Source of the DNA: Arthrobacter zhangbolii
Lineage (GTDB): Bacteria > Actinomycetota > Actinomycetes > Actinomycetales > Micrococcaceae
Direction: 5' to 3'
Length of the DNA: 64,000 bases
Assembly: GCF_022869865.1 (NCBI RefSeq)
Contig: NZ_CP094984.1
Coordinates: 868,001-932,000 of the forward strand
Part shown: piece by piece, positions 1 through 64,000 of the stretch
Position numbering within the stretch: position 1 is the stretch's first letter
How the letters are laid out: each line of letters begins with the position of its first letter
The notes under the pieces: model-generated
Database searches by the model: none
Seen by the model: only the letters and a program-made list of their open reading frames with translations
Told to the model about the DNA's origin: nothing
Position numbers and translations under genes: made by a program

Positions 1-360
1 AGCGTCGGGGTAATGCTGTAACGCTGCCCGGGCATCGGCCGCCACCCGGAGGGCAGCAGGGTCTGAACCCGCCAGGCTACGGGCGCTGTTGACCGCCAAC
101 ACACCGGTGGAAGTAATGAGATTGGCATTTGCCACCGCTGCTGCACGACTGTTGGCACTGCGGTTGACGCCTTCGGCGAGCAGGAAGAAACATATTCCAA
201 GCAGCAGAGAGATTGCCAGGTCTGCCCAGTTCGCGATGGTCCATGCTGAGGGGCATGTCAACCACGCGCCCACAGCGACGGCGAGTGAGGCGACACAGAA
301 GAACACACCAACGGTCAGCATCATGTTGGCTCTTCGAGGACCCCGCCCGGCTCGGGACAT
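1..360 (-). CDS. Small membrane protein, C-terminus cut by window edge
   Basis: The minus-strand frame is open from the ATG at 360 to the left edge (120 codons, no stop), so the gene is partial at its 3' end. A GGAGG ribosome-binding site lies about 5 bases before the ATG. Residues 13-35 and 43-62 look like two hydrophobic membrane segments separated by a short loop with WLTCPSAW. The following part, rich in Ala, Asn and Ser, looks soluble or helical and could be the start of an extracytoplasmic or cytoplasmic tail. I do not recognise the family. It is transcribed in the same direction as the esterase at 486 and lies 125 bases beyond that gene's stop codon; no clear terminator separates them. 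Confidence 0.55.
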   Translation of the reverse strand, partial: MSRAGRGPRRANMMLTVGVFFCVASLAVAVGAWLTCPSAWTIANWADLAISLLLGICFFLLAEGVNRSANSRAAAVANANLITSTGVLAVNSARSLAGSDPAALRVAADARAALQHYPDA

Positions 361-485
361 GCCGTCCTCCAATCCGCAGTCCGCCGGGGCAGCGGAGTTG
401 GACAGAGCCTAACCGGACCCGGGAAAACCCGGGAGTATCAACGCATCGGGACGTGGGGCCATACTCGCGAGGTCCTGCCCCCGCC

Positions 486-1511
486 CTACCCGTCGCCGAG
501 CTCTCTCTGCAGGAAGTCCAGCGCCGCCAGCTCGTCCTCGATGCCGCCGGCCTCGTGCCCGTTGAACGGCCACACCTCCAGATCCTTGGGACCGGCATAG
601 TTGTTGTATGCGGCGTAGACCGTGGACGGCGGAGTGATCGTGTCCATCAGACCCACGGAGAACAGCGCCGGCGCCTTGGAGCGCCGGGCCAAATGGACGG
701 CGTCGAAATAGCGCAGTGTTTCCATCACCCGGTCGGTGGACCCGCGATGGACGGCAAGGAAGTCACAGACTTCCCGGAAAGGGTACGCATCTGTGACGCT
801 CACCGCCCGCGGAATATCTGCGAGGTACGGGACAAAGGCGACAACGGCCGCCACTTCGGGGCAGAACGCGCCCGCCGCCAGCGCCACGGATCCTCCCTGG
901 CTCTGCCCCAATACGGCCACCCGGTCCGGATCCACGACGCCGCGCAGGTCGGCAGCACCGTCCGGACCGCCAATTTCGGCTGAATCCAGTGAACGCAGGG
1001 ACTGCACCGCCCGTACGGCGTCAGTAAACAGCCGTCGGTAGTAATAGGTCTCCGGATCCAGTATCCCGCGGGTCATCACACCGGGACCCTGCGGGCCGGC
1101 ACTGCCCGCGCCGTCGGGCGTTGCGCCCTTACTCCAGCCGGCGCCCTGGCCGCGGGAATCCATGTGAAGATGCGCGAAGCCGGCGGACGCCCAGAACAGG
1201 TTCTCGTGTGCGTCGCCGCGGCCACCGCCGTACCCGGCAAACTGCACCACACCCGGGATGGGGCCCTCGGTGCGCAGTGGCTGGGCCGGCAGCCGCAGCC
1301 AGGCGCGGATCAGTTCACCGCCGAAGCCGGAAAAGACGACGTCGTACAGTTCCACCGTGCGCAGTGTTGCCGGGCACGGGGTGACTTTCAGCGCCAGCGG
1401 GTAGAGCCGGGCATCGTCCAAGGTGTCTTCCCAGAACGCATCAAAGTCCTTGGGCTCGCTGGTGGTGCCGCGGTACGTGGCGAGCTGGTCGACAGGCAGA
1501 TCGGAGTACAT
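486..1511 (-). CDS. Acetyl xylan esterase / cephalosporin-C deacetylase family (CE7) alpha/beta hydrolase
   Basis: The 341-residue protein has the layout of the CE7 esterases, which remove acetyl groups from xylo-oligosaccharides and cephalosporin C. The nucleophile motif GQSQGG places Ser at residue 204, and Asp290 (GLMDTITPP) and His319 (NGHE) fit the rest of the triad. The RGQG motif at 120-123 is also typical. There is no signal peptide, so it should act in the cytoplasm on imported oligosaccharides. It is the last gene of a minus-strand set with a GH3 glycosidase 40 bases upstream and a sugar ABC importer, which supports deacetylation of xylan-derived sugars. The family assignment is strong and the substrate is inferred. 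Confidence 0.88.
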   Translation of the reverse strand: MYSDLPVDQLATYRGTTSEPKDFDAFWEDTLDDARLYPLALKVTPCPATLRTVELYDVVFSGFGGELIRAWLRLPAQPLRTEGPIPGVVQFAGYGGGRGDAHENLFWASAGFAHLHMDSRGQGAGWSKGATPDGAGSAGPQGPGVMTRGILDPETYYYRRLFTDAVRAVQSLRSLDSAEIGGPDGAADLRGVVDPDRVAVLGQSQGGSVALAAGAFCPEVAAVVAFVPYLADIPRAVSVTDAYPFREVCDFLAVHRGSTDRVMETLRYFDAVHLARRSKAPALFSVGLMDTITPPSTVYAAYNNYAGPKDLEVWPFNGHEAGGIEDELAALDFLQRELGDG

Positions 1512-1551
1512 CGGCGGGTCCTCGTTTTCAGTGCTTGTTCCGGTGCTGGTG

Positions 1552-3909
1552 TCAGGCCGGGGTCACGGCCGCGGGGCAGTGCAGCCGCCGGGTGTGGTCC
1601 ACCTCCCAGACTGTTCCGATCAGGCTAACCGGCAGGGCGGCGCGGATGTCGCCGCTGGAGGCCCCGAGTCGCAGTTCCAACTCTCCGGGCTCCACAATAC
1701 GGTGCCCGTCCCGGCCGGTGAAGGACGCAGCGTCAGCGGGCACAGTGAAGGACACCCGTGCGGACGCACCCGCGGCCAGCGGCACCCGGGCGAACCCGGC
1801 CAGCCGCTGCACCGGACGGACCACGGAGGCCACCGGATCATGCAGGTAGAGCTGGACGATCTCCGCGCCGTCGCGTTCGGACGTGTTGGTGACCGTCACG
1901 CCAACCGAGGTTTCCCCGTCGATACCGAACTCCGCCGGACCTTCCAACGCGGCATCGGACCAGGCGAAGGTGCTGTAGCCCAGCCCGTGGCCGAACGCGA
2001 ACGCGGGCGTCGGGTCAATGCTGGAAACGTCACTGGACTGTGCCAGCGGCGCCGCCAGGTAGGTGGAGGGCTGGGCGCCGGAGGAGGCCGGCACACTCAC
2101 CGGCAGCCGGCCGCTGGGATTGACCCGGCCGCTGAGTACCCCCGCCACGGCTGGTCCGCCTTCCTCGCCAGGGAAAAAGGCCTGCACTATTGCTGCTGCC
2201 CCGGTTACTGCACGGCCCAGCGCGTAGGGACGGCCGGTCAGCAGCACCAGGACCACCGGGGTCCCCGTGTCCAGCAGCGCCTCGAGGAACTGCTGCTGCA
2301 CGCCGGGCAGTACCAGCGATTCGGTGTCGCAGCCCTCCCCGCTGGTGCCGCGGCCAAACAGCCCGGACCGGTCACCCAGGACGGCCACCGCAACGTCCGC
2401 GCCCCGGGCCGCTGCCAGCGCGGCAGCGAATCCGTCGGTTTCCGGCCCGTCCACGCTGCAGCCCTGGGCCACGGTGATCTCGCTGTTCGGGAACTCGGCC
2501 CGCAGCGACGCGGCCACGGTGGGCAGCTCGATTCCGGCGGCCACTTCCGGATGCTGCACTCCCACGTGGGCGGGGAAGGAGTAACAGCCCAGGAAGGCCA
2601 TGGGGTTATCCGCATTGGGCCCGACGACGGCGATCCGTCCCGGCGCTGTCAGGGGCAGGACGCCGTGGTTGGCGGTCAGCACCAGTGCCTGTTCGGCCAC
2701 TTCGGCGGCCAGGGCACGGTTCTGCGGCCCGTCCAGGTCCACGGAACCCCGGACGGCGGCGGGGTCCGGATCCGTACCGGACAGGACCGGGGGTGCGGGG
2801 GACCAGTCCGGGTCCAGCAGGCCGAGCTGGATCTTCTGGGTCAGGACGCGGTGCAATGCCGTGTCGATGACGGCTTCGTCCAGCCGGCCGGACTCCAGCT
2901 CGGCCAGCAGCGGCTCGCCGAAGGCATCCACGGTGGGCAGTTCGACGTCGACGCCGGCGGTCAGCGCCGCCGCGGCGGCCTGGCCCATGGTGCCGGCCAC
3001 GCGGTGCAGCTCCTTGAGGAACCCGACCCCGAAGTAGTCCGCTACCACGGTGCCCTCGAACCCCCACCTGTCCCGCAGCAGCCCGGTCAGCAGGTCCCGG
3101 TCCGCGGCGGAGGGCACGCCGTCGACGTCGGTATAGGCGTGCATCACCGAACGCACCCCGGTTTCCCGCACCGCCATTTCAAAGGGGACCAGCAGGACGT
3201 CGTTGCGCTCGCGGACGCCGATGGACACGGGGGCGAGGTTGCGCCCGGCCTTGGACGCCGAATAGCCCACGAAGTGTTTGAGGGTGGCCACCACGCCGGC
3301 GCCTTCCAGGCCCCGGATGTAGGCGCAGGCGATACTGCCCACCAGATAGGGATCCTCGCCGATGGTTTCCTCCACCCGTCCCCAGCGGGCGTCGCGGACA
3401 ACGTCGAGCACCGGGGCCAGGCCCTGATGCACGCCCACCGAACGCAGGTCCGTACCGATGGCGGCCCCTACCCGGCCAATGAGCTCCGGGTTGAAGGTGG
3501 CGCCCCAGGACAGCGGCACCGGATAGGCGGTGGCACCCCAGGCAGCGAAGCCGGCAAGGCATTCCTCGTGCGCCATGGCCGGGATGCCGAACCGGTTGGC
3601 TGCGGCGATCCGCTCCTGGGTGCGCATCAGGGACAGGGCCCCCATCCCGGCATCCACCGGATGTGTGCCGAACGGCCGGGTGAGCTGGCCGAGTCCGTCG
3701 GGGAGCAGGTCCTCCAGCGGTACGGGTTCCTTCATGTCGTGCTGGTGCGGAGCCACCTGGCCGCCTTCGCTGGAGGCTCCCACCCAGACGCCGAAGAGCT
3801 GGGCCACCTTCTCGCGACGGGTCATCTGTGCCGCCAGCAGGGAAGCACGGTCCTCAGCGGTCCGGGAGGTGTCCCGCCAGGGGAGGTAATCAACGGTTGT
3901 TTCGCTCAT
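1552..3909 (-). CDS. Glycoside hydrolase family 3 beta-glucosidase/beta-xylosidase
   Basis: The 785-residue protein matches full-length GH3 enzymes. An N-terminal TIM-barrel domain (about 30-350) has RWGRVEETIGEDPYL at 175-189, the KHF motif at 211 and the nucleophile Asp291 in VVADYFGV. An alpha/beta sandwich domain (about 400-620) and a C-terminal fibronectin-III-like domain (about 660-770) follow. No signal peptide is seen, so it hydrolyses imported oligosaccharides in the cytoplasm. It starts 2 bases from the upstream permease stop, so the two are co-transcribed. The combination with a CE7 esterase favours beta-xylosidase (BxlA type) over beta-glucosidase, but sequence reading alone cannot decide. 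Confidence 0.9.
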   Translation of the reverse strand: MSETTVDYLPWRDTSRTAEDRASLLAAQMTRREKVAQLFGVWVGASSEGGQVAPHQHDMKEPVPLEDLLPDGLGQLTRPFGTHPVDAGMGALSLMRTQERIAAANRFGIPAMAHEECLAGFAAWGATAYPVPLSWGATFNPELIGRVGAAIGTDLRSVGVHQGLAPVLDVVRDARWGRVEETIGEDPYLVGSIACAYIRGLEGAGVVATLKHFVGYSASKAGRNLAPVSIGVRERNDVLLVPFEMAVRETGVRSVMHAYTDVDGVPSAADRDLLTGLLRDRWGFEGTVVADYFGVGFLKELHRVAGTMGQAAAAALTAGVDVELPTVDAFGEPLLAELESGRLDEAVIDTALHRVLTQKIQLGLLDPDWSPAPPVLSGTDPDPAAVRGSVDLDGPQNRALAAEVAEQALVLTANHGVLPLTAPGRIAVVGPNADNPMAFLGCYSFPAHVGVQHPEVAAGIELPTVAASLRAEFPNSEITVAQGCSVDGPETDGFAAALAAARGADVAVAVLGDRSGLFGRGTSGEGCDTESLVLPGVQQQFLEALLDTGTPVVLVLLTGRPYALGRAVTGAAAIVQAFFPGEEGGPAVAGVLSGRVNPSGRLPVSVPASSGAQPSTYLAAPLAQSSDVSSIDPTPAFAFGHGLGYSTFAWSDAALEGPAEFGIDGETSVGVTVTNTSERDGAEIVQLYLHDPVASVVRPVQRLAGFARVPLAAGASARVSFTVPADAASFTGRDGHRIVEPGELELRLGASSGDIRAALPVSLIGTVWEVDHTRRLHCPAAVTPA

Positions 3910-3911
3910 GT

Positions 3912-4730
3912 CTACTTTCCGCCCACGCCCATAAGGCCCTGGACCAGCGCTCGGCGCGCGAAGAGGTACACCAGCAGCACCGGAACCATGGAGAGCATCA
4001 CTGCGGCGAGGATGCCCGGCACGTTGATGCCGTACTGGGTTTGGAAGTTGAAGAGGCCCAGGGTGACCACCTTCGTGGCATCGGACTGGGTCAGGATCAG
4101 CGGCAGCAGGAACCCGTTCCAGCCCTGCAGGGCGGCAAAGACGGCAATGGTGGACAGCCCGCCCTTGGACAGCGGCAGCACCAAGCGGATAAAGGTCCGC
4201 CAGGTGCTCGCACCGTCCACTGACATTGCCTCATAAAGCTCAGGGGTAATGTCCCGCATGGTTCCCGAAAGGATCAGCGTGCAGATGGGCAAGGCAAAGG
4301 CCGCAGTGGGCAGGATGATGCCCAGCAGCGTGTCATACAGGCCCACCGAGTTGATCAGATAGAACATCGGCACAATCACGGCCTGGACCGGAATAGCCAG
4401 GCCCAGCAGGAAGAACCGGAAGATCAGCGTAGTGGCCCGGGACTGGCTGCGGACAATGGCGTAGGCCAGCGGCGGCACCACCAGCAGCACAATGCCCACC
4501 ACACCGGCGGTAACCAAAAACGTGTTCAGGAAATACCTGCCGAAACCGCTGTTGAACACCTCCAGGAAGTTGTCCAGGGTCAGGTTGGTGGGCAGTGCCA
4601 CCGGTCCGTTGGCACTGAAATCGGAACGGGTCTGCACGCTTGCCGCCACCATCACGTACAGCGGCAGGGCCACGATCAGGAGCCAGACGGTGACCGCAGC
4701 ACCGGCAATGTAATTGGGTCGGGTACGCAT
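3912..4730 (-). CDS. Sugar ABC transporter permease, MalG type
   Basis: This 272-residue inner-membrane protein has about six membrane segments and the EAA loop (EAMSVDGAS...LPLSKGG, about 168-191) that contacts the ATPase in carbohydrate-uptake-1 importers. It pairs with the MalF-type permease upstream, whose TGA shares one base with this ATG (TGATG), so translation is coupled. The system would import an oligosaccharide for the GH3 enzyme encoded downstream. No ATPase gene is present in the locus. It is probably controlled by the divergent LacI regulator. Confidence 0.9.
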   Translation of the reverse strand: MRTRPNYIAGAAVTVWLLIVALPLYVMVAASVQTRSDFSANGPVALPTNLTLDNFLEVFNSGFGRYFLNTFLVTAGVVGIVLLVVPPLAYAIVRSQSRATTLIFRFFLLGLAIPVQAVIVPMFYLINSVGLYDTLLGIILPTAAFALPICTLILSGTMRDITPELYEAMSVDGASTWRTFIRLVLPLSKGGLSTIAVFAALQGWNGFLLPLILTQSDATKVVTLGLFNFQTQYGINVPGILAAVMLSMVPVLLVYLFARRALVQGLMGVGGK

Positions 4731-5680
4731 CAGACTCCCTCCATGGTGCTGCGCATCTTGTCGTAGCCGGAGAGCTTGACCATGATCAGCGAGATGGCAG
4801 TGGCCACCACCACCAGGACCAGCGCAATGGCCGAACCCATGCCGAAGTTGTAGCGGCGGAAGGCTTCCTCAAACATGTAGAAGGCGGTGATGGTGGTATC
4901 CGTGCCGGGACCGCCGTTGGTCAGGATCAGCACCGTTTCGAAGGTGGTCAGTCCGCCCACCACCATCAGGATCACGGAGGTGATCATGCTGTTGCGCAGC
5001 TGCGGAAGCGTGATGGAGAAGAACTGCCGGATCCGTCCGGCCCCGTCCACCTCCGCGGCCTGGTACAGCACCGGCGGAACGGACTTGGCGGCGCCCTGGT
5101 AGATCAGCGTGTGGAACGGGGTGAACTGCCACATGCTCACAAAAATGATCACGCCGATGGCGGTGGACTGGTGGCCGAACAGGTTGCCGTCCCCGAACAG
5201 CCACCGGAACTGGGCCGGTACACCGAAGTTCGGGTCCAGCAGGGCGCGCCACAGTACGGAGATGGCGGCCGAAGAGAGCAGCAGCGGAAGGAAGAAGATG
5301 GCGCTGAGCACTGCACGGTTTCGCTGCGGGCCGGCGGCCCAGACGCCCAGCAGGATACTCACCGGCGTCTGGGTCACCACCCCCAGCACAATGAACAGCA
5401 GACTCAGCCACAGGCTCTTGAGCATCACCGAATCACCGGCGAGCGTCTGCCAGTTCTCCATGCCCACAAACTTCGGTTCCCCCAGCCCCGTCCAGGTCAT
5501 AAAGGACAGCACAACGACGGCGACCAGCGGCACTGCGGCGAATAGCAGGAAAAAGATGGTGGCCGGCAGGGTCCAGGCCACGCCCGGACGGTTGAGCCGG
5601 GCCCGGCCCGGCCGCACCGGAGAACCCTTGCCGGGGCTATCCGATGCGGCCGGAGGCCGGGGTGGAAGCAGAGTAGTCAT
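4730..5680 (-). CDS. Sugar ABC transporter permease, MalF type
   Basis: The 316-residue permease has a basic, proline-rich cytoplasmic N-terminus (about 1-33) followed by six predicted membrane segments. The EAA loop is visible as YQAAEVDGAGRIRQFFSITLP near residues 207-227. It forms the heterodimeric channel with the MalG-type partner. It lies 19 bases after the binding-protein stop and overlaps the next gene by one base, so binding protein, two permeases, glycosidase and esterase read as a single operon. The substrate is inferred from neighbours as xylobiose or a related beta-glycoside. Confidence 0.9.
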   Translation of the reverse strand: MTTLLPPRPPAASDSPGKGSPVRPGRARLNRPGVAWTLPATIFFLLFAAVPLVAVVVLSFMTWTGLGEPKFVGMENWQTLAGDSVMLKSLWLSLLFIVLGVVTQTPVSILLGVWAAGPQRNRAVLSAIFFLPLLLSSAAISVLWRALLDPNFGVPAQFRWLFGDGNLFGHQSTAIGVIIFVSMWQFTPFHTLIYQGAAKSVPPVLYQAAEVDGAGRIRQFFSITLPQLRNSMITSVILMVVGGLTTFETVLILTNGGPGTDTTITAFYMFEEAFRRYNFGMGSAIALVLVVVATAISLIMVKLSGYDKMRSTMEGV

Positions 5681-5699
5681 GGTTCGGCCTTCGCTCCGG

Positions 5700-7010
5700 C
5701 TACTTCTTCAGGGACTGCATGGCGGCAACAAAGCCGTCTTCGTCGATACTTCCGGCGAAGAAATCGGACACGGCGCTATGGATGGTGGGCGTTGCCGCCG
5801 GCGGGTACGCCTGGTCCCAGGAGAGCTGGAAGTTCGGAGCGTCCTGCACCAGGCCGAACTGGAAGCTGGCATAGTCCGGGTTGGCCGCCTGGTCCAGGAA
5901 CTGCTCGGTGTTGGTGGTGGTGGGCAGGTTGCCGATGGCCATGTGCTCCTGGACGAACTCATCCGAGTACATCAGTTTCAGGAAGTCGCGGGCGGCGTCC
6001 GGGTACCGGGTGTCCTTCAGGACCGAGTAGTAGTTATTGGTGTTGCCGACCAGGTTGGCGGCGTCACCCTTGCCGCCTTCGATCTCCGGAAATTCGCTCC
6101 AGCCCAGGCTGTTCTCCGCAAACTCAGGGTTGATGTCCTGAATGGTGGAGTACTCCCATGAGCCCATCAGCTCGAAGCCTGCCTCGCCGCTGGAGAGCAG
6201 GGTGTGGGAGCCGCCGTCGGTGAACTTCACCGACTGGAAGTTGGTGCCGAACGCCCCGGAATCCACGAGGTCGCGCAGCATACCCAATGACTCCCGGCTT
6301 TCCTCGGAGTCCCAGACCTCGGTGTCGCCCTCGAGTGCGGAGGCGAAGAGTTCGGGACCGGCCACCCGGTCATAGACGTAGGAGAACCACATCTGGGTGG
6401 GCCATTCGTCGCCGCCGCCCAGGGCGATCGGAGTCTTGCCGGCGGCCTTGAGCTTATCCACGGCGTCGAGCAGGTCATCCCAGGTCTGCGGGGGCTCGGA
6501 GATGCCGGCGGAAGCCAGAACCTCTTTGTTGGAGAAGAGCATGACCGGCTGGGTTCCCCGCATCGGAATGCCGTACGGGGTGTCATCCACCCTGGCGACG
6601 TCGAAGACTGAGGGCAGGAACGCCTCCTCGAGCTGCGGGTCCTCCTCGATGAAGTCATCCAGGGGCATCAGCAGATCAGCCTCCACGAAGTCGGAGATGC
6701 TGCCGCCGCCCCAGTTGAAGAAGATGTCCGGTGCTGCATCCGTGCTCATGACGGTTTGCAGCTTCTGCTGGTATTCCGCGCCCGGGATGGTGTCCAGCAC
6801 AACCTTCACATCGGAAGTTTCGTTGAACTTGTCGACCATGGCGTTTTCAACGTCGTTGCTGGCATCGCCGTACACCAGGACGTGGATCTCGTTTTCAGGA
6901 CGGTCTGAGCCTGCGGAGTCACTGCCTCCGCAGCCTGCCAGGGAGAGGCCGAGCGCCAGTACACCGGCGGCGGCCAGGACCGGGGTCCGTAGCGATGGGT
7001 TGTTCCTCAT
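5700..7010 (-). CDS. Sugar-binding lipoprotein of ABC importer
   Basis: The protein has 436 residues with a type II signal peptide. The lipobox LAGC puts the lipidated cysteine at residue 27, followed by a Gly/Ser linker. The rest reads as a family-1 extracellular solute-binding protein, with NEIHVLVYGD at the start of the first lobe and a recurring N-F-N-E pattern near 60. It captures oligosaccharide outside the membrane for the two permeases. A GGAAGG site 5 bases before the ATG supports this start. It is the first gene of the minus-strand operon, and the operator-like palindrome 7021-7033 lies just upstream. Confidence 0.9.
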   Translation of the reverse strand: MRNNPSLRTPVLAAAGVLALGLSLAGCGGSDSAGSDRPENEIHVLVYGDASNDVENAMVDKFNETSDVKVVLDTIPGAEYQQKLQTVMSTDAAPDIFFNWGGGSISDFVEADLLMPLDDFIEEDPQLEEAFLPSVFDVARVDDTPYGIPMRGTQPVMLFSNKEVLASAGISEPPQTWDDLLDAVDKLKAAGKTPIALGGGDEWPTQMWFSYVYDRVAGPELFASALEGDTEVWDSEESRESLGMLRDLVDSGAFGTNFQSVKFTDGGSHTLLSSGEAGFELMGSWEYSTIQDINPEFAENSLGWSEFPEIEGGKGDAANLVGNTNNYYSVLKDTRYPDAARDFLKLMYSDEFVQEHMAIGNLPTTTNTEQFLDQAANPDYASFQFGLVQDAPNFQLSWDQAYPPAATPTIHSAVSDFFAGSIDEDGFVAAMQSLKK

Positions 7011-7020
7011 TGAACACCTT

Positions 7021-7052
7021 CCGAAAGTTTCGGTATATTGATCGAAAGTTAC
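7021..7052. promoter_or_regulatory. Candidate LacI-family operator plus half-site
   Basis: CCGAAAGTTTCGG (7021-7033) is an odd-centred palindrome with six-base arms, and ATCGAAAGTTAC (7041-7052) repeats one half of it 20 bases away. It sits 11 bases from the binding-lipoprotein start and in the divergent gap to a LacI gene. CGAAA-TTTCG motifs are, from memory, used by xylobiose-type (BxlR) regulators in actinobacteria. Binding by the neighbouring regulator is inferred. Confidence 0.6.
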
Positions 7053-7070
7053 TTGACGCCGTCAGCATAA

Positions 7071-7094
7071 GTTGCGCGTAATGTGATGCGCAAC
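7071..7094. promoter_or_regulatory. Inverted repeat in divergent promoter region
   Basis: GTTGCGC (7071-7077) and GCGCAAC (7088-7094) form a perfect seven-base inverted repeat with a ten-base AT-rich spacer, 53 bases before the LacI start. The arms differ from the CGAAA-type palindrome nearby, so this could be a site for a second regulator or an autoregulatory site. No T-run follows, so it is not an obvious terminator. Confidence 0.45.
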
Positions 7095-7147
7095 ACTTTC
7101 TATAAACTCATTTCCGCTGTGTTGTTTCGAAGACTCTAAGGATCCCC

Positions 7148-8176
7148 ATGCCGCCAACTGCGCCGCAGAACCCCGTCACCCTGGCGGACCTCGCTGCCGA
7201 AGCCGAGGTTTCGCTCTCGACGGTTTCGAAAGTCCTCAACGGCAGGACCGACGTTTCCCGGCACACCCGCGCGAAAGTGGAGGCGCTCCTGGAGGACCAC
7301 GGCTACCGCCGGAAGGGAGGAGCCAAGTCCCGGCTGCTGGAACTGGTGTTCCATGAACTCGAGAGCGCCTGGGCGCTGGAAATCATCCGCGGGGTGGAAA
7401 ACGTGGCCCGTGAAAAAGGGCTGAGCGTGGTCCTGACCGAAAGCGGCACCCGGCATGCGCCCTCGCCCGAGTGGGTGGAAGGGGTGATTGCCCGCCGGCC
7501 GGTCGGCGTCGTGCTCGTTTTCTCCGACCTGGCGCAGGATTCGCGCCGCCAGCTGGAGGCCCGGTCCATCCCGTTTGTCATCATCGACCCGGCCGGGGAC
7601 CCGGCCCCGGACGTGCCCTCGGTGGGCTCGGCGAACTGGTCCGGCGGCATGATGGCCACCCGCCACCTGATCGAGCTGGGGCACACCCGGATTGCCGCCA
7701 TCACCGGCCCCGAGGACATGATGTGTTCCCTGGCCCGCATCGACGGCTACCGGTCAGCGTTGAACGCCGCCGCGCTGCCCCTGGACAAGGACCTGATCCG
7801 TTACGGCAATTTCCATGTGGACGGCGGCCGCGACCACGCCCTGGAGCTGCTGTCACTGCCGGACCGGCCCACCGCAATCTTTGCCGGCAGCGACCTGCAG
7901 GCTCTCGGGGTGCTCGACGCCGCACGGCAGCTGGGCATTGCGGTTCCGGAGGAACTGTCGATTGTCGGGTATGACGATCTGCAGGTGGCGCAGTGGTCCA
8001 GTCCGGCGCTCACCACGGTGCATCAGCCGCTGATCGAAATGGCCGAAGAGGCGGCGCGAATGGCGGTACGCCTGTATGAGGGGGAGCGGCCGAACAACCT
8101 GCGCCTGGACCTGGCCACCTCACTGGTGGTGCGCCAGAGCACCGCGCCCGTGGCTTCGTCGGTGGCGAAGCGGTAA
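7148..8176 (+). CDS. LacI-family transcriptional regulator (BxlR-like)
   Basis: The 342-residue protein has an N-terminal LacI helix-turn-helix (VTLADLAAEAEVSLSTVSKVLNG, about 10-32) and a periplasmic-binding-protein-like sensor domain (about 60-330). The usual hinge motif after the headpiece (GYxPN-xAR) is replaced by GYRRKGGAKSR. It is divergent from the ABC importer/GH3/esterase operon and probably represses that operon until an imported xylo-oligosaccharide binds. The CCGAAAGTTTCGG palindrome in the shared gap is the best operator candidate. Family assignment is secure; the effector is inferred. Confidence 0.9.
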   Translation: MPPTAPQNPVTLADLAAEAEVSLSTVSKVLNGRTDVSRHTRAKVEALLEDHGYRRKGGAKSRLLELVFHELESAWALEIIRGVENVAREKGLSVVLTESGTRHAPSPEWVEGVIARRPVGVVLVFSDLAQDSRRQLEARSIPFVIIDPAGDPAPDVPSVGSANWSGGMMATRHLIELGHTRIAAITGPEDMMCSLARIDGYRSALNAAALPLDKDLIRYGNFHVDGGRDHALELLSLPDRPTAIFAGSDLQALGVLDAARQLGIAVPEELSIVGYDDLQVAQWSSPALTTVHQPLIEMAEEAARMAVRLYEGERPNNLRLDLATSLVVRQSTAPVASSVAKR

Positions 8177-8190
8177 AACCCTAAGCCGGC

Positions 8191-8580
8191 TCAGACCGCC
8201 GGAGGGGACAGGACTTCCACCCGGTTCCCGAACGGGTCCCGGCAATGGAAGCGTTCATATCCCTCGAAGGTGTGCCGTTCCGTCCAGGAGACCTCGAAGC
8301 CGTGGGCCTGAAGCCGGCCGCCGAGTTCCTCCAACGCTGCCGCCGAGTCAAGGACGAATGCGGGATGCGCCTTCTTCGCCGGGACAAAGGGGGAGTCAAC
8401 ACCCAGGTGGATTTCCGCCACCACCGCGTCGCCGTCGAACGCCCGGAACCAGCAGCCGCCCCGCCCGGCCAGCGACGGCGGCTTGGGCACCTCGGTCAGT
8501 CCCAGTGCATCGGCGTAGAACCGCCGGGCTGATTCCTCGCCGTCGCTGGGTATTGATACCTGGACATGGTGTAACCGCAC
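8191..8580 (-). CDS. VOC-fold (glyoxalase/bleomycin-resistance-like) protein
   Basis: This 129-residue single VOC-domain protein has the paired beta-alpha-beta-beta-beta pattern: LHHVQVSIPS at the start, FYADALGL at 21-28, and the C-terminal FHCRDPFGNRVEVLSP. Metal-ligand positions are plausible (His5, Glu near 56 in AEIHLG, Glu in NRVEVL). Its substrate cannot be told from sequence. It converges with the LacI gene, whose stop is 14 bases away, and I see no hairpin between them. Confidence 0.8.
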   Translation of the reverse strand: MRLHHVQVSIPSDGEESARRFYADALGLTEVPKPPSLAGRGGCWFRAFDGDAVVAEIHLGVDSPFVPAKKAHPAFVLDSAAALEELGGRLQAHGFEVSWTERHTFEGYERFHCRDPFGNRVEVLSPPAV

Positions 8581-8800
8581 ATTTCCCCCACTGCATAAAG
8601 GTCGTATTTCCTACGCCGGAGTTTTCCTCCGCCGTTAGCCTACTGTTCTCCGGCACGTAAACTGCACCGTTTAGCGTGGCACACATATAGTCGTGGGGCT
8701 CGGCACGTATTTACGGCCAAAATGCGAATTGGGCCTACCATCGACGAGGACAGGCCCCCGGCGCGGGGGCGGAAAAACCAAGCGGAAGTGGTCCCGGCAG

Positions 8801-9655
8801 GTGGCAGAAAAAGCAGAATCTAACGTACCGGGACGGCATATTCCGCTGGTGGTGGGGCACCGCGGCAACAGCGGGTTCGCGCCGGAGAACACGGCGGCCG
8901 CCTTTGCACAGGCCGCTGTGGCCGGGGCAAACATGATTGAAACCGATGTCCGGCTTACCGCCGACGGCGAATTGTTCCTTTTCCATGACGAAACCGGCGT
9001 CCGCACCACCAACGTGGCGCAGGTTTACCCCCTGCGCGCCGAGGATCCCATCACCTCTTTCACTGCCGGGGAACTGCGCAGGCTCGACGCCGGAGCCCAT
9101 TTCGGCCCGGAGTACGCGGGGGAGCCGATTGTGTTCCTCTCCGAGCTGCCTGCAGCGCTCGGCTTTGAGCTCGGCGTTAACCTTGAGATCAAGTCACCGG
9201 TCAGTTCACCGGGAGTGGAGCAGGAACTGGCCCTGATGCTGGCCGGGAACAGGGACTGGGCGCAGCTGCTCGAAACACAGCAGCTGGCCGTGAGCTCCTT
9301 TGACCCCGCCTCCGTCAGCAGGCTGGCCGACCTGCACCTGCCCGCCTGGCAGCTGGTTTCCACCGATCCGGACGCTGTGCTGCTTGCGCGCACGGACCCC
9401 CGGGTCAGGGGAGTGGTGGCTGATCACCGGTGCCTGACCGCCCAGGGTGCAGCGGCCGTCCGTGCCGCCGAACTGGGGCTGTGGGTCTACACCGTGAACT
9501 CGGATGCCGACACGGCTGCTGTCCTTGCGTTGGGCGTGGACGCGGTCATCACGGATTTCCCGGGTAACCTGCTGGCGCCGGCTGTTGCGGGCGGACCCGC
9601 GGATGCAGGCCGGGACACCAGCGAGGAGCCGCCGGCCGTCCCGGTTGTCCGATAG
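8801..9655 (+). CDS. Glycerophosphodiester phosphodiesterase
   Basis: The protein has the GDPD catalytic signature: GHRGNSGFAPENT (His20-Arg21 and Glu29 if counted from 8801), then IETDVRLTADGELFLFHD carrying the Glu/Asp metal ligands and the second His. It would release glycerol-3-phosphate and an alcohol from glycerophosphodiesters. The frame is open back to a GTG at 8693, but residues before the GTG at 8801 are basic and low-complexity and precede the barrel, so I chose 8801 (284 residues). No signal peptide is seen, so it is probably cytoplasmic. An UgpABE-like importer lies 7 kb further right. The upstream gap 8641-8718 has CGGCACGTA twice, exactly 50 bases apart. Confidence 0.85.
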   Translation: MAEKAESNVPGRHIPLVVGHRGNSGFAPENTAAAFAQAAVAGANMIETDVRLTADGELFLFHDETGVRTTNVAQVYPLRAEDPITSFTAGELRRLDAGAHFGPEYAGEPIVFLSELPAALGFELGVNLEIKSPVSSPGVEQELALMLAGNRDWAQLLETQQLAVSSFDPASVSRLADLHLPAWQLVSTDPDAVLLARTDPRVRGVVADHRCLTAQGAAAVRAAELGLWVYTVNSDADTAAVLALGVDAVITDFPGNLLAPAVAGGPADAGRDTSEEPPAVPVVR

Positions 9656-9757
9656 CCCGGGCCCGCCGCAACGCGCCTCCGTTGACCCGGCCATGGGCAG
9701 GTTCCAGACTGGGTGAAGAGCACGTTCGCTGTCCGTCACCGACCAAAGGCGGGTTCC

Positions 9758-10666
9758 ATGGACAAGAACTTCCTGAGCTTTCCCGACTGGCAGGCCACTG
9801 CGGACACACTGCATCTGTATCTCCAGGTGGCGGGCAAGGTGAAACTGCAGCGCAGCTATCCCGAACCTGAATGGGGGCACGTGCGGATGCCGCTCACCGT
9901 CCAGGGCATCGGCACCGGCGTCATTCCCGGCCCGGACACAAACTTCGAAATCTACTTCAACCTGCGCCGGCACCACGTGGACGTCCAGAACAGCAACGGC
10001 ATCCGCACCCGGCTGGACCTGAATGACGGCCTGAGTGTTGCAGACTTTTACCAGCAGCTGATGGCGGCCCTCGAGTTCATCCAGGCGCCCACCGCAGTCA
10101 ACACGCAACCGCAGGAATTCCATGACCCGGTGCCTTTTCCCGAAGACACCAGGCACCATACCTATGACCGGCATGCCGTGGAATTGTTCCTGGACAACCT
10201 GCACTTCGCACAGCGCGGCCTGACACAGTTCCTCGCCCCGCAGCGCGGCAAAGTGCACCTCCCGGCCTATTGGTTCGGAACCATGGACCTGTCCGGAGCC
10301 CTCTACAGCGGGCAGTCCGCCCCCTATCCGGGCCGCGGACGGATCTCGGCCAACAGCTTTGATGAGAGGTTCTGCGAGTTCGGTTTCTGGCCCGGGGACC
10401 CGTCCTTTACTGACCCGGCCTTTTACGTTATGCCCTACCCGTTCCTGTCCAACATCGGCAGTTACGAGAGCATGCTCTCCCCGTCCAAGGCACGGTTCCT
10501 GGCCAAATCCAGCGAATTTGTCCTCACCCTCGAGGACGCCTTTTCCTATCCCCATCCGCAGCAGGTCGTGGTGGATTTTTGCCGCACCTGCTTTGACATT
10601 CTGCAGCGGATGGATCCGTGGAATGACATCGAATGGATTACGGAACCGCTGACGTATTCGAGGTGA
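9758..10666 (+). CDS. DUF5996 family protein
   Basis: The 302-residue protein starts at an ATG (MDKNFLSFPDW) preceded by AAAGGCGGG about 5 bases away; a longer frame from GTG 9713 has a weaker context. It matches the DUF5996 family by its opening (FPDWQATADTLHLYLQVAGKVKL), the central WGHVRMPLTVQGIGTG and the C-terminal AFYVMPYPFL and LTLEDAFSYPHPQ blocks. The function of the family is unknown. It contains many aromatic and His residues but no recognised catalytic motif, signal peptide or membrane segment. It stands alone between the GDPD gene and the deoxyribose regulator. Confidence 0.8.
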   Translation: MDKNFLSFPDWQATADTLHLYLQVAGKVKLQRSYPEPEWGHVRMPLTVQGIGTGVIPGPDTNFEIYFNLRRHHVDVQNSNGIRTRLDLNDGLSVADFYQQLMAALEFIQAPTAVNTQPQEFHDPVPFPEDTRHHTYDRHAVELFLDNLHFAQRGLTQFLAPQRGKVHLPAYWFGTMDLSGALYSGQSAPYPGRGRISANSFDERFCEFGFWPGDPSFTDPAFYVMPYPFLSNIGSYESMLSPSKARFLAKSSEFVLTLEDAFSYPHPQQVVVDFCRTCFDILQRMDPWNDIEWITEPLTYSR

Positions 10667-10758
10667 GGGGGAAACCCGCGCCTGTGACCGCCGTCGCGTC
10701 CTGAAGATGGAAGAATCATGTGGGCAACCTCATGGGGAGGGGCGACGAAGGGGTCACT

Positions 10759-11709
10759 ATGGATGCACGCGATGATCAGGCGCTGGACGCGGTCAAGCTT
10801 TACTACGAGACGGGGCTCTCGCAGAGCGAAGTGGCGGCACGCCTGGGGCTTTCACGTCCAACGGTGTCCAAACTGATCCAATACGGCAAGGACCGCGGAT
10901 ACGTCAGTATCCGCATCCACGATCCCCGGGAACAGGAATCCAGCCTCGCCGCCGAGCTGCGCGCAGCCTTCGGACTGCAGGAGGTCCGGCTGGCCGTGGT
11001 GCCCGATCCCGCGGCCCTGACCCGCGATCTGGGCAAGGTGGGGGCCGGGCTGCTGGCCGAGAACGTGCATGACGGGGATCTGGTGGGCGTGACCTGGGGG
11101 CAGACCATGTATTCGGTGGCCCGGAGCCTGTCCCGGCAGGAACGCCGGGGCGTGGAGATCATCCAGCTCAAGGGCGGGGTTTCCTACACCACCAGGGTTA
11201 CCAATGACTTCGAAACCATCACCTTGTTCTGCAACGCGTTCGGAGCGTTTGCCCGGACCCTGCCGCTGCCCGTGATTTTCGACAGTGTGGAGGTCAAACG
11301 GCTGGTGGAGGGGGAGAAGCACATCCGGCGCGTTATGGAGATGGGCCGTGAGGCCGACGTCGCCGTCTTCACCGTGGGTGCCATCCGACCCGATGCGATG
11401 CTCTTCAACCTCGGGTATCTCAGTGAAACGGAGAAGGCAGGCATCGCGGCACGGGCAGTCGGAGACATCTGCTCACGCTTTTTCGATGAGGACGGCAATC
11501 CGTGTGTGCCGCAGTTGGATGAGCGGACCGTCGGGATCTCCCTGGCCGACCTGCGCGGCATCCGCACCCGGCTGCTGGTGGCCGGCGGGCAGGAAAAGGT
11601 TCCGGCCATCGAGGCCGCGCTGCGGGCGGGGTACGCCACACATCTGGTGATTGATCAGGAGGCTGCCCGGGAGGTCCTGAACATGGCGCGGCAGCGCGCC
11701 GCCTCGTAG
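10759..11709 (+). CDS. deoR: SorC/DeoR-family transcriptional regulator of the deoxyribose operon
   Basis: The 316-residue protein (ATG at 10759 after AAGGGG, 5-base gap) has an N-terminal helix-turn-helix (YYETGLSQSEVAARLGLSRPTVSKLIQYG, about 15-43) and a SorC sugar-phosphate-binding domain (about 65-310) with GDLVGVTWGQTM. This is the architecture of Bacillus DeoR, which responds to deoxyribose-5-phosphate. It lies directly upstream of deoC and in the same direction, 93 bases away, so the effector is probably the deoC substrate. Longer starts at 10720 (GTG) and 10732 are possible but less well placed. Confidence 0.88.
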   Translation: MDARDDQALDAVKLYYETGLSQSEVAARLGLSRPTVSKLIQYGKDRGYVSIRIHDPREQESSLAAELRAAFGLQEVRLAVVPDPAALTRDLGKVGAGLLAENVHDGDLVGVTWGQTMYSVARSLSRQERRGVEIIQLKGGVSYTTRVTNDFETITLFCNAFGAFARTLPLPVIFDSVEVKRLVEGEKHIRRVMEMGREADVAVFTVGAIRPDAMLFNLGYLSETEKAGIAARAVGDICSRFFDEDGNPCVPQLDERTVGISLADLRGIRTRLLVAGGQEKVPAIEAALRAGYATHLVIDQEAAREVLNMARQRAAS

Positions 11710-11721
11710 CCGCGACTCGTA

Positions 11722-11773
11722 TTCACATATGTAAAACGGTGATTTGACATGTGTTCCGAGCCACTTCTACAGT
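11722..11773 (+). promoter_or_regulatory. Promoter and operator palindrome of the deo operon
   Basis: TTGACA (11744-11749) and TACAGT (11768-11773) are spaced by 18 bases and fit a housekeeping promoter about 30 bases before deoC. TTCACATATGTAAA (11722-11735) is a 14-base palindrome with one mismatched pair just upstream of the -35 element, and the related half-site ACATGTG (11747-11753) overlaps the -35 element. The arrangement suits control by the adjacent SorC/DeoR regulator; binding is inferred. Confidence 0.65.
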
Positions 11774-11802
11774 GAGTGAAAACCCTCAATGAGGAGGCTC
11801 AC

Positions 11803-12459
11803 ATGTCGAAGATTTCGCAGCTCATCGATCACACCCTGCTTGCCCCGACGGCAACCGCAGCGCAGATCGAAACCCTTGTCCGGGAAGCGGTTACCCACGA
11901 ATTCAAGACGGTCTGCGTCAACCCGGCCTGGGTTGGACTGGCCAGCCGCGCTGCCGAAGGCACTCCGGTCGGCATCTGCACCGTGGTCGGTTTCCCGCTG
12001 GGCGCATCCACCACCGCCGTCAAGGTTTTCGAAACCACCGACGCCATCGCCAACGGCGCGGACGAAGTGGACATGGTCATCAACATCGGCTGGGCGCTCG
12101 CCGGGGCCTGGGACGACGTCGAAGCGGAGATCCGCGCCGTCGTCGAGGCCGCCCGGGGCAAGGCACTGGTCAAGGTCATCCTGGAAACCTGCCTTCTGGA
12201 CGCCGAGCAGACCGCCGAAGCCTCCCGCTGCAGCGTTGCCGCCGGTGCCGACTTCGTAAAGACCTCCACCGGCTTCTCCAAGCACGGCGCCACCGTGGAC
12301 GCGGTAACGATCATGCGTGAAACCGTTGGCCCCGACCTGGGTGTCAAGGCCTCCGGCGGCGTCCGCACGGCCGAGGACCTCGCCCGCATGGTCGATGCCG
12401 GCGCCACCCGCATCGGTGCCTCCGCCGGCGCTGCCATCCTTGCAGGCAGCGCCGCCTAA
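11803..12459 (+). CDS. deoC: Deoxyribose-phosphate aldolase
   Basis: The enzyme cleaves 2-deoxyribose-5-phosphate to glyceraldehyde-3-phosphate and acetaldehyde. The Schiff-base lysine is Lys153 in [14 protein letters not shown], with Lys182 in VKASGGVRT and Asp90 in GADEVDMV completing the active site. The length of 218 residues is normal. The ATG at 11803 follows a strong GAGGAGG site; an in-frame ATG exists a little earlier but lacks this spacing. The TAA overlaps the ATG of the permease (TAATG), so translation is coupled. Confidence 0.97.
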
Positions 12460-13805
12460 TGCTCTTCAAGACCTCCGCAGTCCAGCAGCCGGACGGCTAT
12501 CTCAGCCGTATTCCGTGGTTCCAGTTCCTGCTGATTTCCCTCTGCTTTCCGCTCTGGGGAGCCGCGGCGAGCCTGAACGAAATCCTCATTACGCAGTTCA
12601 AATCGGTTTTCACGCTCTCGGACCTGGCCACCGCCTTTGTTCAGTCGGCGTTCTACGGCGGCTACTTCCTGATCGCCATCCCCGCCTCCCGGATCATCCG
12701 CCGGTTCACTTACAAAACCGGCATCCTCATTGGCCTGGGCGTCTACATCCTCGGCTGCGCAGCCTTCTTCCCGGCCTCGCACATGGCCACCTACAGCATG
12801 TTCCTGGTGGCACTGTTTGCCATCGCCATCGGCCTCAGCTTCCTTGAGACCGCGTGCAACACCTACTCCACCCTGCTCGGTCCGAAGCCCACCTCCACGT
12901 GGCGGCTGAACGTCTCCCAGACCTTTACGCCCATCGGCTCCATCCTGGGCATCCTGCTGGGCAAATACCTGGTCTTTACCGACGGCGCTACGCTGGACAG
13001 CCAGATGGAAGGCATGTCCGCCGCGGAGAAAACCGCCTTCAGCGCGGAAATGCTGCAGCGCACCCTGCTGCCCTACAAATACATCATCATGATCCTGATC
13101 GTCGTCTTTATTGTGGTGGCACTGACAAAGTTCCCGCGCTGCAAGCCGCTGCGCGACCGGACACACGAGGCCACGGCCCGGATCGGTGAGACCCTGGCCT
13201 ACCTTGGCCGCAACAAGGAATTTCTGCGCGGCATCTTCGCCCAGTTCATGTACGTGGGTATGCAGACGGCCGTCTGGTCCTTCACCATCCGGCTCGCCCT
13301 GAACCTGGATGACTCCATCAATGAGCGCACTGCCACGAACTACATGGCTTTCGCCTTCGTCGCCTTCTTCCTGGGCAAGGTCATCGCGAACTTCCTGATT
13401 ATCCGCTTCGACGTCAACGCGGTGCTCATGGGCTTCGCCGCCCTGGGCAGCCTGGCACTGGTTTACGTCATGCTGGTCCCGAACATCACCGCCGTCTGGG
13501 CGGCAGTGCTGGTCTCCGGCCTGTTTGGACCCTGCTGGGCCACCATCTTCGGCCGCACCCTGGACACCATCGAAGACAAGCGGCACCAGGAAACCGGCGG
13601 GGCCGTCCTGGTCATGGCCATTGTGGGCGGCGCGGTCATCCCGGTCCTCCAGGGCCTGGTCTCGGATGTCTCCGGTTCCCTGCAGTTCTCCTTCGTGGTT
13701 TCGCTGGTCTGCTTCCTGGCAGTGCTGCTGCACTTCGGCCGGCTGCGCCGCGTGGCACGCTCCTCCGCGGCGCCGGAAAGGACGGCCGAGCATGTATCGC
13801 ATTAA
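12459..13805 (+). CDS. deoP: FucP-like MFS sugar permease, probable deoxyribose transporter
   Basis: The 448-residue protein has about twelve membrane segments and matches the L-fucose/proton symporter branch of the MFS (FFLGKVIANF, the NTYSTLLGP loop near residue 133 and GRTLDTIED near 363). It overlaps deoC by one base and is overlapped by the next gene by 14 bases. In the known enteric deoxyribose clusters (deoQKPX) the permease DeoP is a member of this same family, so 2-deoxyribose is the best-supported substrate. The assignment rests on family plus context. Confidence 0.85.
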   Translation: MLFKTSAVQQPDGYLSRIPWFQFLLISLCFPLWGAAASLNEILITQFKSVFTLSDLATAFVQSAFYGGYFLIAIPASRIIRRFTYKTGILIGLGVYILGCAAFFPASHMATYSMFLVALFAIAIGLSFLETACNTYSTLLGPKPTSTWRLNVSQTFTPIGSILGILLGKYLVFTDGATLDSQMEGMSAAEKTAFSAEMLQRTLLPYKYIIMILIVVFIVVALTKFPRCKPLRDRTHEATARIGETLAYLGRNKEFLRGIFAQFMYVGMQTAVWSFTIRLALNLDDSINERTATNYMAFAFVAFFLGKVIANFLIIRFDVNAVLMGFAALGSLALVYVMLVPNITAVWAAVLVSGLFGPCWATIFGRTLDTIEDKRHQETGGAVLVMAIVGGAVIPVLQGLVSDVSGSLQFSFVVSLVCFLAVLLHFGRLRRVARSSAAPERTAEHVSH

Positions 13806-14814
13806 TCTGGCCCGCGCGTCCTTCTCGGCTGCCGAGGTCACCCTCGCGGAATCCGAGGAATTCACGGTCACCGGCATCCGCTATCCCAGCGGCATCGAGT
13901 CCGTCACGGTGCGCAACTCCCGCGGCCGGGTGGAAGTCCTGCCGTTTATGGGCCAGATGGTCTGGGATGCGGAGTTCGACGGCGTGAGCCTGCGAATGGA
14001 CTCAACGTTCCGCCAGCCCCGGCCGGCCACCCTCATTGAGGACACCTACGGCTGCTTCGCATTCCACTCCGGCCTGCTCGCGGCCGGCTGCCCGGCACCG
14101 GAGGACACCCACCCGCTGCACGGGGAATTCCCCTGCGCGGAGTTTGACGAAGCCTGGCTGGAGATCGACGCCGGCTCGGTGGCGGTTTCCGGACGCTACG
14201 AATACGTGAAGGGGTTCGGGGACCACTACACCGCCGTCCCCGCCGTCCGGTTGCACACCGGATCGGCCATGTTTGACATCGATCTGACCGTCACCAACCT
14301 GTCCGCGGCCCGCACCATGCCGCTGCAGTACATGTGCCACATGAACTACGCCTACGGTGACGGGGCACGCATGAGCCAGAACCTGCCCGACGGCGCGTTC
14401 CGGCTTCGGGAAACCGTGCCGGCGCACGTGACTCCCACGCCGCAGTGGACCGCCCTGAACGAGGCCATTCAGGGCGGCCGGGTCAACCCGGATGTGCTCG
14501 ATGCCGCGCAGGGCTACGATCCCGAAATTGTGTTCTTCGCAGATGACCTGGCGGCATACGGTCAGGACCTGGAATTCCTGTTGGAGCGCACAGACGGCAC
14601 CGCCTTCTGCACCCGGTTCTCCAGCACGGACTTCCCGGTGGCCACGCGCTGGCTGCTGCACAACCCCGATCAGCGGGTGGCGTCATTTGTCCTGCCCGGC
14701 ACCTCGCGGCCGGAAGGCTTCCTGGCCGCCAGGGCGGCCGGAACACTGATTGAACTGGCGCCGGGAGCCTCACGCTCCTTCTCCGTCAGCACCGGCATCA
14801 AAGAGGAGGCATAG
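13792..14814 (+). CDS. deoX: DUF4432 aldose-epimerase-like protein, probable deoxyribose mutarotase
   Basis: From the ATG at 13792 (GGAAAGGA about 9 bases upstream) the protein has 340 residues. It reads as a galactose-mutarotase-fold DUF4432 protein: EVLPFMGQMVWDAEFDG, CHMNYAYGDG and the conserved HPLHGEFP with a likely catalytic His. The enteric deoxyribose operon carries a DUF4432 protein (DeoX/DeoM) thought to interconvert anomers of deoxyribose before phosphorylation. The open frame extends far upstream inside the permease gene, but that part has no similarity to the family and was discarded. Confidence 0.82.
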   Translation: MYRINLARASFSAAEVTLAESEEFTVTGIRYPSGIESVTVRNSRGRVEVLPFMGQMVWDAEFDGVSLRMDSTFRQPRPATLIEDTYGCFAFHSGLLAAGCPAPEDTHPLHGEFPCAEFDEAWLEIDAGSVAVSGRYEYVKGFGDHYTAVPAVRLHTGSAMFDIDLTVTNLSAARTMPLQYMCHMNYAYGDGARMSQNLPDGAFRLRETVPAHVTPTPQWTALNEAIQGGRVNPDVLDAAQGYDPEIVFFADDLAAYGQDLEFLLERTDGTAFCTRFSSTDFPVATRWLLHNPDQRVASFVLPGTSRPEGFLAARAAGTLIELAPGASRSFSVSTGIKEEA

Positions 14815-14818
14815 CCCG

Positions 14819-15733
14819 TTGGATATTGCAGTGATCGGCTCAAACATGGTGGACCTGGTGTCCTACCTCAGCCGCATGCCGGACGAAGGCGAAACCGTCG
14901 AGGCCTGGGACTTCCAGATGGGCTGCGGGGGCAAGGGTGCCAACCAGGCCATGGCCGCCGCCCGGATGGGATCTTCAGTCCTGATGCTCACACGGGTGGG
15001 TAATGACGCGTTTGCCGAAACCACCCGGCGCAACTTCGAGGCCAACGGCATCGACACCACCTACGTGCTGGACACCGATGCCACCAGCGGAGTGGCGCCC
15101 ATCTTTGTGGATGACAACTCCCGCAACTCGATTGTCATCGCCAAGGGAGCCAACGCGTTCCTCACACCCGCTGACATCGAGGACGCCGCCGAGGCCATTG
15201 CACAGTGCTCGCTGATTGTGCTGCAGCTCGAAGTGAACCTGGAGACCGTCTACGCGGCCATCGACTTCGGTAACCGCCACGGCATTCCGGTACTGCTCAA
15301 CCCGGCACCGGCCACCCCGGAGCTGGACTTCGCACAGGTTGCCCGGTGCGACTACTTCGTGCCGAACGAGACCGAGCTGGCCCTGCTCACCGGTATGCCG
15401 GTGCAGACCCTGGACCAGGTGCAGGCGGCGGCGCAGACCATCCTGGACCACGGCGTGAAGAACGTTATTGTCACCATGGGGTCCCGCGGCGTTCTCTGGC
15501 TTTCCGCCGCCGGTTCCTCCTTCCTGGAGGGACGGACCGTGGCAGCATTGGACACCACCGGGGCAGGGGATGCGTTTATCGGCTGCTTCAGCCACTGCCT
15601 GGTGGAGACCGGTGACGTTCCGTCCGCACTGGCCACGGCCAACGCCTACGCCGCCGATTCAGTGACCCGGCGGGGCACCCAGACCTCCTATGCCACGCGT
15701 GATGCCTTTGAAAAGAGCATTGCCGCCGGATAA
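14819..15733 (+). CDS. deoK: Deoxyribokinase (PfkB family)
   Basis: The PfkB sugar kinase has 304 residues from a TTG start at 14819, chosen because GAGGAGG lies 9 bases upstream and LDIAVIGSNMVDL matches the family's first beta strand. It carries the GGKGANQA motif (about 37-44) and the DTTGAGDAF anion-hole and catalytic-base motif near residue 247. From memory, the GSNMVDL opening is closer to deoxyribokinases than to ribokinases, which have an Asn-Asp pair there. It produces deoxyribose-5-phosphate for deoC and ends the operon. Confidence 0.85.
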   Translation: MDIAVIGSNMVDLVSYLSRMPDEGETVEAWDFQMGCGGKGANQAMAAARMGSSVLMLTRVGNDAFAETTRRNFEANGIDTTYVLDTDATSGVAPIFVDDNSRNSIVIAKGANAFLTPADIEDAAEAIAQCSLIVLQLEVNLETVYAAIDFGNRHGIPVLLNPAPATPELDFAQVARCDYFVPNETELALLTGMPVQTLDQVQAAAQTILDHGVKNVIVTMGSRGVLWLSAAGSSFLEGRTVAALDTTGAGDAFIGCFSHCLVETGDVPSALATANAYAADSVTRRGTQTSYATRDAFEKSIAAG

Positions 15734-15747
15734 CAGATATACAGCTT

Positions 15748-15843
15748 GGCTGCGGCAGGCATTTTCCGCCGCCGCAGCCCGCACGGGCTGCCGCGACACG
15801 GTTCCGATCCCCCCATCGGATACCGCCGTCGCGGCAGCCTTTT
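15748..15843 (+). terminator. Terminator of the deo operon with overlapping alternative hairpins
   Basis: The terminator stem is GGCTGCCGCGAC (15786-15797) pairing perfectly with GTCGCGGCAGCC (15828-15839), with an inner CCGAT/ATCGG hairpin and a TTTT run. Two more perfect stems share its bases: GGCTGCGGC (15748-15756) with GCCGCAGCC (15771-15779), and GCAGCCCG (15774-15781) with CGGGCTGC (15784-15791). The middle stem excludes both others. It starts 15 bases after the deoK stop. Confidence 0.85.
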
Positions 15844-15929
15844 GTGTTGGCGGGTAATACGCGATATCCGTCGCGAGTGTTCATCAGGTGTTGGTCCTGC
15901 GTTTATTGTCTAGTCCGGAAAATTCGCTA

Positions 15930-16043
15930 GTGTGACACATGTAACACCAATATCTCGGTGCCCAACGCACCGCATAAGCATGGACGGAAATAACTGATGA
16001 GAATTTCATGGGGTGAATTGCTGCAGCTGGACGGAACCGTCCA
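15930..16043. promoter_or_regulatory. Operator-like repeats before the UgpABE-like importer
   Basis: In this 5' region, a partial palindrome at 15930-15947 (GTGT...ACAC ends, 14 of 18 bases symmetrical) is followed by TGGACGGAA at 15981-15989. The same nonamer recurs at 16028-16036, where it forms one arm of a perfect inverted repeat TGGACGG-AA-CCGTCCA (16028-16043) ending directly at the first possible ATG. Together these look like binding sites for one or two regulators. No regulator gene is adjacent. Confidence 0.5.
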
Positions 16044-17036
16044 ATGTCCGCGCAGCACACAAACAGCCGGGTTCCCCAATCCCGGCACGGGTGCATGAGC
16101 GCCGTCAGTAAACCGGCAGGCACCACCCGGAAAACAGCCAAAACGCAGCTGGACCGTCAAACGGATCGTGGCAGTTTCAAGGCTCTGTGGTACCTCGTGC
16201 CAGCCCTTGTGGTTTTCGCGGCATTTCTTTTCTATCCCCTTCTGCGCTCGGTGTTCCTGTCATTTCAGGGCAGCGACCTGTTCGGGCGCCCCTCGGGATT
16301 TGTCGGGTTCGACCAGTACACACGCCTGTTCACGGATTCGGGTTTCTGGACGGTTATGTGGGTAACCCTGGCCTTCACCGTCATGACGGTGGTTCCCTCC
16401 ATCGCCCTGGCGCTGGGCCTGGCCCTGCTGCTGCATCAAAAGATCAAGGCGGTGCGGTTTTTCCGTACGGCCTTCGCACTTCCCTTCGCCTATTCCGTGG
16501 CCACCGCCTCGGTGATTTTCGGGGTGATGTTCAACCAGGCCACCGGCGTACTCAACGGCATGTTGGGCTTCTTCGGGCTGGACCGCGTCGGCTGGCTGAC
16601 GGACCCGGCCTGGGCGCTGCTCTCGGTCTCGCTGGCCACGGTCTGGATGCAGCTTGGCTACAACCTGCTCGTCCTGTCCGCCGGCCTCGGAGCGGTTTCC
16701 GAGGACGTGGTGGAAGCGGCCCGGCTGGACGGAGCCCACGGCTGGCGGATGCAGCGCTCCATCATCATGCCGCTGCTCACGCCACAGCTGTTCTTCCTGC
16801 TGGTGACCGGCACCATCCACGCCCTGCAAAGCTTCGGACAGATCCACATCCTTACAAAGGGAGGCCCGCAGGACAGCACCACCACGCTTGTTTACTCCAT
16901 TTACGAGCAGGCCTTCGCCAATAACAACTCAAACTTCGGCTATGCCTCCGCCCAGGCCGTAGTCCTGCTGATCATTGTGGTGGCGGTATCCGCCATCCAA
17001 TTCGGCGTCCTGGAACGAAAGGTGTTCTACCGATGA
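16044..17036 (+). CDS. Sugar/glycerol-phosphate-type ABC transporter permease, UgpA-like
   Basis: The 330-residue permease has a charged N-terminal tail and six membrane segments from about residue 48. Its EAA loop (VEAARLDGAHGWRMQRSIIMPLL, about 226-248) is typical. It ends with the LERKVFYR tail seen in UgpA-like permeases. A second possible start is the ATG at 16095 (MSAVSKPAG), which would leave the inverted repeat 16028-16043 fully outside the gene; the Shine-Dalgarno signals are weak for both. It overlaps the next permease by four bases (ATGA). Confidence 0.85.
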   Translation: MSAQHTNSRVPQSRHGCMSAVSKPAGTTRKTAKTQLDRQTDRGSFKALWYLVPALVVFAAFLFYPLLRSVFLSFQGSDLFGRPSGFVGFDQYTRLFTDSGFWTVMWVTLAFTVMTVVPSIALALGLALLLHQKIKAVRFFRTAFALPFAYSVATASVIFGVMFNQATGVLNGMLGFFGLDRVGWLTDPAWALLSVSLATVWMQLGYNLLVLSAGLGAVSEDVVEAARLDGAHGWRMQRSIIMPLLTPQLFFLLVTGTIHALQSFGQIHILTKGGPQDSTTTLVYSIYEQAFANNNSNFGYASAQAVVLLIIVVAVSAIQFGVLERKVFYR

Positions 17037-17950
17037 GCAGCACTGCAGTCCCGGCCGCCGAGAAACCCCGCGCCGCCGCACCCGCACGGCGCGAGCAACG
17101 CGCTGCTGCACCGAGGGCACGGCAGCGGCGTCCGCTGACCCTGGGACGGGTGCTGACCTACCTGGCGCTTTCGCTTGGTGCGGTTATTGTTCTCTTCCCG
17201 GTTTACTTTGGCTTTGTCGGCGCGTTTATGGGGCCGGCGGACATCAACGCCTACCCGGCGTCGCTCTGGCCCTTTAACGGTTTCCGGGCCGAGAACTTTG
17301 CCGGTGCGCTGAACACCATTCCGCTGGGCCGGCAGTACGTGAACTCGGTGGTGATGGCAGGACTGATCACTCTGGGCCAGCTGGTCACCTCCCTGCTCGC
17401 CGCCTACGCCCTGGTGTTCCTGAAAGTACGCTGGCGGTTCTTCTGGTTTGCCCTGTTTATGTGCAGCATGATGGTGCCGTCCGAGGCCATCATCATTCCG
17501 AACTACCTGACCATGTCCAATGCCGGACTGATCAATACGGTTCCTGCCCTGGTGCTGCCGTTCCTGGCCCACGGATTCGGCATCTTCCTGCTGCGGCAGG
17601 CTTTTATGTCCTTTCCGGTGGAACTCTGGGAAGCCTCCCGGATTGACGGCGCCGGCCACATGCGCTTCCTGCGTTCCGTACTGGTGCCGCTTTCCAAGCC
17701 CACATTGGCTGCCCTGGGAATCTGGTCCTTCCTCTCTGCCTGGAACATGTACTTCTGGCCGCTGCTGGTCACCCAGACTCCGGAAATGCAGACCATCCAG
17801 ATCGGCATCACCCAGCTGCGGTCCGCGGACAACTTCAACGCGGGGCTGGTGCTGGCAGGAACGGTCCTGGCCATCATTCCCACCCTCATCCTGGTCATCT
17901 TCGGACAGCGCTTTATTGTCCGCGGCCTCACTGCCGGCTCGATCAAGTAA
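17033..17950 (+). CDS. ABC transporter permease, UgpE-like
   Basis: This 305-residue partner permease has a long Ala/Arg/Pro-rich cytoplasmic N-terminus (about 1-38) and six membrane segments. Its EAA loop is WEASRIDGAGHMRFLRSVLVPLSKP near 201-225. The ATG overlaps the UgpA-like stop by four bases. It is followed 68 bases later by the binding protein. The tail FIVRGLTAGSIK is typical of the UgpE/MalG side of the CUT1 family. Glycerol-3-phosphate is the family reference substrate, but a sugar is equally possible. Confidence 0.87.
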   Translation: MSSTAVPAAEKPRAAAPARREQRAAAPRARQRRPLTLGRVLTYLALSLGAVIVLFPVYFGFVGAFMGPADINAYPASLWPFNGFRAENFAGALNTIPLGRQYVNSVVMAGLITLGQLVTSLLAAYALVFLKVRWRFFWFALFMCSMMVPSEAIIIPNYLTMSNAGLINTVPALVLPFLAHGFGIFLLRQAFMSFPVELWEASRIDGAGHMRFLRSVLVPLSKPTLAALGIWSFLSAWNMYFWPLLVTQTPEMQTIQIGITQLRSADNFNAGLVLAGTVLAIIPTLILVIFGQRFIVRGLTAGSIK

Positions 17951-18018
17951 CCGCGGCAACCAATCACTCAGCATCCTCCGGCGGGCCACCCCGCCGGCCA
18001 AACCTTGAAGGGAATTCA

Positions 18019-19410
18019 ATGCGAACCACACCACGAGCACTTCGCCTTCCGCTGCTGGCAGGCGCCGCCGCTCTCGCCCTGGCACTGTCCGCCTGCGGCG
18101 GCGGAAGCGAGGGGGCGGCCGGCGAAGCGCCTGCCGCTGACGCCCTGGAACAGGCGGAAGGGGTAACCGAGGTCAATTTCTGGCACTCCATGGACGGCAC
18201 CAACGGTGAAACCCTGGACAAGCTGATCGCAGAGTTCAACGCTGCCAACGAGGGCAAGGTTGAAGTCAAAAGCGTCTACCAAGGTGATTACGACACCACC
18301 ATCACCAAGTACAAGGCTGCGGTGCAGTCCAACAGCACGCCCAGCATGGTGCAGATCTATGACATCGGCACCCAGTTCATGATTGATTCCGGCGCCGTAC
18401 TGCCCACGCAGGCGTTTATTGACCGGGATGAATATGACGTCTCGGACCTGCAGCCCAATATTGCCGGCTACTACACCATCGATGACGAGCTGTGGTCCAT
18501 GCCGTTCAACACCTCCATGCCGGTGCTCTACTACAACAAGACCCTCTTCGAAGCAGCAGGCCTGGACCCGGAGACGGCGCCGGCAACGCTGGATGAAGTC
18601 GGGGATGCAGCCAATAAGCTGTCCAAGGTCAACGGCGGCCCCGCCGAGTTCGGCTTCAACGCCGCCATTTACGGCTGGCTGCTGGAGCAGGAAATTGCTG
18701 CCAACGGCGAGCTTTACTGCGGCCCGGACAACGGCCGGTCAGGCGAGCGGGCCGGCGAATACACGTTCAACAATGACACCGCCGTCCAGTTTGTCGACTG
18801 GTGGAAGGAACTGGTGGATACCGGGGTAGCCGGCAACACCGGCCGGGTCACCGCAGACGCGCAGAATGCCTTCAAGAGCGGCACCATCGGCATCACGCTG
18901 GAATCCACAGGCGCCCTGGGCGGTATGCAGAAGGCAGCCGACGAACAGGGCTTTGAGCTCGGCGTGGGCTTCTACCCGAAGATCGAGCAGAACGATTCGG
19001 GCCCCATCATCGGCGGAGCGTCGCTCTGGGTCTCCGACGAGGGTCACTCGGAAGCGGAGAAGCAGGCTTCCTGGGAGTTCATGCAGTTCCTCGCGCAGCC
19101 GGAAAGCCAGGCAACCTGGCACACCGGCACCGGCTACTTCCCGATCTCCAAGGCTGCGCTGGACGAGCCGAAGGATGTGGAATGGCGCGAGCAGCACCCG
19201 CAGTTCAACGTGGCCGTGGACCAGCTGGAAGCCACCGAGCTGACGTCGGCCACCCAGGGCTGCTCTGCCGGCACCATGCCGCAGGCACGGGAGGCAGCAG
19301 AGAACGCCCTCGAAGGTGCACTGCTTGGCGGGGACAGCAAGTCCGAGCTCACGGATTCGGTGACCGAGCTGAAGGTTGAAGTGGAGAACTACAACAACTC
19401 GGTGAAGTAA
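18019..19410 (+). CDS. UgpB-like solute-binding lipoprotein
   Basis: The 463-residue lipoprotein has a signal peptide ending in LSAC (lipidated Cys26). The mature protein begins VNFWHSMDGTNGETLDKLIAEFN, close to UgpB, and contains GGASLWV and the TGYFPIS block near the C-terminus that marks UgpB-type binding proteins. It would bind glycerol-3-phosphate, a glycerophosphodiester or a related sugar and deliver it to the two permeases upstream. The presence of a GDPD enzyme gene at 8801 makes a glycerophosphodiester link attractive but unproven. No ATPase gene follows; the operon ends at a strong hairpin. Confidence 0.87.
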   Translation: MRTTPRALRLPLLAGAAALALALSACGGGSEGAAGEAPAADALEQAEGVTEVNFWHSMDGTNGETLDKLIAEFNAANEGKVEVKSVYQGDYDTTITKYKAAVQSNSTPSMVQIYDIGTQFMIDSGAVLPTQAFIDRDEYDVSDLQPNIAGYYTIDDELWSMPFNTSMPVLYYNKTLFEAAGLDPETAPATLDEVGDAANKLSKVNGGPAEFGFNAAIYGWLLEQEIAANGELYCGPDNGRSGERAGEYTFNNDTAVQFVDWWKELVDTGVAGNTGRVTADAQNAFKSGTIGITLESTGALGGMQKAADEQGFELGVGFYPKIEQNDSGPIIGGASLWVSDEGHSEAEKQASWEFMQFLAQPESQATWHTGTGYFPISKAALDEPKDVEWREQHPQFNVAVDQLEATELTSATQGCSAGTMPQAREAAENALEGALLGGDSKSELTDSVTELKVEVENYNNSVK

Positions 19411-19441
19411 CTTATCCAGGCCGGACGCCCCCGGCCGGAGT

Positions 19442-19484
19442 CAGCAGGACCCGCGGCACAGACATTGTGCCGCGGGTCCTGCTG
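19442..19484 (+). terminator. Long perfect hairpin after the UgpB-like gene
   Basis: A perfect 19-base stem pairs 19442-19460 with 19466-19484 around the loop GACAT (arm core GGACCCGCGGCAC). It begins 31 bases after the binding-protein stop. No T-run follows, so it is either a U-less terminator or an mRNA 3'-end stabiliser. Confidence 0.75.
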
Positions 19485-19560
19485 CGTTGGCGGGATTCGC
19501 ATCCACCGACGGCATCCTGACATACTGTTGGTAAATCTCTGCAGAAGGTGGTTCCCGCAT

Positions 19561-20016
19561 ATGACCCCCCGCAAACTCTTCCGCGCACTGGCCTTCGCGG
19601 AGGCGGTGACCTGGACCCTGCTGATCGCAGCCCTGGTATTCAAGTACGGCTTCGACAATGAGAGCTTTACGCCCATTGCCGGCGGCCTGCACGGTTTTGT
19701 CTTCCTGGCCTACGGTGTGGTCACCCTGTTTGTCTGGGCGAACCAGAAGTGGCCGGTACGCACCGGCATCCTGGGCCTGGTCACCACCGTGATCCCGTGG
19801 GCGACCATTCCGTTCGAAAAGTCGGTGGACCGCCGCGGACTGCTGGACGGCGGCTGGCGCATGGCGCCGGGCGGCGAAAAGCCAACCAACACCGTCGACA
19901 AGGTTGCCGCCCTGGTGCTGCGCCGTCCGATAGCCGCCGGCGCCGTGGCGCTGGTGGCCGTGGCCGTGGTCTTCAGCGTCCTGCTGATCCTGGGTCCGCC
20001 CATCCCGAAGGGCTAG
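19561..20016 (+). CDS. DUF3817 membrane protein
   Basis: The ATG at 19561 with AGAAGG about 10-12 bases upstream gives 151 residues. The first 100 residues carry the DUF3817 pattern (LFRALAFAEAVTWTLL, GGLHGFVFLAYGV, IPFEKSVDRRGLL) with about three membrane segments. A fourth hydrophobic segment follows at about 122-145. The function of the family is unknown. The longer frame from 19465 would begin inside the hairpin and is unlikely. It converges with the MFS exporter, whose stop is 26 bases away. Confidence 0.85.
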   Translation: MTPRKLFRALAFAEAVTWTLLIAALVFKYGFDNESFTPIAGGLHGFVFLAYGVVTLFVWANQKWPVRTGILGLVTTVIPWATIPFEKSVDRRGLLDGGWRMAPGGEKPTNTVDKVAALVLRRPIAAGAVALVAVAVVFSVLLILGPPIPKG

Positions 20017-20042
20017 CTGAGGCCCGGCGCCGGGGGAAGTCC

Positions 20043-21365
20043 TCAGACGGCTCCGGGCTTCGTTCCCTGCCGCAGCCGGCGCCGTCCGGGCCGGTTGGAG
20101 GCGTCGCCGCGGTACGCCGTCGTCGCCGTGGCCAGGATCAGGACGATCAGTGCCGCGCAGCCGATAATCACTGAGACCATCGCCATCGCGCCGCCGCCCA
20201 AAAGGCCTACCAGCGGGCTGATGAGTCCGGCCAGCCCCACCTGCAGGGCACCGATCATGGCGGCGGCACTGCCGGCCATGTGGCCGTAGTCGGCCAGGGC
20301 CAGCACCGAGGAGTTCGCGGCAATAAAGCCGTGCATGGCCAGTACCAGCCACAGGCCGGCGGTCAGGCCCGCCACGCCGCCAAGGCCGGTCACCAGAATG
20401 ACCGGCAGCAGCACCGCCAGGCCCAGCAGCACAATCACGGCAACCCGCAGAATGCCCATGGGGGAGTACCTGCCCACCAGCCAGGCGTTGAGCTGGGCGG
20501 AGATCACCATGCCGACGCCGTTGATGGCGAACACCAGCGCGTACTGCGCGGGGCTGAGCCCGTACTCGTCCTGGAAAACAAAGGGCGATCCCACCACGTA
20601 ACTCATGATCACCGCCATGCCCAGGCCGGGAATGACGGCCAGTGCGAGGAACCTGCGGTCCCGGAACAGGACCCGGAAGCCGCTGAACGTGCTGGCTCCT
20701 GCCTTGGTCCTGCGCCGTTCCGGCGGCAGGGTCTCGGGCATCCACCGGAGCACAATCGCCCCGAGGACGACGCCGATCAATGCCAGCGCGAGGAACACCG
20801 CCCGCCAGTTCCACAGGCCGGACACCGCCTGGCCGATGGACGGTGCCAGCAGCGGGGCTAGCCCGATTATCAGCATCAGCCGCGACAGCATGGCCGCGGC
20901 GGTGGAACCGGTGAACCGGTCGCGGACCACGGCCAGCGCCACCACGCCGGCGGCGGCGTTAAAGAAGCCCTGCAGCAGCCGGAGGACAATCAGGGCGCCG
21001 ATGTTCGGGGCCAGGAAACAGGCCAGGGAAACAAGAACGTGCAGGGCGATGCCGATGATCAGCGGCAGCCTGCGGCCGAACCGGTCCGAGAACGGTCCGA
21101 TCACCAGCTGTCCCACTGCGGCCCCGAGCAGCGTCCCGGACAGGGTGAACTGCGCTGCGGCGGCACTGGTATGCAGGTCCTCCGCCACCTGGGGCAGTGC
21201 CGGCAGGTACATGTCCGTGGTGACTGCCGGCAGCGCGGCCAGGGCGCCGAGCATCAGGATGTACTTGATGCTGGTGCGGCCGCCCGTGCGTGCGGGCCGG
21301 GCGGAGGCGTCGGCTCCAGATGAAGTGGAGCCGGGCGGTACGGTTTCGGGCGGTGTTTCGCTCAC
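20043..21365 (-). CDS. Bcr/CflA-family MFS drug exporter
   Basis: The 440-residue protein has a short Ser/Thr/Pro-rich cytoplasmic start and twelve membrane segments from about residue 34. The LPALPQVAEDL segment near 55, the QLVIGPFSDRFGRRLPL motif A near 86-102 and the WNWRAVF block near 185 are typical of the DHA1 Bcr/CflA subgroup, which exports bicyclomycin, sulfonamide or chloramphenicol-like compounds by proton antiport. The actual substrate is unknown. It is downstream of, and co-directional with, the SDR gene (39-base gap). Confidence 0.88.
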   Translation of the reverse strand: MSETPPETVPPGSTSSGADASARPARTGGRTSIKYILMLGALAALPAVTTDMYLPALPQVAEDLHTSAAAAQFTLSGTLLGAAVGQLVIGPFSDRFGRRLPLIIGIALHVLVSLACFLAPNIGALIVLRLLQGFFNAAAGVVALAVVRDRFTGSTAAAMLSRLMLIIGLAPLLAPSIGQAVSGLWNWRAVFLALALIGVVLGAIVLRWMPETLPPERRRTKAGASTFSGFRVLFRDRRFLALAVIPGLGMAVIMSYVVGSPFVFQDEYGLSPAQYALVFAINGVGMVISAQLNAWLVGRYSPMGILRVAVIVLLGLAVLLPVILVTGLGGVAGLTAGLWLVLAMHGFIAANSSVLALADYGHMAGSAAAMIGALQVGLAGLISPLVGLLGGGAMAMVSVIIGCAALIVLILATATTAYRGDASNRPGRRRLRQGTKPGAV

Positions 21366-21404
21366 TCGGCACTCCTGGTGCGGTTACTGTCGGAACGGAA
21401 AAAG

Positions 21405-22259
21405 CTATGGATGCCGGACTCCGGTGCCGGCCAGGACGGCCCGGTACCCTTCGCGGAACGTGGGGTAGGCGAACTCGAATCCGGTGCCGAGCAGTCTCCG
21501 GTTGCTGATCCGGCGGTTGCCGCCGCGGCTGCTTCCGGAGTCGGACGGGGCGGGAAGCTCCGTACGGAGTTCGGCGGCCAGGAACTGCAGTACATCGGCC
21601 AGTTCCACCGGCTCCTCATCTACTCCAACATAGAGCGGGTCCGGATGTGAAACCTGTGTGCTCAGATGCACTATGGCGGCGGCTGCATCATCCCGGTGAA
21701 TACGGTTGGTCAGCCGGGTCCCAGCGGGGACGACGGCGGTGCCTGCGGACACGGTATCGATCAGGCGGGTGCGTCCGGGTCCGTAGATGCCGGCCAGGCG
21801 CAGCACCACGGCATCGGGGCGGCGGTCGTGGAGGAGCCGCTCGGCTTCCAGGATCACTTCACCGGTCACCGAGGCAGGATCCGGCGGGGTGTGCTCATCC
21901 ACCTCGCCGCCGTCGGCGTCGCCGTAGACCGCGGTGGAGGAGACAAACAGGATGCGCCGGGGCCGGACGCCGTCGCGCTCCAGGGCGTCCAGCACGTTGG
22001 CGGTCCCGTCCACATAGGCGGCCCGGTAGGCCGCTTCGCTGCGTTCGCCGGCGGCCACGGCAATCACCACTACGTCGGTGCCCGCGGGAATCCGGGGCAG
22101 TTCGCCCGTCCTGCCGGTCAGGTCCGCGGCCTGGCCGGTAATGGGAGCGGGGAGGTTTTCCGGGGAGCGCCGCCAGCCGAGCACGGAAAAGCCGGCTGCG
22201 GCGAACCGCAGGCCTGCTTCCGTACCCAGATCGCCACATCCGGCGATCAGGACTCTCAC
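21405..22259 (-). CDS. NAD-dependent epimerase/dehydratase family (SDR) protein
   Basis: The GTG at 22259, four bases after the upstream stop, gives 284 residues starting VRVLIAGCGDLGTEAG, a normal Rossmann GxGxxG motif. SSTAVYGD near residue 105 supplies the catalytic Ser and the Tyr of a YeeZ/extended-SDR-like protein, and RLAGIYGPGR follows. The substrate is unknown. The longer frame to 22301 would overlap the preceding gene and adds a proline-rich stretch unlike the family. It is probably co-transcribed with the DJ-1/PfpI gene. Confidence 0.8.
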   Translation of the reverse strand: MRVLIAGCGDLGTEAGLRFAAAGFSVLGWRRSPENLPAPITGQAADLTGRTGELPRIPAGTDVVVIAVAAGERSEAAYRAAYVDGTANVLDALERDGVRPRRILFVSSTAVYGDADGGEVDEHTPPDPASVTGEVILEAERLLHDRRPDAVVLRLAGIYGPGRTRLIDTVSAGTAVVPAGTRLTNRIHRDDAAAAIVHLSTQVSHPDPLYVGVDEEPVELADVLQFLAAELRTELPAPSDSGSSRGGNRRISNRRLLGTGFEFAYPTFREGYRAVLAGTGVRHP

Positions 22260-22263
22260 GTAG

Positions 22264-22965
22264 TTACTCGGCCAGAGCGGAGATGACGGCCTTGGCCACA
22301 TCTTCGCTGGACTGGGGATTCTGGCCGGAGATCAGGTTGCGGTCGCGGACCACGTAACTGGTCCAGGCCGGTCCGGTCTCCACTTCGGCGCCCTTGTTCC
22401 GCAGGACTTCCTCCACGAACCAGGGGGTGTTCTCCCCCGTGCCGCCGTTGAGTTCTTCCTCGTCGGTGAAGACGGTGACCTTGCGGCCGGCGAAGACAAA
22501 GTCGCCGTTGTCGGTCTCGGCGCTGAGCAGGCCGGCCGGGCCGTGGCAGAACGGGGCAATGATCTTGCCGGCGGCGTCGGCCTCGGTGAGGATCCGGCCC
22601 AGGTCCTTGTCGAAGGCGAGGTCACTCATAGGTCCGTGCCCGCCCGGCATGACCACGGCGTCGTACTCGGTCAGGTCCGCGTCAGCGAGCACCAGCGGGT
22701 TGGACAGCTCGGCGTCGATAAACGCAACGTACTGGGTGAAGGCTGCGGCCTTTTCGGCGCTGCCGGCGGACTCGGGGGCCAGGGATACCTGGTCCACGGT
22801 GGGCTTGGCGCCGCCCGGGGTGGCGATGCGGACGGTGTGCCCGGCTTCGCGCAGGACGCGGTGGGACTCGACGAGTTCCTCGGCCCAGTAGCCGGTGGGA
22901 TGCTCGCTGCCGTCCCGCATGGTGAGGGAATCGGCGGCGGATACGACCATCAGAATGTTAGCCAT
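22264..22965 (-). CDS. DJ-1/PfpI-family protein (class I glutamine-amidotransferase-like)
   Basis: The 233-residue protein has the nucleophile elbow APFCHGPAGLL with Cys140-His141, the MPGGHGPMSDL motif at 106-116 and the Glu at about 30. This matches the Hsp31-like group that detoxifies methylglyoxal as a glutathione-independent glyoxalase or acts as a deglycase. It lies between an aldo-keto reductase and an SDR gene on the same strand, which suggests a small carbonyl-stress group. GGAGAC-type Shine-Dalgarno bases precede the ATG. Confidence 0.87.
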   Translation of the reverse strand: MANILMVVSAADSLTMRDGSEHPTGYWAEELVESHRVLREAGHTVRIATPGGAKPTVDQVSLAPESAGSAEKAAAFTQYVAFIDAELSNPLVLADADLTEYDAVVMPGGHGPMSDLAFDKDLGRILTEADAAGKIIAPFCHGPAGLLSAETDNGDFVFAGRKVTVFTDEEELNGGTGENTPWFVEEVLRNKGAEVETGPAWTSYVVRDRNLISGQNPQSSEDVAKAVISALAE

Positions 22966-23013
22966 GTGTTGTGTCTCCTTGGTGCTGTGGAAAAAAGATA
23001 AGAGGCGGGAAGG

Positions 23014-23907
23014 TTACTTGGCGTCCGCGGCTGCGGCGGCACCGGCGGCGTCGAGCTCCGCGAAGGTGGCGTCGTCGAGGGAGATGTTCGCCGCTCCCAG
23101 GTTGTCTTCGAGGTGGGCTATGGAGCCCGTGCCCGGAATCGGCATCATGACCGGCGAGCGGCGCAGCAACCAGGCCAGGGCTACCTGCGATGTGCTGGCA
23201 CCCAGGCGCTTGGCCGCTTCATCCACGGGGCCGCCCTGCTTCGCCAGTTCGCCGGCGGAAATCGGTGCCCACGGAATGAAGCCGATGCCGTTGTCCTCGG
23301 AGTACTTCAGTACGTCCTCGGAGGAACGGTCGGTGAGGTTGTAGCGGTTCTGCACCGTGGAAACGGTGAAGAACTTCGCGGCAGCCTCCAGGTCTTCAAC
23401 GGAGACCTGGGACAGGCCGAGGGCCTTGACCTTGCCCTCCTGCTGCAGGTCGCGCAGTACGGCGAACTGCTCGTCGCGGTCCACCTTGGGGTCGATGCGG
23501 TGCAGCTGCAGCAGGTCCAGGGAGTCCACCTTCAGCTTGCGCAGCGACAGTTCGGTCTGCTGGCGCAGGTACTCCGGGCGGCCCACCGGCACCCAGACAT
23601 CCGGTCCGGTGCGGACAAAGCCGACCTTGGTGGCGATGCGCACGCCGTCCGGGTAGGGGTAGAGCGCTTCGGCGATGATCTCTTCGCTGATGTTCGGGCC
23701 GTAGGAATCGGCGGTGTCGATGAAGTCGACGCCCAGCTCGACGGCGCGGCGGACCACGTCAACGGCGGTGCCGCGGCTTTCGGGCTCGCCCCAGACACCG
23801 GGTCCCACAATCCGCATGGCGCCGAAGCCCAGGCGGTGTACGGTGCCGAGGTCCAAGAGGTCGATGGTGGGGGACAGGGCGGGTGAAGTATCCGTCGTAT
23901 CAGTCAT
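23014..23907 (-). CDS. Aldo/keto reductase
   Basis: From MTDTTDTS at 23907 the protein has 297 residues. It has the (alpha/beta)8 aldo-keto reductase pattern: GFGAMRIVGPGVWG, the DTADSYGPNISEEI block with catalytic Asp and Tyr, the ATKVGF lysine strand and LLQLHRIDP with the catalytic His. It would reduce aldehydes or ketones with NADPH. The open frame continues upstream to 24018, but that part has no family similarity. It is 48 bases upstream of the DJ-1/PfpI gene, in the same direction. Confidence 0.88.
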   Translation of the reverse strand: MTDTTDTSPALSPTIDLLDLGTVHRLGFGAMRIVGPGVWGEPESRGTAVDVVRRAVELGVDFIDTADSYGPNISEEIIAEALYPYPDGVRIATKVGFVRTGPDVWVPVGRPEYLRQQTELSLRKLKVDSLDLLQLHRIDPKVDRDEQFAVLRDLQQEGKVKALGLSQVSVEDLEAAAKFFTVSTVQNRYNLTDRSSEDVLKYSEDNGIGFIPWAPISAGELAKQGGPVDEAAKRLGASTSQVALAWLLRRSPVMMPIPGTGSIAHLEDNLGAANISLDDATFAELDAAGAAAAADAK

Positions 23908-23998
23908 GTAAGCGCCAACGTGCCGTGCAGCCGGCTTATTCCTCAGCAGGCTTACAAGCACCGCGGGGGATACCCTTGCAGCGAGGGGGAATTGCCGC

Positions 23999-24805
23999 GT
24001 GAGTGCAACGAAGTGCAACGTCGAACGGAATCTGCGTGCCGGAATGGTGCTGCTGCCGGCAGGAATGTGCGTCCTGTACTTCGGGCAGGCCCTGGCCGAA
24101 GCATTGGCCTTCTTCCTGCTGGGGGCAATCTACGGCGCCCTTCTGTATCGGGTGGTCAACCTGTCGCAGCGGGCCTTTATGGTCATGGGAGCCCCTGCAT
24201 TCCTGCTCATCCTGGGAAGCCTGATACTGCTTCGGCAGGACGTGGGAATCCCTGCGGCGGGTCCGTGGATTTTGGGCTTCATTGCCGGTGGCATCACGGG
24301 CGGATATGTCTGGCTTGGCCCGCGGGCCGGAGCGGAGTTCCGCCGGAAAAACCCGCGCCGCCGCAATGCAGAGGGCAGCTATCCGGGAGGCTGGCAGCCG
24401 GCGGCCGTCAATGCCGTGAGCGCTCTGCTGCTGCTGGGGCTGGGGACTGCCCTCTTCCTGCTCGCATCGCCCACGATCGAGGTGGGTGCGTGCCTGGTCG
24501 GCGGGGTCCTTGCGGGGTGCGCGCTGATGCGTTGGCCAAAGACCCCGGAGCAGAGGTTCCTGGCGTCGCTTGCCCTGCCGGTACTGTTCCTCGTGTTGCT
24601 CCTGGCTGGTCAGACCGTTTTTGGGCTGGTATTTGGTTTCGGAGTGTCGGCCGGTGTCCTCATCGGCGGGCGGTTCTGGACCGGTCCCCGGTTCGGTGAG
24701 CCGCGACCGCCCATGAGCGGCCAGGGACCGCGGCGGCGGAAGAAACGGCGTCCCAAGCCCCGGCCCGAGGCCGCGAAGAAGGCCGGGAAGACGGCTGCGC
24801 GGTAA
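23999..24805 (+). CDS. Polytopic membrane protein of unknown function
   Basis: The 268-residue protein starts at a GTG with a GAGGGGG site 9 bases upstream. About seven hydrophobic segments are visible (roughly 12-34, 36-52, 57-75, 86-103, 138-156, 160-177 and 192-222). The C-terminal 45 residues are strongly basic and Pro-rich (PRRRKKRRPKPRP), probably cytoplasmic and possibly nucleic-acid or phospholipid binding. I do not recognise the family. An overlapping frame (23920-24699) encodes a low-complexity shadow and was rejected. It diverges from the aldo-keto reductase. Confidence 0.7.
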   Translation: MSATKCNVERNLRAGMVLLPAGMCVLYFGQALAEALAFFLLGAIYGALLYRVVNLSQRAFMVMGAPAFLLILGSLILLRQDVGIPAAGPWILGFIAGGITGGYVWLGPRAGAEFRRKNPRRRNAEGSYPGGWQPAAVNAVSALLLLGLGTALFLLASPTIEVGACLVGGVLAGCALMRWPKTPEQRFLASLALPVLFLVLLLAGQTVFGLVFGFGVSAGVLIGGRFWTGPRFGEPRPPMSGQGPRRRKKRRPKPRPEAAKKAGKTAAR

Positions 24806-24881
24806 TCCGCTCTGCCGCCAAGGACATGCCTTGTCCGCAAAGGGGGTTCCGGGGCTGTTCGGGCCGGTCTAGCGTGGCGCC

Positions 24882-25271
24882 ATGGACTGGAGAATCGAAC
24901 TTGTACCGGTGCCGGTGTCCGACGTCGACGCCTCCAAAAACTTCTACGTGGACCAGGTGGGCTTCACCGCCGATTTTGACGAACGGGTGGATGAGAGCCT
25001 GCGGTTTGTGCAGCTGACTCCGCCGGGATCAGCCTGCTCGGTGGTGATTGGCCCGGGCACCACGGACATGGTGCCGGGGACCCAGCGGATCCAGGTGGTG
25101 GTGCCCAGTGCGGCCGAGGCGCGGCAGCACCTGGTGGATCACGGGGTGGCCGCCAGCGAGATTACCCCGCTGGATTGGGGAACCTTCGTGTATTTCAGTG
25201 ACCTGGACGGCAACCAGTGGTCGCTGCAGGAGCTCCCCGCGATTCCGCCCACGCTGCCGTCGGAGTCCTAG
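24882..25271 (+). CDS. VOC-family glyoxalase-like protein
   Basis: The 129-residue protein has one VOC domain: MDWRIELVPVPVSDVDASKNFYVDQVGF, the LTPPGSACSVVIG strand pair and FSDLDGNQWSLQEL at the end, which supplies the usual C-terminal Glu ligand. The substrate is unknown. The sequence TAGCGT lies 7 bases before the ATG and no ribosome-binding site is visible, so a leaderless transcript is possible. It stands apart from its neighbours functionally. Confidence 0.8.
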   Translation: MDWRIELVPVPVSDVDASKNFYVDQVGFTADFDERVDESLRFVQLTPPGSACSVVIGPGTTDMVPGTQRIQVVVPSAAEARQHLVDHGVAASEITPLDWGTFVYFSDLDGNQWSLQELPAIPPTLPSES

Positions 25272-25298
25272 CGGCCGTCTGCCGGGCGCCGCTTCTTC

Positions 25299-25658
25299 CT
25301 AAAGCTCCGCCGCCACGGCGTTCAGCACCTCGGTCAGATCGGCCTTGCCCTGGCCGTAGTCAAAGATGGTGGTGGCCAGCTGGGGTGTGCTGGTGGCGAG
25401 GACCCGCGTGGTCCCGGCGTCGATCGGCTCGAAGCTCAGGACAATGTCCTCGCCGAAGCTCTTCCACGTGGTCCCCGCCGTGAGTTCCGCCCGTTCCATC
25501 CAGATTCCGGTAACGGTCATCCGCGGAAGCCTGTAGGAAGCGCGTTCGACGGCGGCGGGCAGTTCGGCCACCGGCGCCTGGACCACCAGCTCGCCACGGG
25601 CACGGGCCCGTTTCGAGGTGACGTTGAGACTGATTGTTTTGGTGTTCCCCATAGTCAT
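25299..25658 (-). CDS. Conserved hypothetical protein
   Basis: The 119-residue soluble protein is predicted to be mostly beta with a C-terminal helix (KADLTEVLNAVAAEL). It has no signal peptide, membrane segment or catalytic motif I can identify. The beta-rich layout with RVLATSTPQLATTIFDYG hints at an SRPBCC-like fold, but this is a guess. Two ATGs (25658 and 25652) are possible; TATTCT lies about 10 bases upstream, so the transcript may be leaderless. It converges with the VOC gene. Confidence 0.6.
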   Translation of the reverse strand: MTMGNTKTISLNVTSKRARARGELVVQAPVAELPAAVERASYRLPRMTVTGIWMERAELTAGTTWKSFGEDIVLSFEPIDAGTTRVLATSTPQLATTIFDYGQGKADLTEVLNAVAAEL

Positions 25659-25830
25659 GCATCAGAGAATAGCGCAGGCCGCAGGCACCCGCAGCGGAGG
25701 CTGAAACTACCTGCTTGCCGGCTCAGGCATACCAATGACGGGGAGTATGTTTGAAGATGGTCAGACAATGCGGGGCCGCCGTCAGGCCGGCCCCGCAACA
25801 GGCCGTTGACAGTACGCCGAAGGGCAACCA

Positions 25831-26643
25831 ATGAAGATTGCACTTTTCGCCACCTGCATAGTGGACGCGATGTACCCCTCCACGGCGCGCGCCACCGTGT
25901 CCATCCTCGAGCGGTTAGGCCACACCGTGGTGTTCCCCGCGGGACAGGCCTGCTGCGGCCAGATGCACATGAACTCCGGATATTTCCCGGAGGCCGTGCC
26001 GGTGGTCCGCAACCACGTGGAAGCCTTCGAAGCGGAGGATTACGACGTCGCCGTGGCACCTTCCGGCTCCTGCGTTGCCTCCGTGAAGCACCAGCACGCG
26101 ATGCTGGCCCGCACCATTGGCGACGCAGACCTGGAAACCCGTGCCAACGCCGTCGGCGCCCGGACCTATGAGCTTTCCGCGCTGCTGACCGATGTCCTGG
26201 GCGTCACCGATGCCGCCGCGGAACTGGGCTCCTGGTATCCCCACCGGGTGACCTACCACCCCAGCTGCCACGGTATGCGGCTGCTGCGGCTGGGAGACCG
26301 GCAGGCGGACCTGTTGCGCACGGTGGAGGGCCTGGAACTGGAACCGCTGCCGCAGGCGGACCAGTGCTGCGGCTTCGGGGGAACCTTCTCGATGAAGAAC
26401 GCCGATGTCTCCTCGGCCATGCTGGCGGACAAAAACGCCAACATCGCCGCCACCGGAGCCGGGCTGTGCACCGGGGGAGACGCATCCTGCCTGCTGCACA
26501 TCGGCGGCGGACTCTCCCGGCAGGGCAGCCCCATCTCCACCCTGCATTTCGCCGAGATCCTCGCCAGTACGCGGGACAACCCGGCACCAGCACCGGACCG
26601 GATCGGCAGTGCCGCTGGCATCAGCGGAAAGGCCGGCCGATGA
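25831..26643 (+). CDS. lutA: Lactate utilisation Fe-S oxidoreductase subunit A
   Basis: The 270-residue protein carries the paired cysteine-rich CCG domains of LutA/YkgE: CCGQMHMNSGYF near 32, then CHGMRLL near 147 and CCGFGGTFSMKN near 177. With LutB and LutC it oxidises L-lactate to pyruvate. The ATG at 25831 is preceded by GAAGGGC. Its stop overlaps the lutB ATG by four bases. No regulator is next to the operon, although B. subtilis uses the GntR protein LutR. Confidence 0.92.
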   Translation: MKIALFATCIVDAMYPSTARATVSILERLGHTVVFPAGQACCGQMHMNSGYFPEAVPVVRNHVEAFEAEDYDVAVAPSGSCVASVKHQHAMLARTIGDADLETRANAVGARTYELSALLTDVLGVTDAAAELGSWYPHRVTYHPSCHGMRLLRLGDRQADLLRTVEGLELEPLPQADQCCGFGGTFSMKNADVSSAMLADKNANIAATGAGLCTGGDASCLLHIGGGLSRQGSPISTLHFAEILASTRDNPAPAPDRIGSAAGISGKAGR

Positions 26644-28169
26644 GCTCCACCTATCTGGGTATGCCGGGACGGCCGGTTTTCGGAGACGGCAACCTGCACG
26701 CCACGGAAGCGTTTCCCACGGCGGCCCGGCGGGAACTGGGCAACGCCCAGCTGCGCGCGAACCTCGGCCATGCCACCCACACCATCCGGGACAAGCGGCT
26801 GCGGGTGGTGGCGGAACTACCGGACTGGGAGGAGCTGCGGGACGCCGGAAGCGCAATCAAGGAATCCGTTATGGCGCGGCTGCCCGAACTGCTGGAGGAG
26901 TTCGAGGCGAACTTCACCGCCCGGGGCGGGAAAATCCACTGGGCGCGGGATGCCGCTGAAGCGAACAAAACCGTGCGGGACCTGATCCGCGACGCCGGTG
27001 CGGACGAAGTGGTCAAGGTCAAGTCCATGGCAACGCAGGAAATCGGCCTGAACGAATACCTCGAAGAGCAGGGCATCGCCGCGTTCGAAACCGACCTGGC
27101 GGAACTGATTGTCCAGCTGGACCATGACAAGCCCAGCCACATCCTGGTCCCCGCCATCCACAAAAACCGCACCCAGATCCGGGACATCTTCCTGCGGGAA
27201 ATGCCGGACGTGGATCCCGGCCTCACCAACAACCCGGCCCGGCTGGCCGAAGCGGCCCGCGTGCATCTGCGCCGGAAATTCCTGTCCGCCAAAGTTGCCG
27301 TTTCGGGCGCCAACTTCGCCATTGCCAAGTCCGGAACCCTCGCCGTCGTCGAATCCGAAGGCAACGGCAGGATGTGCCTGACCCTGCCCGAGACCCTGAT
27401 CACCGTGATGGGCGTGGAGAAGCTGCTGCCCTCCTGGCAGGACCTGGAAGTTTTTATGCAGCTGCTGCCGCGTTCCTCCACGGGGGAGCGGATGAACCCG
27501 TACACCTCGCTGTGGACCGGGGTGACGGAAGGTGACGGACCGCAGAACGTGCACCTGGTGCTGCTGGATAACGGACGCAGTGCAGCCCTGGCCGATGAAA
27601 TGGGACGGTCCGCCCTGCACTGCATCCGCTGCAGTGCGTGCATGAACGTCTGTCCTGTCTACGAGCGCACTGGCGGGCATGCTTATGGCTCCACCTATCC
27701 CGGTCCCATCGGGGCCATCCTCTCGCCGCTGCTCACCGGGATTACCTCCGAGGAGAACGCCTCGCTGCCCTACGCCTCCTCGCTGTGCGGCGCCTGCTAC
27801 GACGCCTGCCCGGTGAAGATCAACATCCCCGAAATCCTGGTGCACCTGCGGGCCGAGGACGTGGACAGCAGACGCGGAACCAGGAAAACCCCCGGGCAGA
27901 TGGACGTAGCCATGAAAGCGGCGTCCTGGGCCATGGGCGCGGGCCGGCGTATGGCCCTGGCGGAGAAAGCCCTTCCGCTGGGGAAGCTGGCGGCCGGTCC
28001 GGACAGGAAAATCAAAAAGCTTCCCGGCATTGCTGCCGGATGGACGCAAAGCAGGGATATCCCCGCACCGCCCGCACAGTCCTTCAGGGACTGGTGGGGG
28101 AAGGAACGCGGGAAGTCCGCCCCAGGGGAGAATGCCCCCACCATCACCAGGCAAAAGGAAAAGGAATGA
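26640..28169 (+). CDS. lutB: Lactate utilisation iron-sulfur protein B
   Basis: From the overlapping ATG at 26640 the protein has 509 residues, somewhat longer than the Bacillus protein because of a C-terminal extension rich in Lys, Pro and Gly. The N-terminal LUD-like domain (about 70-300) is followed by two 4Fe-4S motifs, CIRCSACMNVCPVYE near 329 and CGACYDACPVKINIPE near 383. The open frame runs 92 codons further upstream inside lutA but that part is out of phase with known LutB. It overlaps lutC by four bases. Confidence 0.93.
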   Translation: MSSTYLGMPGRPVFGDGNLHATEAFPTAARRELGNAQLRANLGHATHTIRDKRLRVVAELPDWEELRDAGSAIKESVMARLPELLEEFEANFTARGGKIHWARDAAEANKTVRDLIRDAGADEVVKVKSMATQEIGLNEYLEEQGIAAFETDLAELIVQLDHDKPSHILVPAIHKNRTQIRDIFLREMPDVDPGLTNNPARLAEAARVHLRRKFLSAKVAVSGANFAIAKSGTLAVVESEGNGRMCLTLPETLITVMGVEKLLPSWQDLEVFMQLLPRSSTGERMNPYTSLWTGVTEGDGPQNVHLVLLDNGRSAALADEMGRSALHCIRCSACMNVCPVYERTGGHAYGSTYPGPIGAILSPLLTGITSEENASLPYASSLCGACYDACPVKINIPEILVHLRAEDVDSRRGTRKTPGQMDVAMKAASWAMGAGRRMALAEKALPLGKLAAGPDRKIKKLPGIAAGWTQSRDIPAPPAQSFRDWWGKERGKSAPGENAPTITRQKEKE

Positions 28170-28786
28170 GCGCCCGTACCGAAATCCTGGACCGGCTCCG
28201 GTCGGCTCTCCATGATGCACCGGCAGCTCCGGACATTCCGCGCCATTACCGGCACGAATCCGGCCTGCCCGGGGATGAACGCATCGAACTGCTGCGCGAC
28301 AGGCTGCTGGATTACAAGGCCGGCGTCTGTGTAGTGGATGAGCCCGACGTGCCGGCCCGCGTGGCCGAACTGCTGGGGAAGGGCACCACCTACGTGGTCC
28401 CGCCGGGACTGGAGGAAGCCTGGACCGCGCTCGCTCCCGGCCGCATCACCGATTCTGCGGAGGAACCGCTCTCCGTTGCTGAGCTGGATGCTGCGGACGC
28501 CGTGGTCACCGGATGCGCCGCAGCCGTCGCGGAAACCGGGACCATCATCCTGGACGGCAGCCCCGATCAGGGACGCCGGGCCATCTCCCTTATCCCGGAT
28601 CACCACATCTGCCTGGTCCGTGCCGGTGACATTGCAGGTGTGCTGCCCGAAGCCCTGCGCGGGCTGGACGGTACCCATCCGCTGACCTGGATCAGCGGTC
28701 CCAGCGCCACCAGCGACATTGAGCTGGAACGGGTGGAGGGCGTCCACGGCCCGCGGACCCTCGACGTGGTGATTATCCGCGTGTGA
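28166..28786 (+). CDS. lutC: Lactate utilisation protein C (LUD domain)
   Basis: The ATG at 28166 lies in the lutB stop (ATGA) behind AAAGGA and gives 206 residues. The LUD-domain core is visible: AVVTGCAAAVAETGTIILDG near 110-129, RAISLIPDHHICLV near 136-149 and the terminal TSDIELERVEGVHGPRTLDVVII. It completes the lutABC complex for L-lactate oxidation. The gene ends the operon and converges on the DUF5129 gene with a 14-base gap and no visible terminator. Confidence 0.92.
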   Translation: MSARTEILDRLRSALHDAPAAPDIPRHYRHESGLPGDERIELLRDRLLDYKAGVCVVDEPDVPARVAELLGKGTTYVVPPGLEEAWTALAPGRITDSAEEPLSVAELDAADAVVTGCAAAVAETGTIILDGSPDQGRRAISLIPDHHICLVRAGDIAGVLPEALRGLDGTHPLTWISGPSATSDIELERVEGVHGPRTLDVVIIRV

Positions 28787-28800
28787 GGAACGCGCCCGGG

Positions 28801-30246
28801 CTAGAAGGAGCCGGAGCTGCCTGAACCCGAGAAGCTGCCGCCGCTGCTCCCGTAGCCGGTGGTGCTGGAGGTGTCCGAGCGCACCGAGCTGATCTCGGCT
28901 GTACCGTTTTCCAAATCCGTGTTGAACGTGGCCACTGAGTAGAAGGCGTAGTACGGAAAGACCGTGTCCAGGATGCCGGGCCGGTAGCCGTCCCTACGGC
29001 CGGGCCGCCGGGCGCCGTCCTGCTCGAAGGCGTTGCGCAGAAGCTCGCGTTCCTTCTCATTCTTCGCATAACCGGCAATCACGGTTTCGGAGTGGTTCCT
29101 CAGCAGATCGGAAAGCTCGCCGCGGGCCGACCGCAGCCGGTCCAGGGCCGTTTCGGGACTGATGGATCCCTCCGACAGTTCCGCAGCCCAGGAGCGCAGG
29201 TCCTGGCGGACACGGGTGCGGAAGGCGGTCAGTGCTGCGGCGGTGGCGGAATCCTTTTCTCCCGTCTCGGACTGAAGCAGATCATCGAGCCGGTCCAGGT
29301 CTTCGTTGAACGGGCTGATCTGGCGGTCCCAGGCCCGCTCCCATCCCGGCGCCTTGTTCAGCAGGGAATTGGTATCCGCAATCACGTCATCCAGGCCGTC
29401 AAGCTCCGTGGCGGTGTCTGCGTATTCTTCGATCACGGCCGTACTGCTGCGTTTCCGAAGGTCCTTCGCCGTCAGGTCATGCGCGGCATTGTTCTGCTGG
29501 GTGGCCTTGGCATACCTGGTCATAAAGGTCCGGTACTGTTCCAGGACCTTGGCTCCGTACGTGGAATCCGCAGGAATGGTGCGGGCATCCACCTCGGTGG
29601 CGTCCAGATCCCGGGTGACACTGGAATACGCGGCGTCTGCGGTCTTCAGGAGTGCGGCATTCTTCGTGCCGCGGCGGCGCCGGAGTCCGACGGCGGTGCC
29701 GGCTCCGGCCAGTACGGCGGCACCTCCTACGGCGGAGGCTCCGATGAAGACGGGACTCGCGTACCAGGGCCGGTTGATACGTTCGGCGGCCTCTTCGACG
29801 GCGGCAATCGTGCCGTCCGTCCACTGTGCTTCGCGGAAAAGGTCATTGACCTCTTCCCGGATGTCTTCCTGCTGGTCCAGGGGGATCTTCCGGTCTTCGC
29901 CGAAATAGGTGCCGGTATGGCGGCCCACCGGGTCCAAGGCAAAGATGAACAGCCCGTCCGCCCACTTCTGGCCGTCCCCGCTGATCCACTCCGGGTGCTC
30001 GGCACGGGCGAAGTTCAGCACATCTTCATTGATGTTTGCCTCTTTGCTGCCGTTGTAGGTATACACGGCCACCGTGGTGGGTTCACGGAAATCAATGTCC
30101 TCGAGGGCAGGCAGCAGGGTGTTGGCGTCGAGCACCCCTGCGGTGTCCTCGACGATGACCTCCTGCGGCGCCACGGCCGAGGCAGGCGCGGCGCCGAAGG
30201 CAAGCATGGTCAGCAGGAGCAGCAGGACAGAGAGTACGCGGCGCAC
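28801..30246 (-). CDS. DUF5129/TPM-like secreted membrane-anchored protein
   Basis: A GTG at 30246 behind GGAGGG (8-base gap) gives 481 residues. A Sec signal peptide (about 1-24, ends ASA) is followed by a TPM-like extracellular domain (about 28-150) with DTAGVLDANTLL. A membrane segment lies at about 160-180 (IGASAVGGAAVLAGAGTAVG), then RRRRG and a long charged, helical cytoplasmic region (about 190-430). The C-terminus is Gly/Ser-rich (SSGGSFSGSGSSGSF), as in YgcG-like TPM proteins. The family has no established biochemical role. The more upstream start at 30327 lacks support. Confidence 0.8.
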   Translation of the reverse strand: MRRVLSVLLLLLTMLAFGAAPASAVAPQEVIVEDTAGVLDANTLLPALEDIDFREPTTVAVYTYNGSKEANINEDVLNFARAEHPEWISGDGQKWADGLFIFALDPVGRHTGTYFGEDRKIPLDQQEDIREEVNDLFREAQWTDGTIAAVEEAAERINRPWYASPVFIGASAVGGAAVLAGAGTAVGLRRRRGTKNAALLKTADAAYSSVTRDLDATEVDARTIPADSTYGAKVLEQYRTFMTRYAKATQQNNAAHDLTAKDLRKRSSTAVIEEYADTATELDGLDDVIADTNSLLNKAPGWERAWDRQISPFNEDLDRLDDLLQSETGEKDSATAAALTAFRTRVRQDLRSWAAELSEGSISPETALDRLRSARGELSDLLRNHSETVIAGYAKNEKERELLRNAFEQDGARRPGRRDGYRPGILDTVFPYYAFYSVATFNTDLENGTAEISSVRSDTSSTTGYGSSGGSFSGSGSSGSF

Positions 30247-30408
30247 GGGCTTTCCCTCCGGGTCTGAGATGTAATGCCCACGAGCGTAGCGGCTGGTTGT
30301 GCGCGCCGCGACCTGTCGGGGTAACAAGGCCCCGGCAACAACCCCGCGGTAACGACCCCTGCGGCAACAACTCCGCGGCGGCGTCTCCGGACGGCAGCGC
30401 CTTCCCGG

Positions 30409-31506
30409 TTAGGCGTTGAGCAGGATCCTGGCGCGCTTACGGGCCGGGGCCGGTACCGGCGGCAGTACCGGGAGTGGATCCGCAGCCGGGGCCTGAGCCC
30501 GGGTGACCGTAGTCAGGAACCGGACCGTCTCACGCAGCGTCTGCAGGGCCTCGGGCCGATGCAGCCGGAACTGGTATTCATGGCCGAGTACCGGTTTGTG
30601 GTCCCGGGGCCAGAACCCGCGGGTTACCGGAACCCCGAGCGCCTCCAGCCGGTCCGCCAGGGGAACGGATTGGCTTGCCGTCAGCGGATCCCCGTTGCCT
30701 GCGGCAATATAGGTGGGCGGGAACCGGGCATCCACATGCTCGAAGATGGACATGTGTTCTGCCGCCTCCGTGGCTGCCCAGTCCTTGGACCCGGTATAGG
30801 CCCAGAGCGCTTTCCTCAGGCCCCACCCGAACGTGCCGCTGAGGCTGGCTACGGACTGAAAATCGTAGACCCCGCAGTGAAGCAGGATGCCGCGCAGATG
30901 CTCGGGTGCAGCGGCGGGGGAAATGCCGGTCCGGCGGGCATAGGCGGGATTGGTGATGCCCAGGGCCAGCTGCGCAGCCAGCTGCGCTCCGGCGGAGTCC
31001 CCGGCCAGGACAATCCGGTCCGGATCCAGGCCGTATTTATCTGCGTGTTCCCGCAAATACCCCAGCGCCGCGTTCAGTTCCCTGACTGCCGTGGGGTAGC
31101 TGACCTTGGGGGAAACGGAGTAACCGACGCCCACCACGGCATAGCCGTAGCCGGCCAGGACACGCAGATACGGCTCCACGTCCTTTTTCGACCCCGAGAT
31201 CCAGGCACCTCCGTGGATCCAGACCACCAGCGGTAGCGGTTTGCTGGCGGACGCAGGCAGGAACAGGTCAAGGGTTGGGTTGACGGCGGCACCCAGATAA
31301 CGAAGTCCCTGGTGCCCGGTGATACTTACGTGGGGAAGATGCAGCCGCGGGCGCGGATACTGCAGTTTCCCTGCGCCGGAGAAAACACTGCGGATGAGCA
31401 GGGCCGAGGGGCGGGGGTCCCGCTGCAGGGTGATGGCAGCTACGGTTCCGGCAACGGCGGCTGCCCCGGCAAGGACCCCCGCTGCCGCTGGAGAGAGGAT
31501 CTTCAC
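30409..31506 (-). CDS. Alpha/beta hydrolase (BD-FAE/HSL-like esterase)
   Basis: The 365-residue protein has an N-terminal membrane-anchor or signal-like segment (about 8-27), the oxyanion HGG motif at 98-100 and the nucleophile Ser171 in LAGDSAGAQ. A late Asp in AAGNGDPLTASQS and His in WPRDHKPVLGHEY complete a plausible triad. A proline- and Arg-rich C-terminal tail follows residue 335. It is probably exported or membrane-tethered and hydrolyses short-chain esters; the physiological substrate is unknown. It lies 162 bases upstream of the DUF5129 gene on the same strand. Confidence 0.82.
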   Translation of the reverse strand: MKILSPAAAGVLAGAAAVAGTVAAITLQRDPRPSALLIRSVFSGAGKLQYPRPRLHLPHVSITGHQGLRYLGAAVNPTLDLFLPASASKPLPLVVWIHGGAWISGSKKDVEPYLRVLAGYGYAVVGVGYSVSPKVSYPTAVRELNAALGYLREHADKYGLDPDRIVLAGDSAGAQLAAQLALGITNPAYARRTGISPAAAPEHLRGILLHCGVYDFQSVASLSGTFGWGLRKALWAYTGSKDWAATEAAEHMSIFEHVDARFPPTYIAAGNGDPLTASQSVPLADRLEALGVPVTRGFWPRDHKPVLGHEYQFRLHRPEALQTLRETVRFLTTVTRAQAPAADPLPVLPPVPAPARKRARILLNA

Positions 31507-31679
31507 GATTTCAGGCTAGGACGGCCAAATGAGCACGTTTTTCGGCATTCGCCGCCAGCACGCGGTTCTGTCCTACGCGCCGGGACGCATCTCACGGCCT
31601 CTGGTGAGGCGGCTTACCGGTGTACGGCGGACCCACGGTGTCCGGGGGCGCGAGGGGATCGGGGGAGTGATGCCTTCAG

Positions 31680-32387
31680 CTAGCCGGCCGTGACCTCATC
31701 GGCACTGCGTTCGCGATGGTGACGAACGTAGCCGGCAGTTGCCACGGCAATTGAAATAGCGGCAGAGATTGACAGTCCCAGCCAGAGGCCCACCTTCAGT
31801 GCAGCGGCCCCGGCCACGGCTCCGAGCATAATCAGAGCGATTGCCAGGGCGCGGCGCAGCCAAAACCGGCTGTTGCCGCCGGCGAGCCGGGAATCGGAGG
31901 CCAGACCGGTGATGGTGGAGGTCACCACCACCGTGGTGATCTCGGCAACTGCCAGGCGCTTGGCCGTTGCAGCCTGGACGCCCATGGCAGTGGCTAGCGA
32001 CGACGTCGTTATGCCGCCGAGTACCTCGTTGCCCTGGACATCGGCCAGCAGGGAGAAGACGGCCAACGCGGTAATGACAGCGGCCACCACGATCAGCGCA
32101 ACCGAGGTCCGCGAACTCCAGCCCTGGGGCCCCTTGCGCAGCATGCGCCCGGCCAGGGCGGCACCGAGCATAAAGAAGATCAGCGCCAGCACCGGCCGGA
32201 GGACCGGCAGGCCGGTCCCGCCGGCAAACGCCATGCCCAGGAGCACCACGTTGCCTGTCATGTTTCCGGTGAAGACCTGGTCCAGGCCCAGATATCCGAC
32301 GGCGTCCACCACTCCGGTGGAGAAGGTCAGGGCCAGCATCAGCCACAAATGCACCCGTTCGGTAGGCACGGCGTTCAGTCGCTTCAC
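31680..32387 (-). CDS. YoaK/DUF1275-family membrane protein
   Basis: The 235-residue protein has six membrane segments. The family hallmark FSTGVVDAVGYLGLDQVFTGNMTGNVVLLG occupies residues 22-51, and AMGVQAATAKRLAVAEITTVVVTSTITGL near 134-162 is the second conserved block. The function of the family is unknown; it is distantly related to membrane transporters. The 173-base gap downstream (31507-31679) contains no recognisable gene or hairpin. It diverges from the gamma-glutamyltransferase gene. Confidence 0.85.
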   Translation of the reverse strand: MKRLNAVPTERVHLWLMLALTFSTGVVDAVGYLGLDQVFTGNMTGNVVLLGMAFAGGTGLPVLRPVLALIFFMLGAALAGRMLRKGPQGWSSRTSVALIVVAAVITALAVFSLLADVQGNEVLGGITTSSLATAMGVQAATAKRLAVAEITTVVVTSTITGLASDSRLAGGNSRFWLRRALAIALIMLGAVAGAAALKVGLWLGLSISAAISIAVATAGYVRHHRERSADEVTAG

Positions 32388-32455
32388 GGGCGGGCTGTCT
32401 CCTCAGGCAGGTGCCCGGCCACCTCTGAACACGGCCGGGCAGGAAGTCCGATTGT

Positions 32456-34324
32456 ATGCAAATGGGACCGTATGGGTGCAAAGATTCCCCTGACACTCTT
32501 CCGGCAGAAAGCGATCCCGTGACCTTCACTCCGCCCGCGTCCTTTACTACCCGCCCCACGCTGCAGGGAACGTTCGGCATGAGTGCCTCAACCCACTGGC
32601 TGGCCACGGCCTCCGCGCAGGCTGTGCTGGAGCGCGGTGGCAACGCCTTCGATGCCGCGGTGGCCGGCGGGTTTGTGCTGCATGTGGTGGAACCGCACCT
32701 GAACGGTCCCGGAGGCGATATGACCGGTGTGTTCGCCACAGCGGACAATCCCGGACGTCCCGTGGTCCTCATGGGGCAGGGGCCTGCCCCCGCCGGCGCC
32801 ACGCGTGAGCATTACCTCACCGAAGGCCTTGAGCTGGTGCCCGGCGCCGGCGCCCTCGCCGCGGCGGTTCCGGCGGCGGTGGACGCGTGGCTTCTGCTGC
32901 TCCGCGACCACGGTTCCTGGGAGCTCGGCGAGGTGCTCGCCTTCGCCGTTGATTACGCCCGCAACGGCCACCCGGTGGCGGGCCGGGTGGGAGCAACCAT
33001 CCAGGCCGTGGCAGAGCTGTTTACCGACCACTGGCCCACGTCCGCGGCGCAGTGGATGCCCGGGGGAAGAGCGCCCCGGGAAGGGGAAATCATCCGTAAC
33101 CAGGCGTACGCGCAGGTGCTGGAGCGGATGGTGGCTGCCGGCGCGGGGGAATCCACCCGGGAAGGGCGGATTGATGCCGCGCGGAGGGAATGGCGTGAAG
33201 GGTTCGTGGCCCGGGCCGCCGTCGAATTCCTCGCCGGACCGCACCGGCATTCCTCGGGGACGAACCATGCAGGTGTCATTTCACTGGCCGACTTTGCCGG
33301 GTTCGAGGCGTCCTTTGAACCTGCCGTGACATTCAATTTCCGCGGCTACACCATCGCCAAGACCGGTGCCTGGGGGCAGGGCCCGGCGCTATTGCAGACC
33401 TTGGCCATCCTGGCAGGGTTCGGGGACGAAAGGCTGGACCCCTCCACCGCCTTGGGTGCCCACACCATCCTGGAGGCGCAGAAACTGGCCATCGCGGACC
33501 GGGAAGCCTATTACGGAGATGCGCAGGTTCCGCTGGAGCACCTCCTCAGTGAGGACTACGCGGCCGCCCGGCGGACGCTGATCGGTGATACTGCGTCCCA
33601 CGAGTTCCGGCCCGGCACGGTGCCCGGCCGCGTGCCCTTCATGCCGCCGCTGCGCACGGAGTACCAGCCACCGGCAACCGACGGCGGCGGCTTTGCCGGG
33701 GTGGGCGAGCCGACGGTGGCGCCCACCGGGGAAGTGCGGGGCGACACCTGCCACATCGACGTGGTGGACCGGTGGGGAAACATGGTGTCCGCCACCCCGT
33801 CCGGCGGCTGGCTGCAGTCCTCACCCACCATCCCTGAACTTGGTTTCTGCCTGGGCACCCGGCTGCAGATGACCTGGCTGGAGGAAGGCGCCCCGTCCAC
33901 CCTGACGCCGGGCAAGCGTCCGCGCACCACGCTGACCCCCACACTCGTGCTGCGGGACGGCCATCCGGTCTCCGCGCTGGGGTCCCCCGGCGGAGACCAG
34001 CAGGACCAGTGGCAGCTGCTTTACCTGCTGCGCACCATTGTGGGCGGGTACACCCCGCAGCAGGCCATCGACGCGCCTGCCCTGCACACCACCTCCATCC
34101 CGGGATCGTTCTGGCCCCGTACCTGGACTCCGGGCGGGGCAGTGGTGGAGGGCCGGCTGGGCGGGGACGTCATCGCGGAGCTCGAAGCGCGCGGCCATGT
34201 GGTGAGCAGGGCTGGGGACTGGTCGCTGGGGCGCCTCTCCGCAGTGACGCGTGAACCGGGAACCGGCCTGCTGCAGGCTGCCGCGAACCCCCGGGGAATG
34301 CAGGGATACGCCGCAGGACGCTGA
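32456..34324 (+). CDS. ggt: Gamma-glutamyltransferase family protein
   Basis: The frame gives 622 residues in the Ntn-hydrolase GGT family. Thr431 in GDTCHIDVVDRWGNMVSAT is the expected autoprocessing site and nucleophile of the small subunit. The large-subunit GGNAFDAAVAGGF and GPGGDM blocks and the late SPGGDQQDQWQLL glycine loop are present. There is no signal peptide, so unlike E. coli GGT it may be cytoplasmic. The start is uncertain: ATG 32456 has GGAAG 9 bases upstream, and GTG 32519 is an alternative closer to the conserved part. Confidence 0.85.
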   Translation: MQMGPYGCKDSPDTLPAESDPVTFTPPASFTTRPTLQGTFGMSASTHWLATASAQAVLERGGNAFDAAVAGGFVLHVVEPHLNGPGGDMTGVFATADNPGRPVVLMGQGPAPAGATREHYLTEGLELVPGAGALAAAVPAAVDAWLLLLRDHGSWELGEVLAFAVDYARNGHPVAGRVGATIQAVAELFTDHWPTSAAQWMPGGRAPREGEIIRNQAYAQVLERMVAAGAGESTREGRIDAARREWREGFVARAAVEFLAGPHRHSSGTNHAGVISLADFAGFEASFEPAVTFNFRGYTIAKTGAWGQGPALLQTLAILAGFGDERLDPSTALGAHTILEAQKLAIADREAYYGDAQVPLEHLLSEDYAAARRTLIGDTASHEFRPGTVPGRVPFMPPLRTEYQPPATDGGGFAGVGEPTVAPTGEVRGDTCHIDVVDRWGNMVSATPSGGWLQSSPTIPELGFCLGTRLQMTWLEEGAPSTLTPGKRPRTTLTPTLVLRDGHPVSALGSPGGDQQDQWQLLYLLRTIVGGYTPQQAIDAPALHTTSIPGSFWPRTWTPGGAVVEGRLGGDVIAELEARGHVVSRAGDWSLGRLSAVTREPGTGLLQAAANPRGMQGYAAGR

Positions 34325-34442
34325 CGACGCACCGCATCATGCCCGGAAGAGGCCGGACACGTCCGTACTCCGTTCCGTTGCCGGAGGTGCCCGCCTATCG
34401 TGGGAGAGGGGAATTCCTTCCTACTGTGAGCGAGGCAGCGCC

Positions 34443-35405
34443 ATGGCCAACATCACCACCCGACCCGTCACCAAACTCGGAATCGTAGGTGCAGGCAGCG
34501 TCGGCACCTCGTTGGCCTACGCAGCCATCATCAGGGACACCGCCCGCGAGATTGCCATCTATGACATCGATGCGGTCAAGGCGGAGGCCGAATCGCTGGA
34601 CCTGGCCCACGGCACCCAGTTCACCGGGGCCAATACGGTTACCGGGGGCGGGAACATTGAAGCGCTCGCCGGATCCGACGTCATAGTGATAACCGCCGGC
34701 GCCCGCCAGCAGCCGGGCCAAAGCCGGCTGGACCTGGCCGGCACCAATGTGCGGATCCTGGAGTCGCTGATGCCGCAGCTCATGGAACAGGCCCCGGACG
34801 CGGTGTATATCCAGGTCACCAATCCTGCGGATGTCCTGGCAGTAGCGGCGCAGAAGATCGGCGGCCTGCCGCGCAACCGCATCTTCTCCTCCGGCACTGT
34901 CCTGGATACCTCGCGCCTGCGCCTCCTGCTGGCCCGTGAGGCACATGTGCTGATGACCAGCGTGCATGCCACCATCATCGGGGAGCACGGAGACTCGGAA
35001 TTCCCCGTCTGGTCCAACGCAACCATCGGACCGGTCCCCATCCGGGAGTGGCAGGTCAGCGGGCGCCAGGTCTTCACCGATGAGTTCCTGGCGGCTGCCA
35101 CCCATGATGTGATCAACGCCGCCTACCGGGTGATCGAGGGCAAGGGCGCCACGAACTACGCCATCGGCCTTGCCGGTGTGCGGATTGTGGAAGCGGTCCT
35201 GAACGCCGAAAACGCCGTACTCCCGGTATCGGCCACGCTCGCCGGGGAGTACGGGATCCGGGGAGTTGCCCTGTCGCTGCCCTCGATCGTGGGGCACAAC
35301 GGCGTCTACAAGATGCTGGAAATGCCGCTGGATGATGCGGAGAAGAACAAGCTGATGGATTCGGCGGAGACCCTGCGCAAAACCCTGGACTCACTGGGGA
35401 TTTAG
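34443..35405 (+). CDS. ldh: L-lactate dehydrogenase
   Basis: From MANITTRPVTK the protein has 320 residues. GIVGAGSVGTSLAY is the NAD-binding loop, and IIGEHGDSEFPVWS contains the catalytic His and the substrate-loop residues of L-LDH; the NPADVLA and DTSRLR motifs (with the Arg that binds carboxylate) also fit. It interconverts pyruvate and L-lactate. TATCGT at 34396 may be its -10 element. The longer frame to 34251 runs into the GGT gene and was dropped. Confidence 0.93.
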   Translation: MANITTRPVTKLGIVGAGSVGTSLAYAAIIRDTAREIAIYDIDAVKAEAESLDLAHGTQFTGANTVTGGGNIEALAGSDVIVITAGARQQPGQSRLDLAGTNVRILESLMPQLMEQAPDAVYIQVTNPADVLAVAAQKIGGLPRNRIFSSGTVLDTSRLRLLLAREAHVLMTSVHATIIGEHGDSEFPVWSNATIGPVPIREWQVSGRQVFTDEFLAAATHDVINAAYRVIEGKGATNYAIGLAGVRIVEAVLNAENAVLPVSATLAGEYGIRGVALSLPSIVGHNGVYKMLEMPLDDAEKNKLMDSAETLRKTLDSLGI

Positions 35406-35420
35406 AAACCGGGCATTTAA

Positions 35421-35466
35421 GCAGGTTCGGCGGCGCCGTCCCGGAGGGGACAACGCCGCCGACTGC
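35421..35466. terminator. Bidirectional hairpin between ldh and putP
   Basis: Nested pairing joins GCAG (35421-35424) with CTGC (35463-35466), TCGGCGGCG (35427-35435) with CGCCGCCGA (35454-35462), and GTCCC (35438-35442) with GGGAC (35447-35451). It lies between two convergent stops, 15 bases from ldh and 8 from putP, and should stop transcription from both sides. No strong T-run is present. Confidence 0.75.
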
Positions 35467-35474
35467 CGTGGGAC

Positions 35475-36986
35475 CTAGCTGGCGGGTACGGTCTCGGAGA
35501 CGGCTGCTGCCGGCTCCTTCGCCAGCCGCACGGCGTCGTCGAACTCCGCCTCAACCTCCGGAGAGGGTTTGTGCGTGAACAGGCTGACCACCACGGCCAG
35601 GATCACGTTGATGAAGAAACCGGGCACAATCTCGTACAGCGTTCCGGACAGGGCGTCGATGCTGCCCCAGATGTAGGCGGTCAGCGCGCCGGCGATCATG
35701 CCGGTCAGCGCGCCGGCAATGCTCAGGCGGCGCCAGAACAGGGCCAGCAGGATGGTGGGGCCAAAGGCTGCTCCGAAACCGGCCCAGGCGAAACCGACGA
35801 GGTCCAGGATGGTGGAGTTGCGGCCCAGGGCGATGAGGATGGAAATCACCGACACCACCAGCACGCCGAGGCGGCCCAGCATCACCAGGGACTTCGATGA
35901 AGCGTCCCGCTTCAGCACAATCTTGTACAGGTCCTCCACCAGGGCCGAGGACGTCACGATGAGCTGGGAGGAAATGGTGCTCATGATCGCGGCCAGCACT
36001 GCTGCCAGGACGAAACCGGCCACCAGCGGATGGAAGAAGATCTGCGCGAGGCTCAGGAACACGGCTTCGGGATCGTCCAGGGTCAGTGCGTTCTGCTGGA
36101 AGTAGGCCACGCCCACCAGGGCCGTGAACATGGCACCGACGACGCTGAAGAGCATCCAGCCGACGCCGATGCGCCGTCCCGCCTTGGCATCGGCAGGGGA
36201 GCGCAGTGCCATGAACCGGACAATGATGTGCGGCTGGCCGAAGTAGCCCAGGCCCCAGGCCAGCGCCGAAATAATGCCGAGCGCTGTGCCGCCGGCGATC
36301 GGGTCGAGCATGTCCGGGTTCACCTCGCGGATGGAGTCGACCATGCCACCGAAACCGCCCACCTGTGCCAGTCCCACCGCCGGAACGAGGATCAGCGCCG
36401 CAACCATCATGAGTCCCTGCACCACGTCGGTGTAGCTGGCGGCGAGGAATCCGCCGAAGAGCGTGTAGGCGATGGTCACTACGGCCACGATCAGCATTCC
36501 GGTGACGTACGTGGAGCCGAAGGAGCTTTCAAAGAAGACACCGCCGGCCACCATGCCGGAGGAAACATAGAACGTGAAGAAGACCAGGATGATGATGCCG
36601 GAGACTACACGCAGCGTCCGGGAGCGGTCCCGGAGCCGGTTTTCCAGGAAGCTGGGAACCGTAATCGAGTTGTTGGCCACCAGGGTGTAGGCACGCAGCC
36701 GCGGAGCGACGAACTTCCAGTTCAGCCAGGCACCGACGGTGAGCCCGACGGCGATCCAGCCTTCCACCAGGCCGGAAACATAGATGGCGCCGGGCAGCCC
36801 CATCAGGAGCCAGCCGGACATATCCGAGGCGCCGGCGCTCAGGGCGGCGACGCCCGGTTTCAGGTCCCGGCCGGCCAGCATGTAGTCGTCGAGGCTGTTG
36901 GTCTTCCGGTAGGCCCACCAACCGATAGCCAGCATCGCGAGCATGTAGACCGCCATGGCGATCACCTTGTACGTCTGGTCAGTCAT
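35475..36986 (-). CDS. putP: Sodium/proline symporter
   Basis: The 503-residue sodium:solute symporter has thirteen membrane segments. SLDDYMLAGRDL near 31-42, GASDMSGWLLMGLPGAIY near 52-69 and the GFAWAGFGAAFGP motif near 400-412 are typical of PutP and place it with proline rather than pantothenate or glucose carriers. It imports proline with sodium. The last 40 residues form a charged cytoplasmic tail. It does not neighbour proline catabolic genes in the window. Confidence 0.9.
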   Translation of the reverse strand: MTDQTYKVIAMAVYMLAMLAIGWWAYRKTNSLDDYMLAGRDLKPGVAALSAGASDMSGWLLMGLPGAIYVSGLVEGWIAVGLTVGAWLNWKFVAPRLRAYTLVANNSITVPSFLENRLRDRSRTLRVVSGIIILVFFTFYVSSGMVAGGVFFESSFGSTYVTGMLIVAVVTIAYTLFGGFLAASYTDVVQGLMMVAALILVPAVGLAQVGGFGGMVDSIREVNPDMLDPIAGGTALGIISALAWGLGYFGQPHIIVRFMALRSPADAKAGRRIGVGWMLFSVVGAMFTALVGVAYFQQNALTLDDPEAVFLSLAQIFFHPLVAGFVLAAVLAAIMSTISSQLIVTSSALVEDLYKIVLKRDASSKSLVMLGRLGVLVVSVISILIALGRNSTILDLVGFAWAGFGAAFGPTILLALFWRRLSIAGALTGMIAGALTAYIWGSIDALSGTLYEIVPGFFINVILAVVVSLFTHKPSPEVEAEFDDAVRLAKEPAAAVSETVPAS

Positions 36987-37050
36987 TATCTTGGATTGCC
37001 GTTCATTTAGGGGGTGGATCAGGGGTTACGGCATCCAAGTATGTCAGACG

Positions 37051-37788
37051 TCACATGGACATCAGTTCCCGCAGGCGCCACGCGTTCCGCACGGCATGGC
37101 CCTCGCCGTCGTTGTTGAAGTATGCATACACGTCTTTTCCTGATTGGTCCCATTCGCGGATCCGTGCCGCCCACCACGCCAGGTCCTGTTCCGAATAGGA
37201 TCCCGCGTACAGGTGCTCCGGGTCCGGGCCGTGCAGCCGGACGTACACAAAATCCGCTGTCGCGCGCAGGGTGCAGGGAAGGTGGGCGCCGCTCATCACC
37301 GTGTACGCAGCGTTGTGCCGCTCCAGCAGGCTGAAGACGTCCTCGGAATCCCAGCTGTCGTGTCGGAATTCCACCGCCACCCGGATGCTTCCGGGCAGCT
37401 GGGAGAGCACGTAGTCCAAACGTTCGTCGTTGCGCTCCATGTCGGGGGAAAGCTGGAACAGCAGCACACCGGCGCGGTTTCCCAGCACCTGGAAACAGCG
37501 GTCGATGCGTCCAATCCACTCATCCGGATCCCGCAGCTTGCGGGCGTGCGTCAGCCCGCGCGGGGCTTTAACGGAGAAGACGTACCCCTCCGGCAACCGG
37601 TCCCGATACGCAGCGAACGCTTCTTCCCGGGGCCAGCGGTAGAAGCTGCCGTTCAATTCCACGGTGTCGAATTCCTCCGCGTACTTTTCCAGCCATATGC
37701 GTGCCGGTACGCCTTTGGGGTACAGCACATTGCGCCAGTGGTTGTAGGCCCAGCCCGATGTTCCGATATGGATGCTCACGTCATCCAA
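37051..37788 (-). CDS. DUF72 family protein
   Basis: The 245-residue protein opens with the DUF72 signature IHIGTSGWAYNHWRNVLYPKGVPARIWLEKYAEEFDTVELNGSFYRWP. VKAPRGLTHARKL, the AVEFRHDSW strand and YVRLHGPDPEHLYAGSY follow, and the end reads DVYAYFNNDGEGHAVRNAWRL. The fold is a TIM barrel related to UV endonuclease/xylose isomerase-like proteins, but the activity is not established. It diverges from the AHSA1-like gene. Confidence 0.87.
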   Translation of the reverse strand: MDDVSIHIGTSGWAYNHWRNVLYPKGVPARIWLEKYAEEFDTVELNGSFYRWPREEAFAAYRDRLPEGYVFSVKAPRGLTHARKLRDPDEWIGRIDRCFQVLGNRAGVLLFQLSPDMERNDERLDYVLSQLPGSIRVAVEFRHDSWDSEDVFSLLERHNAAYTVMSGAHLPCTLRATADFVYVRLHGPDPEHLYAGSYSEQDLAWWAARIREWDQSGKDVYAYFNNDGEGHAVRNAWRLRELMSM

Positions 37789-37918
37789 CCTAGCGGCCGG
37801 ATCCGGACCCCGGCGGGATTGTGCCCGTCCGGCAGGGGTTCCACACTGGAAGGAGATCCAGCCGCGCTGTCCGTACCCCCGCGCTAACCACCCGCCCCCG
37901 TGCCGCTAGGAGCGTCCC

Positions 37919-38419
37919 ATGGATGACGAGCTTCCCGATGACGGGGTGGACTTCCTGCACATGGTGCGGGATCTGCCTTCCGCTCCTGCTGCCATCTACT
38001 CTGCGTGGCTGGACCTCTCCCGGATTACGTCGTGGTGGGGAGCCGAAGGTTTTGTGGTTCCGCCGGACCGAATCGTAGCCAATGCCCACGAAGGCGGGAA
38101 CTACCAGGCCTGTATGGTTCATACCGCCACGGGCGACGAGATGTGGTGGGCCGGCGAATACCGGGTACTGGAACCGCCGCACCGCTTGGAGGTGACAATG
38201 CAGTGGAGGCAAGCGGACGGCACCCCCGCAGGCCCGGTGCGGCTGATCACCGTGGCGCTGCAGCCCCTGCCGGACCTGGATGGCGAAGCGCTCACCCGCA
38301 TGACGTTCCGGGCAGGCCCGTTCGTCGGGGACAGGGAGCTGCGGGCGCATGAAACCGGGTGGGGCGAGTCCTTTAGCCGGCTGGCCGGCTACCTTGCACG
38401 CCACGGCGGCCGCTCCTAA
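37919..38419 (+). CDS. SRPBCC/AHSA1-like protein
   Basis: The ATG follows AGGAGCG by 4-5 bases and gives 166 residues. The SRPBCC helix-grip fold is visible: PAAIYSAWLDLSRITSWWGAEGF near the start, the GGNYQACM and MWWAGEYRVLEPPHRLEVTMQW strands, and the C-terminal helix HETGWGESFSRLAGYL that closes the cavity. Such proteins bind small hydrophobic ligands; the ligand here is unknown. Short, standalone gene. Confidence 0.82.
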   Translation: MDDELPDDGVDFLHMVRDLPSAPAAIYSAWLDLSRITSWWGAEGFVVPPDRIVANAHEGGNYQACMVHTATGDEMWWAGEYRVLEPPHRLEVTMQWRQADGTPAGPVRLITVALQPLPDLDGEALTRMTFRAGPFVGDRELRAHETGWGESFSRLAGYLARHGGRS

Positions 38420-38553
38420 TGCTGTCCCGGGCGCGGCAAAGGCGTTAGCCCCAACATACGACCGGATGAAATAAGCCGGCGGCCGCCGCGGTTGTATCTG
38501 GCGTGCCCGGACAAAACTGCCGGCATGCAGGCAACTGAAAGGCAAGCACCCCC

Positions 38554-39543
38554 ATGACTGTCCCGCTCTCCATTCTCGATCTCGCCATCATCGATGAGGG
38601 CGAGAGCGCGAGGGATTCCTTCGCTTCCTCGCTGGCGCTGGCCCGGGAGGCGGAAAAGCTCGGTTACACCCGCATCTGGTACGCCGAACACCACAACATG
38701 CCCACCATCGCTTCCTCTGCCACCAGTGTGCTGATTGGCTACATTGCAGCGCACACCGAGAGCATCCGGCTGGGCGCCGGCGGCGTGATGCTGCCCAACC
38801 ATGCGCCTTTGACCATTGCCGAGCAGTTCGGCACCCTGGAAACGCTGTTCCCCGGCCGCATCGACCTGGGGTTGGGGCGTGCACCCGGTAGTGACCAGAA
38901 GACCATGCGCGCACTGCGCCGTGACCCCATGTCGGCAGACAGCTTCCCGCAGGACGTCCAGGAGCTGCAGGGTTACCTGACCGGCAACACCCTGATTCCC
39001 GGGATCAGCGCGACGCCGGGCGCCGGCACCAACGTGCCGCTGTACATCCTTGGCTCCTCACTCTTCGGCGCCAAGCTGGCCGCAGCCCTGGGCCTGCCGT
39101 ACTCCTTTGCCTCGCATTTTGCCCCGCAGGCCCTGCAGGACGCCGTCAGCATTTACCGGCGGGACTTCAAGCCCTCGGCGCAGCTGGCAGAGCCGTACGT
39201 TATTGCCGGCGTTAACGTCATTGCCGCAGATACCACCGAAGAAGCCCAGGAGCTGTTCGCCGATTCAATGCGCCGCCGCGTGACCCAGCTCTTCGGCCGC
39301 GACCGCACCTTCACGGACGAGGAAGCCGACGCGATCCTGCAGTCCCCGGGCGGACAGCAGGTCAAGCAGATGGGCCGCTACTCCGCCGTGGGCAATCCCG
39401 GGGAGGTCCGGGACTACCTGGACTGGTTCACCGGGCATGCGCAGGCGGATGAGCTGATTGTCGCCACGCAGACGGCCACCTTGGAGACCCGCCTGCGCTC
39501 CTTCGAACTGCTCGCAGAGGCAGCGCTGCCCGTCGGCGCCTAG
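38554..39543 (+). CDS. LLM-class flavin-dependent oxidoreductase
   Basis: The 329-residue protein is a luciferase-like monooxygenase of the MsnO8 group: [15 protein letters not shown] at the start, [25 protein letters not shown] near 39-63, [41 protein letters not shown] near 75-115, and the C-terminal [14 protein letters not shown]. It uses reduced FMN (or possibly F420) to oxidise an unknown substrate. The ATG is preceded by GAAAGGCAAG. It is followed 36 bases later by a thioesterase, with which it may be co-transcribed. Confidence 0.86.
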
Positions 39544-39579
39544 GCCTTCCCTGCACCGGGCCTGTGCTAGATATGAAGG

Positions 39580-40062
39580 ATGAGCACTAACCCCGGGGTT
39601 GCACCCTCCGCCCTCCATTGTCCGGTTCCCATGCGCTGGGGCGACATGGATGCCTACGGGCATATCAACAACGTGGAAATAGTGCGCATGCTGGAAGAGG
39701 CACGCGTGCATGCGTTCGGTCCTCCCGGCGGCACGGGAGGACCGGGCATCGCGCCCGCCGTGCCGCTGTTCACCGATGTTCCCCCGGGCACGCAGTCCCT
39801 GGTGGTGGAACACCGCATCCGTTACGTCGCCGAACTGACCTATCGGAACATTCCGGCCGACGTCGATGTCTGGATCAGTGCGCTCAAGGGCGCCAGCCTG
39901 ACCCTCGCCTATGTCATCTCCGATCCGGTCACCGGCAAACCCTGCGTGCGCGCGGAGACCACCCTGGCCTTTGTAGACGGCACCACGGGCGGGCTGCAGC
40001 GCCTGACACCGGAGCAGAAGGAGATGGCAGCGGCCTACATGGGCGATCCGGTCTTCGTCTGA
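39580..40062 (+). CDS. Acyl-CoA thioesterase, 4-hydroxybenzoyl-CoA/YbgC type
   Basis: The 160-residue hotdog-fold protein has the active-site segment MRWGDMDAYGHINNVEIVRMLEEAR (about 18-42), with the catalytic Asp in the DMDAYGHINN loop typical of FcbC/YbgC thioesterases. It hydrolyses acyl- or aryl-CoA; the natural substrate is unknown. GAAGGATG gives a ribosome-binding site overlapping a TAGATAT stretch immediately upstream. It ends with no clear terminator before the DUF421-like gene. Confidence 0.85.
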   Translation: MSTNPGVAPSALHCPVPMRWGDMDAYGHINNVEIVRMLEEARVHAFGPPGGTGGPGIAPAVPLFTDVPPGTQSLVVEHRIRYVAELTYRNIPADVDVWISALKGASLTLAYVISDPVTGKPCVRAETTLAFVDGTTGGLQRLTPEQKEMAAAYMGDPVFV

Positions 40063-40207
40063 GGCCCCCAAGGGTCCGGTCTGTTCTGAGGCTCGCCTGG
40101 TCCGCAGGTCTGCTCCGGGCAGGCCGGGGCTTCTGCCGGTCCGGGCCACGGCGCTAGCATCGGGGGACACCCGCACTCGAAGATTTCCTTATAGAAGGAG
40201 CTACGCC

Positions 40208-40750
40208 GTGTGGCATAACCTCGGCATCACCCCGTTGGAAGCACTTTGGGTAGTCCTGGGGGCCGTGGGCATCTACGCGGCCTTCTATCTTTTGGTCCGG
40301 GCCTTCGGACTGCGCGCACTGGCCACGTGGTCAACCTTGGACAAAGCCGTGGTGATTGCCCTCGGTTCGCTGCTGGGCCGCGTGGTCCTCGGCTATACCC
40401 CCACCCTCAGCGCCGGCATCATCGGCCTGGCCACACTGTTCGCGATGCTGCGCCTGGAGCGCTGGTGCCGGGCGAAGGACATCCGGTTCCTCTCCAGCCG
40501 GCCGATACTCCTGATGGCCGGCAGCGAGATACTTCCTGAGGGCCTGCGCCGCGCGCGGGTGGTGGAGGATGAGCTGTACTTCAAGCTGCGGCAGGCGGGA
40601 ATCTGCAATCTTTCTGAAGTGGCCGCTGCCGTTCTGGAAACCACGGGTGATGTGACCGTCCTGCGGAGGGGGCAGCGGATAGATCCCCTGCTGGTGCGCC
40701 GGGTGCCGAACCGGGAGCGGATTCCTGCGGACCTGATGCTTCCGGATTAG
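40208..40750 (+). CDS. YetF/DUF421-family membrane protein
   Basis: A GTG behind AAGGAG (about 7 bases) gives 180 residues. Three membrane segments (about 14-33, 45-62 and 66-84) are followed by the conserved cytoplasmic domain of the DUF421/YetF family: SRPILLMAGSEILPEGLRRARVVEDELYFKLRQAGI and the closing VTVLRRGQRIDP. The role of the family is unknown, though some members affect spore or stress phenotypes in Bacilli. The possible -10 element TAGCAT lies at 40155-40160. Confidence 0.85.
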   Translation: MWHNLGITPLEALWVVLGAVGIYAAFYLLVRAFGLRALATWSTLDKAVVIALGSLLGRVVLGYTPTLSAGIIGLATLFAMLRLERWCRAKDIRFLSSRPILLMAGSEILPEGLRRARVVEDELYFKLRQAGICNLSEVAAAVLETTGDVTVLRRGQRIDPLLVRRVPNRERIPADLMLPD

Positions 40751-40768
40751 CCAGGCAGAGGCGGCAGT

Positions 40769-40797
40769 TTGGTCTTACGGCCAACCTCGTGTAGGCT
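40769..40797 (+). promoter_or_regulatory. Promoter of first csp gene
   Basis: TTGGTC (40769-40774) and TAGGCT (40792-40797) are spaced by 17 bases. Transcription would begin near 40804, at the GCAGTTG that is also found at the same distance from the second csp promoter, which supports both calls. Confidence 0.65.
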
Positions 40798-40802
40798 GAA
40801 AC

Positions 40803-40944
40803 GCAGTTGTTGTGTTGCGCATTTTGTATTTCAAGCGGCGAAACCCACACGGGCTAGCCGCTTTTCTGTAAAAGCGGTAAAGGAACACCGCGACTGAAAC
40901 CTCCCGAAAGTCGGGAAGTGTTTCAATCCAGAAGGAATATTAAA
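40803..40944 (+). promoter_or_regulatory. Structured 5' leader RNA of first csp gene
   Basis: The leader is about 140 bases. Hairpin 1 pairs AAGCGGC (40833-40839) with GCCGCTT (40857-40863), has an inner CCC/GGG stem (40844-40846 and 40851-40853) and runs into TTTT, so it looks like an intrinsic terminator. A small stem GCGGT/ACCGC follows at 40873-40890. Hairpin 2 pairs GAAAC (40896-40900) with GTTTC (40920-40924) and CCCGA (40903-40907) with TCGGG (40911-40915). The GAAGGA ribosome-binding site comes 7 bases later. The same two hairpins recur before the second csp gene with changed loop and stem lengths. A role in cold-responsive control is inferred. Confidence 0.7.
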
Positions 40945-41148
40945 ATGGCTACAGGTACCGTGAAATGGTTCAACTCCGAAAAGGGCTTCGGCTTCATTGA
41001 GCCCGACGACGGCAGCGCCGACGTCTTCGCTCACTACTCCGCTATCAACTCCAACGGCTACAAGTCGCTGGACGAGAACCAGAAGGTTAGCTTCGACACC
41101 GAGCAGGGCCCCAAGGGCCCGCAGGCCTCGAACATCCAGGCCCTCTAA
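40945..41148 (+). CDS. cspA: Cold-shock protein, first copy
   Basis: The 67-residue single cold-shock domain has both RNA-binding motifs: [10 protein letters not shown] (RNP1) and DVFAHYSAI (RNP2). It binds single-stranded RNA and DNA as an RNA chaperone. The ATG follows GAAGGAAT. It differs from the second copy at only 8 of 67 residues. It has its own promoter, long leader and terminator, so it is a monocistronic unit. Confidence 0.97.
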
Positions 41149-41189
41149 TTTCTTAGAGACTTTGTAACGGCTTCAGCGCCGTAACAGTA

Positions 41190-41221
41190 AAAAGCAGGAC
41201 GGGTTCGCCCGTCCTGCTTTT
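41190..41221 (+). terminator. Intrinsic terminator after first csp gene
   Basis: A 14-base perfect stem pairs AAAAGCAGGACGGG (41190-41203) with CCCGTCCTGCTTTT (41208-41221) around a TTCG tetraloop. It is 41 bases after the stop. The core GCAGGACGGG is shared with the terminator of the second csp gene. Confidence 0.95.
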
Positions 41222-41310
41222 GCGTTAACCGGTGCACCCGCCGAGACCCGGTTGTAGCCGGATCCCCGGGGTTGAGTCCTTCCCCTCGCAGCGAAGGGAA
41301 GGACACAAAC

Positions 41311-43125
41311 CTAGTCGTGAATCCGCACGGCAGCCTCGCGCAGGTACTGTTCCACGCGGGTGTAGGCGTCCTGGGTCAGGGCCTTCCAAAGGTTCATGCT
41401 GAGGATTGGATCCTTGGCCGCCAGTTCATCAATGGAATCGGCGGTCAGGACCATAACCTTCAGCGGCCCTGATGCCTTGACCGTGGTTTCCTGCCGCTTG
41501 TCCTCGCCCATGGCCATTTCACCAAACGTCATGCCCGGCCCCAGCGTGGCAAGCTTCACCCTGCTGCCGTCCGGCCCGGGCATGGAGGTGGTGATATGAC
41601 CCGAGACGATAAAGAACACGCCTCCGAAACGCTGGCCCACGCGCCGGACAACGTCGCCGTCGTCGTAGGTGCGCTCCTCCATCATGTCCTGCAGCAGCCC
41701 GGCTTCCTCCGGCCGCAGGGGACTCAGGGCAGGCGAATCCGCCGGATTGATGCTGGCCGGCAGCACCAGCTCGGAGCCATGCCCCTCCAGCAGCCTGTTC
41801 TCGCACCATTCAACGGCGGCGGAACGGGTGGTGAAGGAGGCGGTGTCCCGGCCAAGCTCCTGCAGCGCATCGGTAACCGATCCCTCCACGTCCACCAGGG
41901 CCAGTTCACGGCCGTCACGGCGGAGCATGTCCTCCGCCTCGGCAATCAGCCGGATGGCGACGTCGGAGACTTCATCAACACTGCGCAGATCGGCGACGAC
42001 AATTTCCACCTCGTCCGGCAGGTCGCTGAGGGCGCGGACCATGGACTCCGCCCCGGCGAAAAGAAGATCGCCGTTGAGCTCGATAACCTGCACCCGGTGC
42101 CCGTGTCCGGCAAGGATTTCGGCCGCCTCATCAGTGCGGCGGATGCCGGAGGGAGTGGCCGTAATGTCGTAAATAGCCCGGATGGCCGAACGGCCGGTTC
42201 GGGCGGCCCGGACAAAATGGAGGCCCAGATCAGAGGACAGCCGCTGGCTGACGGCAACGCCGCGCACGCTGTTGCCGTGCTCGTCCAGGGGAGGGGAGTA
42301 GACGGCCAGGCCCACCTGCCCGGGCAGGACAGCCAGGATGCCTCCGGCCACACCTGATTTGGCGGGCATGCCCACGTTGCTGATCCAGGAGCCGGCGTCG
42401 TCGTACATGCCGCAGGTGGTCATGACCGAGAGGACGCGTTCAACGGAGAAAAGGTCCAGCACTTCATCCCCGGAGAGGGGATGCCTGCCGCCATTGGCGA
42501 GCGTCGCTGCCATCAGGGCCAGGTCCCGGGCATTGACCAGCACGGAGCACTGCCGGAAATAGTCCTCGATGATGGGTTTGGGATCGGATTCAATAATGCC
42601 GAAGGAGCGCAGCAGGTACGCCAGCGCAGTGTTGCGGTGCCCGGATTTCAGTTCGGAAGCGTAGATCCGCTCGCTGACGTCCAGGCTCCGGCCGGCGAAG
42701 GCGGAATAGGTATCCAGGATCCGTTTGAACCGGGACCTGCCGCCGGACCCTTTGACCAGGGACGTTGCGGTAAGGGCGCCGGCATTGATCATGGCATTGG
42801 CGGGCCGGCCGGTACCTTCAGCCAGGGAAATCTCGTTGAACGAGTCGCCGGAAGGTTCCACGTCCACTTTTTCGTCCACCGCGTCCATGCCCAGATCAGA
42901 CAGGGCCAGCCCGTAGGTGAACGGTTTGGAAATGGATTGGATGCTGAACTCTTCGCGGGTGTCGCCCACCTCATAGACGTACCCGTCGGCGGTAGCCAGC
43001 GCTATGCCGAAGTGGTCGGGGTCAACGTTGGCCATGGCCGGAATGGCGCTGTACGGATGGCCGTCTTTCATGCCCGCTATCTCGGCGTGGATCCGGCGCA
43101 GGTAGTTCTCAATCGGGGAGTCCAT
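41311..43125 (-). CDS. glsA: Glutaminase fused to STAS and cyclic-nucleotide-binding domains
   Basis: The 604-residue protein is about twice the length of a plain glutaminase. Residues 20-310 form the beta-lactamase-like glutaminase domain with the SxxK nucleophile Ser64/Lys67 in SIQSISKPF and CGMYDDAGSW near 238. Residues about 340-440 read as a STAS domain (VIELNGDLLFAG, ADLRSVDEVSDVA). Residues about 465-595 read as a Crp-type cyclic-nucleotide-binding domain (GGVFFIVSGHI, FGEMAMGEDKRQETTV). It converts glutamine to glutamate and ammonia, probably under allosteric control. The phosphate-binding cassette is altered from the usual R-A-A/T form, so cyclic nucleotide binding is uncertain. It lies on the opposite strand between the two csp units. 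Confidence 0.9.
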   Translation of the reverse strand: MDSPIENYLRRIHAEIAGMKDGHPYSAIPAMANVDPDHFGIALATADGYVYEVGDTREEFSIQSISKPFTYGLALSDLGMDAVDEKVDVEPSGDSFNEISLAEGTGRPANAMINAGALTATSLVKGSGGRSRFKRILDTYSAFAGRSLDVSERIYASELKSGHRNTALAYLLRSFGIIESDPKPIIEDYFRQCSVLVNARDLALMAATLANGGRHPLSGDEVLDLFSVERVLSVMTTCGMYDDAGSWISNVGMPAKSGVAGGILAVLPGQVGLAVYSPPLDEHGNSVRGVAVSQRLSSDLGLHFVRAARTGRSAIRAIYDITATPSGIRRTDEAAEILAGHGHRVQVIELNGDLLFAGAESMVRALSDLPDEVEIVVADLRSVDEVSDVAIRLIAEAEDMLRRDGRELALVDVEGSVTDALQELGRDTASFTTRSAAVEWCENRLLEGHGSELVLPASINPADSPALSPLRPEEAGLLQDMMEERTYDDGDVVRRVGQRFGGVFFIVSGHITTSMPGPDGSRVKLATLGPGMTFGEMAMGEDKRQETTVKASGPLKVMVLTADSIDELAAKDPILSMNLWKALTQDAYTRVEQYLREAAVRIHD

Positions 43126-43152
43126 ACTTCCACCCTATGGGGTCACGGAGGG

Positions 43153-43181
43153 GTGACTCTCCCGGGGGTGCGTTATATACT
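43153..43181 (+). promoter_or_regulatory. Promoter of second csp gene
   Basis: GTGACT (43153-43158) and TATACT (43176-43181) are spaced by 17 bases, directly upstream of the GCAGTTG (43186) that marks the presumed transcript start. The -10 element is stronger than in the first copy. It lies 28 bases from the divergent glutaminase start. Confidence 0.7.
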
Positions 43182-43185
43182 TTGA

Positions 43186-43332
43186 GCAGTTGCGGTGTTG
43201 TGCAATGTGTATGTTCAAGCGGCGGAACCCAGATCCAGGGCGAGCCGCTTTTTCTGTACTTGTCCAAAAAGGCAGCGCGACGTGAAACTCCCCGAAGGTC
43301 GGGGCAGGTTTCGTTAAGAAGGATGATTAAAA
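43186..43332 (+). promoter_or_regulatory. Structured 5' leader RNA of second csp gene
   Basis: The leader of about 146 bases matches the first csp leader in order and position. Hairpin 1 pairs AAGCGGC (43217-43223) with GCCGCTT (43244-43250), has an inner CCC/GGG stem (43228-43230 and 43238-43240) and ends in TTTTT. Hairpin 2 pairs GAAAC (43284-43288) with GTTTC (43308-43312) and CCCCGA (43290-43295) with TCGGGG (43299-43304), one base pair longer than in copy one. AAGAAGGAT then provides the ribosome-binding site. Confidence 0.7.
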
Positions 43333-43536
43333 ATGGCAACAGGTACCGTGAAATGGTTCAACGCTGAAAAGGGCTTCGGCTTCATCGAGCCCGACGACGG
43401 CAGTGCCGATGTTTTCGCTCACTACTCCGCTATCAACGCCAGTGGCTACCGGTCGCTCGAAGAAAACCAGAAGGTTAGCTTCGATACCGAGCAGGGTCCG
43501 AAGGGCCCGCAGGCGGTTAACATCCAGGTCGTCTAA
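43333..43536 (+). CDS. cspA: Cold-shock protein, second copy
   Basis: This 67-residue cold-shock domain protein carries the same RNP1 ([10 protein letters not shown]) and RNP2 (DVFAHYSAI) motifs as the first copy and differs at 8 positions, mostly conservative (Lys/Arg, Asp/Glu, Ser/Ala) plus the last two residues. It is monocistronic with its own promoter, leader and terminator. Redundant or temperature-divided roles are possible. Confidence 0.97.
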
Positions 43537-43577
43537 CCAGACTTTCAGGTCCGTTTCACGGGCCGGCTTGAATCAGG

Positions 43578-43606
43578 AGCAGGACGGGATTTCCCGTCCT
43601 GCTTTT
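43578..43606 (+). terminator. Intrinsic terminator after second csp gene
   Basis: AGCAGGACGGG (43578-43588) pairs with CCCGTCCTGCT (43593-43603) around a four-base loop and is followed by a T-run (43603-43606). The stem core is the same as in the first csp terminator. It also faces the end of the convergent GntR gene. Confidence 0.93.
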
Positions 43607-43634
43607 GCGTTCCCTGCGGCGCGGCAGGGTGCGG

Positions 43635-44378
43635 CTACACCCATCGGTCCAGGGCGCTTTCCAGGAGCTCCAGGTCAATCCGGGCGTGCTCGCGACCGAT
43701 CCTCTCGGCGTCGGCGGCACGCTGTTCGATAATTGCCGCAACCAGGAGTTCATGGTCCGCCAGTGACCTTTTCTCCATGTCCCGCATGCCGGCGGCATCT
43801 CCCCAAACGTGTGACGGCGCCGCGATGCTGACTCGGCCTTCCACTTCGGCAAGCACAGCCTGCAGGGTGGCGTTGTGCGCGGCGGCGCTGATTGCCAGGT
43901 GCAACTGGCCGTCGGCCTGCTGGGATTCCAGGCCGGAGGCTGCCGCGCGGAATGCTTCAAGTCGCCGGGCCAAAACGTCTATGTCCGCTGCCGTCCGGTT
44001 CACCGCCGCTGCCCGGCAGACGGTTCCCTGCAGCAGGGACACTGCCTCGCAGGTATCCCGCAGAGCCTCCCACCGGCTGGAAAGGATTCTGCGGACGGCC
44101 GGGCCCGAGGAGGTCGGAGGCTGCTCCTGACAGACAAACGAGCCGCCGTTCCGGCCCCGCTGGGTGCGCAGCAGGCCCTGGTCCACGAGCCGCGCAATGG
44201 CGGCCCGCACTGTCATCCGGCCCACCTGCAGTGAGGCGGCGAGGTCGCGTTCGGCAGGGAGCCTGGAACCGGGCAGGTACTCGCCAATCGCAATGGCTGT
44301 CACCAGGCGGTCCACTATCTCATCCACCCGGGACGAACTCTCAAGCGGGGTGTCCAAGCCGCCAACGGTGCCGGTCAT
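43635..44378 (-). CDS. GntR-family (FadR-type) transcriptional regulator
   Basis: The ATG at 44378 behind AGGAGGA (6-base gap) gives 247 residues. The winged helix-turn-helix (about 15-80) includes GSRLPAERDLAASLQVGRMTVRAAIARLVDQGLL. The all-helical FCD-type sensor domain occupies about 100-235, with Asp/His positions for a metal (HLAISAAAHN, MEKRSLADHELLV). It is divergent from an amino-acid/amide permease and acetamidase gene pair and probably controls it. The frame extends to 44528 but the extra residues are low-complexity. Confidence 0.87.
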   Translation of the reverse strand: MTGTVGGLDTPLESSSRVDEIVDRLVTAIAIGEYLPGSRLPAERDLAASLQVGRMTVRAAIARLVDQGLLRTQRGRNGGSFVCQEQPPTSSGPAVRRILSSRWEALRDTCEAVSLLQGTVCRAAAVNRTAADIDVLARRLEAFRAAASGLESQQADGQLHLAISAAAHNATLQAVLAEVEGRVSIAAPSHVWGDAAGMRDMEKRSLADHELLVAAIIEQRAADAERIGREHARIDLELLESALDRWV

Positions 44379-44436
44379 TGCTGTCCTCCTGGTCAGCCTG
44401 ACTCCTGGCGGAGAGGCGTCGATGCGTAACAAACAT

Positions 44437-44454
44437 ACTAATCGGCTTATTGGT
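44437..44454. promoter_or_regulatory. Candidate operator in gntR/permease divergent gap
   Basis: ACTAAT (44437-44442) and ATTGGT (44449-44454) are inverted with one mismatch across a six-base spacer, and outside them lie AACAA (44428-44432) and TTGTT (44456-44460). The location between divergent genes suggests a GntR site; the FadR-type consensus TGGT-ACCA is only partly matched. Confidence 0.35.
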
Positions 44455-44560
44455 CTTGTTTCGATACCTTTCCTCGGTAATGATGATTTTCGCCGGCCCC
44501 GGCGGCATCTCCATCGCCGGGTTTCCATGTCGGCTCCTTCGAGCCCGAAAGCACAACGCC

Positions 44561-45988
44561 ATGAACCGTTCCCCCCGCTCCCCGGAGCGCGATTCCCAGC
44601 AGGAGCTGGAATCCCTGGGTTACAAGCAGGAACTCCGCCGGTCAGTTTCCACGGCCGATCTCCTTATTTACGGCCTGATTTTTATGCTGCCCATCGCACC
44701 GTGGGCCATTTTCGGCACGGTGTACAACGCTTCCGGCGGCATGGTGCCGCTTGTGTACCTCATCGGGCTCATTGCCATGATCTTCACGGCTCTCGCGTAT
44801 GCGCAGATGGCCAAGCACATTCCGTTGGCCGGGTCGGTGTTCTCCTACGTAGGCCGCGGAATCCATCCGAACGTGGGGTTCTTCGCCGGATGGGCCATTC
44901 TGCTGGACTACCTCCTGGTGCCGACCCTGCTCTACGTTTTCGCGGCTGAGTCCATGGTGGGCATTTTCCCGGAGACGCCCCGCTGGATCTGGGCCGTCGT
45001 GTTCGTTGTCATCAATACCGTGGTCAACCTCGCCGGCATCAGTTCCATCAAGCTGATGAACCGGGTTTTCCTGGCCATCGAACTGCTGTTCATCGTCATC
45101 TTCGTGGTCATCGCAGTTACGGCGCTCAACGGCGGCACGGTTCCCGGAGCAGAACTCACCTGGGCTCCGCTGTGGGATCCGGAAACAGTCTCCGGACCGC
45201 TCATTGCCTCGGCCCTGTCCATCGCAGTGCTCAGCTTCCTGGGCTTCGACGGCATCTCCACCATGGCCGAAGAATCCACCGGCGGCCGGAACAGCGCCGG
45301 CAAGGCCATGATCACCGCGCTGATTATCGTGGCGTCCTGCTTTATCCTGCAGACCTGGCTGGCCAGCGCACTGGCCGGCGGACGTGAGTCCTTCGGGGAT
45401 GACGAGGTAGGCAACGCGTTCTTCACCATTGTCGAGGCCGCCTCCAGCAGTGGCTGGGCTACCGCCTTCCTCGCAGTGAACGTGGTGGCCGTCGGCATCG
45501 CAAATGCCATGGCCGCTCAGGCAGCCACCTCGCGCCTGCTCTATTCAATGAGCCGGGACCGGCAGCTGCCGGCAATGCTGAGCCGCATCAATTCCCGCCA
45601 GGTGCCCCAAAACGCCATCCTGCTTGTCTCGGGAATCTCCGCCGTCCTGGTCCTGTTCTTCGTAGGCCAGATCGACCTGATTTCCTCGCTGGTGAACTTC
45701 GGCGCCCTGTTCGGCTTTATGCTCCTGCACCTGTCGGTGATCGTACTGTTCATCGTCCGGAAGAAATCCCGGAACTTCCTGCTGCACCTGGCCGTGCCCG
45801 TAATCGGGTTCCTCATCATCGGCTACGTTTTGTTCAACGCGAACACGGAAGCGAAGGTGGGCGGACTGGTCTGGCTGCTCATCGGCGCGGGCGTGTTCAT
45901 TTACTACCGTGCCACGGGGCGGAAGACGGATCTCTCCGGCGACGGGGACGCCGTATCAGTAGCCGCACCGGGCCAGGGAAAGGCATAA
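44561..45988 (+). CDS. APC-superfamily amino-acid/amine permease
   Basis: From MNRSPRSPERD the protein has 475 residues with twelve membrane segments. VSTADLLIYGLIFMLPIAPWAIFG near 30-53 is the first APC helix with its Gly-rich break, and FLGFDGISTMAEESTGGRNSAGKAM near 226-250 is the conserved loop of APC proteins. The ribosome-binding site is weak. It lies four bases upstream of the acetamidase gene, so the pair is an operon and the permease may carry an amide, amine or amino acid that the amidase uses. Confidence 0.85.
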   Translation: MNRSPRSPERDSQQELESLGYKQELRRSVSTADLLIYGLIFMLPIAPWAIFGTVYNASGGMVPLVYLIGLIAMIFTALAYAQMAKHIPLAGSVFSYVGRGIHPNVGFFAGWAILLDYLLVPTLLYVFAAESMVGIFPETPRWIWAVVFVVINTVVNLAGISSIKLMNRVFLAIELLFIVIFVVIAVTALNGGTVPGAELTWAPLWDPETVSGPLIASALSIAVLSFLGFDGISTMAEESTGGRNSAGKAMITALIIVASCFILQTWLASALAGGRESFGDDEVGNAFFTIVEAASSSGWATAFLAVNVVAVGIANAMAAQAATSRLLYSMSRDRQLPAMLSRINSRQVPQNAILLVSGISAVLVLFFVGQIDLISSLVNFGALFGFMLLHLSVIVLFIVRKKSRNFLLHLAVPVIGFLIIGYVLFNANTEAKVGGLVWLLIGAGVFIYYRATGRKTDLSGDGDAVSVAAPGQGKA

Positions 45989-45992
45989 ACAC

Positions 45993-46934
45993 ATGGATCA
46001 CTTTCTGGACAAAACCCACGGCAGGTTCGGTTTTGCCGCCACTGAAAGCCCTGCGCTGAAAATCGCGCCCGGGACAGGCGAAACAATCGGCTTTGAAACC
46101 AGCGACGAGGTGTACGCCCAGCTCCACGAGTTCCGCGACATGGACAAGCTCACTGTCGGGATCAACCCGGTCACCGGGCCCGTCTACGTTGAGGGTGCCA
46201 TGCCGGGCGATGCCCTGGCGGTCACCATCCACGAGATCCGGCTCAAGGACCGCGGCTGGTCCGTCAGCCTTCCAGGGTCCGGTGCCCTGCAGCATGTGAT
46301 GGGCGAGGAGATGTTCACCCGGCGCATCCCGATTGACGACGACGGCGTGCACGTCACCGAGCGTCACACCTTTGCCCCGCGTCCCATGATCGGCTGCATC
46401 GGCACCGCCCCGGCGGAGGGCAGTAACTCAACCATCATGCCGTCCACTCCGCAGGGCGGAAACATGGACCTGGTCCAGTGCCGGCCCGGCTCAACCGTCT
46501 ATCTGCCGGTGATGGTAGAGGGTGCCTACCTCTCCATCGGCGATATCCACGCCATCATGGCCGAGGGGGAGTCCTCCTTCGTGGCCATCGAGGCGGAAGG
46601 CATCGCCGTCGTCAGCGTGGACCTGGTCAAAGACATGACCCTGCGTGCCCCCCGGGTCGAGACTGAGGATGAATGGATCTTCGTGGGATTGGGGGATCCG
46701 GTACAGGAGAGCATTACCCGGGGGTATGAGGACATGTTCAGCTTCCTTGTGTCTGACCATGGGTGGGACCAGGGGGATGCCTACGCGGTCATGAGCGCTG
46801 TGGCGGATTCCCAGCTAGGCGGCCCGACGGGGTCGGCAGAGCCGGATCCGCTGCATCCCTTCACCGCCGTGGGCGCGGTCACCATCCACCGCCTGCCCAA
46901 GGCGGTCCTGACGCAAACCGGCAGCCCGGCCTAA
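45993..46934 (+). CDS. Acetamidase/formamidase family protein
   Basis: The 313-residue protein belongs to the FmdA/AmdA family, which hydrolyses short amides to ammonia and the acid. The PGDALAVTIHEI block near 71-82, the MIGCIGTAPAEG motif near 131-142 and STPQGGNMDLVQCRPGSTVYLPV near 151-173 are characteristic. GDIHAIMAEGE near 183-193 supplies conserved His and Glu. It starts four bases after the permease stop. The real amide substrate is not known; context suggests a transported compound rather than diffusing acetamide. Confidence 0.88.
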   Translation: MDHFLDKTHGRFGFAATESPALKIAPGTGETIGFETSDEVYAQLHEFRDMDKLTVGINPVTGPVYVEGAMPGDALAVTIHEIRLKDRGWSVSLPGSGALQHVMGEEMFTRRIPIDDDGVHVTERHTFAPRPMIGCIGTAPAEGSNSTIMPSTPQGGNMDLVQCRPGSTVYLPVMVEGAYLSIGDIHAIMAEGESSFVAIEAEGIAVVSVDLVKDMTLRAPRVETEDEWIFVGLGDPVQESITRGYEDMFSFLVSDHGWDQGDAYAVMSAVADSQLGGPTGSAEPDPLHPFTAVGAVTIHRLPKAVLTQTGSPA

Positions 46935-46957
46935 CAGCTGAAGTCACCGGATGCAGG

Positions 46958-46984
46958 GCCCGCCGCCGTACCTTGGCGGCGGGC
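46958..46984 (+). terminator. Hairpin after acetamidase gene
   Basis: GCCCGCCGCC (46958-46967) pairs perfectly with GGCGGCGGGC (46975-46984) over a seven-base loop, 23 bases after the stop. There is no T-run beyond TCTGTG. The rest of the gap to 47185 shows only TACGCT (47155-47160) as a possible -10 element of the kinase gene. Confidence 0.75.
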
Positions 46985-47185
46985 TCTGTGCGTGTTGCCC
47001 CACGTTTCCCGACGGCGGGCTCACAACGGCAGGAACCGCGCCGTGCCGGGTTTTGCGGCGGGCCAGTTTAGCGCAGTTTCGGGGCATCCACGAGGGGTAA
47101 ATCCAAGCGAAAAAAAAGTCGTTACGGGCCATCTACGCCACGAATCTGCTCCGCTACGCTGGAGAGGGCGAGAGAAGGTTGCAGC

Positions 47186-48505
47186 ATGGAAATCAGCGCA
47201 ACGGGTGGCCTGGACAGGCTCATTGCAGGCCGATACCGTCTCATCGAACCCATCGGGCATGGTGGGATGGCCACCGTCTACCGGGGCCGGGACGACGCAC
47301 TCGGGCGAAGCATCGCGGTCAAGTTGTTCCGGGCCAGCGCTGTTGCTCCGGACGACGTCGGGCGGCAGGAAAACGAAATGCGGCTCCTGGCCTCACTCTC
47401 GCATCCGGGGCTGGTGACTCTCTTCGACGCGGGCAAGGACGACGGCGTGCGGGCTGACGCTGAAGCCGGCGAGCCGCGGACCTACCTCGTGATGGAGCTG
47501 GTGGACGGAACGGACCTGCGGAAGCGGCTGCGCGACGGCGAGGTCCGGCAGGGCGACGTCGGCTTCATCGGGGCCGAGCTGGCGGGTGCGCTGGCATATA
47601 TCCATCAACGCGGGGTGGTGCACCGGGACGTAAAACCGGCGAACATCCTGCTGCCCCCGGCCATTGAGGGCACGGCGCCGCGGGCTAAGCTGACCGATTT
47701 CGGCATTGCCCGGATCCTCGACGGAGCCCGGATCACCGCTGCAGGTGCCACGCTTGGCACCGCGAACTACCTCAGCCCGGAGCAGGCGTCCGGGATGGGC
47801 GCCGGCGCGCCCAGCGACGTGTATTCCCTGGGTCTGGTCCTGCTCGAATGCCTCACCGGAAAAGTGGAATTCGGCGGCAGCGCCATCGAATCCGCGGTCG
47901 CCAGGCTCAGCCGGGACCCTGACCTGCCCTCCTTTCTCGACGGCCACTGGCGCGACCTGCTCGCCGCCATGACCAGCCGTGATCCGGACGGGCGTCCGAC
48001 GGCGGCGGAGGTCTCGGCGGCACTGCTCGAATCGCGCCGTGATAGGGGAGTGGTCCGTGCAGCCGGGACGTCGGGCCCCCCGCCCATCTCGGCGGAAATG
48101 TGGAACGGCCCGGTGACCGCCCCCGGTGTGGAACCGCCGGCTGCCGCACCGATTCATCCCTCGGCCCCGCTTCCCTCGGCTCCACTGTCTGCGCAGCCGG
48201 AGCTGCCCGGCACCTCGATGGAATCGGCTGCCCTGCCCCTGACCTCCGCGCCCAAGGTCCCGCCGCGGGTGGGGGCTGCCACCGGTTCGGCCCCACGCGC
48301 CGCTACGTCTTCGCGGGTGCAGGTGGTCGCCGATCCCAGGCCCGCCTCAGGCAAACGTGCCCTGCTCGCCCTGCTGGTGGTGACCGTGCTGACAGCCGCG
48401 GTTGTCCTGGTCCTCGGCCGGATGGGGGCACTCCCCGAAGGCGGGGCTCTTCCCGGCAATATCGGGCATAACCTGGAACGCCTGCAGGAGAGTTTCGGCC
48501 CGTAG
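47186..48505 (+). CDS. Ser/Thr protein kinase, single-pass membrane, no PASTA domain
   Basis: The 439-residue protein has a complete Hanks-type kinase domain (about 17-280): the Gly-rich loop GHGGMAT, Lys46 in IAVKLF, HRDVKPAN with catalytic Asp148 and DFGIA with Asp171, followed by the TLGTANYLSPEQA activation segment. A Pro/Ala-rich linker (about 300-385) leads to one membrane segment near 391-411 and only about 28 residues outside. It lacks the PASTA repeats of PknB, so ligand sensing must differ. Targets are unknown. Confidence 0.9.
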   Translation: MEISATGGLDRLIAGRYRLIEPIGHGGMATVYRGRDDALGRSIAVKLFRASAVAPDDVGRQENEMRLLASLSHPGLVTLFDAGKDDGVRADAEAGEPRTYLVMELVDGTDLRKRLRDGEVRQGDVGFIGAELAGALAYIHQRGVVHRDVKPANILLPPAIEGTAPRAKLTDFGIARILDGARITAAGATLGTANYLSPEQASGMGAGAPSDVYSLGLVLLECLTGKVEFGGSAIESAVARLSRDPDLPSFLDGHWRDLLAAMTSRDPDGRPTAAEVSAALLESRRDRGVVRAAGTSGPPPISAEMWNGPVTAPGVEPPAAAPIHPSAPLPSAPLSAQPELPGTSMESAALPLTSAPKVPPRVGAATGSAPRAATSSRVQVVADPRPASGKRALLALLVVTVLTAAVVLVLGRMGALPEGGALPGNIGHNLERLQESFGP

Positions 48506-48533
48506 CCGCTGCAGAACGCGGGATACTGGTGAG

Positions 48534-48941
48534 ATGAGTTCTGCCACCCCCACACCGGCCCTTCCCGTGTCCTCACGCTGTCCCTGCCTCAGCGGCGAAA
48601 CCTATGGCGAGTGCTGCGGCCGCTTCCATGCCGGGCGGGCATCCGCCCCCACCGCCGAGGCCCTGATGCGCTCGCGCTACAGTGCATTCGCTACCGGGAA
48701 CGTGCCCTACCTGCTGGCCACCTGGCATCCGGACCACCGCCCCGCGGACCTGGAACTGGACCCGGACCTCGAATGGCGCCGGCTGGACATCCTGGCGACA
48801 ACCGGTGGAGGTCCGCTGGATTCGACCGGGACGGTGGAATTCCGGGCCCACTACCGGCAGGACGGTATTCGCGGCACGCAGCAGGAGCTGAGCAGCTTTG
48901 TCCGCGAGCACGGCAAATGGCTGTATGTGGACGGACGATAG
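48534..48941 (+). CDS. YchJ-family SEC-C motif protein
   Basis: From the ATG at 48534 the protein has 135 residues. SRCPCLSGETYGECCGRFHAGRASAPTAEALMRSRYSAFATGNVPYLLATWHP is the YchJ core with a zinc-binding Cys set near the N-terminus, and the C-terminal NTF2-like part (EFRAHYRQDG...QQELSSFVREHGKWLYVDG) completes it. Its function is unknown; SEC-C motifs bind zinc. The longer frame to 48402 overlaps the kinase gene and lacks similarity. Confidence 0.87.
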   Translation: MSSATPTPALPVSSRCPCLSGETYGECCGRFHAGRASAPTAEALMRSRYSAFATGNVPYLLATWHPDHRPADLELDPDLEWRRLDILATTGGGPLDSTGTVEFRAHYRQDGIRGTQQELSSFVREHGKWLYVDGR

Positions 48942-49092
48942 CCCCCGCCTTCTTCTCACGTCCCGGGCCAGGACCTAGGCTGGAAAGCATCCGACGGCTG
49001 CCTGCAACCACGGCAGGTATGTTCCGGGAAGCTCCCGAAAAGCAGGCACATCAATGGCCCTGCTTGTGGTCGGATGACCAGGCGAGGACATT

Positions 49093-50148
49093 ATGAAAGC
49101 ACTCGTTTACGAAGGTCCCGGACAGAAGTCCTGGAAGGATGTTCCGGATCCGCAGATCCGGGACACACGCGACGCGATCGTCAAGATTGATTCCACCACC
49201 ATCTGCGGCACCGATCTGCACATCCTCAAGGGCGACGTACCGGCCGTAACACCGGGGCGGATCCTCGGCCATGAGGGAGTCGGCACCGTCACCGAAACCG
49301 GCAGCGGCGTCACGAACTTCAAGGTGGGGGACAAAGTCATTCTCTCCTGCGTCTCCGCAGACGGATCCTGCTCGTTCTGCCGCGACGGCCTGTACTCGCA
49401 CTGTCTCGGCGAGGAAGGCAGTGTTGGCATTGGCTGGATTTTCGGCCACCTGATTGACGGCACCCAGGCCGAATACGTGCGGGCCCCGTACGCGGATACC
49501 TCGCTCTACCACCTGCCGGACAACGTATCCCAGGAACATGGGGTGCTGCTCAGCGATATTTTTCCCACCGGCTTTGAGATGGGTGTCCAGTACGGGCGGA
49601 CCAAGCCCGGTGACGTAGTAGCGGTGATCGGCGCCGGACCCGTGGGGCTGGCAGTCATTGCCACGGCAAAGCTGTACGGGGCTGCGAAGGTCATTGCCGT
49701 GGACCTGGACGCGAACCGGGTGGAGCAGGCCCGCAAGTTCGGGGCTACCCACGGGGTGAATTCCGGCGACGCGGACTGGCGCGATCAGATTATGGCCCAG
49801 ACGGACGGCTGGGGCGTGGACGTAGCGGTGGAAGCGGTAGGCATCCCCACGACCTTCGACATGTGCACCAAGATTGTCCGGCCCGGCGGAAATGTGGCCA
49901 ACGTGGGAGTGCACGGCAAACCGGTGAGCCTGGAACTGGACCGGCTGTGGATCGAGAACATCGATATCAGCATGGGCCTGGTGAATACCAATACCCTGCC
50001 CATGCTGCTGAAGCTGGTGGCCGAGGGGAAGCTCCCGGCCGAGGAATTCATCAGTCACCGGTATCCGCTGCATGACATTATGCAGGCCTACGACACTTTC
50101 TCCCGGGCAGCAGAAACAGACGCCCTGAAGGTCATCCTGCAGGCGTAA
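49093..50148 (+). CDS. Zinc-dependent alcohol dehydrogenase (MDR)
   Basis: The 351-residue medium-chain dehydrogenase has the catalytic zinc ligands Cys38 (ICGTD) and His60-Glu61 (ILGHEGVG), four structural-zinc cysteines at 86, 93, 96 and 104, and the NAD-binding VIGAGPVGLAVIATAKLYGA near 173. The opening MKALVYEGPGQKSWKDVPDPQIRDTRDAIVKI is typical of the group with secondary-alcohol or short-chain ADH activity. TTCTCA-17-TAGGCT (48953-48981) may be its promoter. A strong terminator follows. Confidence 0.9.
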   Translation: MKALVYEGPGQKSWKDVPDPQIRDTRDAIVKIDSTTICGTDLHILKGDVPAVTPGRILGHEGVGTVTETGSGVTNFKVGDKVILSCVSADGSCSFCRDGLYSHCLGEEGSVGIGWIFGHLIDGTQAEYVRAPYADTSLYHLPDNVSQEHGVLLSDIFPTGFEMGVQYGRTKPGDVVAVIGAGPVGLAVIATAKLYGAAKVIAVDLDANRVEQARKFGATHGVNSGDADWRDQIMAQTDGWGVDVAVEAVGIPTTFDMCTKIVRPGGNVANVGVHGKPVSLELDRLWIENIDISMGLVNTNTLPMLLKLVAEGKLPAEEFISHRYPLHDIMQAYDTFSRAAETDALKVILQA

Positions 50149-50176
50149 CCCTGCAGGCATAACCCCGCGGACAGGG

Positions 50177-50215
50177 GCAGGCGGGCAGCACCCGGTGCTG
50201 CCCGCCTGCTTTTTT
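50177..50215 (+). terminator. Intrinsic terminator after first MDR dehydrogenase
   Basis: GCAGGCGGGCAGCAC (50177-50191) pairs with GTGCTGCCCGCCTGC (50195-50209) around a three-base loop and is followed by TTTTTT (50210-50215). It isolates the first dehydrogenase gene from the second. Confidence 0.97.
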
Positions 50216-50293
50216 GCGCATTCCTGACGCGGGCAGATAATGGGAGCCGCGGCCGCATTTGCCCCCGCAGTTTCCGCTCAAAAGAGGTTTTCG

Positions 50294-51331
50294 ATGTCTA
50301 ACGGCACTACCGACACTTCTTCCGGCACCATGATCGCCGGACGTCTCAATGTTGAAACAGGCACTTTCGCCATGAAGGAAGTCCCGATTCCCGAACCCGG
50401 ACCGGGTTTTGTCCGGGTCCGGGTCGGAGCTGCCGGCGTCTGCCTCTCCGATGTCCACCTGATCCAGGGGCTGCTGCGCCCGCAGTTCCTCAAAGGCAGC
50501 GAAGTCACCCTCGGCCACGAAGTAGCCGGAACTGTGGATCTTCCCGGCGCGGGCGTCACCTCCGTGGCACCCGGTGACCGCGTGGTGGTCCAGGCCGGCT
50601 ACGAGCACAACGGGGTCACGCTCACCATGGGGGTGGACTACGACGGCGGCTGGGCGGAGTACCTTGTTGTTCCCGCCGGTGTGCTGGTTCCGCTGGGCGA
50701 GGACATTCCCTTTGACCAGGCCTCGATCATTCCCGACGCCGTCTCCACCCCGTGGGGTGCCATTGCTTCCACTGCGGATGTCCGTGCCGGTGAAGCCGTG
50801 GGTGTCTGGGGCATCGGCGGGCTGGGTGCCCACGGCGTCCAGCTGCTGCGCCTGATCGGCGCGGCTCCCATCATTGCGGTGGACCCGATTCCCGAGGCCC
50901 GTGAGCGGGCGCTGGAGTTCGGTGCCGATATTGCGCTGGACCCGATGGCGGAGGATTTCTCCGCCGCCATGAAGGCAGCGACCGGTGGCCGGGGCCTGGA
51001 CGTTGCCCTGGACTTTGCCGGTGTCGACGCCGTGCGCAGCCAGGCGATTAACTGCCTGGGCCTGCGCGGCCGGCTGGTGCTGGTGGGTCTGAGCGGAAAG
51101 CCGATGACCATCAATGACAGCACCGGGTTCTCCTACGCCCGCAAGCAGATCCGCGGGCACTACGGTTCCGAAGCCCACCACGTGCCGCAGCTGGTGTCCC
51201 TGACCCGGCTGGGCCGGCTGGACTTCGCCAAGTCCGTCAGCGCCCGCATACCGCTGGCCGACGCGGAGGCGGCAGTAAAGGCCCTGGACGCCAAGGAAGG
51301 CAACCCCATCCGGCTGGTGCTGATCCCGTAG
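50294..51331 (+). CDS. Alcohol dehydrogenase-like MDR protein without structural zinc site
   Basis: From MSNGTTDTS (AAAGAGG about 8 bases upstream) the protein has 345 residues. GVCLSDVHLIQG and LGHEVAGTV supply the catalytic zinc ligands and GVWGIGGLGAHGVQLLRLIGA the NAD-binding loop. The four-cysteine structural-zinc loop is missing: the segment GYEHNGVTLTMGVDYDGGW has none. It is therefore a different MDR subgroup from the gene before it. The substrate is unknown. Confidence 0.83.
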   Translation: MSNGTTDTSSGTMIAGRLNVETGTFAMKEVPIPEPGPGFVRVRVGAAGVCLSDVHLIQGLLRPQFLKGSEVTLGHEVAGTVDLPGAGVTSVAPGDRVVVQAGYEHNGVTLTMGVDYDGGWAEYLVVPAGVLVPLGEDIPFDQASIIPDAVSTPWGAIASTADVRAGEAVGVWGIGGLGAHGVQLLRLIGAAPIIAVDPIPEARERALEFGADIALDPMAEDFSAAMKAATGGRGLDVALDFAGVDAVRSQAINCLGLRGRLVLVGLSGKPMTINDSTGFSYARKQIRGHYGSEAHHVPQLVSLTRLGRLDFAKSVSARIPLADAEAAVKALDAKEGNPIRLVLIP

Positions 51332-51353
51332 CGCTGTCCCGCGCACACCGCAC

Positions 51354-51395
51354 GGCAAAGAAGCCTCCCGCCAATAGGCGGGAGGCTTCTTTGCC
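51354..51395. terminator. Bidirectional 19-bp hairpin terminator
   Basis: A perfect 19-base stem joins 51354-51372 (core AAGCCTCCCGCC) to 51377-51395 over the loop AATA. TTCTTT on the plus strand and the mirror TTCTTT on the minus strand allow termination from both convergent genes, whose stops lie 22 bases (left) and 16 bases (right) away. Confidence 0.93.
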
Positions 51396-51411
51396 AAGGC
51401 TTCAGTGCCGG

Positions 51412-52089
51412 TCAGGCCATGTCCGCGTAGCGGCGGGCTTCGGCAAGTGCCTGCTCCATACCCTTGGCATCCAGTGCGCTGACGTAGGCGGGAGTATCCC
51501 GCTGCCACCGCCAGCCCTCGGCGAGCGGTCCGGCATCCACCACGTCGAAGCCGAACTCATTGATCAGCGAGCCCACCAGCTCCTTGGCCGCGGCATCGTC
51601 GCCGGCAATGGGCAGGGCCCGGCGGTTGGGCGTGCCCGCCGGCGACCCCTGACTGGTGAGGTGGTCGGACATGATGTTGTTGAACGCCTTCACCACGTGC
51701 GAGTCCGGCAGGTGCGCCTGCAGCAGTTCGCTGGTGGTAGTGGACTCATCATCCAGTTCGGGAATGCTGCCGTCCCGCTGCGGGTAGTAGTTCATGGTGT
51801 CAATAACGGTTTTGCCGCGCAGTTCCTCCACCGGAACATCCGCATAGTTCTTCAGCGGAATGGTCACCACCACCACATCTCCGGCGGTCGCGGCCTCGGC
51901 AGGGGTGGCCGCCCGGGCATGGTCACCGAGCTCCATGATGAGCGGCTGCAGCGTTTCGGGTCCCCGCGAATTGCTGAGGACGACGTCGTAGCCCTGCTTG
52001 ATCGCCAGCCGCGCCAGCTGCGATCCAATGTTGCCGCTGCCGATAAGTCCGATGGTCCTGATCTGCGGTGTGCTCTCATGTGTGCTCAT
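51412..52089 (-). CDS. NADPH-dependent F420-reductase-like oxidoreductase
   Basis: From the ATG at 52089 the protein has 225 residues. RTIGLIGSGNIGSQLARLAIKQGYDVVLSNSRGPETL is the Rossmann NADP-binding start typical of F420:NADP reductases and related NAD(P)-binding domains; PLKNYADVP and AFNNIMSDHLTSQG follow the family pattern. Whether it uses F420 cannot be read from sequence; many actinobacterial homologues are annotated only as NAD(P)-binding. It lies 27 bases after the LacI gene on the same strand, and its start overlaps an inverted repeat. Confidence 0.8.
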   Translation of the reverse strand: MSTHESTPQIRTIGLIGSGNIGSQLARLAIKQGYDVVLSNSRGPETLQPLIMELGDHARAATPAEAATAGDVVVVTIPLKNYADVPVEELRGKTVIDTMNYYPQRDGSIPELDDESTTTSELLQAHLPDSHVVKAFNNIMSDHLTSQGSPAGTPNRRALPIAGDDAAAKELVGSLINEFGFDVVDAGPLAEGWRWQRDTPAYVSALDAKGMEQALAEARRYADMA

Positions 52090-52112
52090 GCTTGCTACAA
52101 CCAGCAAGCATG
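52087..52112. repeat. Perfect inverted repeat across the reductase start
   Basis: CATGCTTGCT (52087-52096) and AGCAAGCATG (52103-52112) are perfectly inverted around ACAACC. The repeat fills the 27-base gap between the LacI stop and the reductase ATG and includes that ATG. It could be an operator or an mRNA hairpin that masks the start. Confidence 0.5.
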
Positions 52113-52116
52113 CTGA

Positions 52117-53142
52117 TTATTCCGCGCCGGGGGCAGCAGTTGTTCCGCGGACAATCAGGCGGGTGGGCAGCACCGTCTCCGGTTGTTCCACCGAACCGGT
52201 TTCCATGGCCTCCAGGGCCATCTGCCCGCCAATCCGGCCCTGCTCGCGCACCGGTTGGGCAACGGTGGAGAGATCCATCAGGTCCGCCATGCTGTGATTG
52301 TCAAAGCCCATCACCGAGATGTCCCTGCCCGCGACGAGGTTGGAGCGGCGCAGCGTGCGCAGGGCGCCGATGGCCACCTCGTCCGACTCGGTGAAAACCG
52401 CGGTGGGGATGTCGGCGGAACTGAGCAGCGCGGCCATGGCCTCGCTGCCGCCTTCCATGCCCCACGGTGCCGAGACCACGTACTCCGGCGGCACGGGCAG
52501 CTTCCGTTCCTCCATGGCCTGCCGGAATCCGGCAAACCTGCTGGTGGACGCCGAGCCAAAGGATCCGGTGGCGTTGGTGGAACGGATCACCGCGATGCGC
52601 CGGTGCCCCAGATTGGTCAGGTGCCGGACGGCGCCCGCAGCGCCGGCGCCGTCGTCAATCCCGACAAACGGGGCCCCGGGGATCCGGCTGCTGACGGCCA
52701 CCACCGGGACCCCGTGGCCGGAAAGTGCGGAGCTTTCCTCCGCCGTCAGCGACACGGCAATCACCACCAGGGCGTCCACCCGGCGGCGGAACGGCAGGCT
52801 CTGGAAAAACGCCGCCCTGTCGGCGGCACTCTCGGCGCGGTACAGCAGCACGTCCAGGCCGCTCCCGCGCAGGGCATCTTCCAGCCCGGCCAGGGCCGTG
52901 GAATGGAACCACTGGTCAATGTGCGGCAGCAGCACGCCGACGGCGCCGGAGCGCCCCGTCACCAGGCCGGAGGCGGCGGGGGAGACGGCATAGTGCAGTT
53001 CGCGCGCCACGGCGCGGATCCGTTCGGCCTGGGCCGGGGACACCCCGGGGCGGCCGTTGAGTGCCCGGGAAACGGTGGAGAGGGCAACCTGAGCGCGGGC
53101 GGCAACGTCGGCCATGGTGGCGGGGCGGCGGGGAACTGTCAC
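52117..53142 (-). CDS. LacI-family regulator of the alpha-glucoside operon (MalR-like)
   Basis: The 341-residue protein has the LacI helix-turn-helix (MADVAARAQVALSTVSRALNGRPGVSPAQAERIRAVARELHY, about 10-51) and a periplasmic-binding-protein-like sensor domain with VGVLLPHIDQWF and DISVMGFDNHSMADLMD. The C-terminal VLPTRLIVRGTT is normal. It faces a divergent maltose-type importer and alpha-glucosidase. Two palindromes in the shared gap match LacI-type operators, one next to its own start, so autoregulation plus repression of the importer operon is likely. Confidence 0.9.
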   Translation of the reverse strand: MTVPRRPATMADVAARAQVALSTVSRALNGRPGVSPAQAERIRAVARELHYAVSPAASGLVTGRSGAVGVLLPHIDQWFHSTALAGLEDALRGSGLDVLLYRAESAADRAAFFQSLPFRRRVDALVVIAVSLTAEESSALSGHGVPVVAVSSRIPGAPFVGIDDGAGAAGAVRHLTNLGHRRIAVIRSTNATGSFGSASTSRFAGFRQAMEERKLPVPPEYVVSAPWGMEGGSEAMAALLSSADIPTAVFTESDEVAIGALRTLRRSNLVAGRDISVMGFDNHSMADLMDLSTVAQPVREQGRIGGQMALEAMETGSVEQPETVLPTRLIVRGTTAAPGAE

Positions 53143-53162
53143 ACCGGTAAGCCTAGCGAACT

Positions 53163-53176
53163 CGCAAGCGTTTGCG
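53163..53176. promoter_or_regulatory. LacI-type operator 1
   Basis: CGCAAGCGTTTGCG is a 14-base palindrome with one mismatched pair and the CG centre typical of LacI/GalR operators. It lies 21 bases from the LacI start and probably mediates autoregulation. Confidence 0.8.
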
Positions 53177-53281
53177 TTATTTCCTCCCTTTATTCCTCGG
53201 TTGCGGGCATGCTACGTTGACGGGCAAGCTCCGATCGGCGTGGATAGGGCATAATCCGCGTGTTGACCCGGGGTTGTTCAA

Positions 53282-53295
53282 CGCAAACACTTGCG
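53282..53295. promoter_or_regulatory. LacI-type operator 2
   Basis: CGCAAACACTTGCG matches operator 1 at most positions (inverted). It overlaps the expected -10 region of a TTGACC (53263-53268) promoter, 19 bases before the binding-protein start. A repressor bound here would block transcription of the importer operon. Confidence 0.8.
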
Positions 53296-53313
53296 CAACG
53301 AATGGGGAAACGA

Positions 53314-54648
53314 GTGAAGCATCCACTTGCACACCAACTGCGGACCACCGCAGTGCTGGGTACTGCCGCCCTGCTGCTGGCCACCGCTGCCTGCGGTTCA
53401 CCCGGTGAGGAAGACCCGGCTGCCGGGCAGAGCGCCGCGGAACCTACCTCTCCCGTGACCCTCACCTGGCAGGCGGCCCCCTTTGGAAACCGCGCCGATG
53501 ATGCGCGGGTCTGGCTGGTGGAGGAGTTCGAAGCAGAGCACCCGAACATCGACATTGAGGTCATAAGCGCGCCCACCAACGTGGACACCAACCGGGCCAG
53601 CCTGGCTACCCAGATCATGGGCGGTGCCTCCACTCCGGACATCTACAACGGCGATGTCGCGTGGGCGGCCCAGCTGGCGGATAACGGGCTGGCGCTGCCG
53701 GTGGACCGGTACCTCCCCGAGGACTACTTCGACGGCTTCGATCCCGCGGTGGTGGAGGGAGCCACCTTCGAAGACCAGGTGTTTGGAATTCCGCTGACCC
53801 TGGACCAGTCCTTCCTGTATTACCGCAAGGACCTGCTGGAGAAACACGGGCTGCCGGTGCCCGGAACCTGGCAGGAGGTGGCCGAGCAGGCCCGGACGCT
53901 GCAGGACGCGGGCGAGGTTGCCGAAGGCATCACCTGGCAGGGCGCCTCCTACGAGGGACTGACCGCCGTGACCAACGAGTTCGTGGCCTCGGCCGGCGGG
54001 TCCCTGGTCAATGAGGACCTCTCCGAAGGGCTGATTGATTCCCCCGAAGCCACCGAAGCCGTGGAGTTTATGCGCGACCTTGTGGCGGACGGGACGAGCC
54101 CCCGCGGTGTGCCCACCTACCAGGAACCGCAGTCGCTGCAGACCTTCACCAACGGTGACGCCGCCTTTATGCGCAACTGGGCCTACGCCTACGCCACCGC
54201 GGAGAATGAGGAAACCTCAGGCATCGCCGGAAAGGTGGGCGTCACCTCCATGCCCGCGTTCGGTGACGGGGATACCAACGCCGCGTCCGTGGGCGGCTGG
54301 AACGTGTACGTAAATCCGCATACCGAACAGCTCGGTGCCTCGCTGACCTTCCTGAAATGGCTCACCAGCGCCGAAACCCAGACGGACCTGGCCAAGCGTT
54401 CATCCACCATCCCCACACTGGACGCTGTCCGGGAGGCCGCTGACGTGCAGGTGCTGTCCCCGGTGATTGTGGCCAGCGCCGGCAATGACCTGGTGGCGCG
54501 TCCCACGGCGTCGCCCTATTACCCGCAGATTTCCCAGTCCATCTACGGACAGGTCAACGGCATCCTTGCCGGAACCACGGAGACCGGCGCCGGCCTTGAA
54601 GCCGCGCGCAACGGAATCCGGTCCGCCCTGGAAGGCAGGAGCCTCTGA
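53314..54648 (+). CDS. Maltose/alpha-glucoside-type binding lipoprotein
   Basis: A GTG at 53314 with GGGGAAA upstream gives 444 residues; an ATG at 53302 has no ribosome-binding site. The signal peptide ends ATAACGS, so the lipidated cysteine is near residue 27. The mature protein is a family-1 solute-binding protein (VTLTWQAAPFGNRADDARVWLVEEFEAEHPNIDIEVI, GGWNVYVNP). It delivers substrate to the two permeases that follow. The TGA overlaps the next ATG by one base. Confidence 0.9.
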   Translation: MKHPLAHQLRTTAVLGTAALLLATAACGSPGEEDPAAGQSAAEPTSPVTLTWQAAPFGNRADDARVWLVEEFEAEHPNIDIEVISAPTNVDTNRASLATQIMGGASTPDIYNGDVAWAAQLADNGLALPVDRYLPEDYFDGFDPAVVEGATFEDQVFGIPLTLDQSFLYYRKDLLEKHGLPVPGTWQEVAEQARTLQDAGEVAEGITWQGASYEGLTAVTNEFVASAGGSLVNEDLSEGLIDSPEATEAVEFMRDLVADGTSPRGVPTYQEPQSLQTFTNGDAAFMRNWAYAYATAENEETSGIAGKVGVTSMPAFGDGDTNAASVGGWNVYVNPHTEQLGASLTFLKWLTSAETQTDLAKRSSTIPTLDAVREAADVQVLSPVIVASAGNDLVARPTASPYYPQISQSIYGQVNGILAGTTETGAGLEAARNGIRSALEGRSL

Positions 54649-55598
54649 TGGCCGTTACCACGCCCCTGAAACCCTCCACCCCGCAGCCACCGGCACCCAA
54701 GCGGCGGCGCCGCGGGCTGAGCAGCTCTGCTGCCCGCACCGGCTGGATCTACCTGACCCCCACACTGGTGGTCGTAGGGCTGATTACCCTGTTTCCCATC
54801 GCCTTCTCGGTGGTGATGAGCTTCTCCAAGGTGGAGCTGGGCTATTCCGGGTTTGAGCTGACCGGCTTCTCCGCGGATAACTACATTGCGCTGTTCTCCA
54901 GCCCGCGGTGGGCGCACGCCGCACTCTTTACGGTGTTCTACACCGTGGTCACCGTGGTCATCGAACTGGTGCTGGGCACCCTCGTGGCCCTGGTGCTGGA
55001 ACGGCTGGCCAACTGGCGTGGCTGGATGATGGCGCTGCTGCTGATCCCGTGGGCCATGATCACCGTGATCTCCGCCCAGCTCTGGTCCTACATGTACAAC
55101 GCCTCCTACGGTGCCATCTCCTGGTTCCTGGGCCTCTTCGGTGCCGACCCGGTGATCCTGGGCGAACCGGCGTCGGCCATCACCGCCATGATGGTGGCAG
55201 ATATCTGGAAGACCACCCCGTTTGTCGCCATCATTGTGCTGGCCGGGCTCGTGGTCATTCCCAATGACCTCTACGAGGCAGCCGAACTGGACGGGGCCAA
55301 CGCCTGGCAGACGTTCTGGCGGGTAACCCTTCCGCAGCTCACCGGCACGCTCGCCATCGCCGTCCTGTTCCGTGTCCTGCAGGCCTTCGGCGTTTTTGAC
55401 CTGCCGTTTGTGCTCACCGGCGGCGGGCCGGGAACCTCCACGGAATCCCTGGCCCTGCTGGGGTGGAAGGTGATGTTCCAAAGCCTGAACCTCGGTGCCG
55501 GCGCCGCCATTGCCGTCACCACCGGAGCACTGGTGCTGTTTGCCTGCCTGCTCTCGCTCAAAGCCTTCCGCTCCCAGGTCAGTGAGGAAAAGCCATGA
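54648..55598 (+). CDS. ABC transporter permease, MalF type
   Basis: The 316-residue permease has a Pro-rich N-terminus, six membrane segments from about residue 34 and the EAA loop YEAAELDGANAWQTFWRVTLPQL near 209-231. It overlaps the binding-protein stop by one base and the next permease by four. The tail VLTGGGPGTSTESLALLGWKVMF is typical of the MalF/ThuF group of alpha-glucoside importers. Confidence 0.9.
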   Translation: MAVTTPLKPSTPQPPAPKRRRRGLSSSAARTGWIYLTPTLVVVGLITLFPIAFSVVMSFSKVELGYSGFELTGFSADNYIALFSSPRWAHAALFTVFYTVVTVVIELVLGTLVALVLERLANWRGWMMALLLIPWAMITVISAQLWSYMYNASYGAISWFLGLFGADPVILGEPASAITAMMVADIWKTTPFVAIIVLAGLVVIPNDLYEAAELDGANAWQTFWRVTLPQLTGTLAIAVLFRVLQAFGVFDLPFVLTGGGPGTSTESLALLGWKVMFQSLNLGAGAAIAVTTGALVLFACLLSLKAFRSQVSEEKP

Positions 55599-56440
55599 GG
55601 AACCGCACCCGCAAAGGATGGCGCAAGTACGTCAACACCATCAACATCAGCGCCGTGGTGATCGCCCTGCTCACGGCCCTGCCCATCTACTGGCTCTTCG
55701 CCAGCTCCTTCAAGCCCACCGGGGAACTGGGGGCCCTGCCGCCGAGCATCCTGCCGCAGAACCCCACCCTGGACCATTACCGCGAAGCCTTCGGGCAGTA
55801 CTCCTTCTCCACCTACATGCTCAACAGTGTCCTGATCGCCAGTGTCACCACCGCCGTCGTCCTGGCCCTGGCGCTGTTCTCCGGCTACGCCCTGGCCCGG
55901 ATGCCGGTGCGCGGCAAGGCGCCCCTGCTGGTTGGGCTGCTGGTGATCTCGGTGTTCCCGACCATCGCGGTACTGACCCCGCTGTATCTGCTGGAGCGCA
56001 GCCTGGGCATGCTGAACAGCTACCACGGCCTGATCCTGCCCTACATCGCCTTCAACCTGCCGTTTGCGGTGTGGATCATGCGCAACTACCTCAAGGACCT
56101 GCCCTTCGAGCTGGAGGAATCCGCGCGGATGGACGGGGCCTCCAGCACCCGGACGGTGCTCTCGATCATCCTGCCGGCCGCCCGTCCGGGCCTGTTCACG
56201 GCCGGCATCTTCACCTTCACGGCCAGCTTTACCGAATTCCTCATGGCCATGACGTTCAACTCGGAAGACAACTTCCGTACGGTCCCGGTGGGCATTGCCC
56301 TCTTCGGGTCCGAATTCGACATACCGTACGGCACCATTTTCGCCGCCTCCGTGATAGCCATCCTGCCCATCGCCATCCTGGTGCTGGTGTTCCGCAAATC
56401 TGTGGTCTCAGGCATGACGGCCGGCGCGGTAAAGGGATAA
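55595..56440 (+). CDS. ABC transporter permease, MalG type
   Basis: The 281-residue permease completes the channel. Its EAA loop is EESARMDGASSTRTVLSIILPAARPG near 173-198, and FTFTASFTEFLMAMTF near 206-221 fits MalG/ThuG. It starts in the ATGA overlap and ends 43 bases before the alpha-glucosidase gene. No ATPase gene is present. Confidence 0.9.
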   Translation: MRNRTRKGWRKYVNTINISAVVIALLTALPIYWLFASSFKPTGELGALPPSILPQNPTLDHYREAFGQYSFSTYMLNSVLIASVTTAVVLALALFSGYALARMPVRGKAPLLVGLLVISVFPTIAVLTPLYLLERSLGMLNSYHGLILPYIAFNLPFAVWIMRNYLKDLPFELEESARMDGASSTRTVLSIILPAARPGLFTAGIFTFTASFTEFLMAMTFNSEDNFRTVPVGIALFGSEFDIPYGTIFAASVIAILPIAILVLVFRKSVVSGMTAGAVKG

Positions 56441-56443
56441 GGC

Positions 56444-56486
56444 GCAGTACAGGGGTAAGCGCAGTACAGGATAGGAGCAGTACATG
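56444..56486 (+). repeat. Three direct repeats before the alpha-glucosidase start
   Basis: GCAGTACA occurs at 56444, 56461 and 56477 (spacings 17 and 16), the first two extended to GCAGTACAGG, and the third runs into the ATG (GTACATGG). AGGATAGGAG between the second and third copies contains the ribosome-binding site. Origin and role are unknown. Confidence 0.6.
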
Positions 56487-58121
56487 GACAACAGCAGGAC
56501 ACAGTGGTGGCGGGACGCCGTGATTTACGAGGTGTACGTGCGCAGCTTTGCGGACAGCAACGGCGACGGCATTGGGGACCTTCCGGGCATCACCGCCCGG
56601 CTGGACTACCTCGCCTCGCTGGGGGTGGACGCACTGTGGCTGACCCCGTTCTTCCCGTCGCCGCAGGCCGACGGCGGCTACGACGTCAGCAACTACCGGG
56701 ACGTTGACCCCATGTACGGGACGCTCACCCAGTTCCGTGAACTGCTCGACGCCGCCCACGCACGCAGCATCCGGATGATCGTGGACATTGTGCCCAACCA
56801 CTGCTCGGACCGGCATCCGGACTTCCAGGCTGCGCTTGCTGCCGGGCCGGGGTCACCGGAACGGGAGAAGTTCATCTTCCGTGACGGGCTGGGTGAAAAC
56901 GGTGAGCTCCCGCCGTCGGACTGGCAGTCCAAGTTCGGCGGCCCGGCCTGGGAACGCGTGCCGGACGGCCAGTGGTACATGCACATCTTCTCCAAGGAGC
57001 AGCCGGACTTTAACTGGCGGCACCCCGAGGTGCGGGCCGACTTTGAACGTACGCTGCGTTTCTGGTCCGATCTGGGCGTGGACGGGTTCCGCATTGACGT
57101 GGCCCACGGCCTGATGAAGGATCTGGAACTGCCGCTGCGCAACACCTACGGTGCCGACATTGCGCCGCTGCTCTCGCCCCCGGAAGGGGACAACCACCCC
57201 TTCTGGGACCGGGAGGACGTGCACGAGGTCTACCGGCAGTGGCGCAGGGTCCTGGACGAGTATGACCCGCCGCGGCTGGCAGTGGCCGAAGCGGGGGTCA
57301 GCTTGGACCGCCTGCCGCTGTACGTGCGGCAGGATGAGCTGGACCAGGCCTTCAACTTCTTCTATCTGCGCAGCCCGTGGGAGGCAGGCGAACTTCGCCG
57401 GGTCATCGACGCCGCGCTCGCCGGCGTTGCCTCCGTGGGCGCCGCCACCTCGTGGGTGCTCTCCAACCACGACGTGGTCCGGCACCGCACCCGGTACGGG
57501 CTGCCCGCCGGGACGGACCTGCTCCGCTGGCTGGCGGACGACGGCGCGGATCCGGTTCCGGACGACGCCGTCGGGGAACGCCGGGCCCGGGCGTCCCTGC
57601 TGCTGACCTATGCGCTGCCCGGTGCCGCATACCTGTATCAGGGCGAGGAACTGGGCCTGCCCGAAGTGGCCGACCTGCCGGCTGCTGCCCTGCAGGACCC
57701 GATCTTCGAGCGGACCGGCGGCCTGGAAAAGGGCAGGGACGGCTGCCGCGTTCCCCTGCCCTGGGACGGTGACGCGCCGGGCTACGGGTTCAGCACAGGA
57801 AAACCGTGGCTGCCGCAGCCTGAGTACTGGGGGAAATATGCCGCCTCGGCGCAGGAGGGCGACGCCGGGTCCTTCCTGGCGCTCTACCGGCAGGCCGGTG
57901 CGGTGCGGTGCGGATTCCTGGCCACCGATCCGGGATCTGAGATCCAGTGGCTGGATGCGGGGCCCGAGGTTTTGGCGTTTCGGCGCGGGGAGCTGATCTG
58001 TGTACTGAACCTCGGGTCCGCGCCCGTCCAGCTGCCGGACGGGACATTGATCCTGGCCAGCGAACCCGGGATTGAGGGCCGGCTGGAAACCGACCAATCG
58101 GCATGGATCCGCTGCCCGTAA
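56484..58121 (+). CDS. GH13 alpha-glucosidase
   Basis: The 545-residue enzyme has the GH13 regions in order: DIVPNHCSDRHP (101-112), GFRIDVAHG with nucleophile Asp205, VAEAGVS with acid/base Glu269 and VLSNHD with Asp330. The opening WWRDAVIYEVYVRSFADSNGDGIGDLPGI is that of subfamily-type alpha-glucosidases acting on maltose, sucrose isomers or trehalulose. It lacks a signal peptide, so it cleaves imported oligosaccharide. It is the last gene of the LacI-controlled operon; the linkage preference is not decided by sequence. Confidence 0.93.
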   Translation: MDNSRTQWWRDAVIYEVYVRSFADSNGDGIGDLPGITARLDYLASLGVDALWLTPFFPSPQADGGYDVSNYRDVDPMYGTLTQFRELLDAAHARSIRMIVDIVPNHCSDRHPDFQAALAAGPGSPEREKFIFRDGLGENGELPPSDWQSKFGGPAWERVPDGQWYMHIFSKEQPDFNWRHPEVRADFERTLRFWSDLGVDGFRIDVAHGLMKDLELPLRNTYGADIAPLLSPPEGDNHPFWDREDVHEVYRQWRRVLDEYDPPRLAVAEAGVSLDRLPLYVRQDELDQAFNFFYLRSPWEAGELRRVIDAALAGVASVGAATSWVLSNHDVVRHRTRYGLPAGTDLLRWLADDGADPVPDDAVGERRARASLLLTYALPGAAYLYQGEELGLPEVADLPAAALQDPIFERTGGLEKGRDGCRVPLPWDGDAPGYGFSTGKPWLPQPEYWGKYAASAQEGDAGSFLALYRQAGAVRCGFLATDPGSEIQWLDAGPEVLAFRRGELICVLNLGSAPVQLPDGTLILASEPGIEGRLETDQSAWIRCP

Positions 58122-58140
58122 AACCCGGCCGGCCGCCCGG

Positions 58141-58166
58141 CGCCGTCGTCGAACCCGGCGACGGCG
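58141..58166 (+). terminator. Hairpin after alpha-glucosidase gene
   Basis: CGCCGTCG (58141-58148) pairs perfectly with CGACGGCG (58159-58166) over a ten-base loop, 19 bases after the stop. No T-run is seen. TAGGCT at 58232-58237 is a possible -10 element of the nickel permease. Confidence 0.6.
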
Positions 58167-58276
58167 TCGCGGGCACACCCGGGGAAGGCGTAACACGGGT
58201 TCACCGTAACGTTGCGGAAACCTGCCCGCCCTAGGCTCGGGCGCAGAATCTGTTCCCGTCTGAATGGTTGGCCCGC

Positions 58277-59395
58277 ATGATCGGTTCCGCGCCCGCAGCC
58301 GCACGTCCCGCAGCTCCTTCCGCCGTTTCCGGCGTCCACAACCGGGGCGGCAGAGCCCTCTGGGGTATGGGGCTGGGCATCCTGGCCCTGCACCTGCTGG
58401 GATGGGGCGGATTTGCCCTGCTGGTGCTGCCACATGACTACACCGCTGCCGGCGGGGCCGGCTTCGGCGTCGGCCTCGCGCTGACCGCGTACCTGCTGGG
58501 TGTACGCCACGCCTTCGACGCGGACCATATTGCCGCCATCGACAACACCAGCCGCAAACTTGCCGCCGGCGGAAAAGCCCCGGTCACCACCGGTTTCTGG
58601 TTTGCCCTGGGGCATTCCACGGTGGTGCTGGTGGCGGTAGCGCTGTTGGCCGCGGGCGTGAACGCCCTGGCCGGTCAGCTATCCGACGACGGATCGGTGC
58701 TGAAGCAGGTGGCCGGCGTGTGGGGGCCGGCAGTGTCCGGCTCGTTCCTGCTGTTGATCGGTGCCATTAACCTGCTGGCCATGCGCGGAATCGTCCGTGC
58801 CTACCGGAAGCTGCGGTCCGGCGGCTACAGCGAGGACGAGCTTGAACGTGCGCTGGACCAGCGCGGGCTGATGGCCCGCCTGCTGGCACCGGTGTCCCGG
58901 CGCGTGGATAAGGCATGGAAGCTCTACCCGCTGGGATTCCTGTTTGGCCTCGGGCTGGATACCGCCACCACCATTGGCCTGTTTGTGGTGGCCGGCGGCG
59001 CCGTTGTCCTGCTGCCCTGGCAGGCGGTGATGGTGCTGCCGCTGCTGTTCACCGCGGGCATGGTGCTCTTCGATTCCCTGGACGGGATTCTCATGAGCCG
59101 GGTGTACCGGTGGGCGTTCGACTCCCCGCAGCGCAAGGTGTTTTACAACCTGGTGATCACGGCTGTGTCGGTGCTGGCCGCGTTTGGTGTCGGCCTGGTC
59201 GTGCTGGGTGGTCTGCTGACGGAAACCCTGGCTTTGTCCTCGGGGCCGGTGGCCTGGCTGGGGAACCTGGACCTGGAATACTTCGGGTTTGCCGTGGTGG
59301 GGTTGTTTGCGGCGGCGTGGATTGGCGCGTATGCCTTCTGGAAGGTCGCAGGTGAACGGAACGGCACTGCGGGAACGGCTGCCGAAACCGGCTGA
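58277..59395 (+). CDS. nixA: NiCoT-family nickel/cobalt permease
   Basis: From MIGSAPAAARP the protein has 372 residues and about eight membrane segments. RHAFDADHIAAIDN near 73-86 is the HX4DH signature of NiCoT carriers, FALGHSTVVLVAV near 108-120 and GLGLDTATTIGLF near 226-238 complete the motif set (LGxDTAT). It imports Ni2+ or Co2+. The urease genes begin 2.6 kb away, so nickel for urease is the likely purpose. The frame also starts with TTG 58268, three codons earlier, but ATG is preferred. Confidence 0.92.
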   Translation: MIGSAPAAARPAAPSAVSGVHNRGGRALWGMGLGILALHLLGWGGFALLVLPHDYTAAGGAGFGVGLALTAYLLGVRHAFDADHIAAIDNTSRKLAAGGKAPVTTGFWFALGHSTVVLVAVALLAAGVNALAGQLSDDGSVLKQVAGVWGPAVSGSFLLLIGAINLLAMRGIVRAYRKLRSGGYSEDELERALDQRGLMARLLAPVSRRVDKAWKLYPLGFLFGLGLDTATTIGLFVVAGGAVVLLPWQAVMVLPLLFTAGMVLFDSLDGILMSRVYRWAFDSPQRKVFYNLVITAVSVLAAFGVGLVVLGGLLTETLALSSGPVAWLGNLDLEYFGFAVVGLFAAAWIGAYAFWKVAGERNGTAGTAAETG

Positions 59396-59435
59396 GCAGG
59401 CAGCCGCCTTCCTCGGGCGGGGCCGCGGGCGTGCT

Positions 59436-60158
59436 TCAGAGCCTGCGCAGGTACCGCTCGGGAGCGTCAAAGAAGCCTTGCCAACTGCTGACCAGGTCCA
59501 GGTCCTCCCACTGCTTTTCGCGGAAACCCCACGGCCCCAGTTCCAGGATGCGCGCCCCGGGGAGCGCCGCGAGCAGCGGGGAGTGGGTCGAAAGCAGCAC
59601 CTGGGACCGGCCGTCGGCCACCAGGTCCTTCAGCAATCCCAGCAGTGCCAGGCAGCCGGAGAAGGAGAGCGCGGATTCCGGCTCGTCCAGCACCCACAGG
59701 CCGGGACCGCGAAACCGGTCCACGGCCAGGGACAGGAAGGATTCCCCGTGGGAGAGGGAATGGAACTCGGTGTCCATCCGCGAGGTTGACGGGTTCTTCT
59801 CCAGATAGGTGAAGAAGCCGTGCATGGTTTCCGCTCGCAGGAAGTATCCCCGTTTGGTGCCGCCGGGGTTGCGGACCAGCTGCAGGTGTTCACTCAGCAC
59901 CGATTCCGTGGACCGGGTAGTGTGCCGGGCTCCGGTGGATCCGCCCTCGGGGGAGAGCCCGAAGGCAAGGGCAACGGCTTCCACGAGGGTGGATTTTCCG
60001 CTGCCGTTCTCACCCACAAACACGGTGGCCGGGGCAAGGTCGAGCCCCGAATCCAGCAGCTGGGCCACCGGAGGCAGGGTGGCAGGCCACGTTTTCCGCT
60101 CAAGTGGCTCCAGCGGATGTTCCCTCACCTGGCGGATCGGGTACCGGTTGCTTAACAT
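59436..60158 (-). CDS. AAA-type ATPase (ABC-ATPase fold, putative)
   Basis: The 240-residue protein has Walker A GENGSGKST (49-57), a signature-like LSHGESF near 149-155, Walker B LWVLDEPESALS near 167-178 and an H-loop STHSP near 203-207. It has no membrane partner, and the layout matches the small predicted ATPases related to SMC/RecF-type AAA proteins rather than an importer subunit. It lies between the nickel permease (convergent) and ureD (34 bases upstream, same strand), so it may be read with the urease operon. Function unknown. Confidence 0.78.
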   Translation of the reverse strand: MLSNRYPIRQVREHPLEPLERKTWPATLPPVAQLLDSGLDLAPATVFVGENGSGKSTLVEAVALAFGLSPEGGSTGARHTTRSTESVLSEHLQLVRNPGGTKRGYFLRAETMHGFFTYLEKNPSTSRMDTEFHSLSHGESFLSLAVDRFRGPGLWVLDEPESALSFSGCLALLGLLKDLVADGRSQVLLSTHSPLLAALPGARILELGPWGFREKQWEDLDLVSSWQGFFDAPERYLRRL

Positions 60159-60192
60159 GTGCAGATTCTTTCATGGCTTTGGCCGCCTCCCG

Positions 60193-61068
60193 CTAAGGGT
60201 TCCGGTCCGTCCCGGCCAGCAGCCCGGCCTTCCACTGCGCGTACACCGGTTCGAGCAGGCGGTCTGCCGCGTGCGCAGTCCCGGTCAGGGCGCGTGTCAC
60301 CGCACCGGGCTGCGCCAGCTCGAACCTCCGGGCGCCCGGCGCCGATGTTCCGGCGCACTCTTCGCTCAGCGGTTCCGGCCGCCAGCCGGCCGCCGTCACA
60401 CTGCCCATCACCTTGGAGCCGCCCAGGATGCCGACGGCGCGCTGCCGCATTCCGTGCAGGTCCAGATCCTCGTAGAGGTAGTCGGTCTCCGGGCCGGACA
60501 GCCGGGTGATGCTGCGCAGCGGACCGGCAGCCTCCCCGGAACGGCCCAGCACCAGGGTCTCCCGGAGCAGGAACCGCGCCCCCGGGCCCATCCGCACCCG
60601 GGTTTCCCGCAGCACGTTGGACCCTTCCGCTGCCACAAAGGCGGCACCCTCCCAGATCAGCACGGCTCCCTCGCCGAGCACCGCGTCCAGGCACCAGCGG
60701 GACTGCCGGCCCTCGGCGTCGTACGCCACCATCCCGGCAGGCTCGATCACCTCCAACGTGACACCGGCACCCACTGCAATCTCGATCCGCACATCGTCGC
60801 CGCCCAGCAACATCATGTGGATGCCGATCAGGGCCACGCGCAGGTGCCGCTGCCCCGGTGCCGAACCGCCGGCTACCGGCCGGGGCGCCAAATAGAGGCC
60901 CTGGTCCAGCAATGCGAAGCGCGCCCCGTCGCCGGATGCCTCGACGGCAATCCGGGTGGGCCGGGGCGGGGCAGGGAGCCGGTCGGCGGTATCGGGAGCC
61001 GCGGCCTCTGCCGCCCTGCGGGTCTCAGTGCTGGTGGCGGACAGCGTCGGCACCTTCGGCGTCGTCAT
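60193..61068 (-). CDS. ureD: Urease accessory protein D
   Basis: From [11 protein letters not shown] the protein has 291 residues. The UreD core is present: [56 protein letters not shown], and the C-terminal region ending LLAGTDRNP. UreD (UreH) is the scaffold that binds apo-urease for nickel insertion with UreF and UreG. The ATG lies 44 bases inside ureG; shorter in-frame starts would lose family similarity. The longer frame up to 61407 is antisense-like noise and was dropped. Confidence 0.85.
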
Positions 61069-61801
61069 GGGTATGGATGTAGCCGCCGTCTTCATCGGCG
61101 TGGAAATGCGGCGCCATGGGGCCTGGATCCTGCGGGGTGTGGCTGCCCGCGCGGTGCTTGGCCACCATCTCCCGGACCCAGGCGCTGAGCCGGTCCACGG
61201 TGTCCTGCTGCTTGCGGGACAGTGCCAGCACCGGGCCGCCTTCCCTGGCGTCAACGGCGTCGGCGAGCATCTGCTCCACGTCCACGTCCACGTACGGCGC
61301 CAGGTCAATCTTGTTGATGACCAGCAGATCGGCGCGGGCAATGCCGGGGCCGCCCTTGCGGGCCACGTCCCCGCCGCCGGCCACATCCAGCACAAAGATC
61401 TGTGCATCCACCAGTGCGGGGGAGAACGTGGCGGTCAGGTTGTCGCCGCCGCTTTCCACCAGCACCAGGTCCAGCGGGGCGAAGTCGGATTCCAGGTCCT
61501 CCACGGCCAACAGGTTGGCGGTGACGTCATCGCGAATGGCGGTGTGCGGGCAGGCCCCGGTTTCCACCGCTCGGATCCGTTCCTCCGGCAGTACGCCGGC
61601 CGAGCGCAGGAAGCGGGCGTCCTCATCGGTGTAGATGTCATTGGTGATCACGCCTATCTGCAGTTCCTCCGACATGGCACGGCAGATGGTGGCGATCAGT
61701 GAACTCTTGCCGGTTCCCACCGGCCCGGCAACGCCCAGGCGCAGCGACCGGGTGGACGCGGCTGCGGCGGGGATGGTCTCTTGGGTCAGGTTTTCAGGCA
61801 A
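61025..61801 (-). CDS. ureG: Urease accessory GTPase G with His-rich C-terminus
   Basis: A TTG at 61801 behind AAGGAG (7-base gap) gives 258 residues. [22 protein letters not shown] is the P-loop, [16 protein letters not shown] and [14 protein letters not shown] (with the nickel-binding CPH) are UreG hallmarks, and NKIDLAPYV is the G4 motif. The GTPase loads nickel into urease. The last 28 residues are unusual: [20 protein letters not shown] and then VRHQH carry at least six His, where many homologues put His at the N-terminus. It overlaps the ureF stop and the ureD start. Confidence 0.92.
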
Positions 61802-62465
61802 CGAACAGTCTCCTTGTTCTGGTGGTGTGGTCTTCGGCCCAGTGCTCCATCCAGGGGGCACTGAGCGCGGGAATCTCCTCGGGGGTCTGCACCCGCAGGG
61901 ACTCCTGTGCGACGGCGTCAATCTCCTCCGCAGCGGCCAGAATCCAAGCGGTCGCGTCCATCGGATCAATCGGCAGAAGTTTCAGGGCGGCGGCCACCAC
62001 GGACTGGGCGTCGTCGTAGCAGCACAGACGGGCGAGCGGTAGTTCGCCCACACCCAGCGCTGCGGCAGTGACTCCCAGGGCTACCGGGCGCGTGGGTTTG
62101 GGAACGGTCCGCAGCAGTTCGACGACGGCGGGATGCCCGGGCCGCAGCCGGCCGGCCAGGCGCAGCATGCCCCGGCCCAGGCGGCGGGAGGCGTCCCGCT
62201 GCGCGGCGGAGGGCGTGCGCGCGTCCAGGGCCGCCTCAATCCGGTCAAACCCCGAATCCGTCCGGTGCGCCAGCACCGCCGCGGCGGTTTCCACGCGGAC
62301 AACGGTGTGCAGCCGGGAGCGCAGGTAGGGATATACCCCGTCCACGCCCAGCCCGGCAATCACTGCCGGTTCCAGGCCGGCCGAGTGCGAGTAGGCCCCG
62401 GAGGGCAGGCGGGAATCGGCCAGCAGAAACGCGGCAATTCCGGTGTCGTCGGGCACGCTCGTCAT
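61794..62465 (-). CDS. ureF: Urease accessory protein F
   Basis: The 223-residue protein has the UreF pattern: [22 protein letters not shown] near the start, the [47 protein letters not shown] segment and the [24 protein letters not shown]-terminus. UreF assembles with UreD and gates GTP hydrolysis by UreG. It starts one base after the ureC stop and overlaps ureG by eight bases. Confidence 0.92.
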
Positions 62466-62466
62466 G

Positions 62467-64000
62467 TCAGAACAGCGAGTAGCGCTGGGTCAGGGGCAGG
62501 TCGGAAACGGGGGCCGGTTCAATGACCTGCCCGTCGATGCTGACCATAAATGTTTCCGGGTTCACCCGGATGTCCGGCAGCGCCGTGTTGTTGGGCAGTG
62601 ACGCCTTGGTGACGTTCCGGGTGGAGCGGATGGGGGTCAGGGAACGGACCAGGCCCAGCCTGTCGGCCAATCCGTCCTCGAGGGCCGCCGGTGCCACAAA
62701 GGAGGTGGACAGGTGCGGTGCCGACGACGCCGTCCCGGCCAGTGCCTCGCGCATCCAGACCGGCTGCGGCGTGGGCAGCGTGGCATTTGGATCACCCATC
62801 TGCCCGGCCACAATGGCGCCGCCCTTGATCACCAGGGCCGGCCGGATCCCGAAGAACGCCGGTTCCCAGAGCACCAGGTCCGCCATTTTTCCGGTCTCGA
62901 TGGATCCCACCTCGTGGTCAATGCCGTGCGCCACCGCGGGGCAGATGGTGTATTTGGCAATGTACCGGCGCACCCTTTCGTTATCTGCCGGCAGCGCGGA
63001 TTCCGCCGCACCCATGTAGTCCTTCATCACGTGGGCCACCTGCCAGGTGCGGGTGATGGTTTCCCCGATCCTGCCCATGGCCTGGGCATCCGAGGAAGTG
63101 ATGGACATGGCGCCCAGATCCTGCAGCACGTCCTCGGCCATCATGGTGTTGGCCCGGATCCGGGACTCGGCAAAGGCCAGGTCCTCGGGGATCCTCGGGT
63201 TCAGATGGTGGCAGACCATCAGCATGTCCAGGTGCTCGGCCACGGTATTGACCGTGAAGGGCAGTGTGGGGTTGGTGGAGGCCGGCAGCACATTCGCGGC
63301 GGCCGCTACCGTAATAATGTCCGGGGCATGGCCGCCGCCGGCACCCTCGGCATGGAAGACGTGGATGCCCCGGCCCTTGATGGCGGCAAGGGTGTCCTGG
63401 ACGTAACCGGCCTCGTTGAGCGAGTCCGCGTGCAGTGCCACCTGGACACCCCACCGGTCCGCAGCGGTCAGCGCGGCGTCGATGGCGGCCGGCGTCGAGC
63501 CCCAGTCCTCGTGGACCTTGTACCCGGCGGCGCCCGCGAGTGCCTGTTCCCCGAGGGCCGCCTGGCTGACGGTGTTGCCCTTGCCGTAGAGCAGGAAGTT
63601 CATGGGCAGGTGATCCAGCGCCCGGTGCATAACCTGCAGGTTCCAGGCTCCGGGGGTCACGGTGGTGGCCTTGGATCCTTCCGCCGGGCCGGTTCCGCCA
63701 CCGCCCACCGTGGTGATGCCGGAGGCCAGCGCCTCGCGCAGCGCGTCGGTGCCCAGCAGGTGTACATGCGTGTCGATGCCGCCGGCGGTGAGAATGCGTC
63801 CCTCTCCGGACACCACCTCGGTGCCCGGACCAATCACCAGGGCCGGATGGACGTTGTCCATGATGTCCGGATTGCCGGACTTCCCGATGCCGGCAATCCG
63901 GCCCTGCCGCACACCTACATCGGCGCGGACAATGCCCCAGTGGTCCACAATCACCACGTTGGTAATGATCAGGTCCGGGGCTCCCTCTGCCGAGGTGCGG
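62467..64000 (-). CDS. ureC: Urease alpha subunit, N-terminus cut by window edge
   Basis: The frame runs open past 64000, so the first 60 or so residues are outside the window; visible sequence begins [29 protein letters not shown]. The metal ligands are present: HVH near the start, the carbamylated Lys in [36 protein letters not shown], the Asp in TSSDAQAMG and the flap [13 protein letters not shown] with its Cys. It hydrolyses urea to ammonia and carbamate with two nickel ions. The C-terminus LTQRYSLF is normal. Confidence 0.95.

Follow-up and report, generated by a model that had tools for sequence, protein, structure and literature searches.

A csp leader RNA family of Micrococcales with a putative helix closing the Shine-Dalgarno region

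Described csp leaders and the Arthrobacter locus

The 5'-UTR of E. coli cspA has been reported to exist in a cold form and in a 37-degree form with a partly occluded Shine-Dalgarno (SD) sequence (excerpt of PMC9947658). For Listeria cspA, an excerpt of PMC8155936 describes a hairpin whose disruption exposes the SD sequence in the cold, and the same text mentions thermoswitches of S. aureus cspB and cspC. For the B. subtilis cspB/cspC cold shock boxes, cspC expression is reported to have risen with a point mutation inside or close to one of them (excerpt of PMC8307031). Like E. coli cspA, the two Arthrobacter csp genes analyzed here carry a long structured leader, but the helices differ. The Listeria and S. 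aureus leaders are likened to ours by description and not by sequence comparison, and the temperature response is theirs. The B. subtilis 5'-UTRs, also likened by description rather than sequence, likewise contain conserved csp leader elements.

Actino-pnp is likewise a leader RNA and belongs to an RNA-metabolism gene of Actinobacteria. It and the other actinobacterial motifs among the 104 candidate RNAs listed in a 2010 paper concern a different gene from the csp leaders, and the term "csp" does not occur in the main text of that paper (PMC2864571). The literature searched, which comprised few subscription journals and included excerpts of PMC2965389, PMC4046766, PMC8079986, PMC8914203, and PMC6429828, described no csp leader of Micrococcales and yielded little about the control of cold-shock proteins in Actinobacteria.

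The window is the stretch of 64,000 nucleotides from Arthrobacter zhangbolii (contig NZ_CP094984.1, positions 868,001 to 932,000). A first-pass annotation had described two paired leaders, both starting with GCAGTTG, in front of two csp genes, and we found them in the sequence as described, with lengths of 142 nt (csp1) and 147 nt (csp2; Table 1). Hairpin P2 consists of AAGCGGC/GCCGCTT with an inner CCC/GGG stem, has loops of four (ACAC) and seven (AGATCCA) nucleotides, and runs into U4 and U5, respectively. The second hairpin, P3, is present as GAAAC..CCCGA/TCGGG..GTTTC and GAAAC..CCCCGA/TCGGGG..GTTTC. It is followed by the purine-rich ribosome-binding site AGAAGGA and an ATG at 40945 and 43333. 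The long-range pairings P1 and P4 were absent from the earlier description. Both downstream ORFs matched the cold-shock domain PF00313; the source genome has two leader matches and five csp matches. The fold energy of the csp1 leader was better than that of 200/200 dinucleotide shuffles (z -3.7), and for the csp2 leader 15/200 shuffles were equally good (z -1.5).

Table 1. Features of the two csp leaders (coordinates within the window)
Feature	Position	Strand	Sequence or evidence
-10-like hexamer TAGGCT, csp1	40792..40797	+	sequence
csp1 structured leader, whole	40803..40944	+	R1 covariance model, 149 bits; sequence itself in the model
P1 5' strand, csp1	40806..40816	+	GUUGUUGUGUU; complementary to 40884-40894 save one mismatch
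P2 hairpin, csp1	40833..40863	+	AAGCGGC/GCCGCUU, inner CCC/GGG; own fold and family tests
P4 5' strand, csp1	40862..40868	+	UUUUCUG; terminator-like U-tract able to pair with SD region
P1 3' strand, csp1	40884..40894	+	AACACCGCGAC
P3 hairpin, csp1	40896..40924	+	tip CCCGA-AAG-UCGGG
P4 3' strand and SD, csp1	40929..40936	+	CAGAAGGA
csp1, 67-aa cold-shock protein	40945..41148	+	PF00313, 7.2e-32
-10-like hexamer TATACT, csp2	43176..43181	+	sequence
csp2 structured leader, whole	43186..43332	+	R1 covariance model, 112 bits; sequence in training set
P1 5' strand, csp2	43189..43200	+	GUUGCGGUGUUG; minimum-energy fold pairs 43189-43194 with 43276-43281
P2 hairpin, csp2	43217..43250	+	inner loop 7 nt
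P4 5' strand, csp2	43249..43255	+	UUUUUCU; complementary to AGAAGGA with two G.U; weak
P1 3' strand, csp2	43273..43281	+	CAGCGCGAC; minimum-energy fold
P3 hairpin, csp2	43284..43312	+	sequence and own fold
P4 3' strand and SD, csp2	43317..43323	+	AGAAGGA
csp2, 67-aa cold-shock protein	43333..43536	+	PF00313, 1.3e-31

As proposed earlier, the leader has no Rfam family of its own: in the csp region of the window, none but RF01766, the E. coli cspA thermosensor, reached its gathering score. RF01766 scored 85.2 bits on the csp1 mRNA and 57.7 bits on csp2 (cut-off 78). As read from the alignment, whose 5' part contains many non-standard pairs, the pass on csp1 came mainly via the coding sequence. 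At E values up to 10, RF01766 did not match the csp1 leader alone (40760-40944), in agreement with the earlier view that leader and thermosensor differ. Among 20 csp loci with the leader, RF01766 passed only in csp1 of the window (0/19 others). Based on these three observations, we rejected it as an explanation.

Distribution of the leader in Micrococcales

Homologous leaders turned up in other genera of Micrococcaceae as well as in further families of Micrococcales. Five genome surveys were run with two covariance models, R1 and R2, using the stricter filters of Infernal. Model R1 matched 55/149 genomes of the family at E 1e-3, 56/297 of the order at E 0.01, at least two of them falsely (G193 with L251 and G233 with L250), and 9/296 of the class; R2 matched 65/297 order and 12/296 class genomes. 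The distribution of the family is patchy. In the 11 genomes that R2 added to the R1 order survey, the match precedes a csp gene in 10 cases, the exception being L294. The corresponding proportion of held-out matches is 9/10 after dropping L295, a repeat of training locus L091, with four of the nine from one genus. Of nine weak matches examined from the class surveys, four precede csp (L267, L269, L272, and L273, with L272 belonging to the same order), and five do not.

Altogether, the analysis covered 146 matches. Thirty-six of these belong to the window itself or to loci retrieved by their Csp protein and precede csp by construction. The other 110 matches, representing 107 distinct sequences, are in survey loci fetched by the model, and 106 of them directly precede a csp gene (105 by script, L227 by eye). 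The remaining four are L162 (second copy) and L229, masked as one locus present twice, and L250 and L251. The latter two, both low-scoring (23.7 and 22.1 bits), are the only ones among the 146 matches that do not precede csp, and the idea of the same leader on other genes was set aside.

The TAGGCT hexamer at 40792..40797 places the start of the csp1 transcript at about GCAGTTG. A TAnnnT hexamer begins 8-18 nt upstream of GTTG in 128/135 leaders, compared with 7/135 in a control window shifted upstream by 20 nt. Judged from this hexamer, the 5' strand of P1 lies at the 5' end of the RNA.

Helices conserved across relatives

Before testing, L250, L251, and the short L220 were left out, as were the masked copies and a partial one in L263, and 134 leaders were thinned to sets of 36 (<75% identity) and 70 (<85% identity). 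The P1 3' strand was located by motif score, with manual placement at no more than six (36 set) or eight loci (70 set). In the permutation tests, relatedness among the leaders is not fully removed.

P4 joins the segment right after P2, which is the U-tract in Arthrobacter, to the SD and the bases immediately upstream of it. In P1, the very 5' end of the RNA would pair with the segment between the P4 5' strand and P3. The resulting order is P1 5', P2, P4 5', P1 3', P3, P4 3'. The two helices interleave and are thus either a pseudoknot or mutually exclusive. We know of no such P1/P4 layout in the cspB/cspC leaders of B. subtilis.

Two-sided changes were found in 22/26 modelled P1-P3 pairs (0/500 shuffles), and the covariation score was 0.303 versus 0.059-0.079 in slid versions, both on alignment A4, which was fitted to the model. 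Pair counts on alignments A1-A4 lean to P1-P3, as the leaders had been found by models with these helices and without P4; an aligned P4 count on A4 was abandoned, since the R1-fitted alignment loses the P4 register. Two-sided changes in A4 included P2, and in the cognate test on 70 leaders the halves of P2 and P3 gave z -12 and z -16. The earlier claim that sequence changes support real structure holds through these homologues. The two window leaders by themselves, identical at 106/151 aligned columns, are too similar to provide much covariation. The same similarity would suit chance or promoter conservation only, that is, near-identical DNA upstream of paralogues. Considering the 22/26 pairs and the cognate tests with their negative controls, we regard this explanation as extremely improbable.

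P1 is less firmly supported than P2, P3, and P4, its covariation being weak. The cognate test over relatives yielded z -2.3 to -2.8, and 260/288 pairs formed versus 256.8 expected (364/5000 permutations as high), which is little beyond conservation. Both strands are highly conserved, and the centre carries a conserved mismatch. A CGUC/GACG extension, P1b, gave z 0 in the duplex test; of 70 leaders, 16 have both strands, 38 neither, 13 only the 3' and 3 only the 5' strand, a count confounded by lineage. Two other candidates were set aside: P2b (GCGG/CCGY inside the P4 loop; cognate z +0.4) and an alternative hairpin after P2, CCGCUUUU/AAAAGCGG, which occurs in csp1 leaders and was not seen in csp2 leaders.

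For P4, the mean cognate duplex energy in the 70 unaligned leaders was -14.81, compared with -11.27 for mismatched partners (z -10, 0/20000), and z was -8 when the SD itself was left out. Ten leaders of <65% identity still gave z -5.0 (0/5000); four of <60% (z -2.2, 214/5000) and three of <55% identity (z -1.9, 807/5000) are so few that the test is weak. Controls with the same relatedness gave z +1.0 (5' strand with SD region), -0.1 (next segment with SD region), and +2.0 (post-P2 segment with P3). In a profile of 20-nt windows, those starting 16-32 nt upstream of the P1 3' strand peaked at z -7 to -10. Off-peak windows ranged from -0.6 to -2.5, except for -4.7 and -5.2 at or just after the P1 3' strand, which probably stem from P3. 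The SD core lies inside the P4 duplex in 55/70 leaders (24/36 in the stricter set), and loci L288-L290 of a held-out genus form P4 with new letters, CGUUCUC/GAGAACG. In csp1, P4 comprises only 7 bp with two G.U, and its duplex reaches only -7.4, short of the mean for non-cognate partners (-13.9); its UUCUG/CAGAA part occurs in the minimum-energy fold of the leader.

The pairing revealed by the cognate tests covers the SD, as in csp cold thermoswitches. P4 would close the ribosome site, and the U-tract is better read as part of an anti-SD strand. With matched changes in P2, P3, and P4 and a position directly upstream of csp, both leaders of the window belong to a csp leader family of Micrococcales that is conserved among related soil bacteria. 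It is best read as a new RNA family within a known class, the csp 5'-UTR regulators. We consider it quite improbable that the leader mainly stabilizes the mRNA, with P1 and the hairpins acting against RNases and the SD pairing incidental. The location of the P1 5' strand at the 5' end and the conservation of both P1 strands would fit, but the P4 partners co-vary across lineages, as expected if selection acts on pairing to the SD region.

A putative switch at the ribosome-binding site

The first-pass annotation suggested attenuation at the U-tailed hairpin: P2 and the U-tract would terminate transcription intrinsically some 60 nt after its start, with read-through raised in the cold or set by Csp. 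P2 in the window amounts to -16 kcal/mol, followed by U4-U5. The 3' terminators of the csp genes likewise end in CUUUU, but at -25 they are stronger. By a script criterion, P2 is terminator-like in 36/70 non-redundant leaders versus 24% in shuffles, and in some lineages the hairpin is perfect, GC-rich, and followed by a U-run (loci L091, L198, L237, and L267). The other 34/70 leaders lack a terminator-like P2, yet P4 is kept there and is equally strong (z -6.3) as in the 36 with one (z -7.6). With 36/70 leaders, the GC-rich hairpin plus U-run is not a conserved family feature, and a U-tailed hairpin in a 5'-UTR is not necessarily an attenuator. A transcription attenuator is therefore unlikely and was dropped as a family-wide mechanism; at most, attenuation is possible as a lineage-specific trait where P2 is perfect, GC-rich, and followed by a U-run.

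A pure RNA thermometer, whose SD helix would melt or rearrange in response to temperature only, has precedents in the csp thermosensors and thermoswitches reported for E. coli, Listeria, and S. aureus (excerpts of PMC9947658 and PMC8155936). In pseudoknot-free nearest-neighbour ensembles of 36 leaders from 10 to 45 °C, the mean unpaired fraction of the SD stayed at 40-43% throughout. Cold opening was thus not predicted by equilibrium energies, and a cold-opening thermometer based on these energies was set aside. The ensemble with the 5' strand unpaired lay below that with the last 26 nt unpaired in 89-92% of the leaders at every temperature, and the gap widened with falling temperature, from a mean of -6.4 at 45 °C to -8.7 at 10 °C, in a model that omits kinetic trapping and pseudoknots. 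We therefore regard a pure thermometer as doubtful. The same energies predict the SD region of csp1 to be closed and that of csp2 to be mostly open, the csp2 SD window in the script being AAGAAG, two bases upstream of the SD.

We favor the view that the leaders form a cis-regulatory 5'-UTR family of Micrococcales csp mRNAs that probably acts as a translational SD-occlusion switch. In the SD-closed form, P2 and P4 would enclose P3; in the SD-open form, P1 would form around P2, followed by P3 and a free SD. The toggle may be set by the folding order during transcription and also by Csp protein binding to U-rich single strands, which would amount to csp autoregulation. Over-stable RNA structure in the cold would then lead to more Csp. 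What opens the switch (cold, Csp, or folding during transcription) is proposed here from the sequences.

A more tentative and rather doubtful idea is a dual-use switch. The post-P2 segment would serve as terminator U-tract during transcription and as anti-SD strand in the finished RNA, against the interleaved P1 (pseudoknot or bistable), with Csp tipping the balance. If true, a single leader would adjust the transcription as well as the translation of the csp gene behind it, and the paralogues would be set differently, with csp1 predicted closed and csp2 open.

The leader probably serves the two csp genes as an intrinsic control switch. With a named SD-closing helix and dozens of Micrococcales genomes (65/297 sampled), the family makes the control of cold-shock proteins in Actinobacteria directly testable by a few mutations, and it would be an addition to Rfam 15, where it is currently missing. 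It would also be evidence that distant phyla use different RNA folds in their csp mRNAs to solve one and the same problem.

Leader architecture and pairing elements

The window is part of a 3,464,001-base genome. Its two csp leaders share the layout that the first-pass annotation had described, namely GCAGTTG, a terminator-like hairpin P2 (inner CCC/GGG stem, U4-U5 tail), a second hairpin P3, AGAAGGA, and the ATG. Compared with shuffled sequences, the csp1 leader had the better fold in 200 of 200 cases (z -3.7), and the csp2 leader was less striking (z -1.5). In the other genus genomes, the csp copies are 2.3-5.0 kb apart (23 of 24) or 0.6 kb apart (one); in that of one genus member (locus L025, genome G010), the two csp genes form a tandem pair with a spacing of about 570 nt, and both carry a leader of their own. 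The RF02514 match at the end of the window scores 53.7 bits against a cut-off of 40 and is perhaps due only to urease coding sequence.

Features of the csp region and the window edge
Feature	Position	Strand	Remark
csp1 leader	40803-40944	+	142 nt
P1 strands	40806-40816 with 40884-40894
csp1	start 40945	+	67-aa cold-shock protein
glutaminase	41311-43125	-	604 aa; STAS and cyclic-nucleotide-binding domains; between csp1 and csp2
csp2 leader	43186-43332	+	147 nt
csp2	start 43333	+	67-aa cold-shock protein
RF02514 5_ureB_sRNA	63733-64000	+

The proposed covariation was borne out in 71 leaders aligned with R1, a covariance model built from 47 leaders: 22 of 26 pairs showed two-sided changes, and none of 500 shuffles reached the covariation score. 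Because an R1-fitted alignment is biased towards the model, we used an alignment-free test, in which the duplex formed by a leader's own two strands is compared with duplexes formed with strands taken from other leaders. This test gave z -12 for P2 and z -16 for P3.

It also supported P4, a helix unmentioned in the earlier annotation, which pairs the segment after P2, including the U-tract, with the Shine-Dalgarno (SD) region. With the 28 nt upstream of the P1 3' strand tested against the SD and the 16 nt preceding it, z was -10 (0/20000 permutations as good), and -8 without the SD. Ten leaders of <65% identity gave z -5.0 (0/5000), and sets of just 4 and 3 leaders gave -2.2 and -1.9. A sliding profile placed the strongest signal in windows whose start lies 16-32 nt upstream of the P1 3' strand. 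The paired sequences differ between loci: UUCAAGAGU/ACUCUUGAA (L193), UCAAGAGUUU/AAACUCUUGA (L196), UUUUCUGGAG/CUUCAGAAGG (L176), CUGAAA/UUUCAG (L071), and CGUUCUC/GAGAACG (held-out L288-L290). P4 covers the SD core in 55 of the 70 leaders and, in a stricter set, in 24 of 36. Each window leader forms only 7 bp, including two G.U pairs, and this short P4 is the weakest point for the window's own locus.

P1 would join the 5' end (GUUGYWGUG) to the segment before P3 (CACCGYGAC). The strands are complementary in nearly all leaders, with a conserved middle mismatch of A or U against C in 32 of 36. Since both strands are conserved, evidence for co-change is slight (duplex z -2.3 to -2.8; 260 of 288 pairs versus 256.8 expected, 364/5000). 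In 128 of 135 leaders, a -10 hexamer lies just upstream, compared with 7 of 135 for a control window, placing the P1 5' strand very near the RNA start. As P1 and P4 interleave, they would form either a pseudoknot or two exclusive forms. In many leaders outside the window's family (L084, L085, L181-L186, and others), the P1 5' strand is followed by a CACGUCUU-like stretch, which may be a Csp site, as GUCUU is similar to the cold-shock-domain binding preference.

Distribution and Rfam comparison

Homologous leaders had been expected before csp genes of relatives. Across 25 genomes of the genus, both csp copies carry the leader; the P3 pattern of our script missed three of the second copies (L039, L040, L050), which were identified by eye. 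R1 matched 55 of 149 family and 56 of 297 order genomes, and 106 of the 110 matches fetched (105 by script, one by eye) lay directly upstream of a csp ORF. Of the remaining four, two were false and two were masked copies of a single locus. A broader model, R2 (71 leaders), matched 65 of 297 order genomes; in 10 of the 11 gained over R1 the match was upstream of csp, as were 9 of 10 held-out matches after removal of one repeat of a training locus. The genera, several of them in the training set, include Arthrobacter, Pseudarthrobacter, Paenarthrobacter, Cellulosimicrobium, Cellulomonas, Actinotalea, Cryobacterium, Frigoribacterium, Diaminobutyricibacter, and Ruania. Outside the order, signals were weak, with three csp-linked matches (L267, L269, L273). 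A GUUGCA-like start is present in several csp leaders of Streptomyces and Nocardioidaceae, which matched R2 poorly or not at all.

A third csp paralogue of the genus is preceded by a long leader of another type, which is conserved across the five genus genomes aligned (L055:106-300, L057-L060). It has AGTCTTTGTG near its start; a U-rich stretch is followed by a CTCGCAA/TTGCGAG hairpin and then by AGCTCCT and AGGAACTGC. In L055, R2 found no match at E values up to 1.

At the csp locus, the sole Rfam match at gathering score was RF01766, the cspA thermoregulator, on the csp1 mRNA (85.2 bits, cut-off 78). Its alignment runs from the late leader past the stop codon; as read from it, the score derives mainly from coding sequence. 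The csp1 leader by itself did not match RF01766 at E values up to 10, and among 20 loci comprising leader and csp gene only the window's csp1 passed the cut-off. We conclude that the csp leader is a real, conserved RNA family without its own Rfam entry.

SD occlusion, attenuation, and temperature

Attenuation at the U-tailed hairpin, as first suggested, was not supported as a family-wide feature. A terminator-like P2 (-9 kcal/mol or better, then at least four U) occurs in 36 of 70 leaders, versus 24% in shuffles, and P4 is as strong in the 34 leaders without it (z -6.3) as in the 36 with it (z -7.6). Thus, the family keeps SD pairing, not termination; the Arthrobacter U-tract can serve both.

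Nearest-neighbour energies were computed for 36 leaders at temperatures between 10 and 45 C. In 89-92% of these leaders, an ensemble in which the 5' strand is unpaired was favoured over one in which the last 26 nt are, and this preference was larger in the cold. The predicted unpaired SD averaged 40-43% at every temperature (csp1, 3-10%; csp2, 90-97%). Equilibrium thermodynamics thus yields no SD opening in the cold over that range; such opening would have to come from co-transcriptional folding, from binding of Csp, or from a pseudoknot. According to excerpts of PMC9947658, E. coli cspA mRNA cooled after folding retains its 37-degree form, and a cold form arises below 20 C; kinetic switching has its precedent in this behaviour. 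For Csps, autoregulation by a leader switch has been proposed (PMC8155936, in excerpt). The csp leader is most likely a translational switch acting by SD occlusion, and we infer that this switch is probably autoregulatory or cold-linked.
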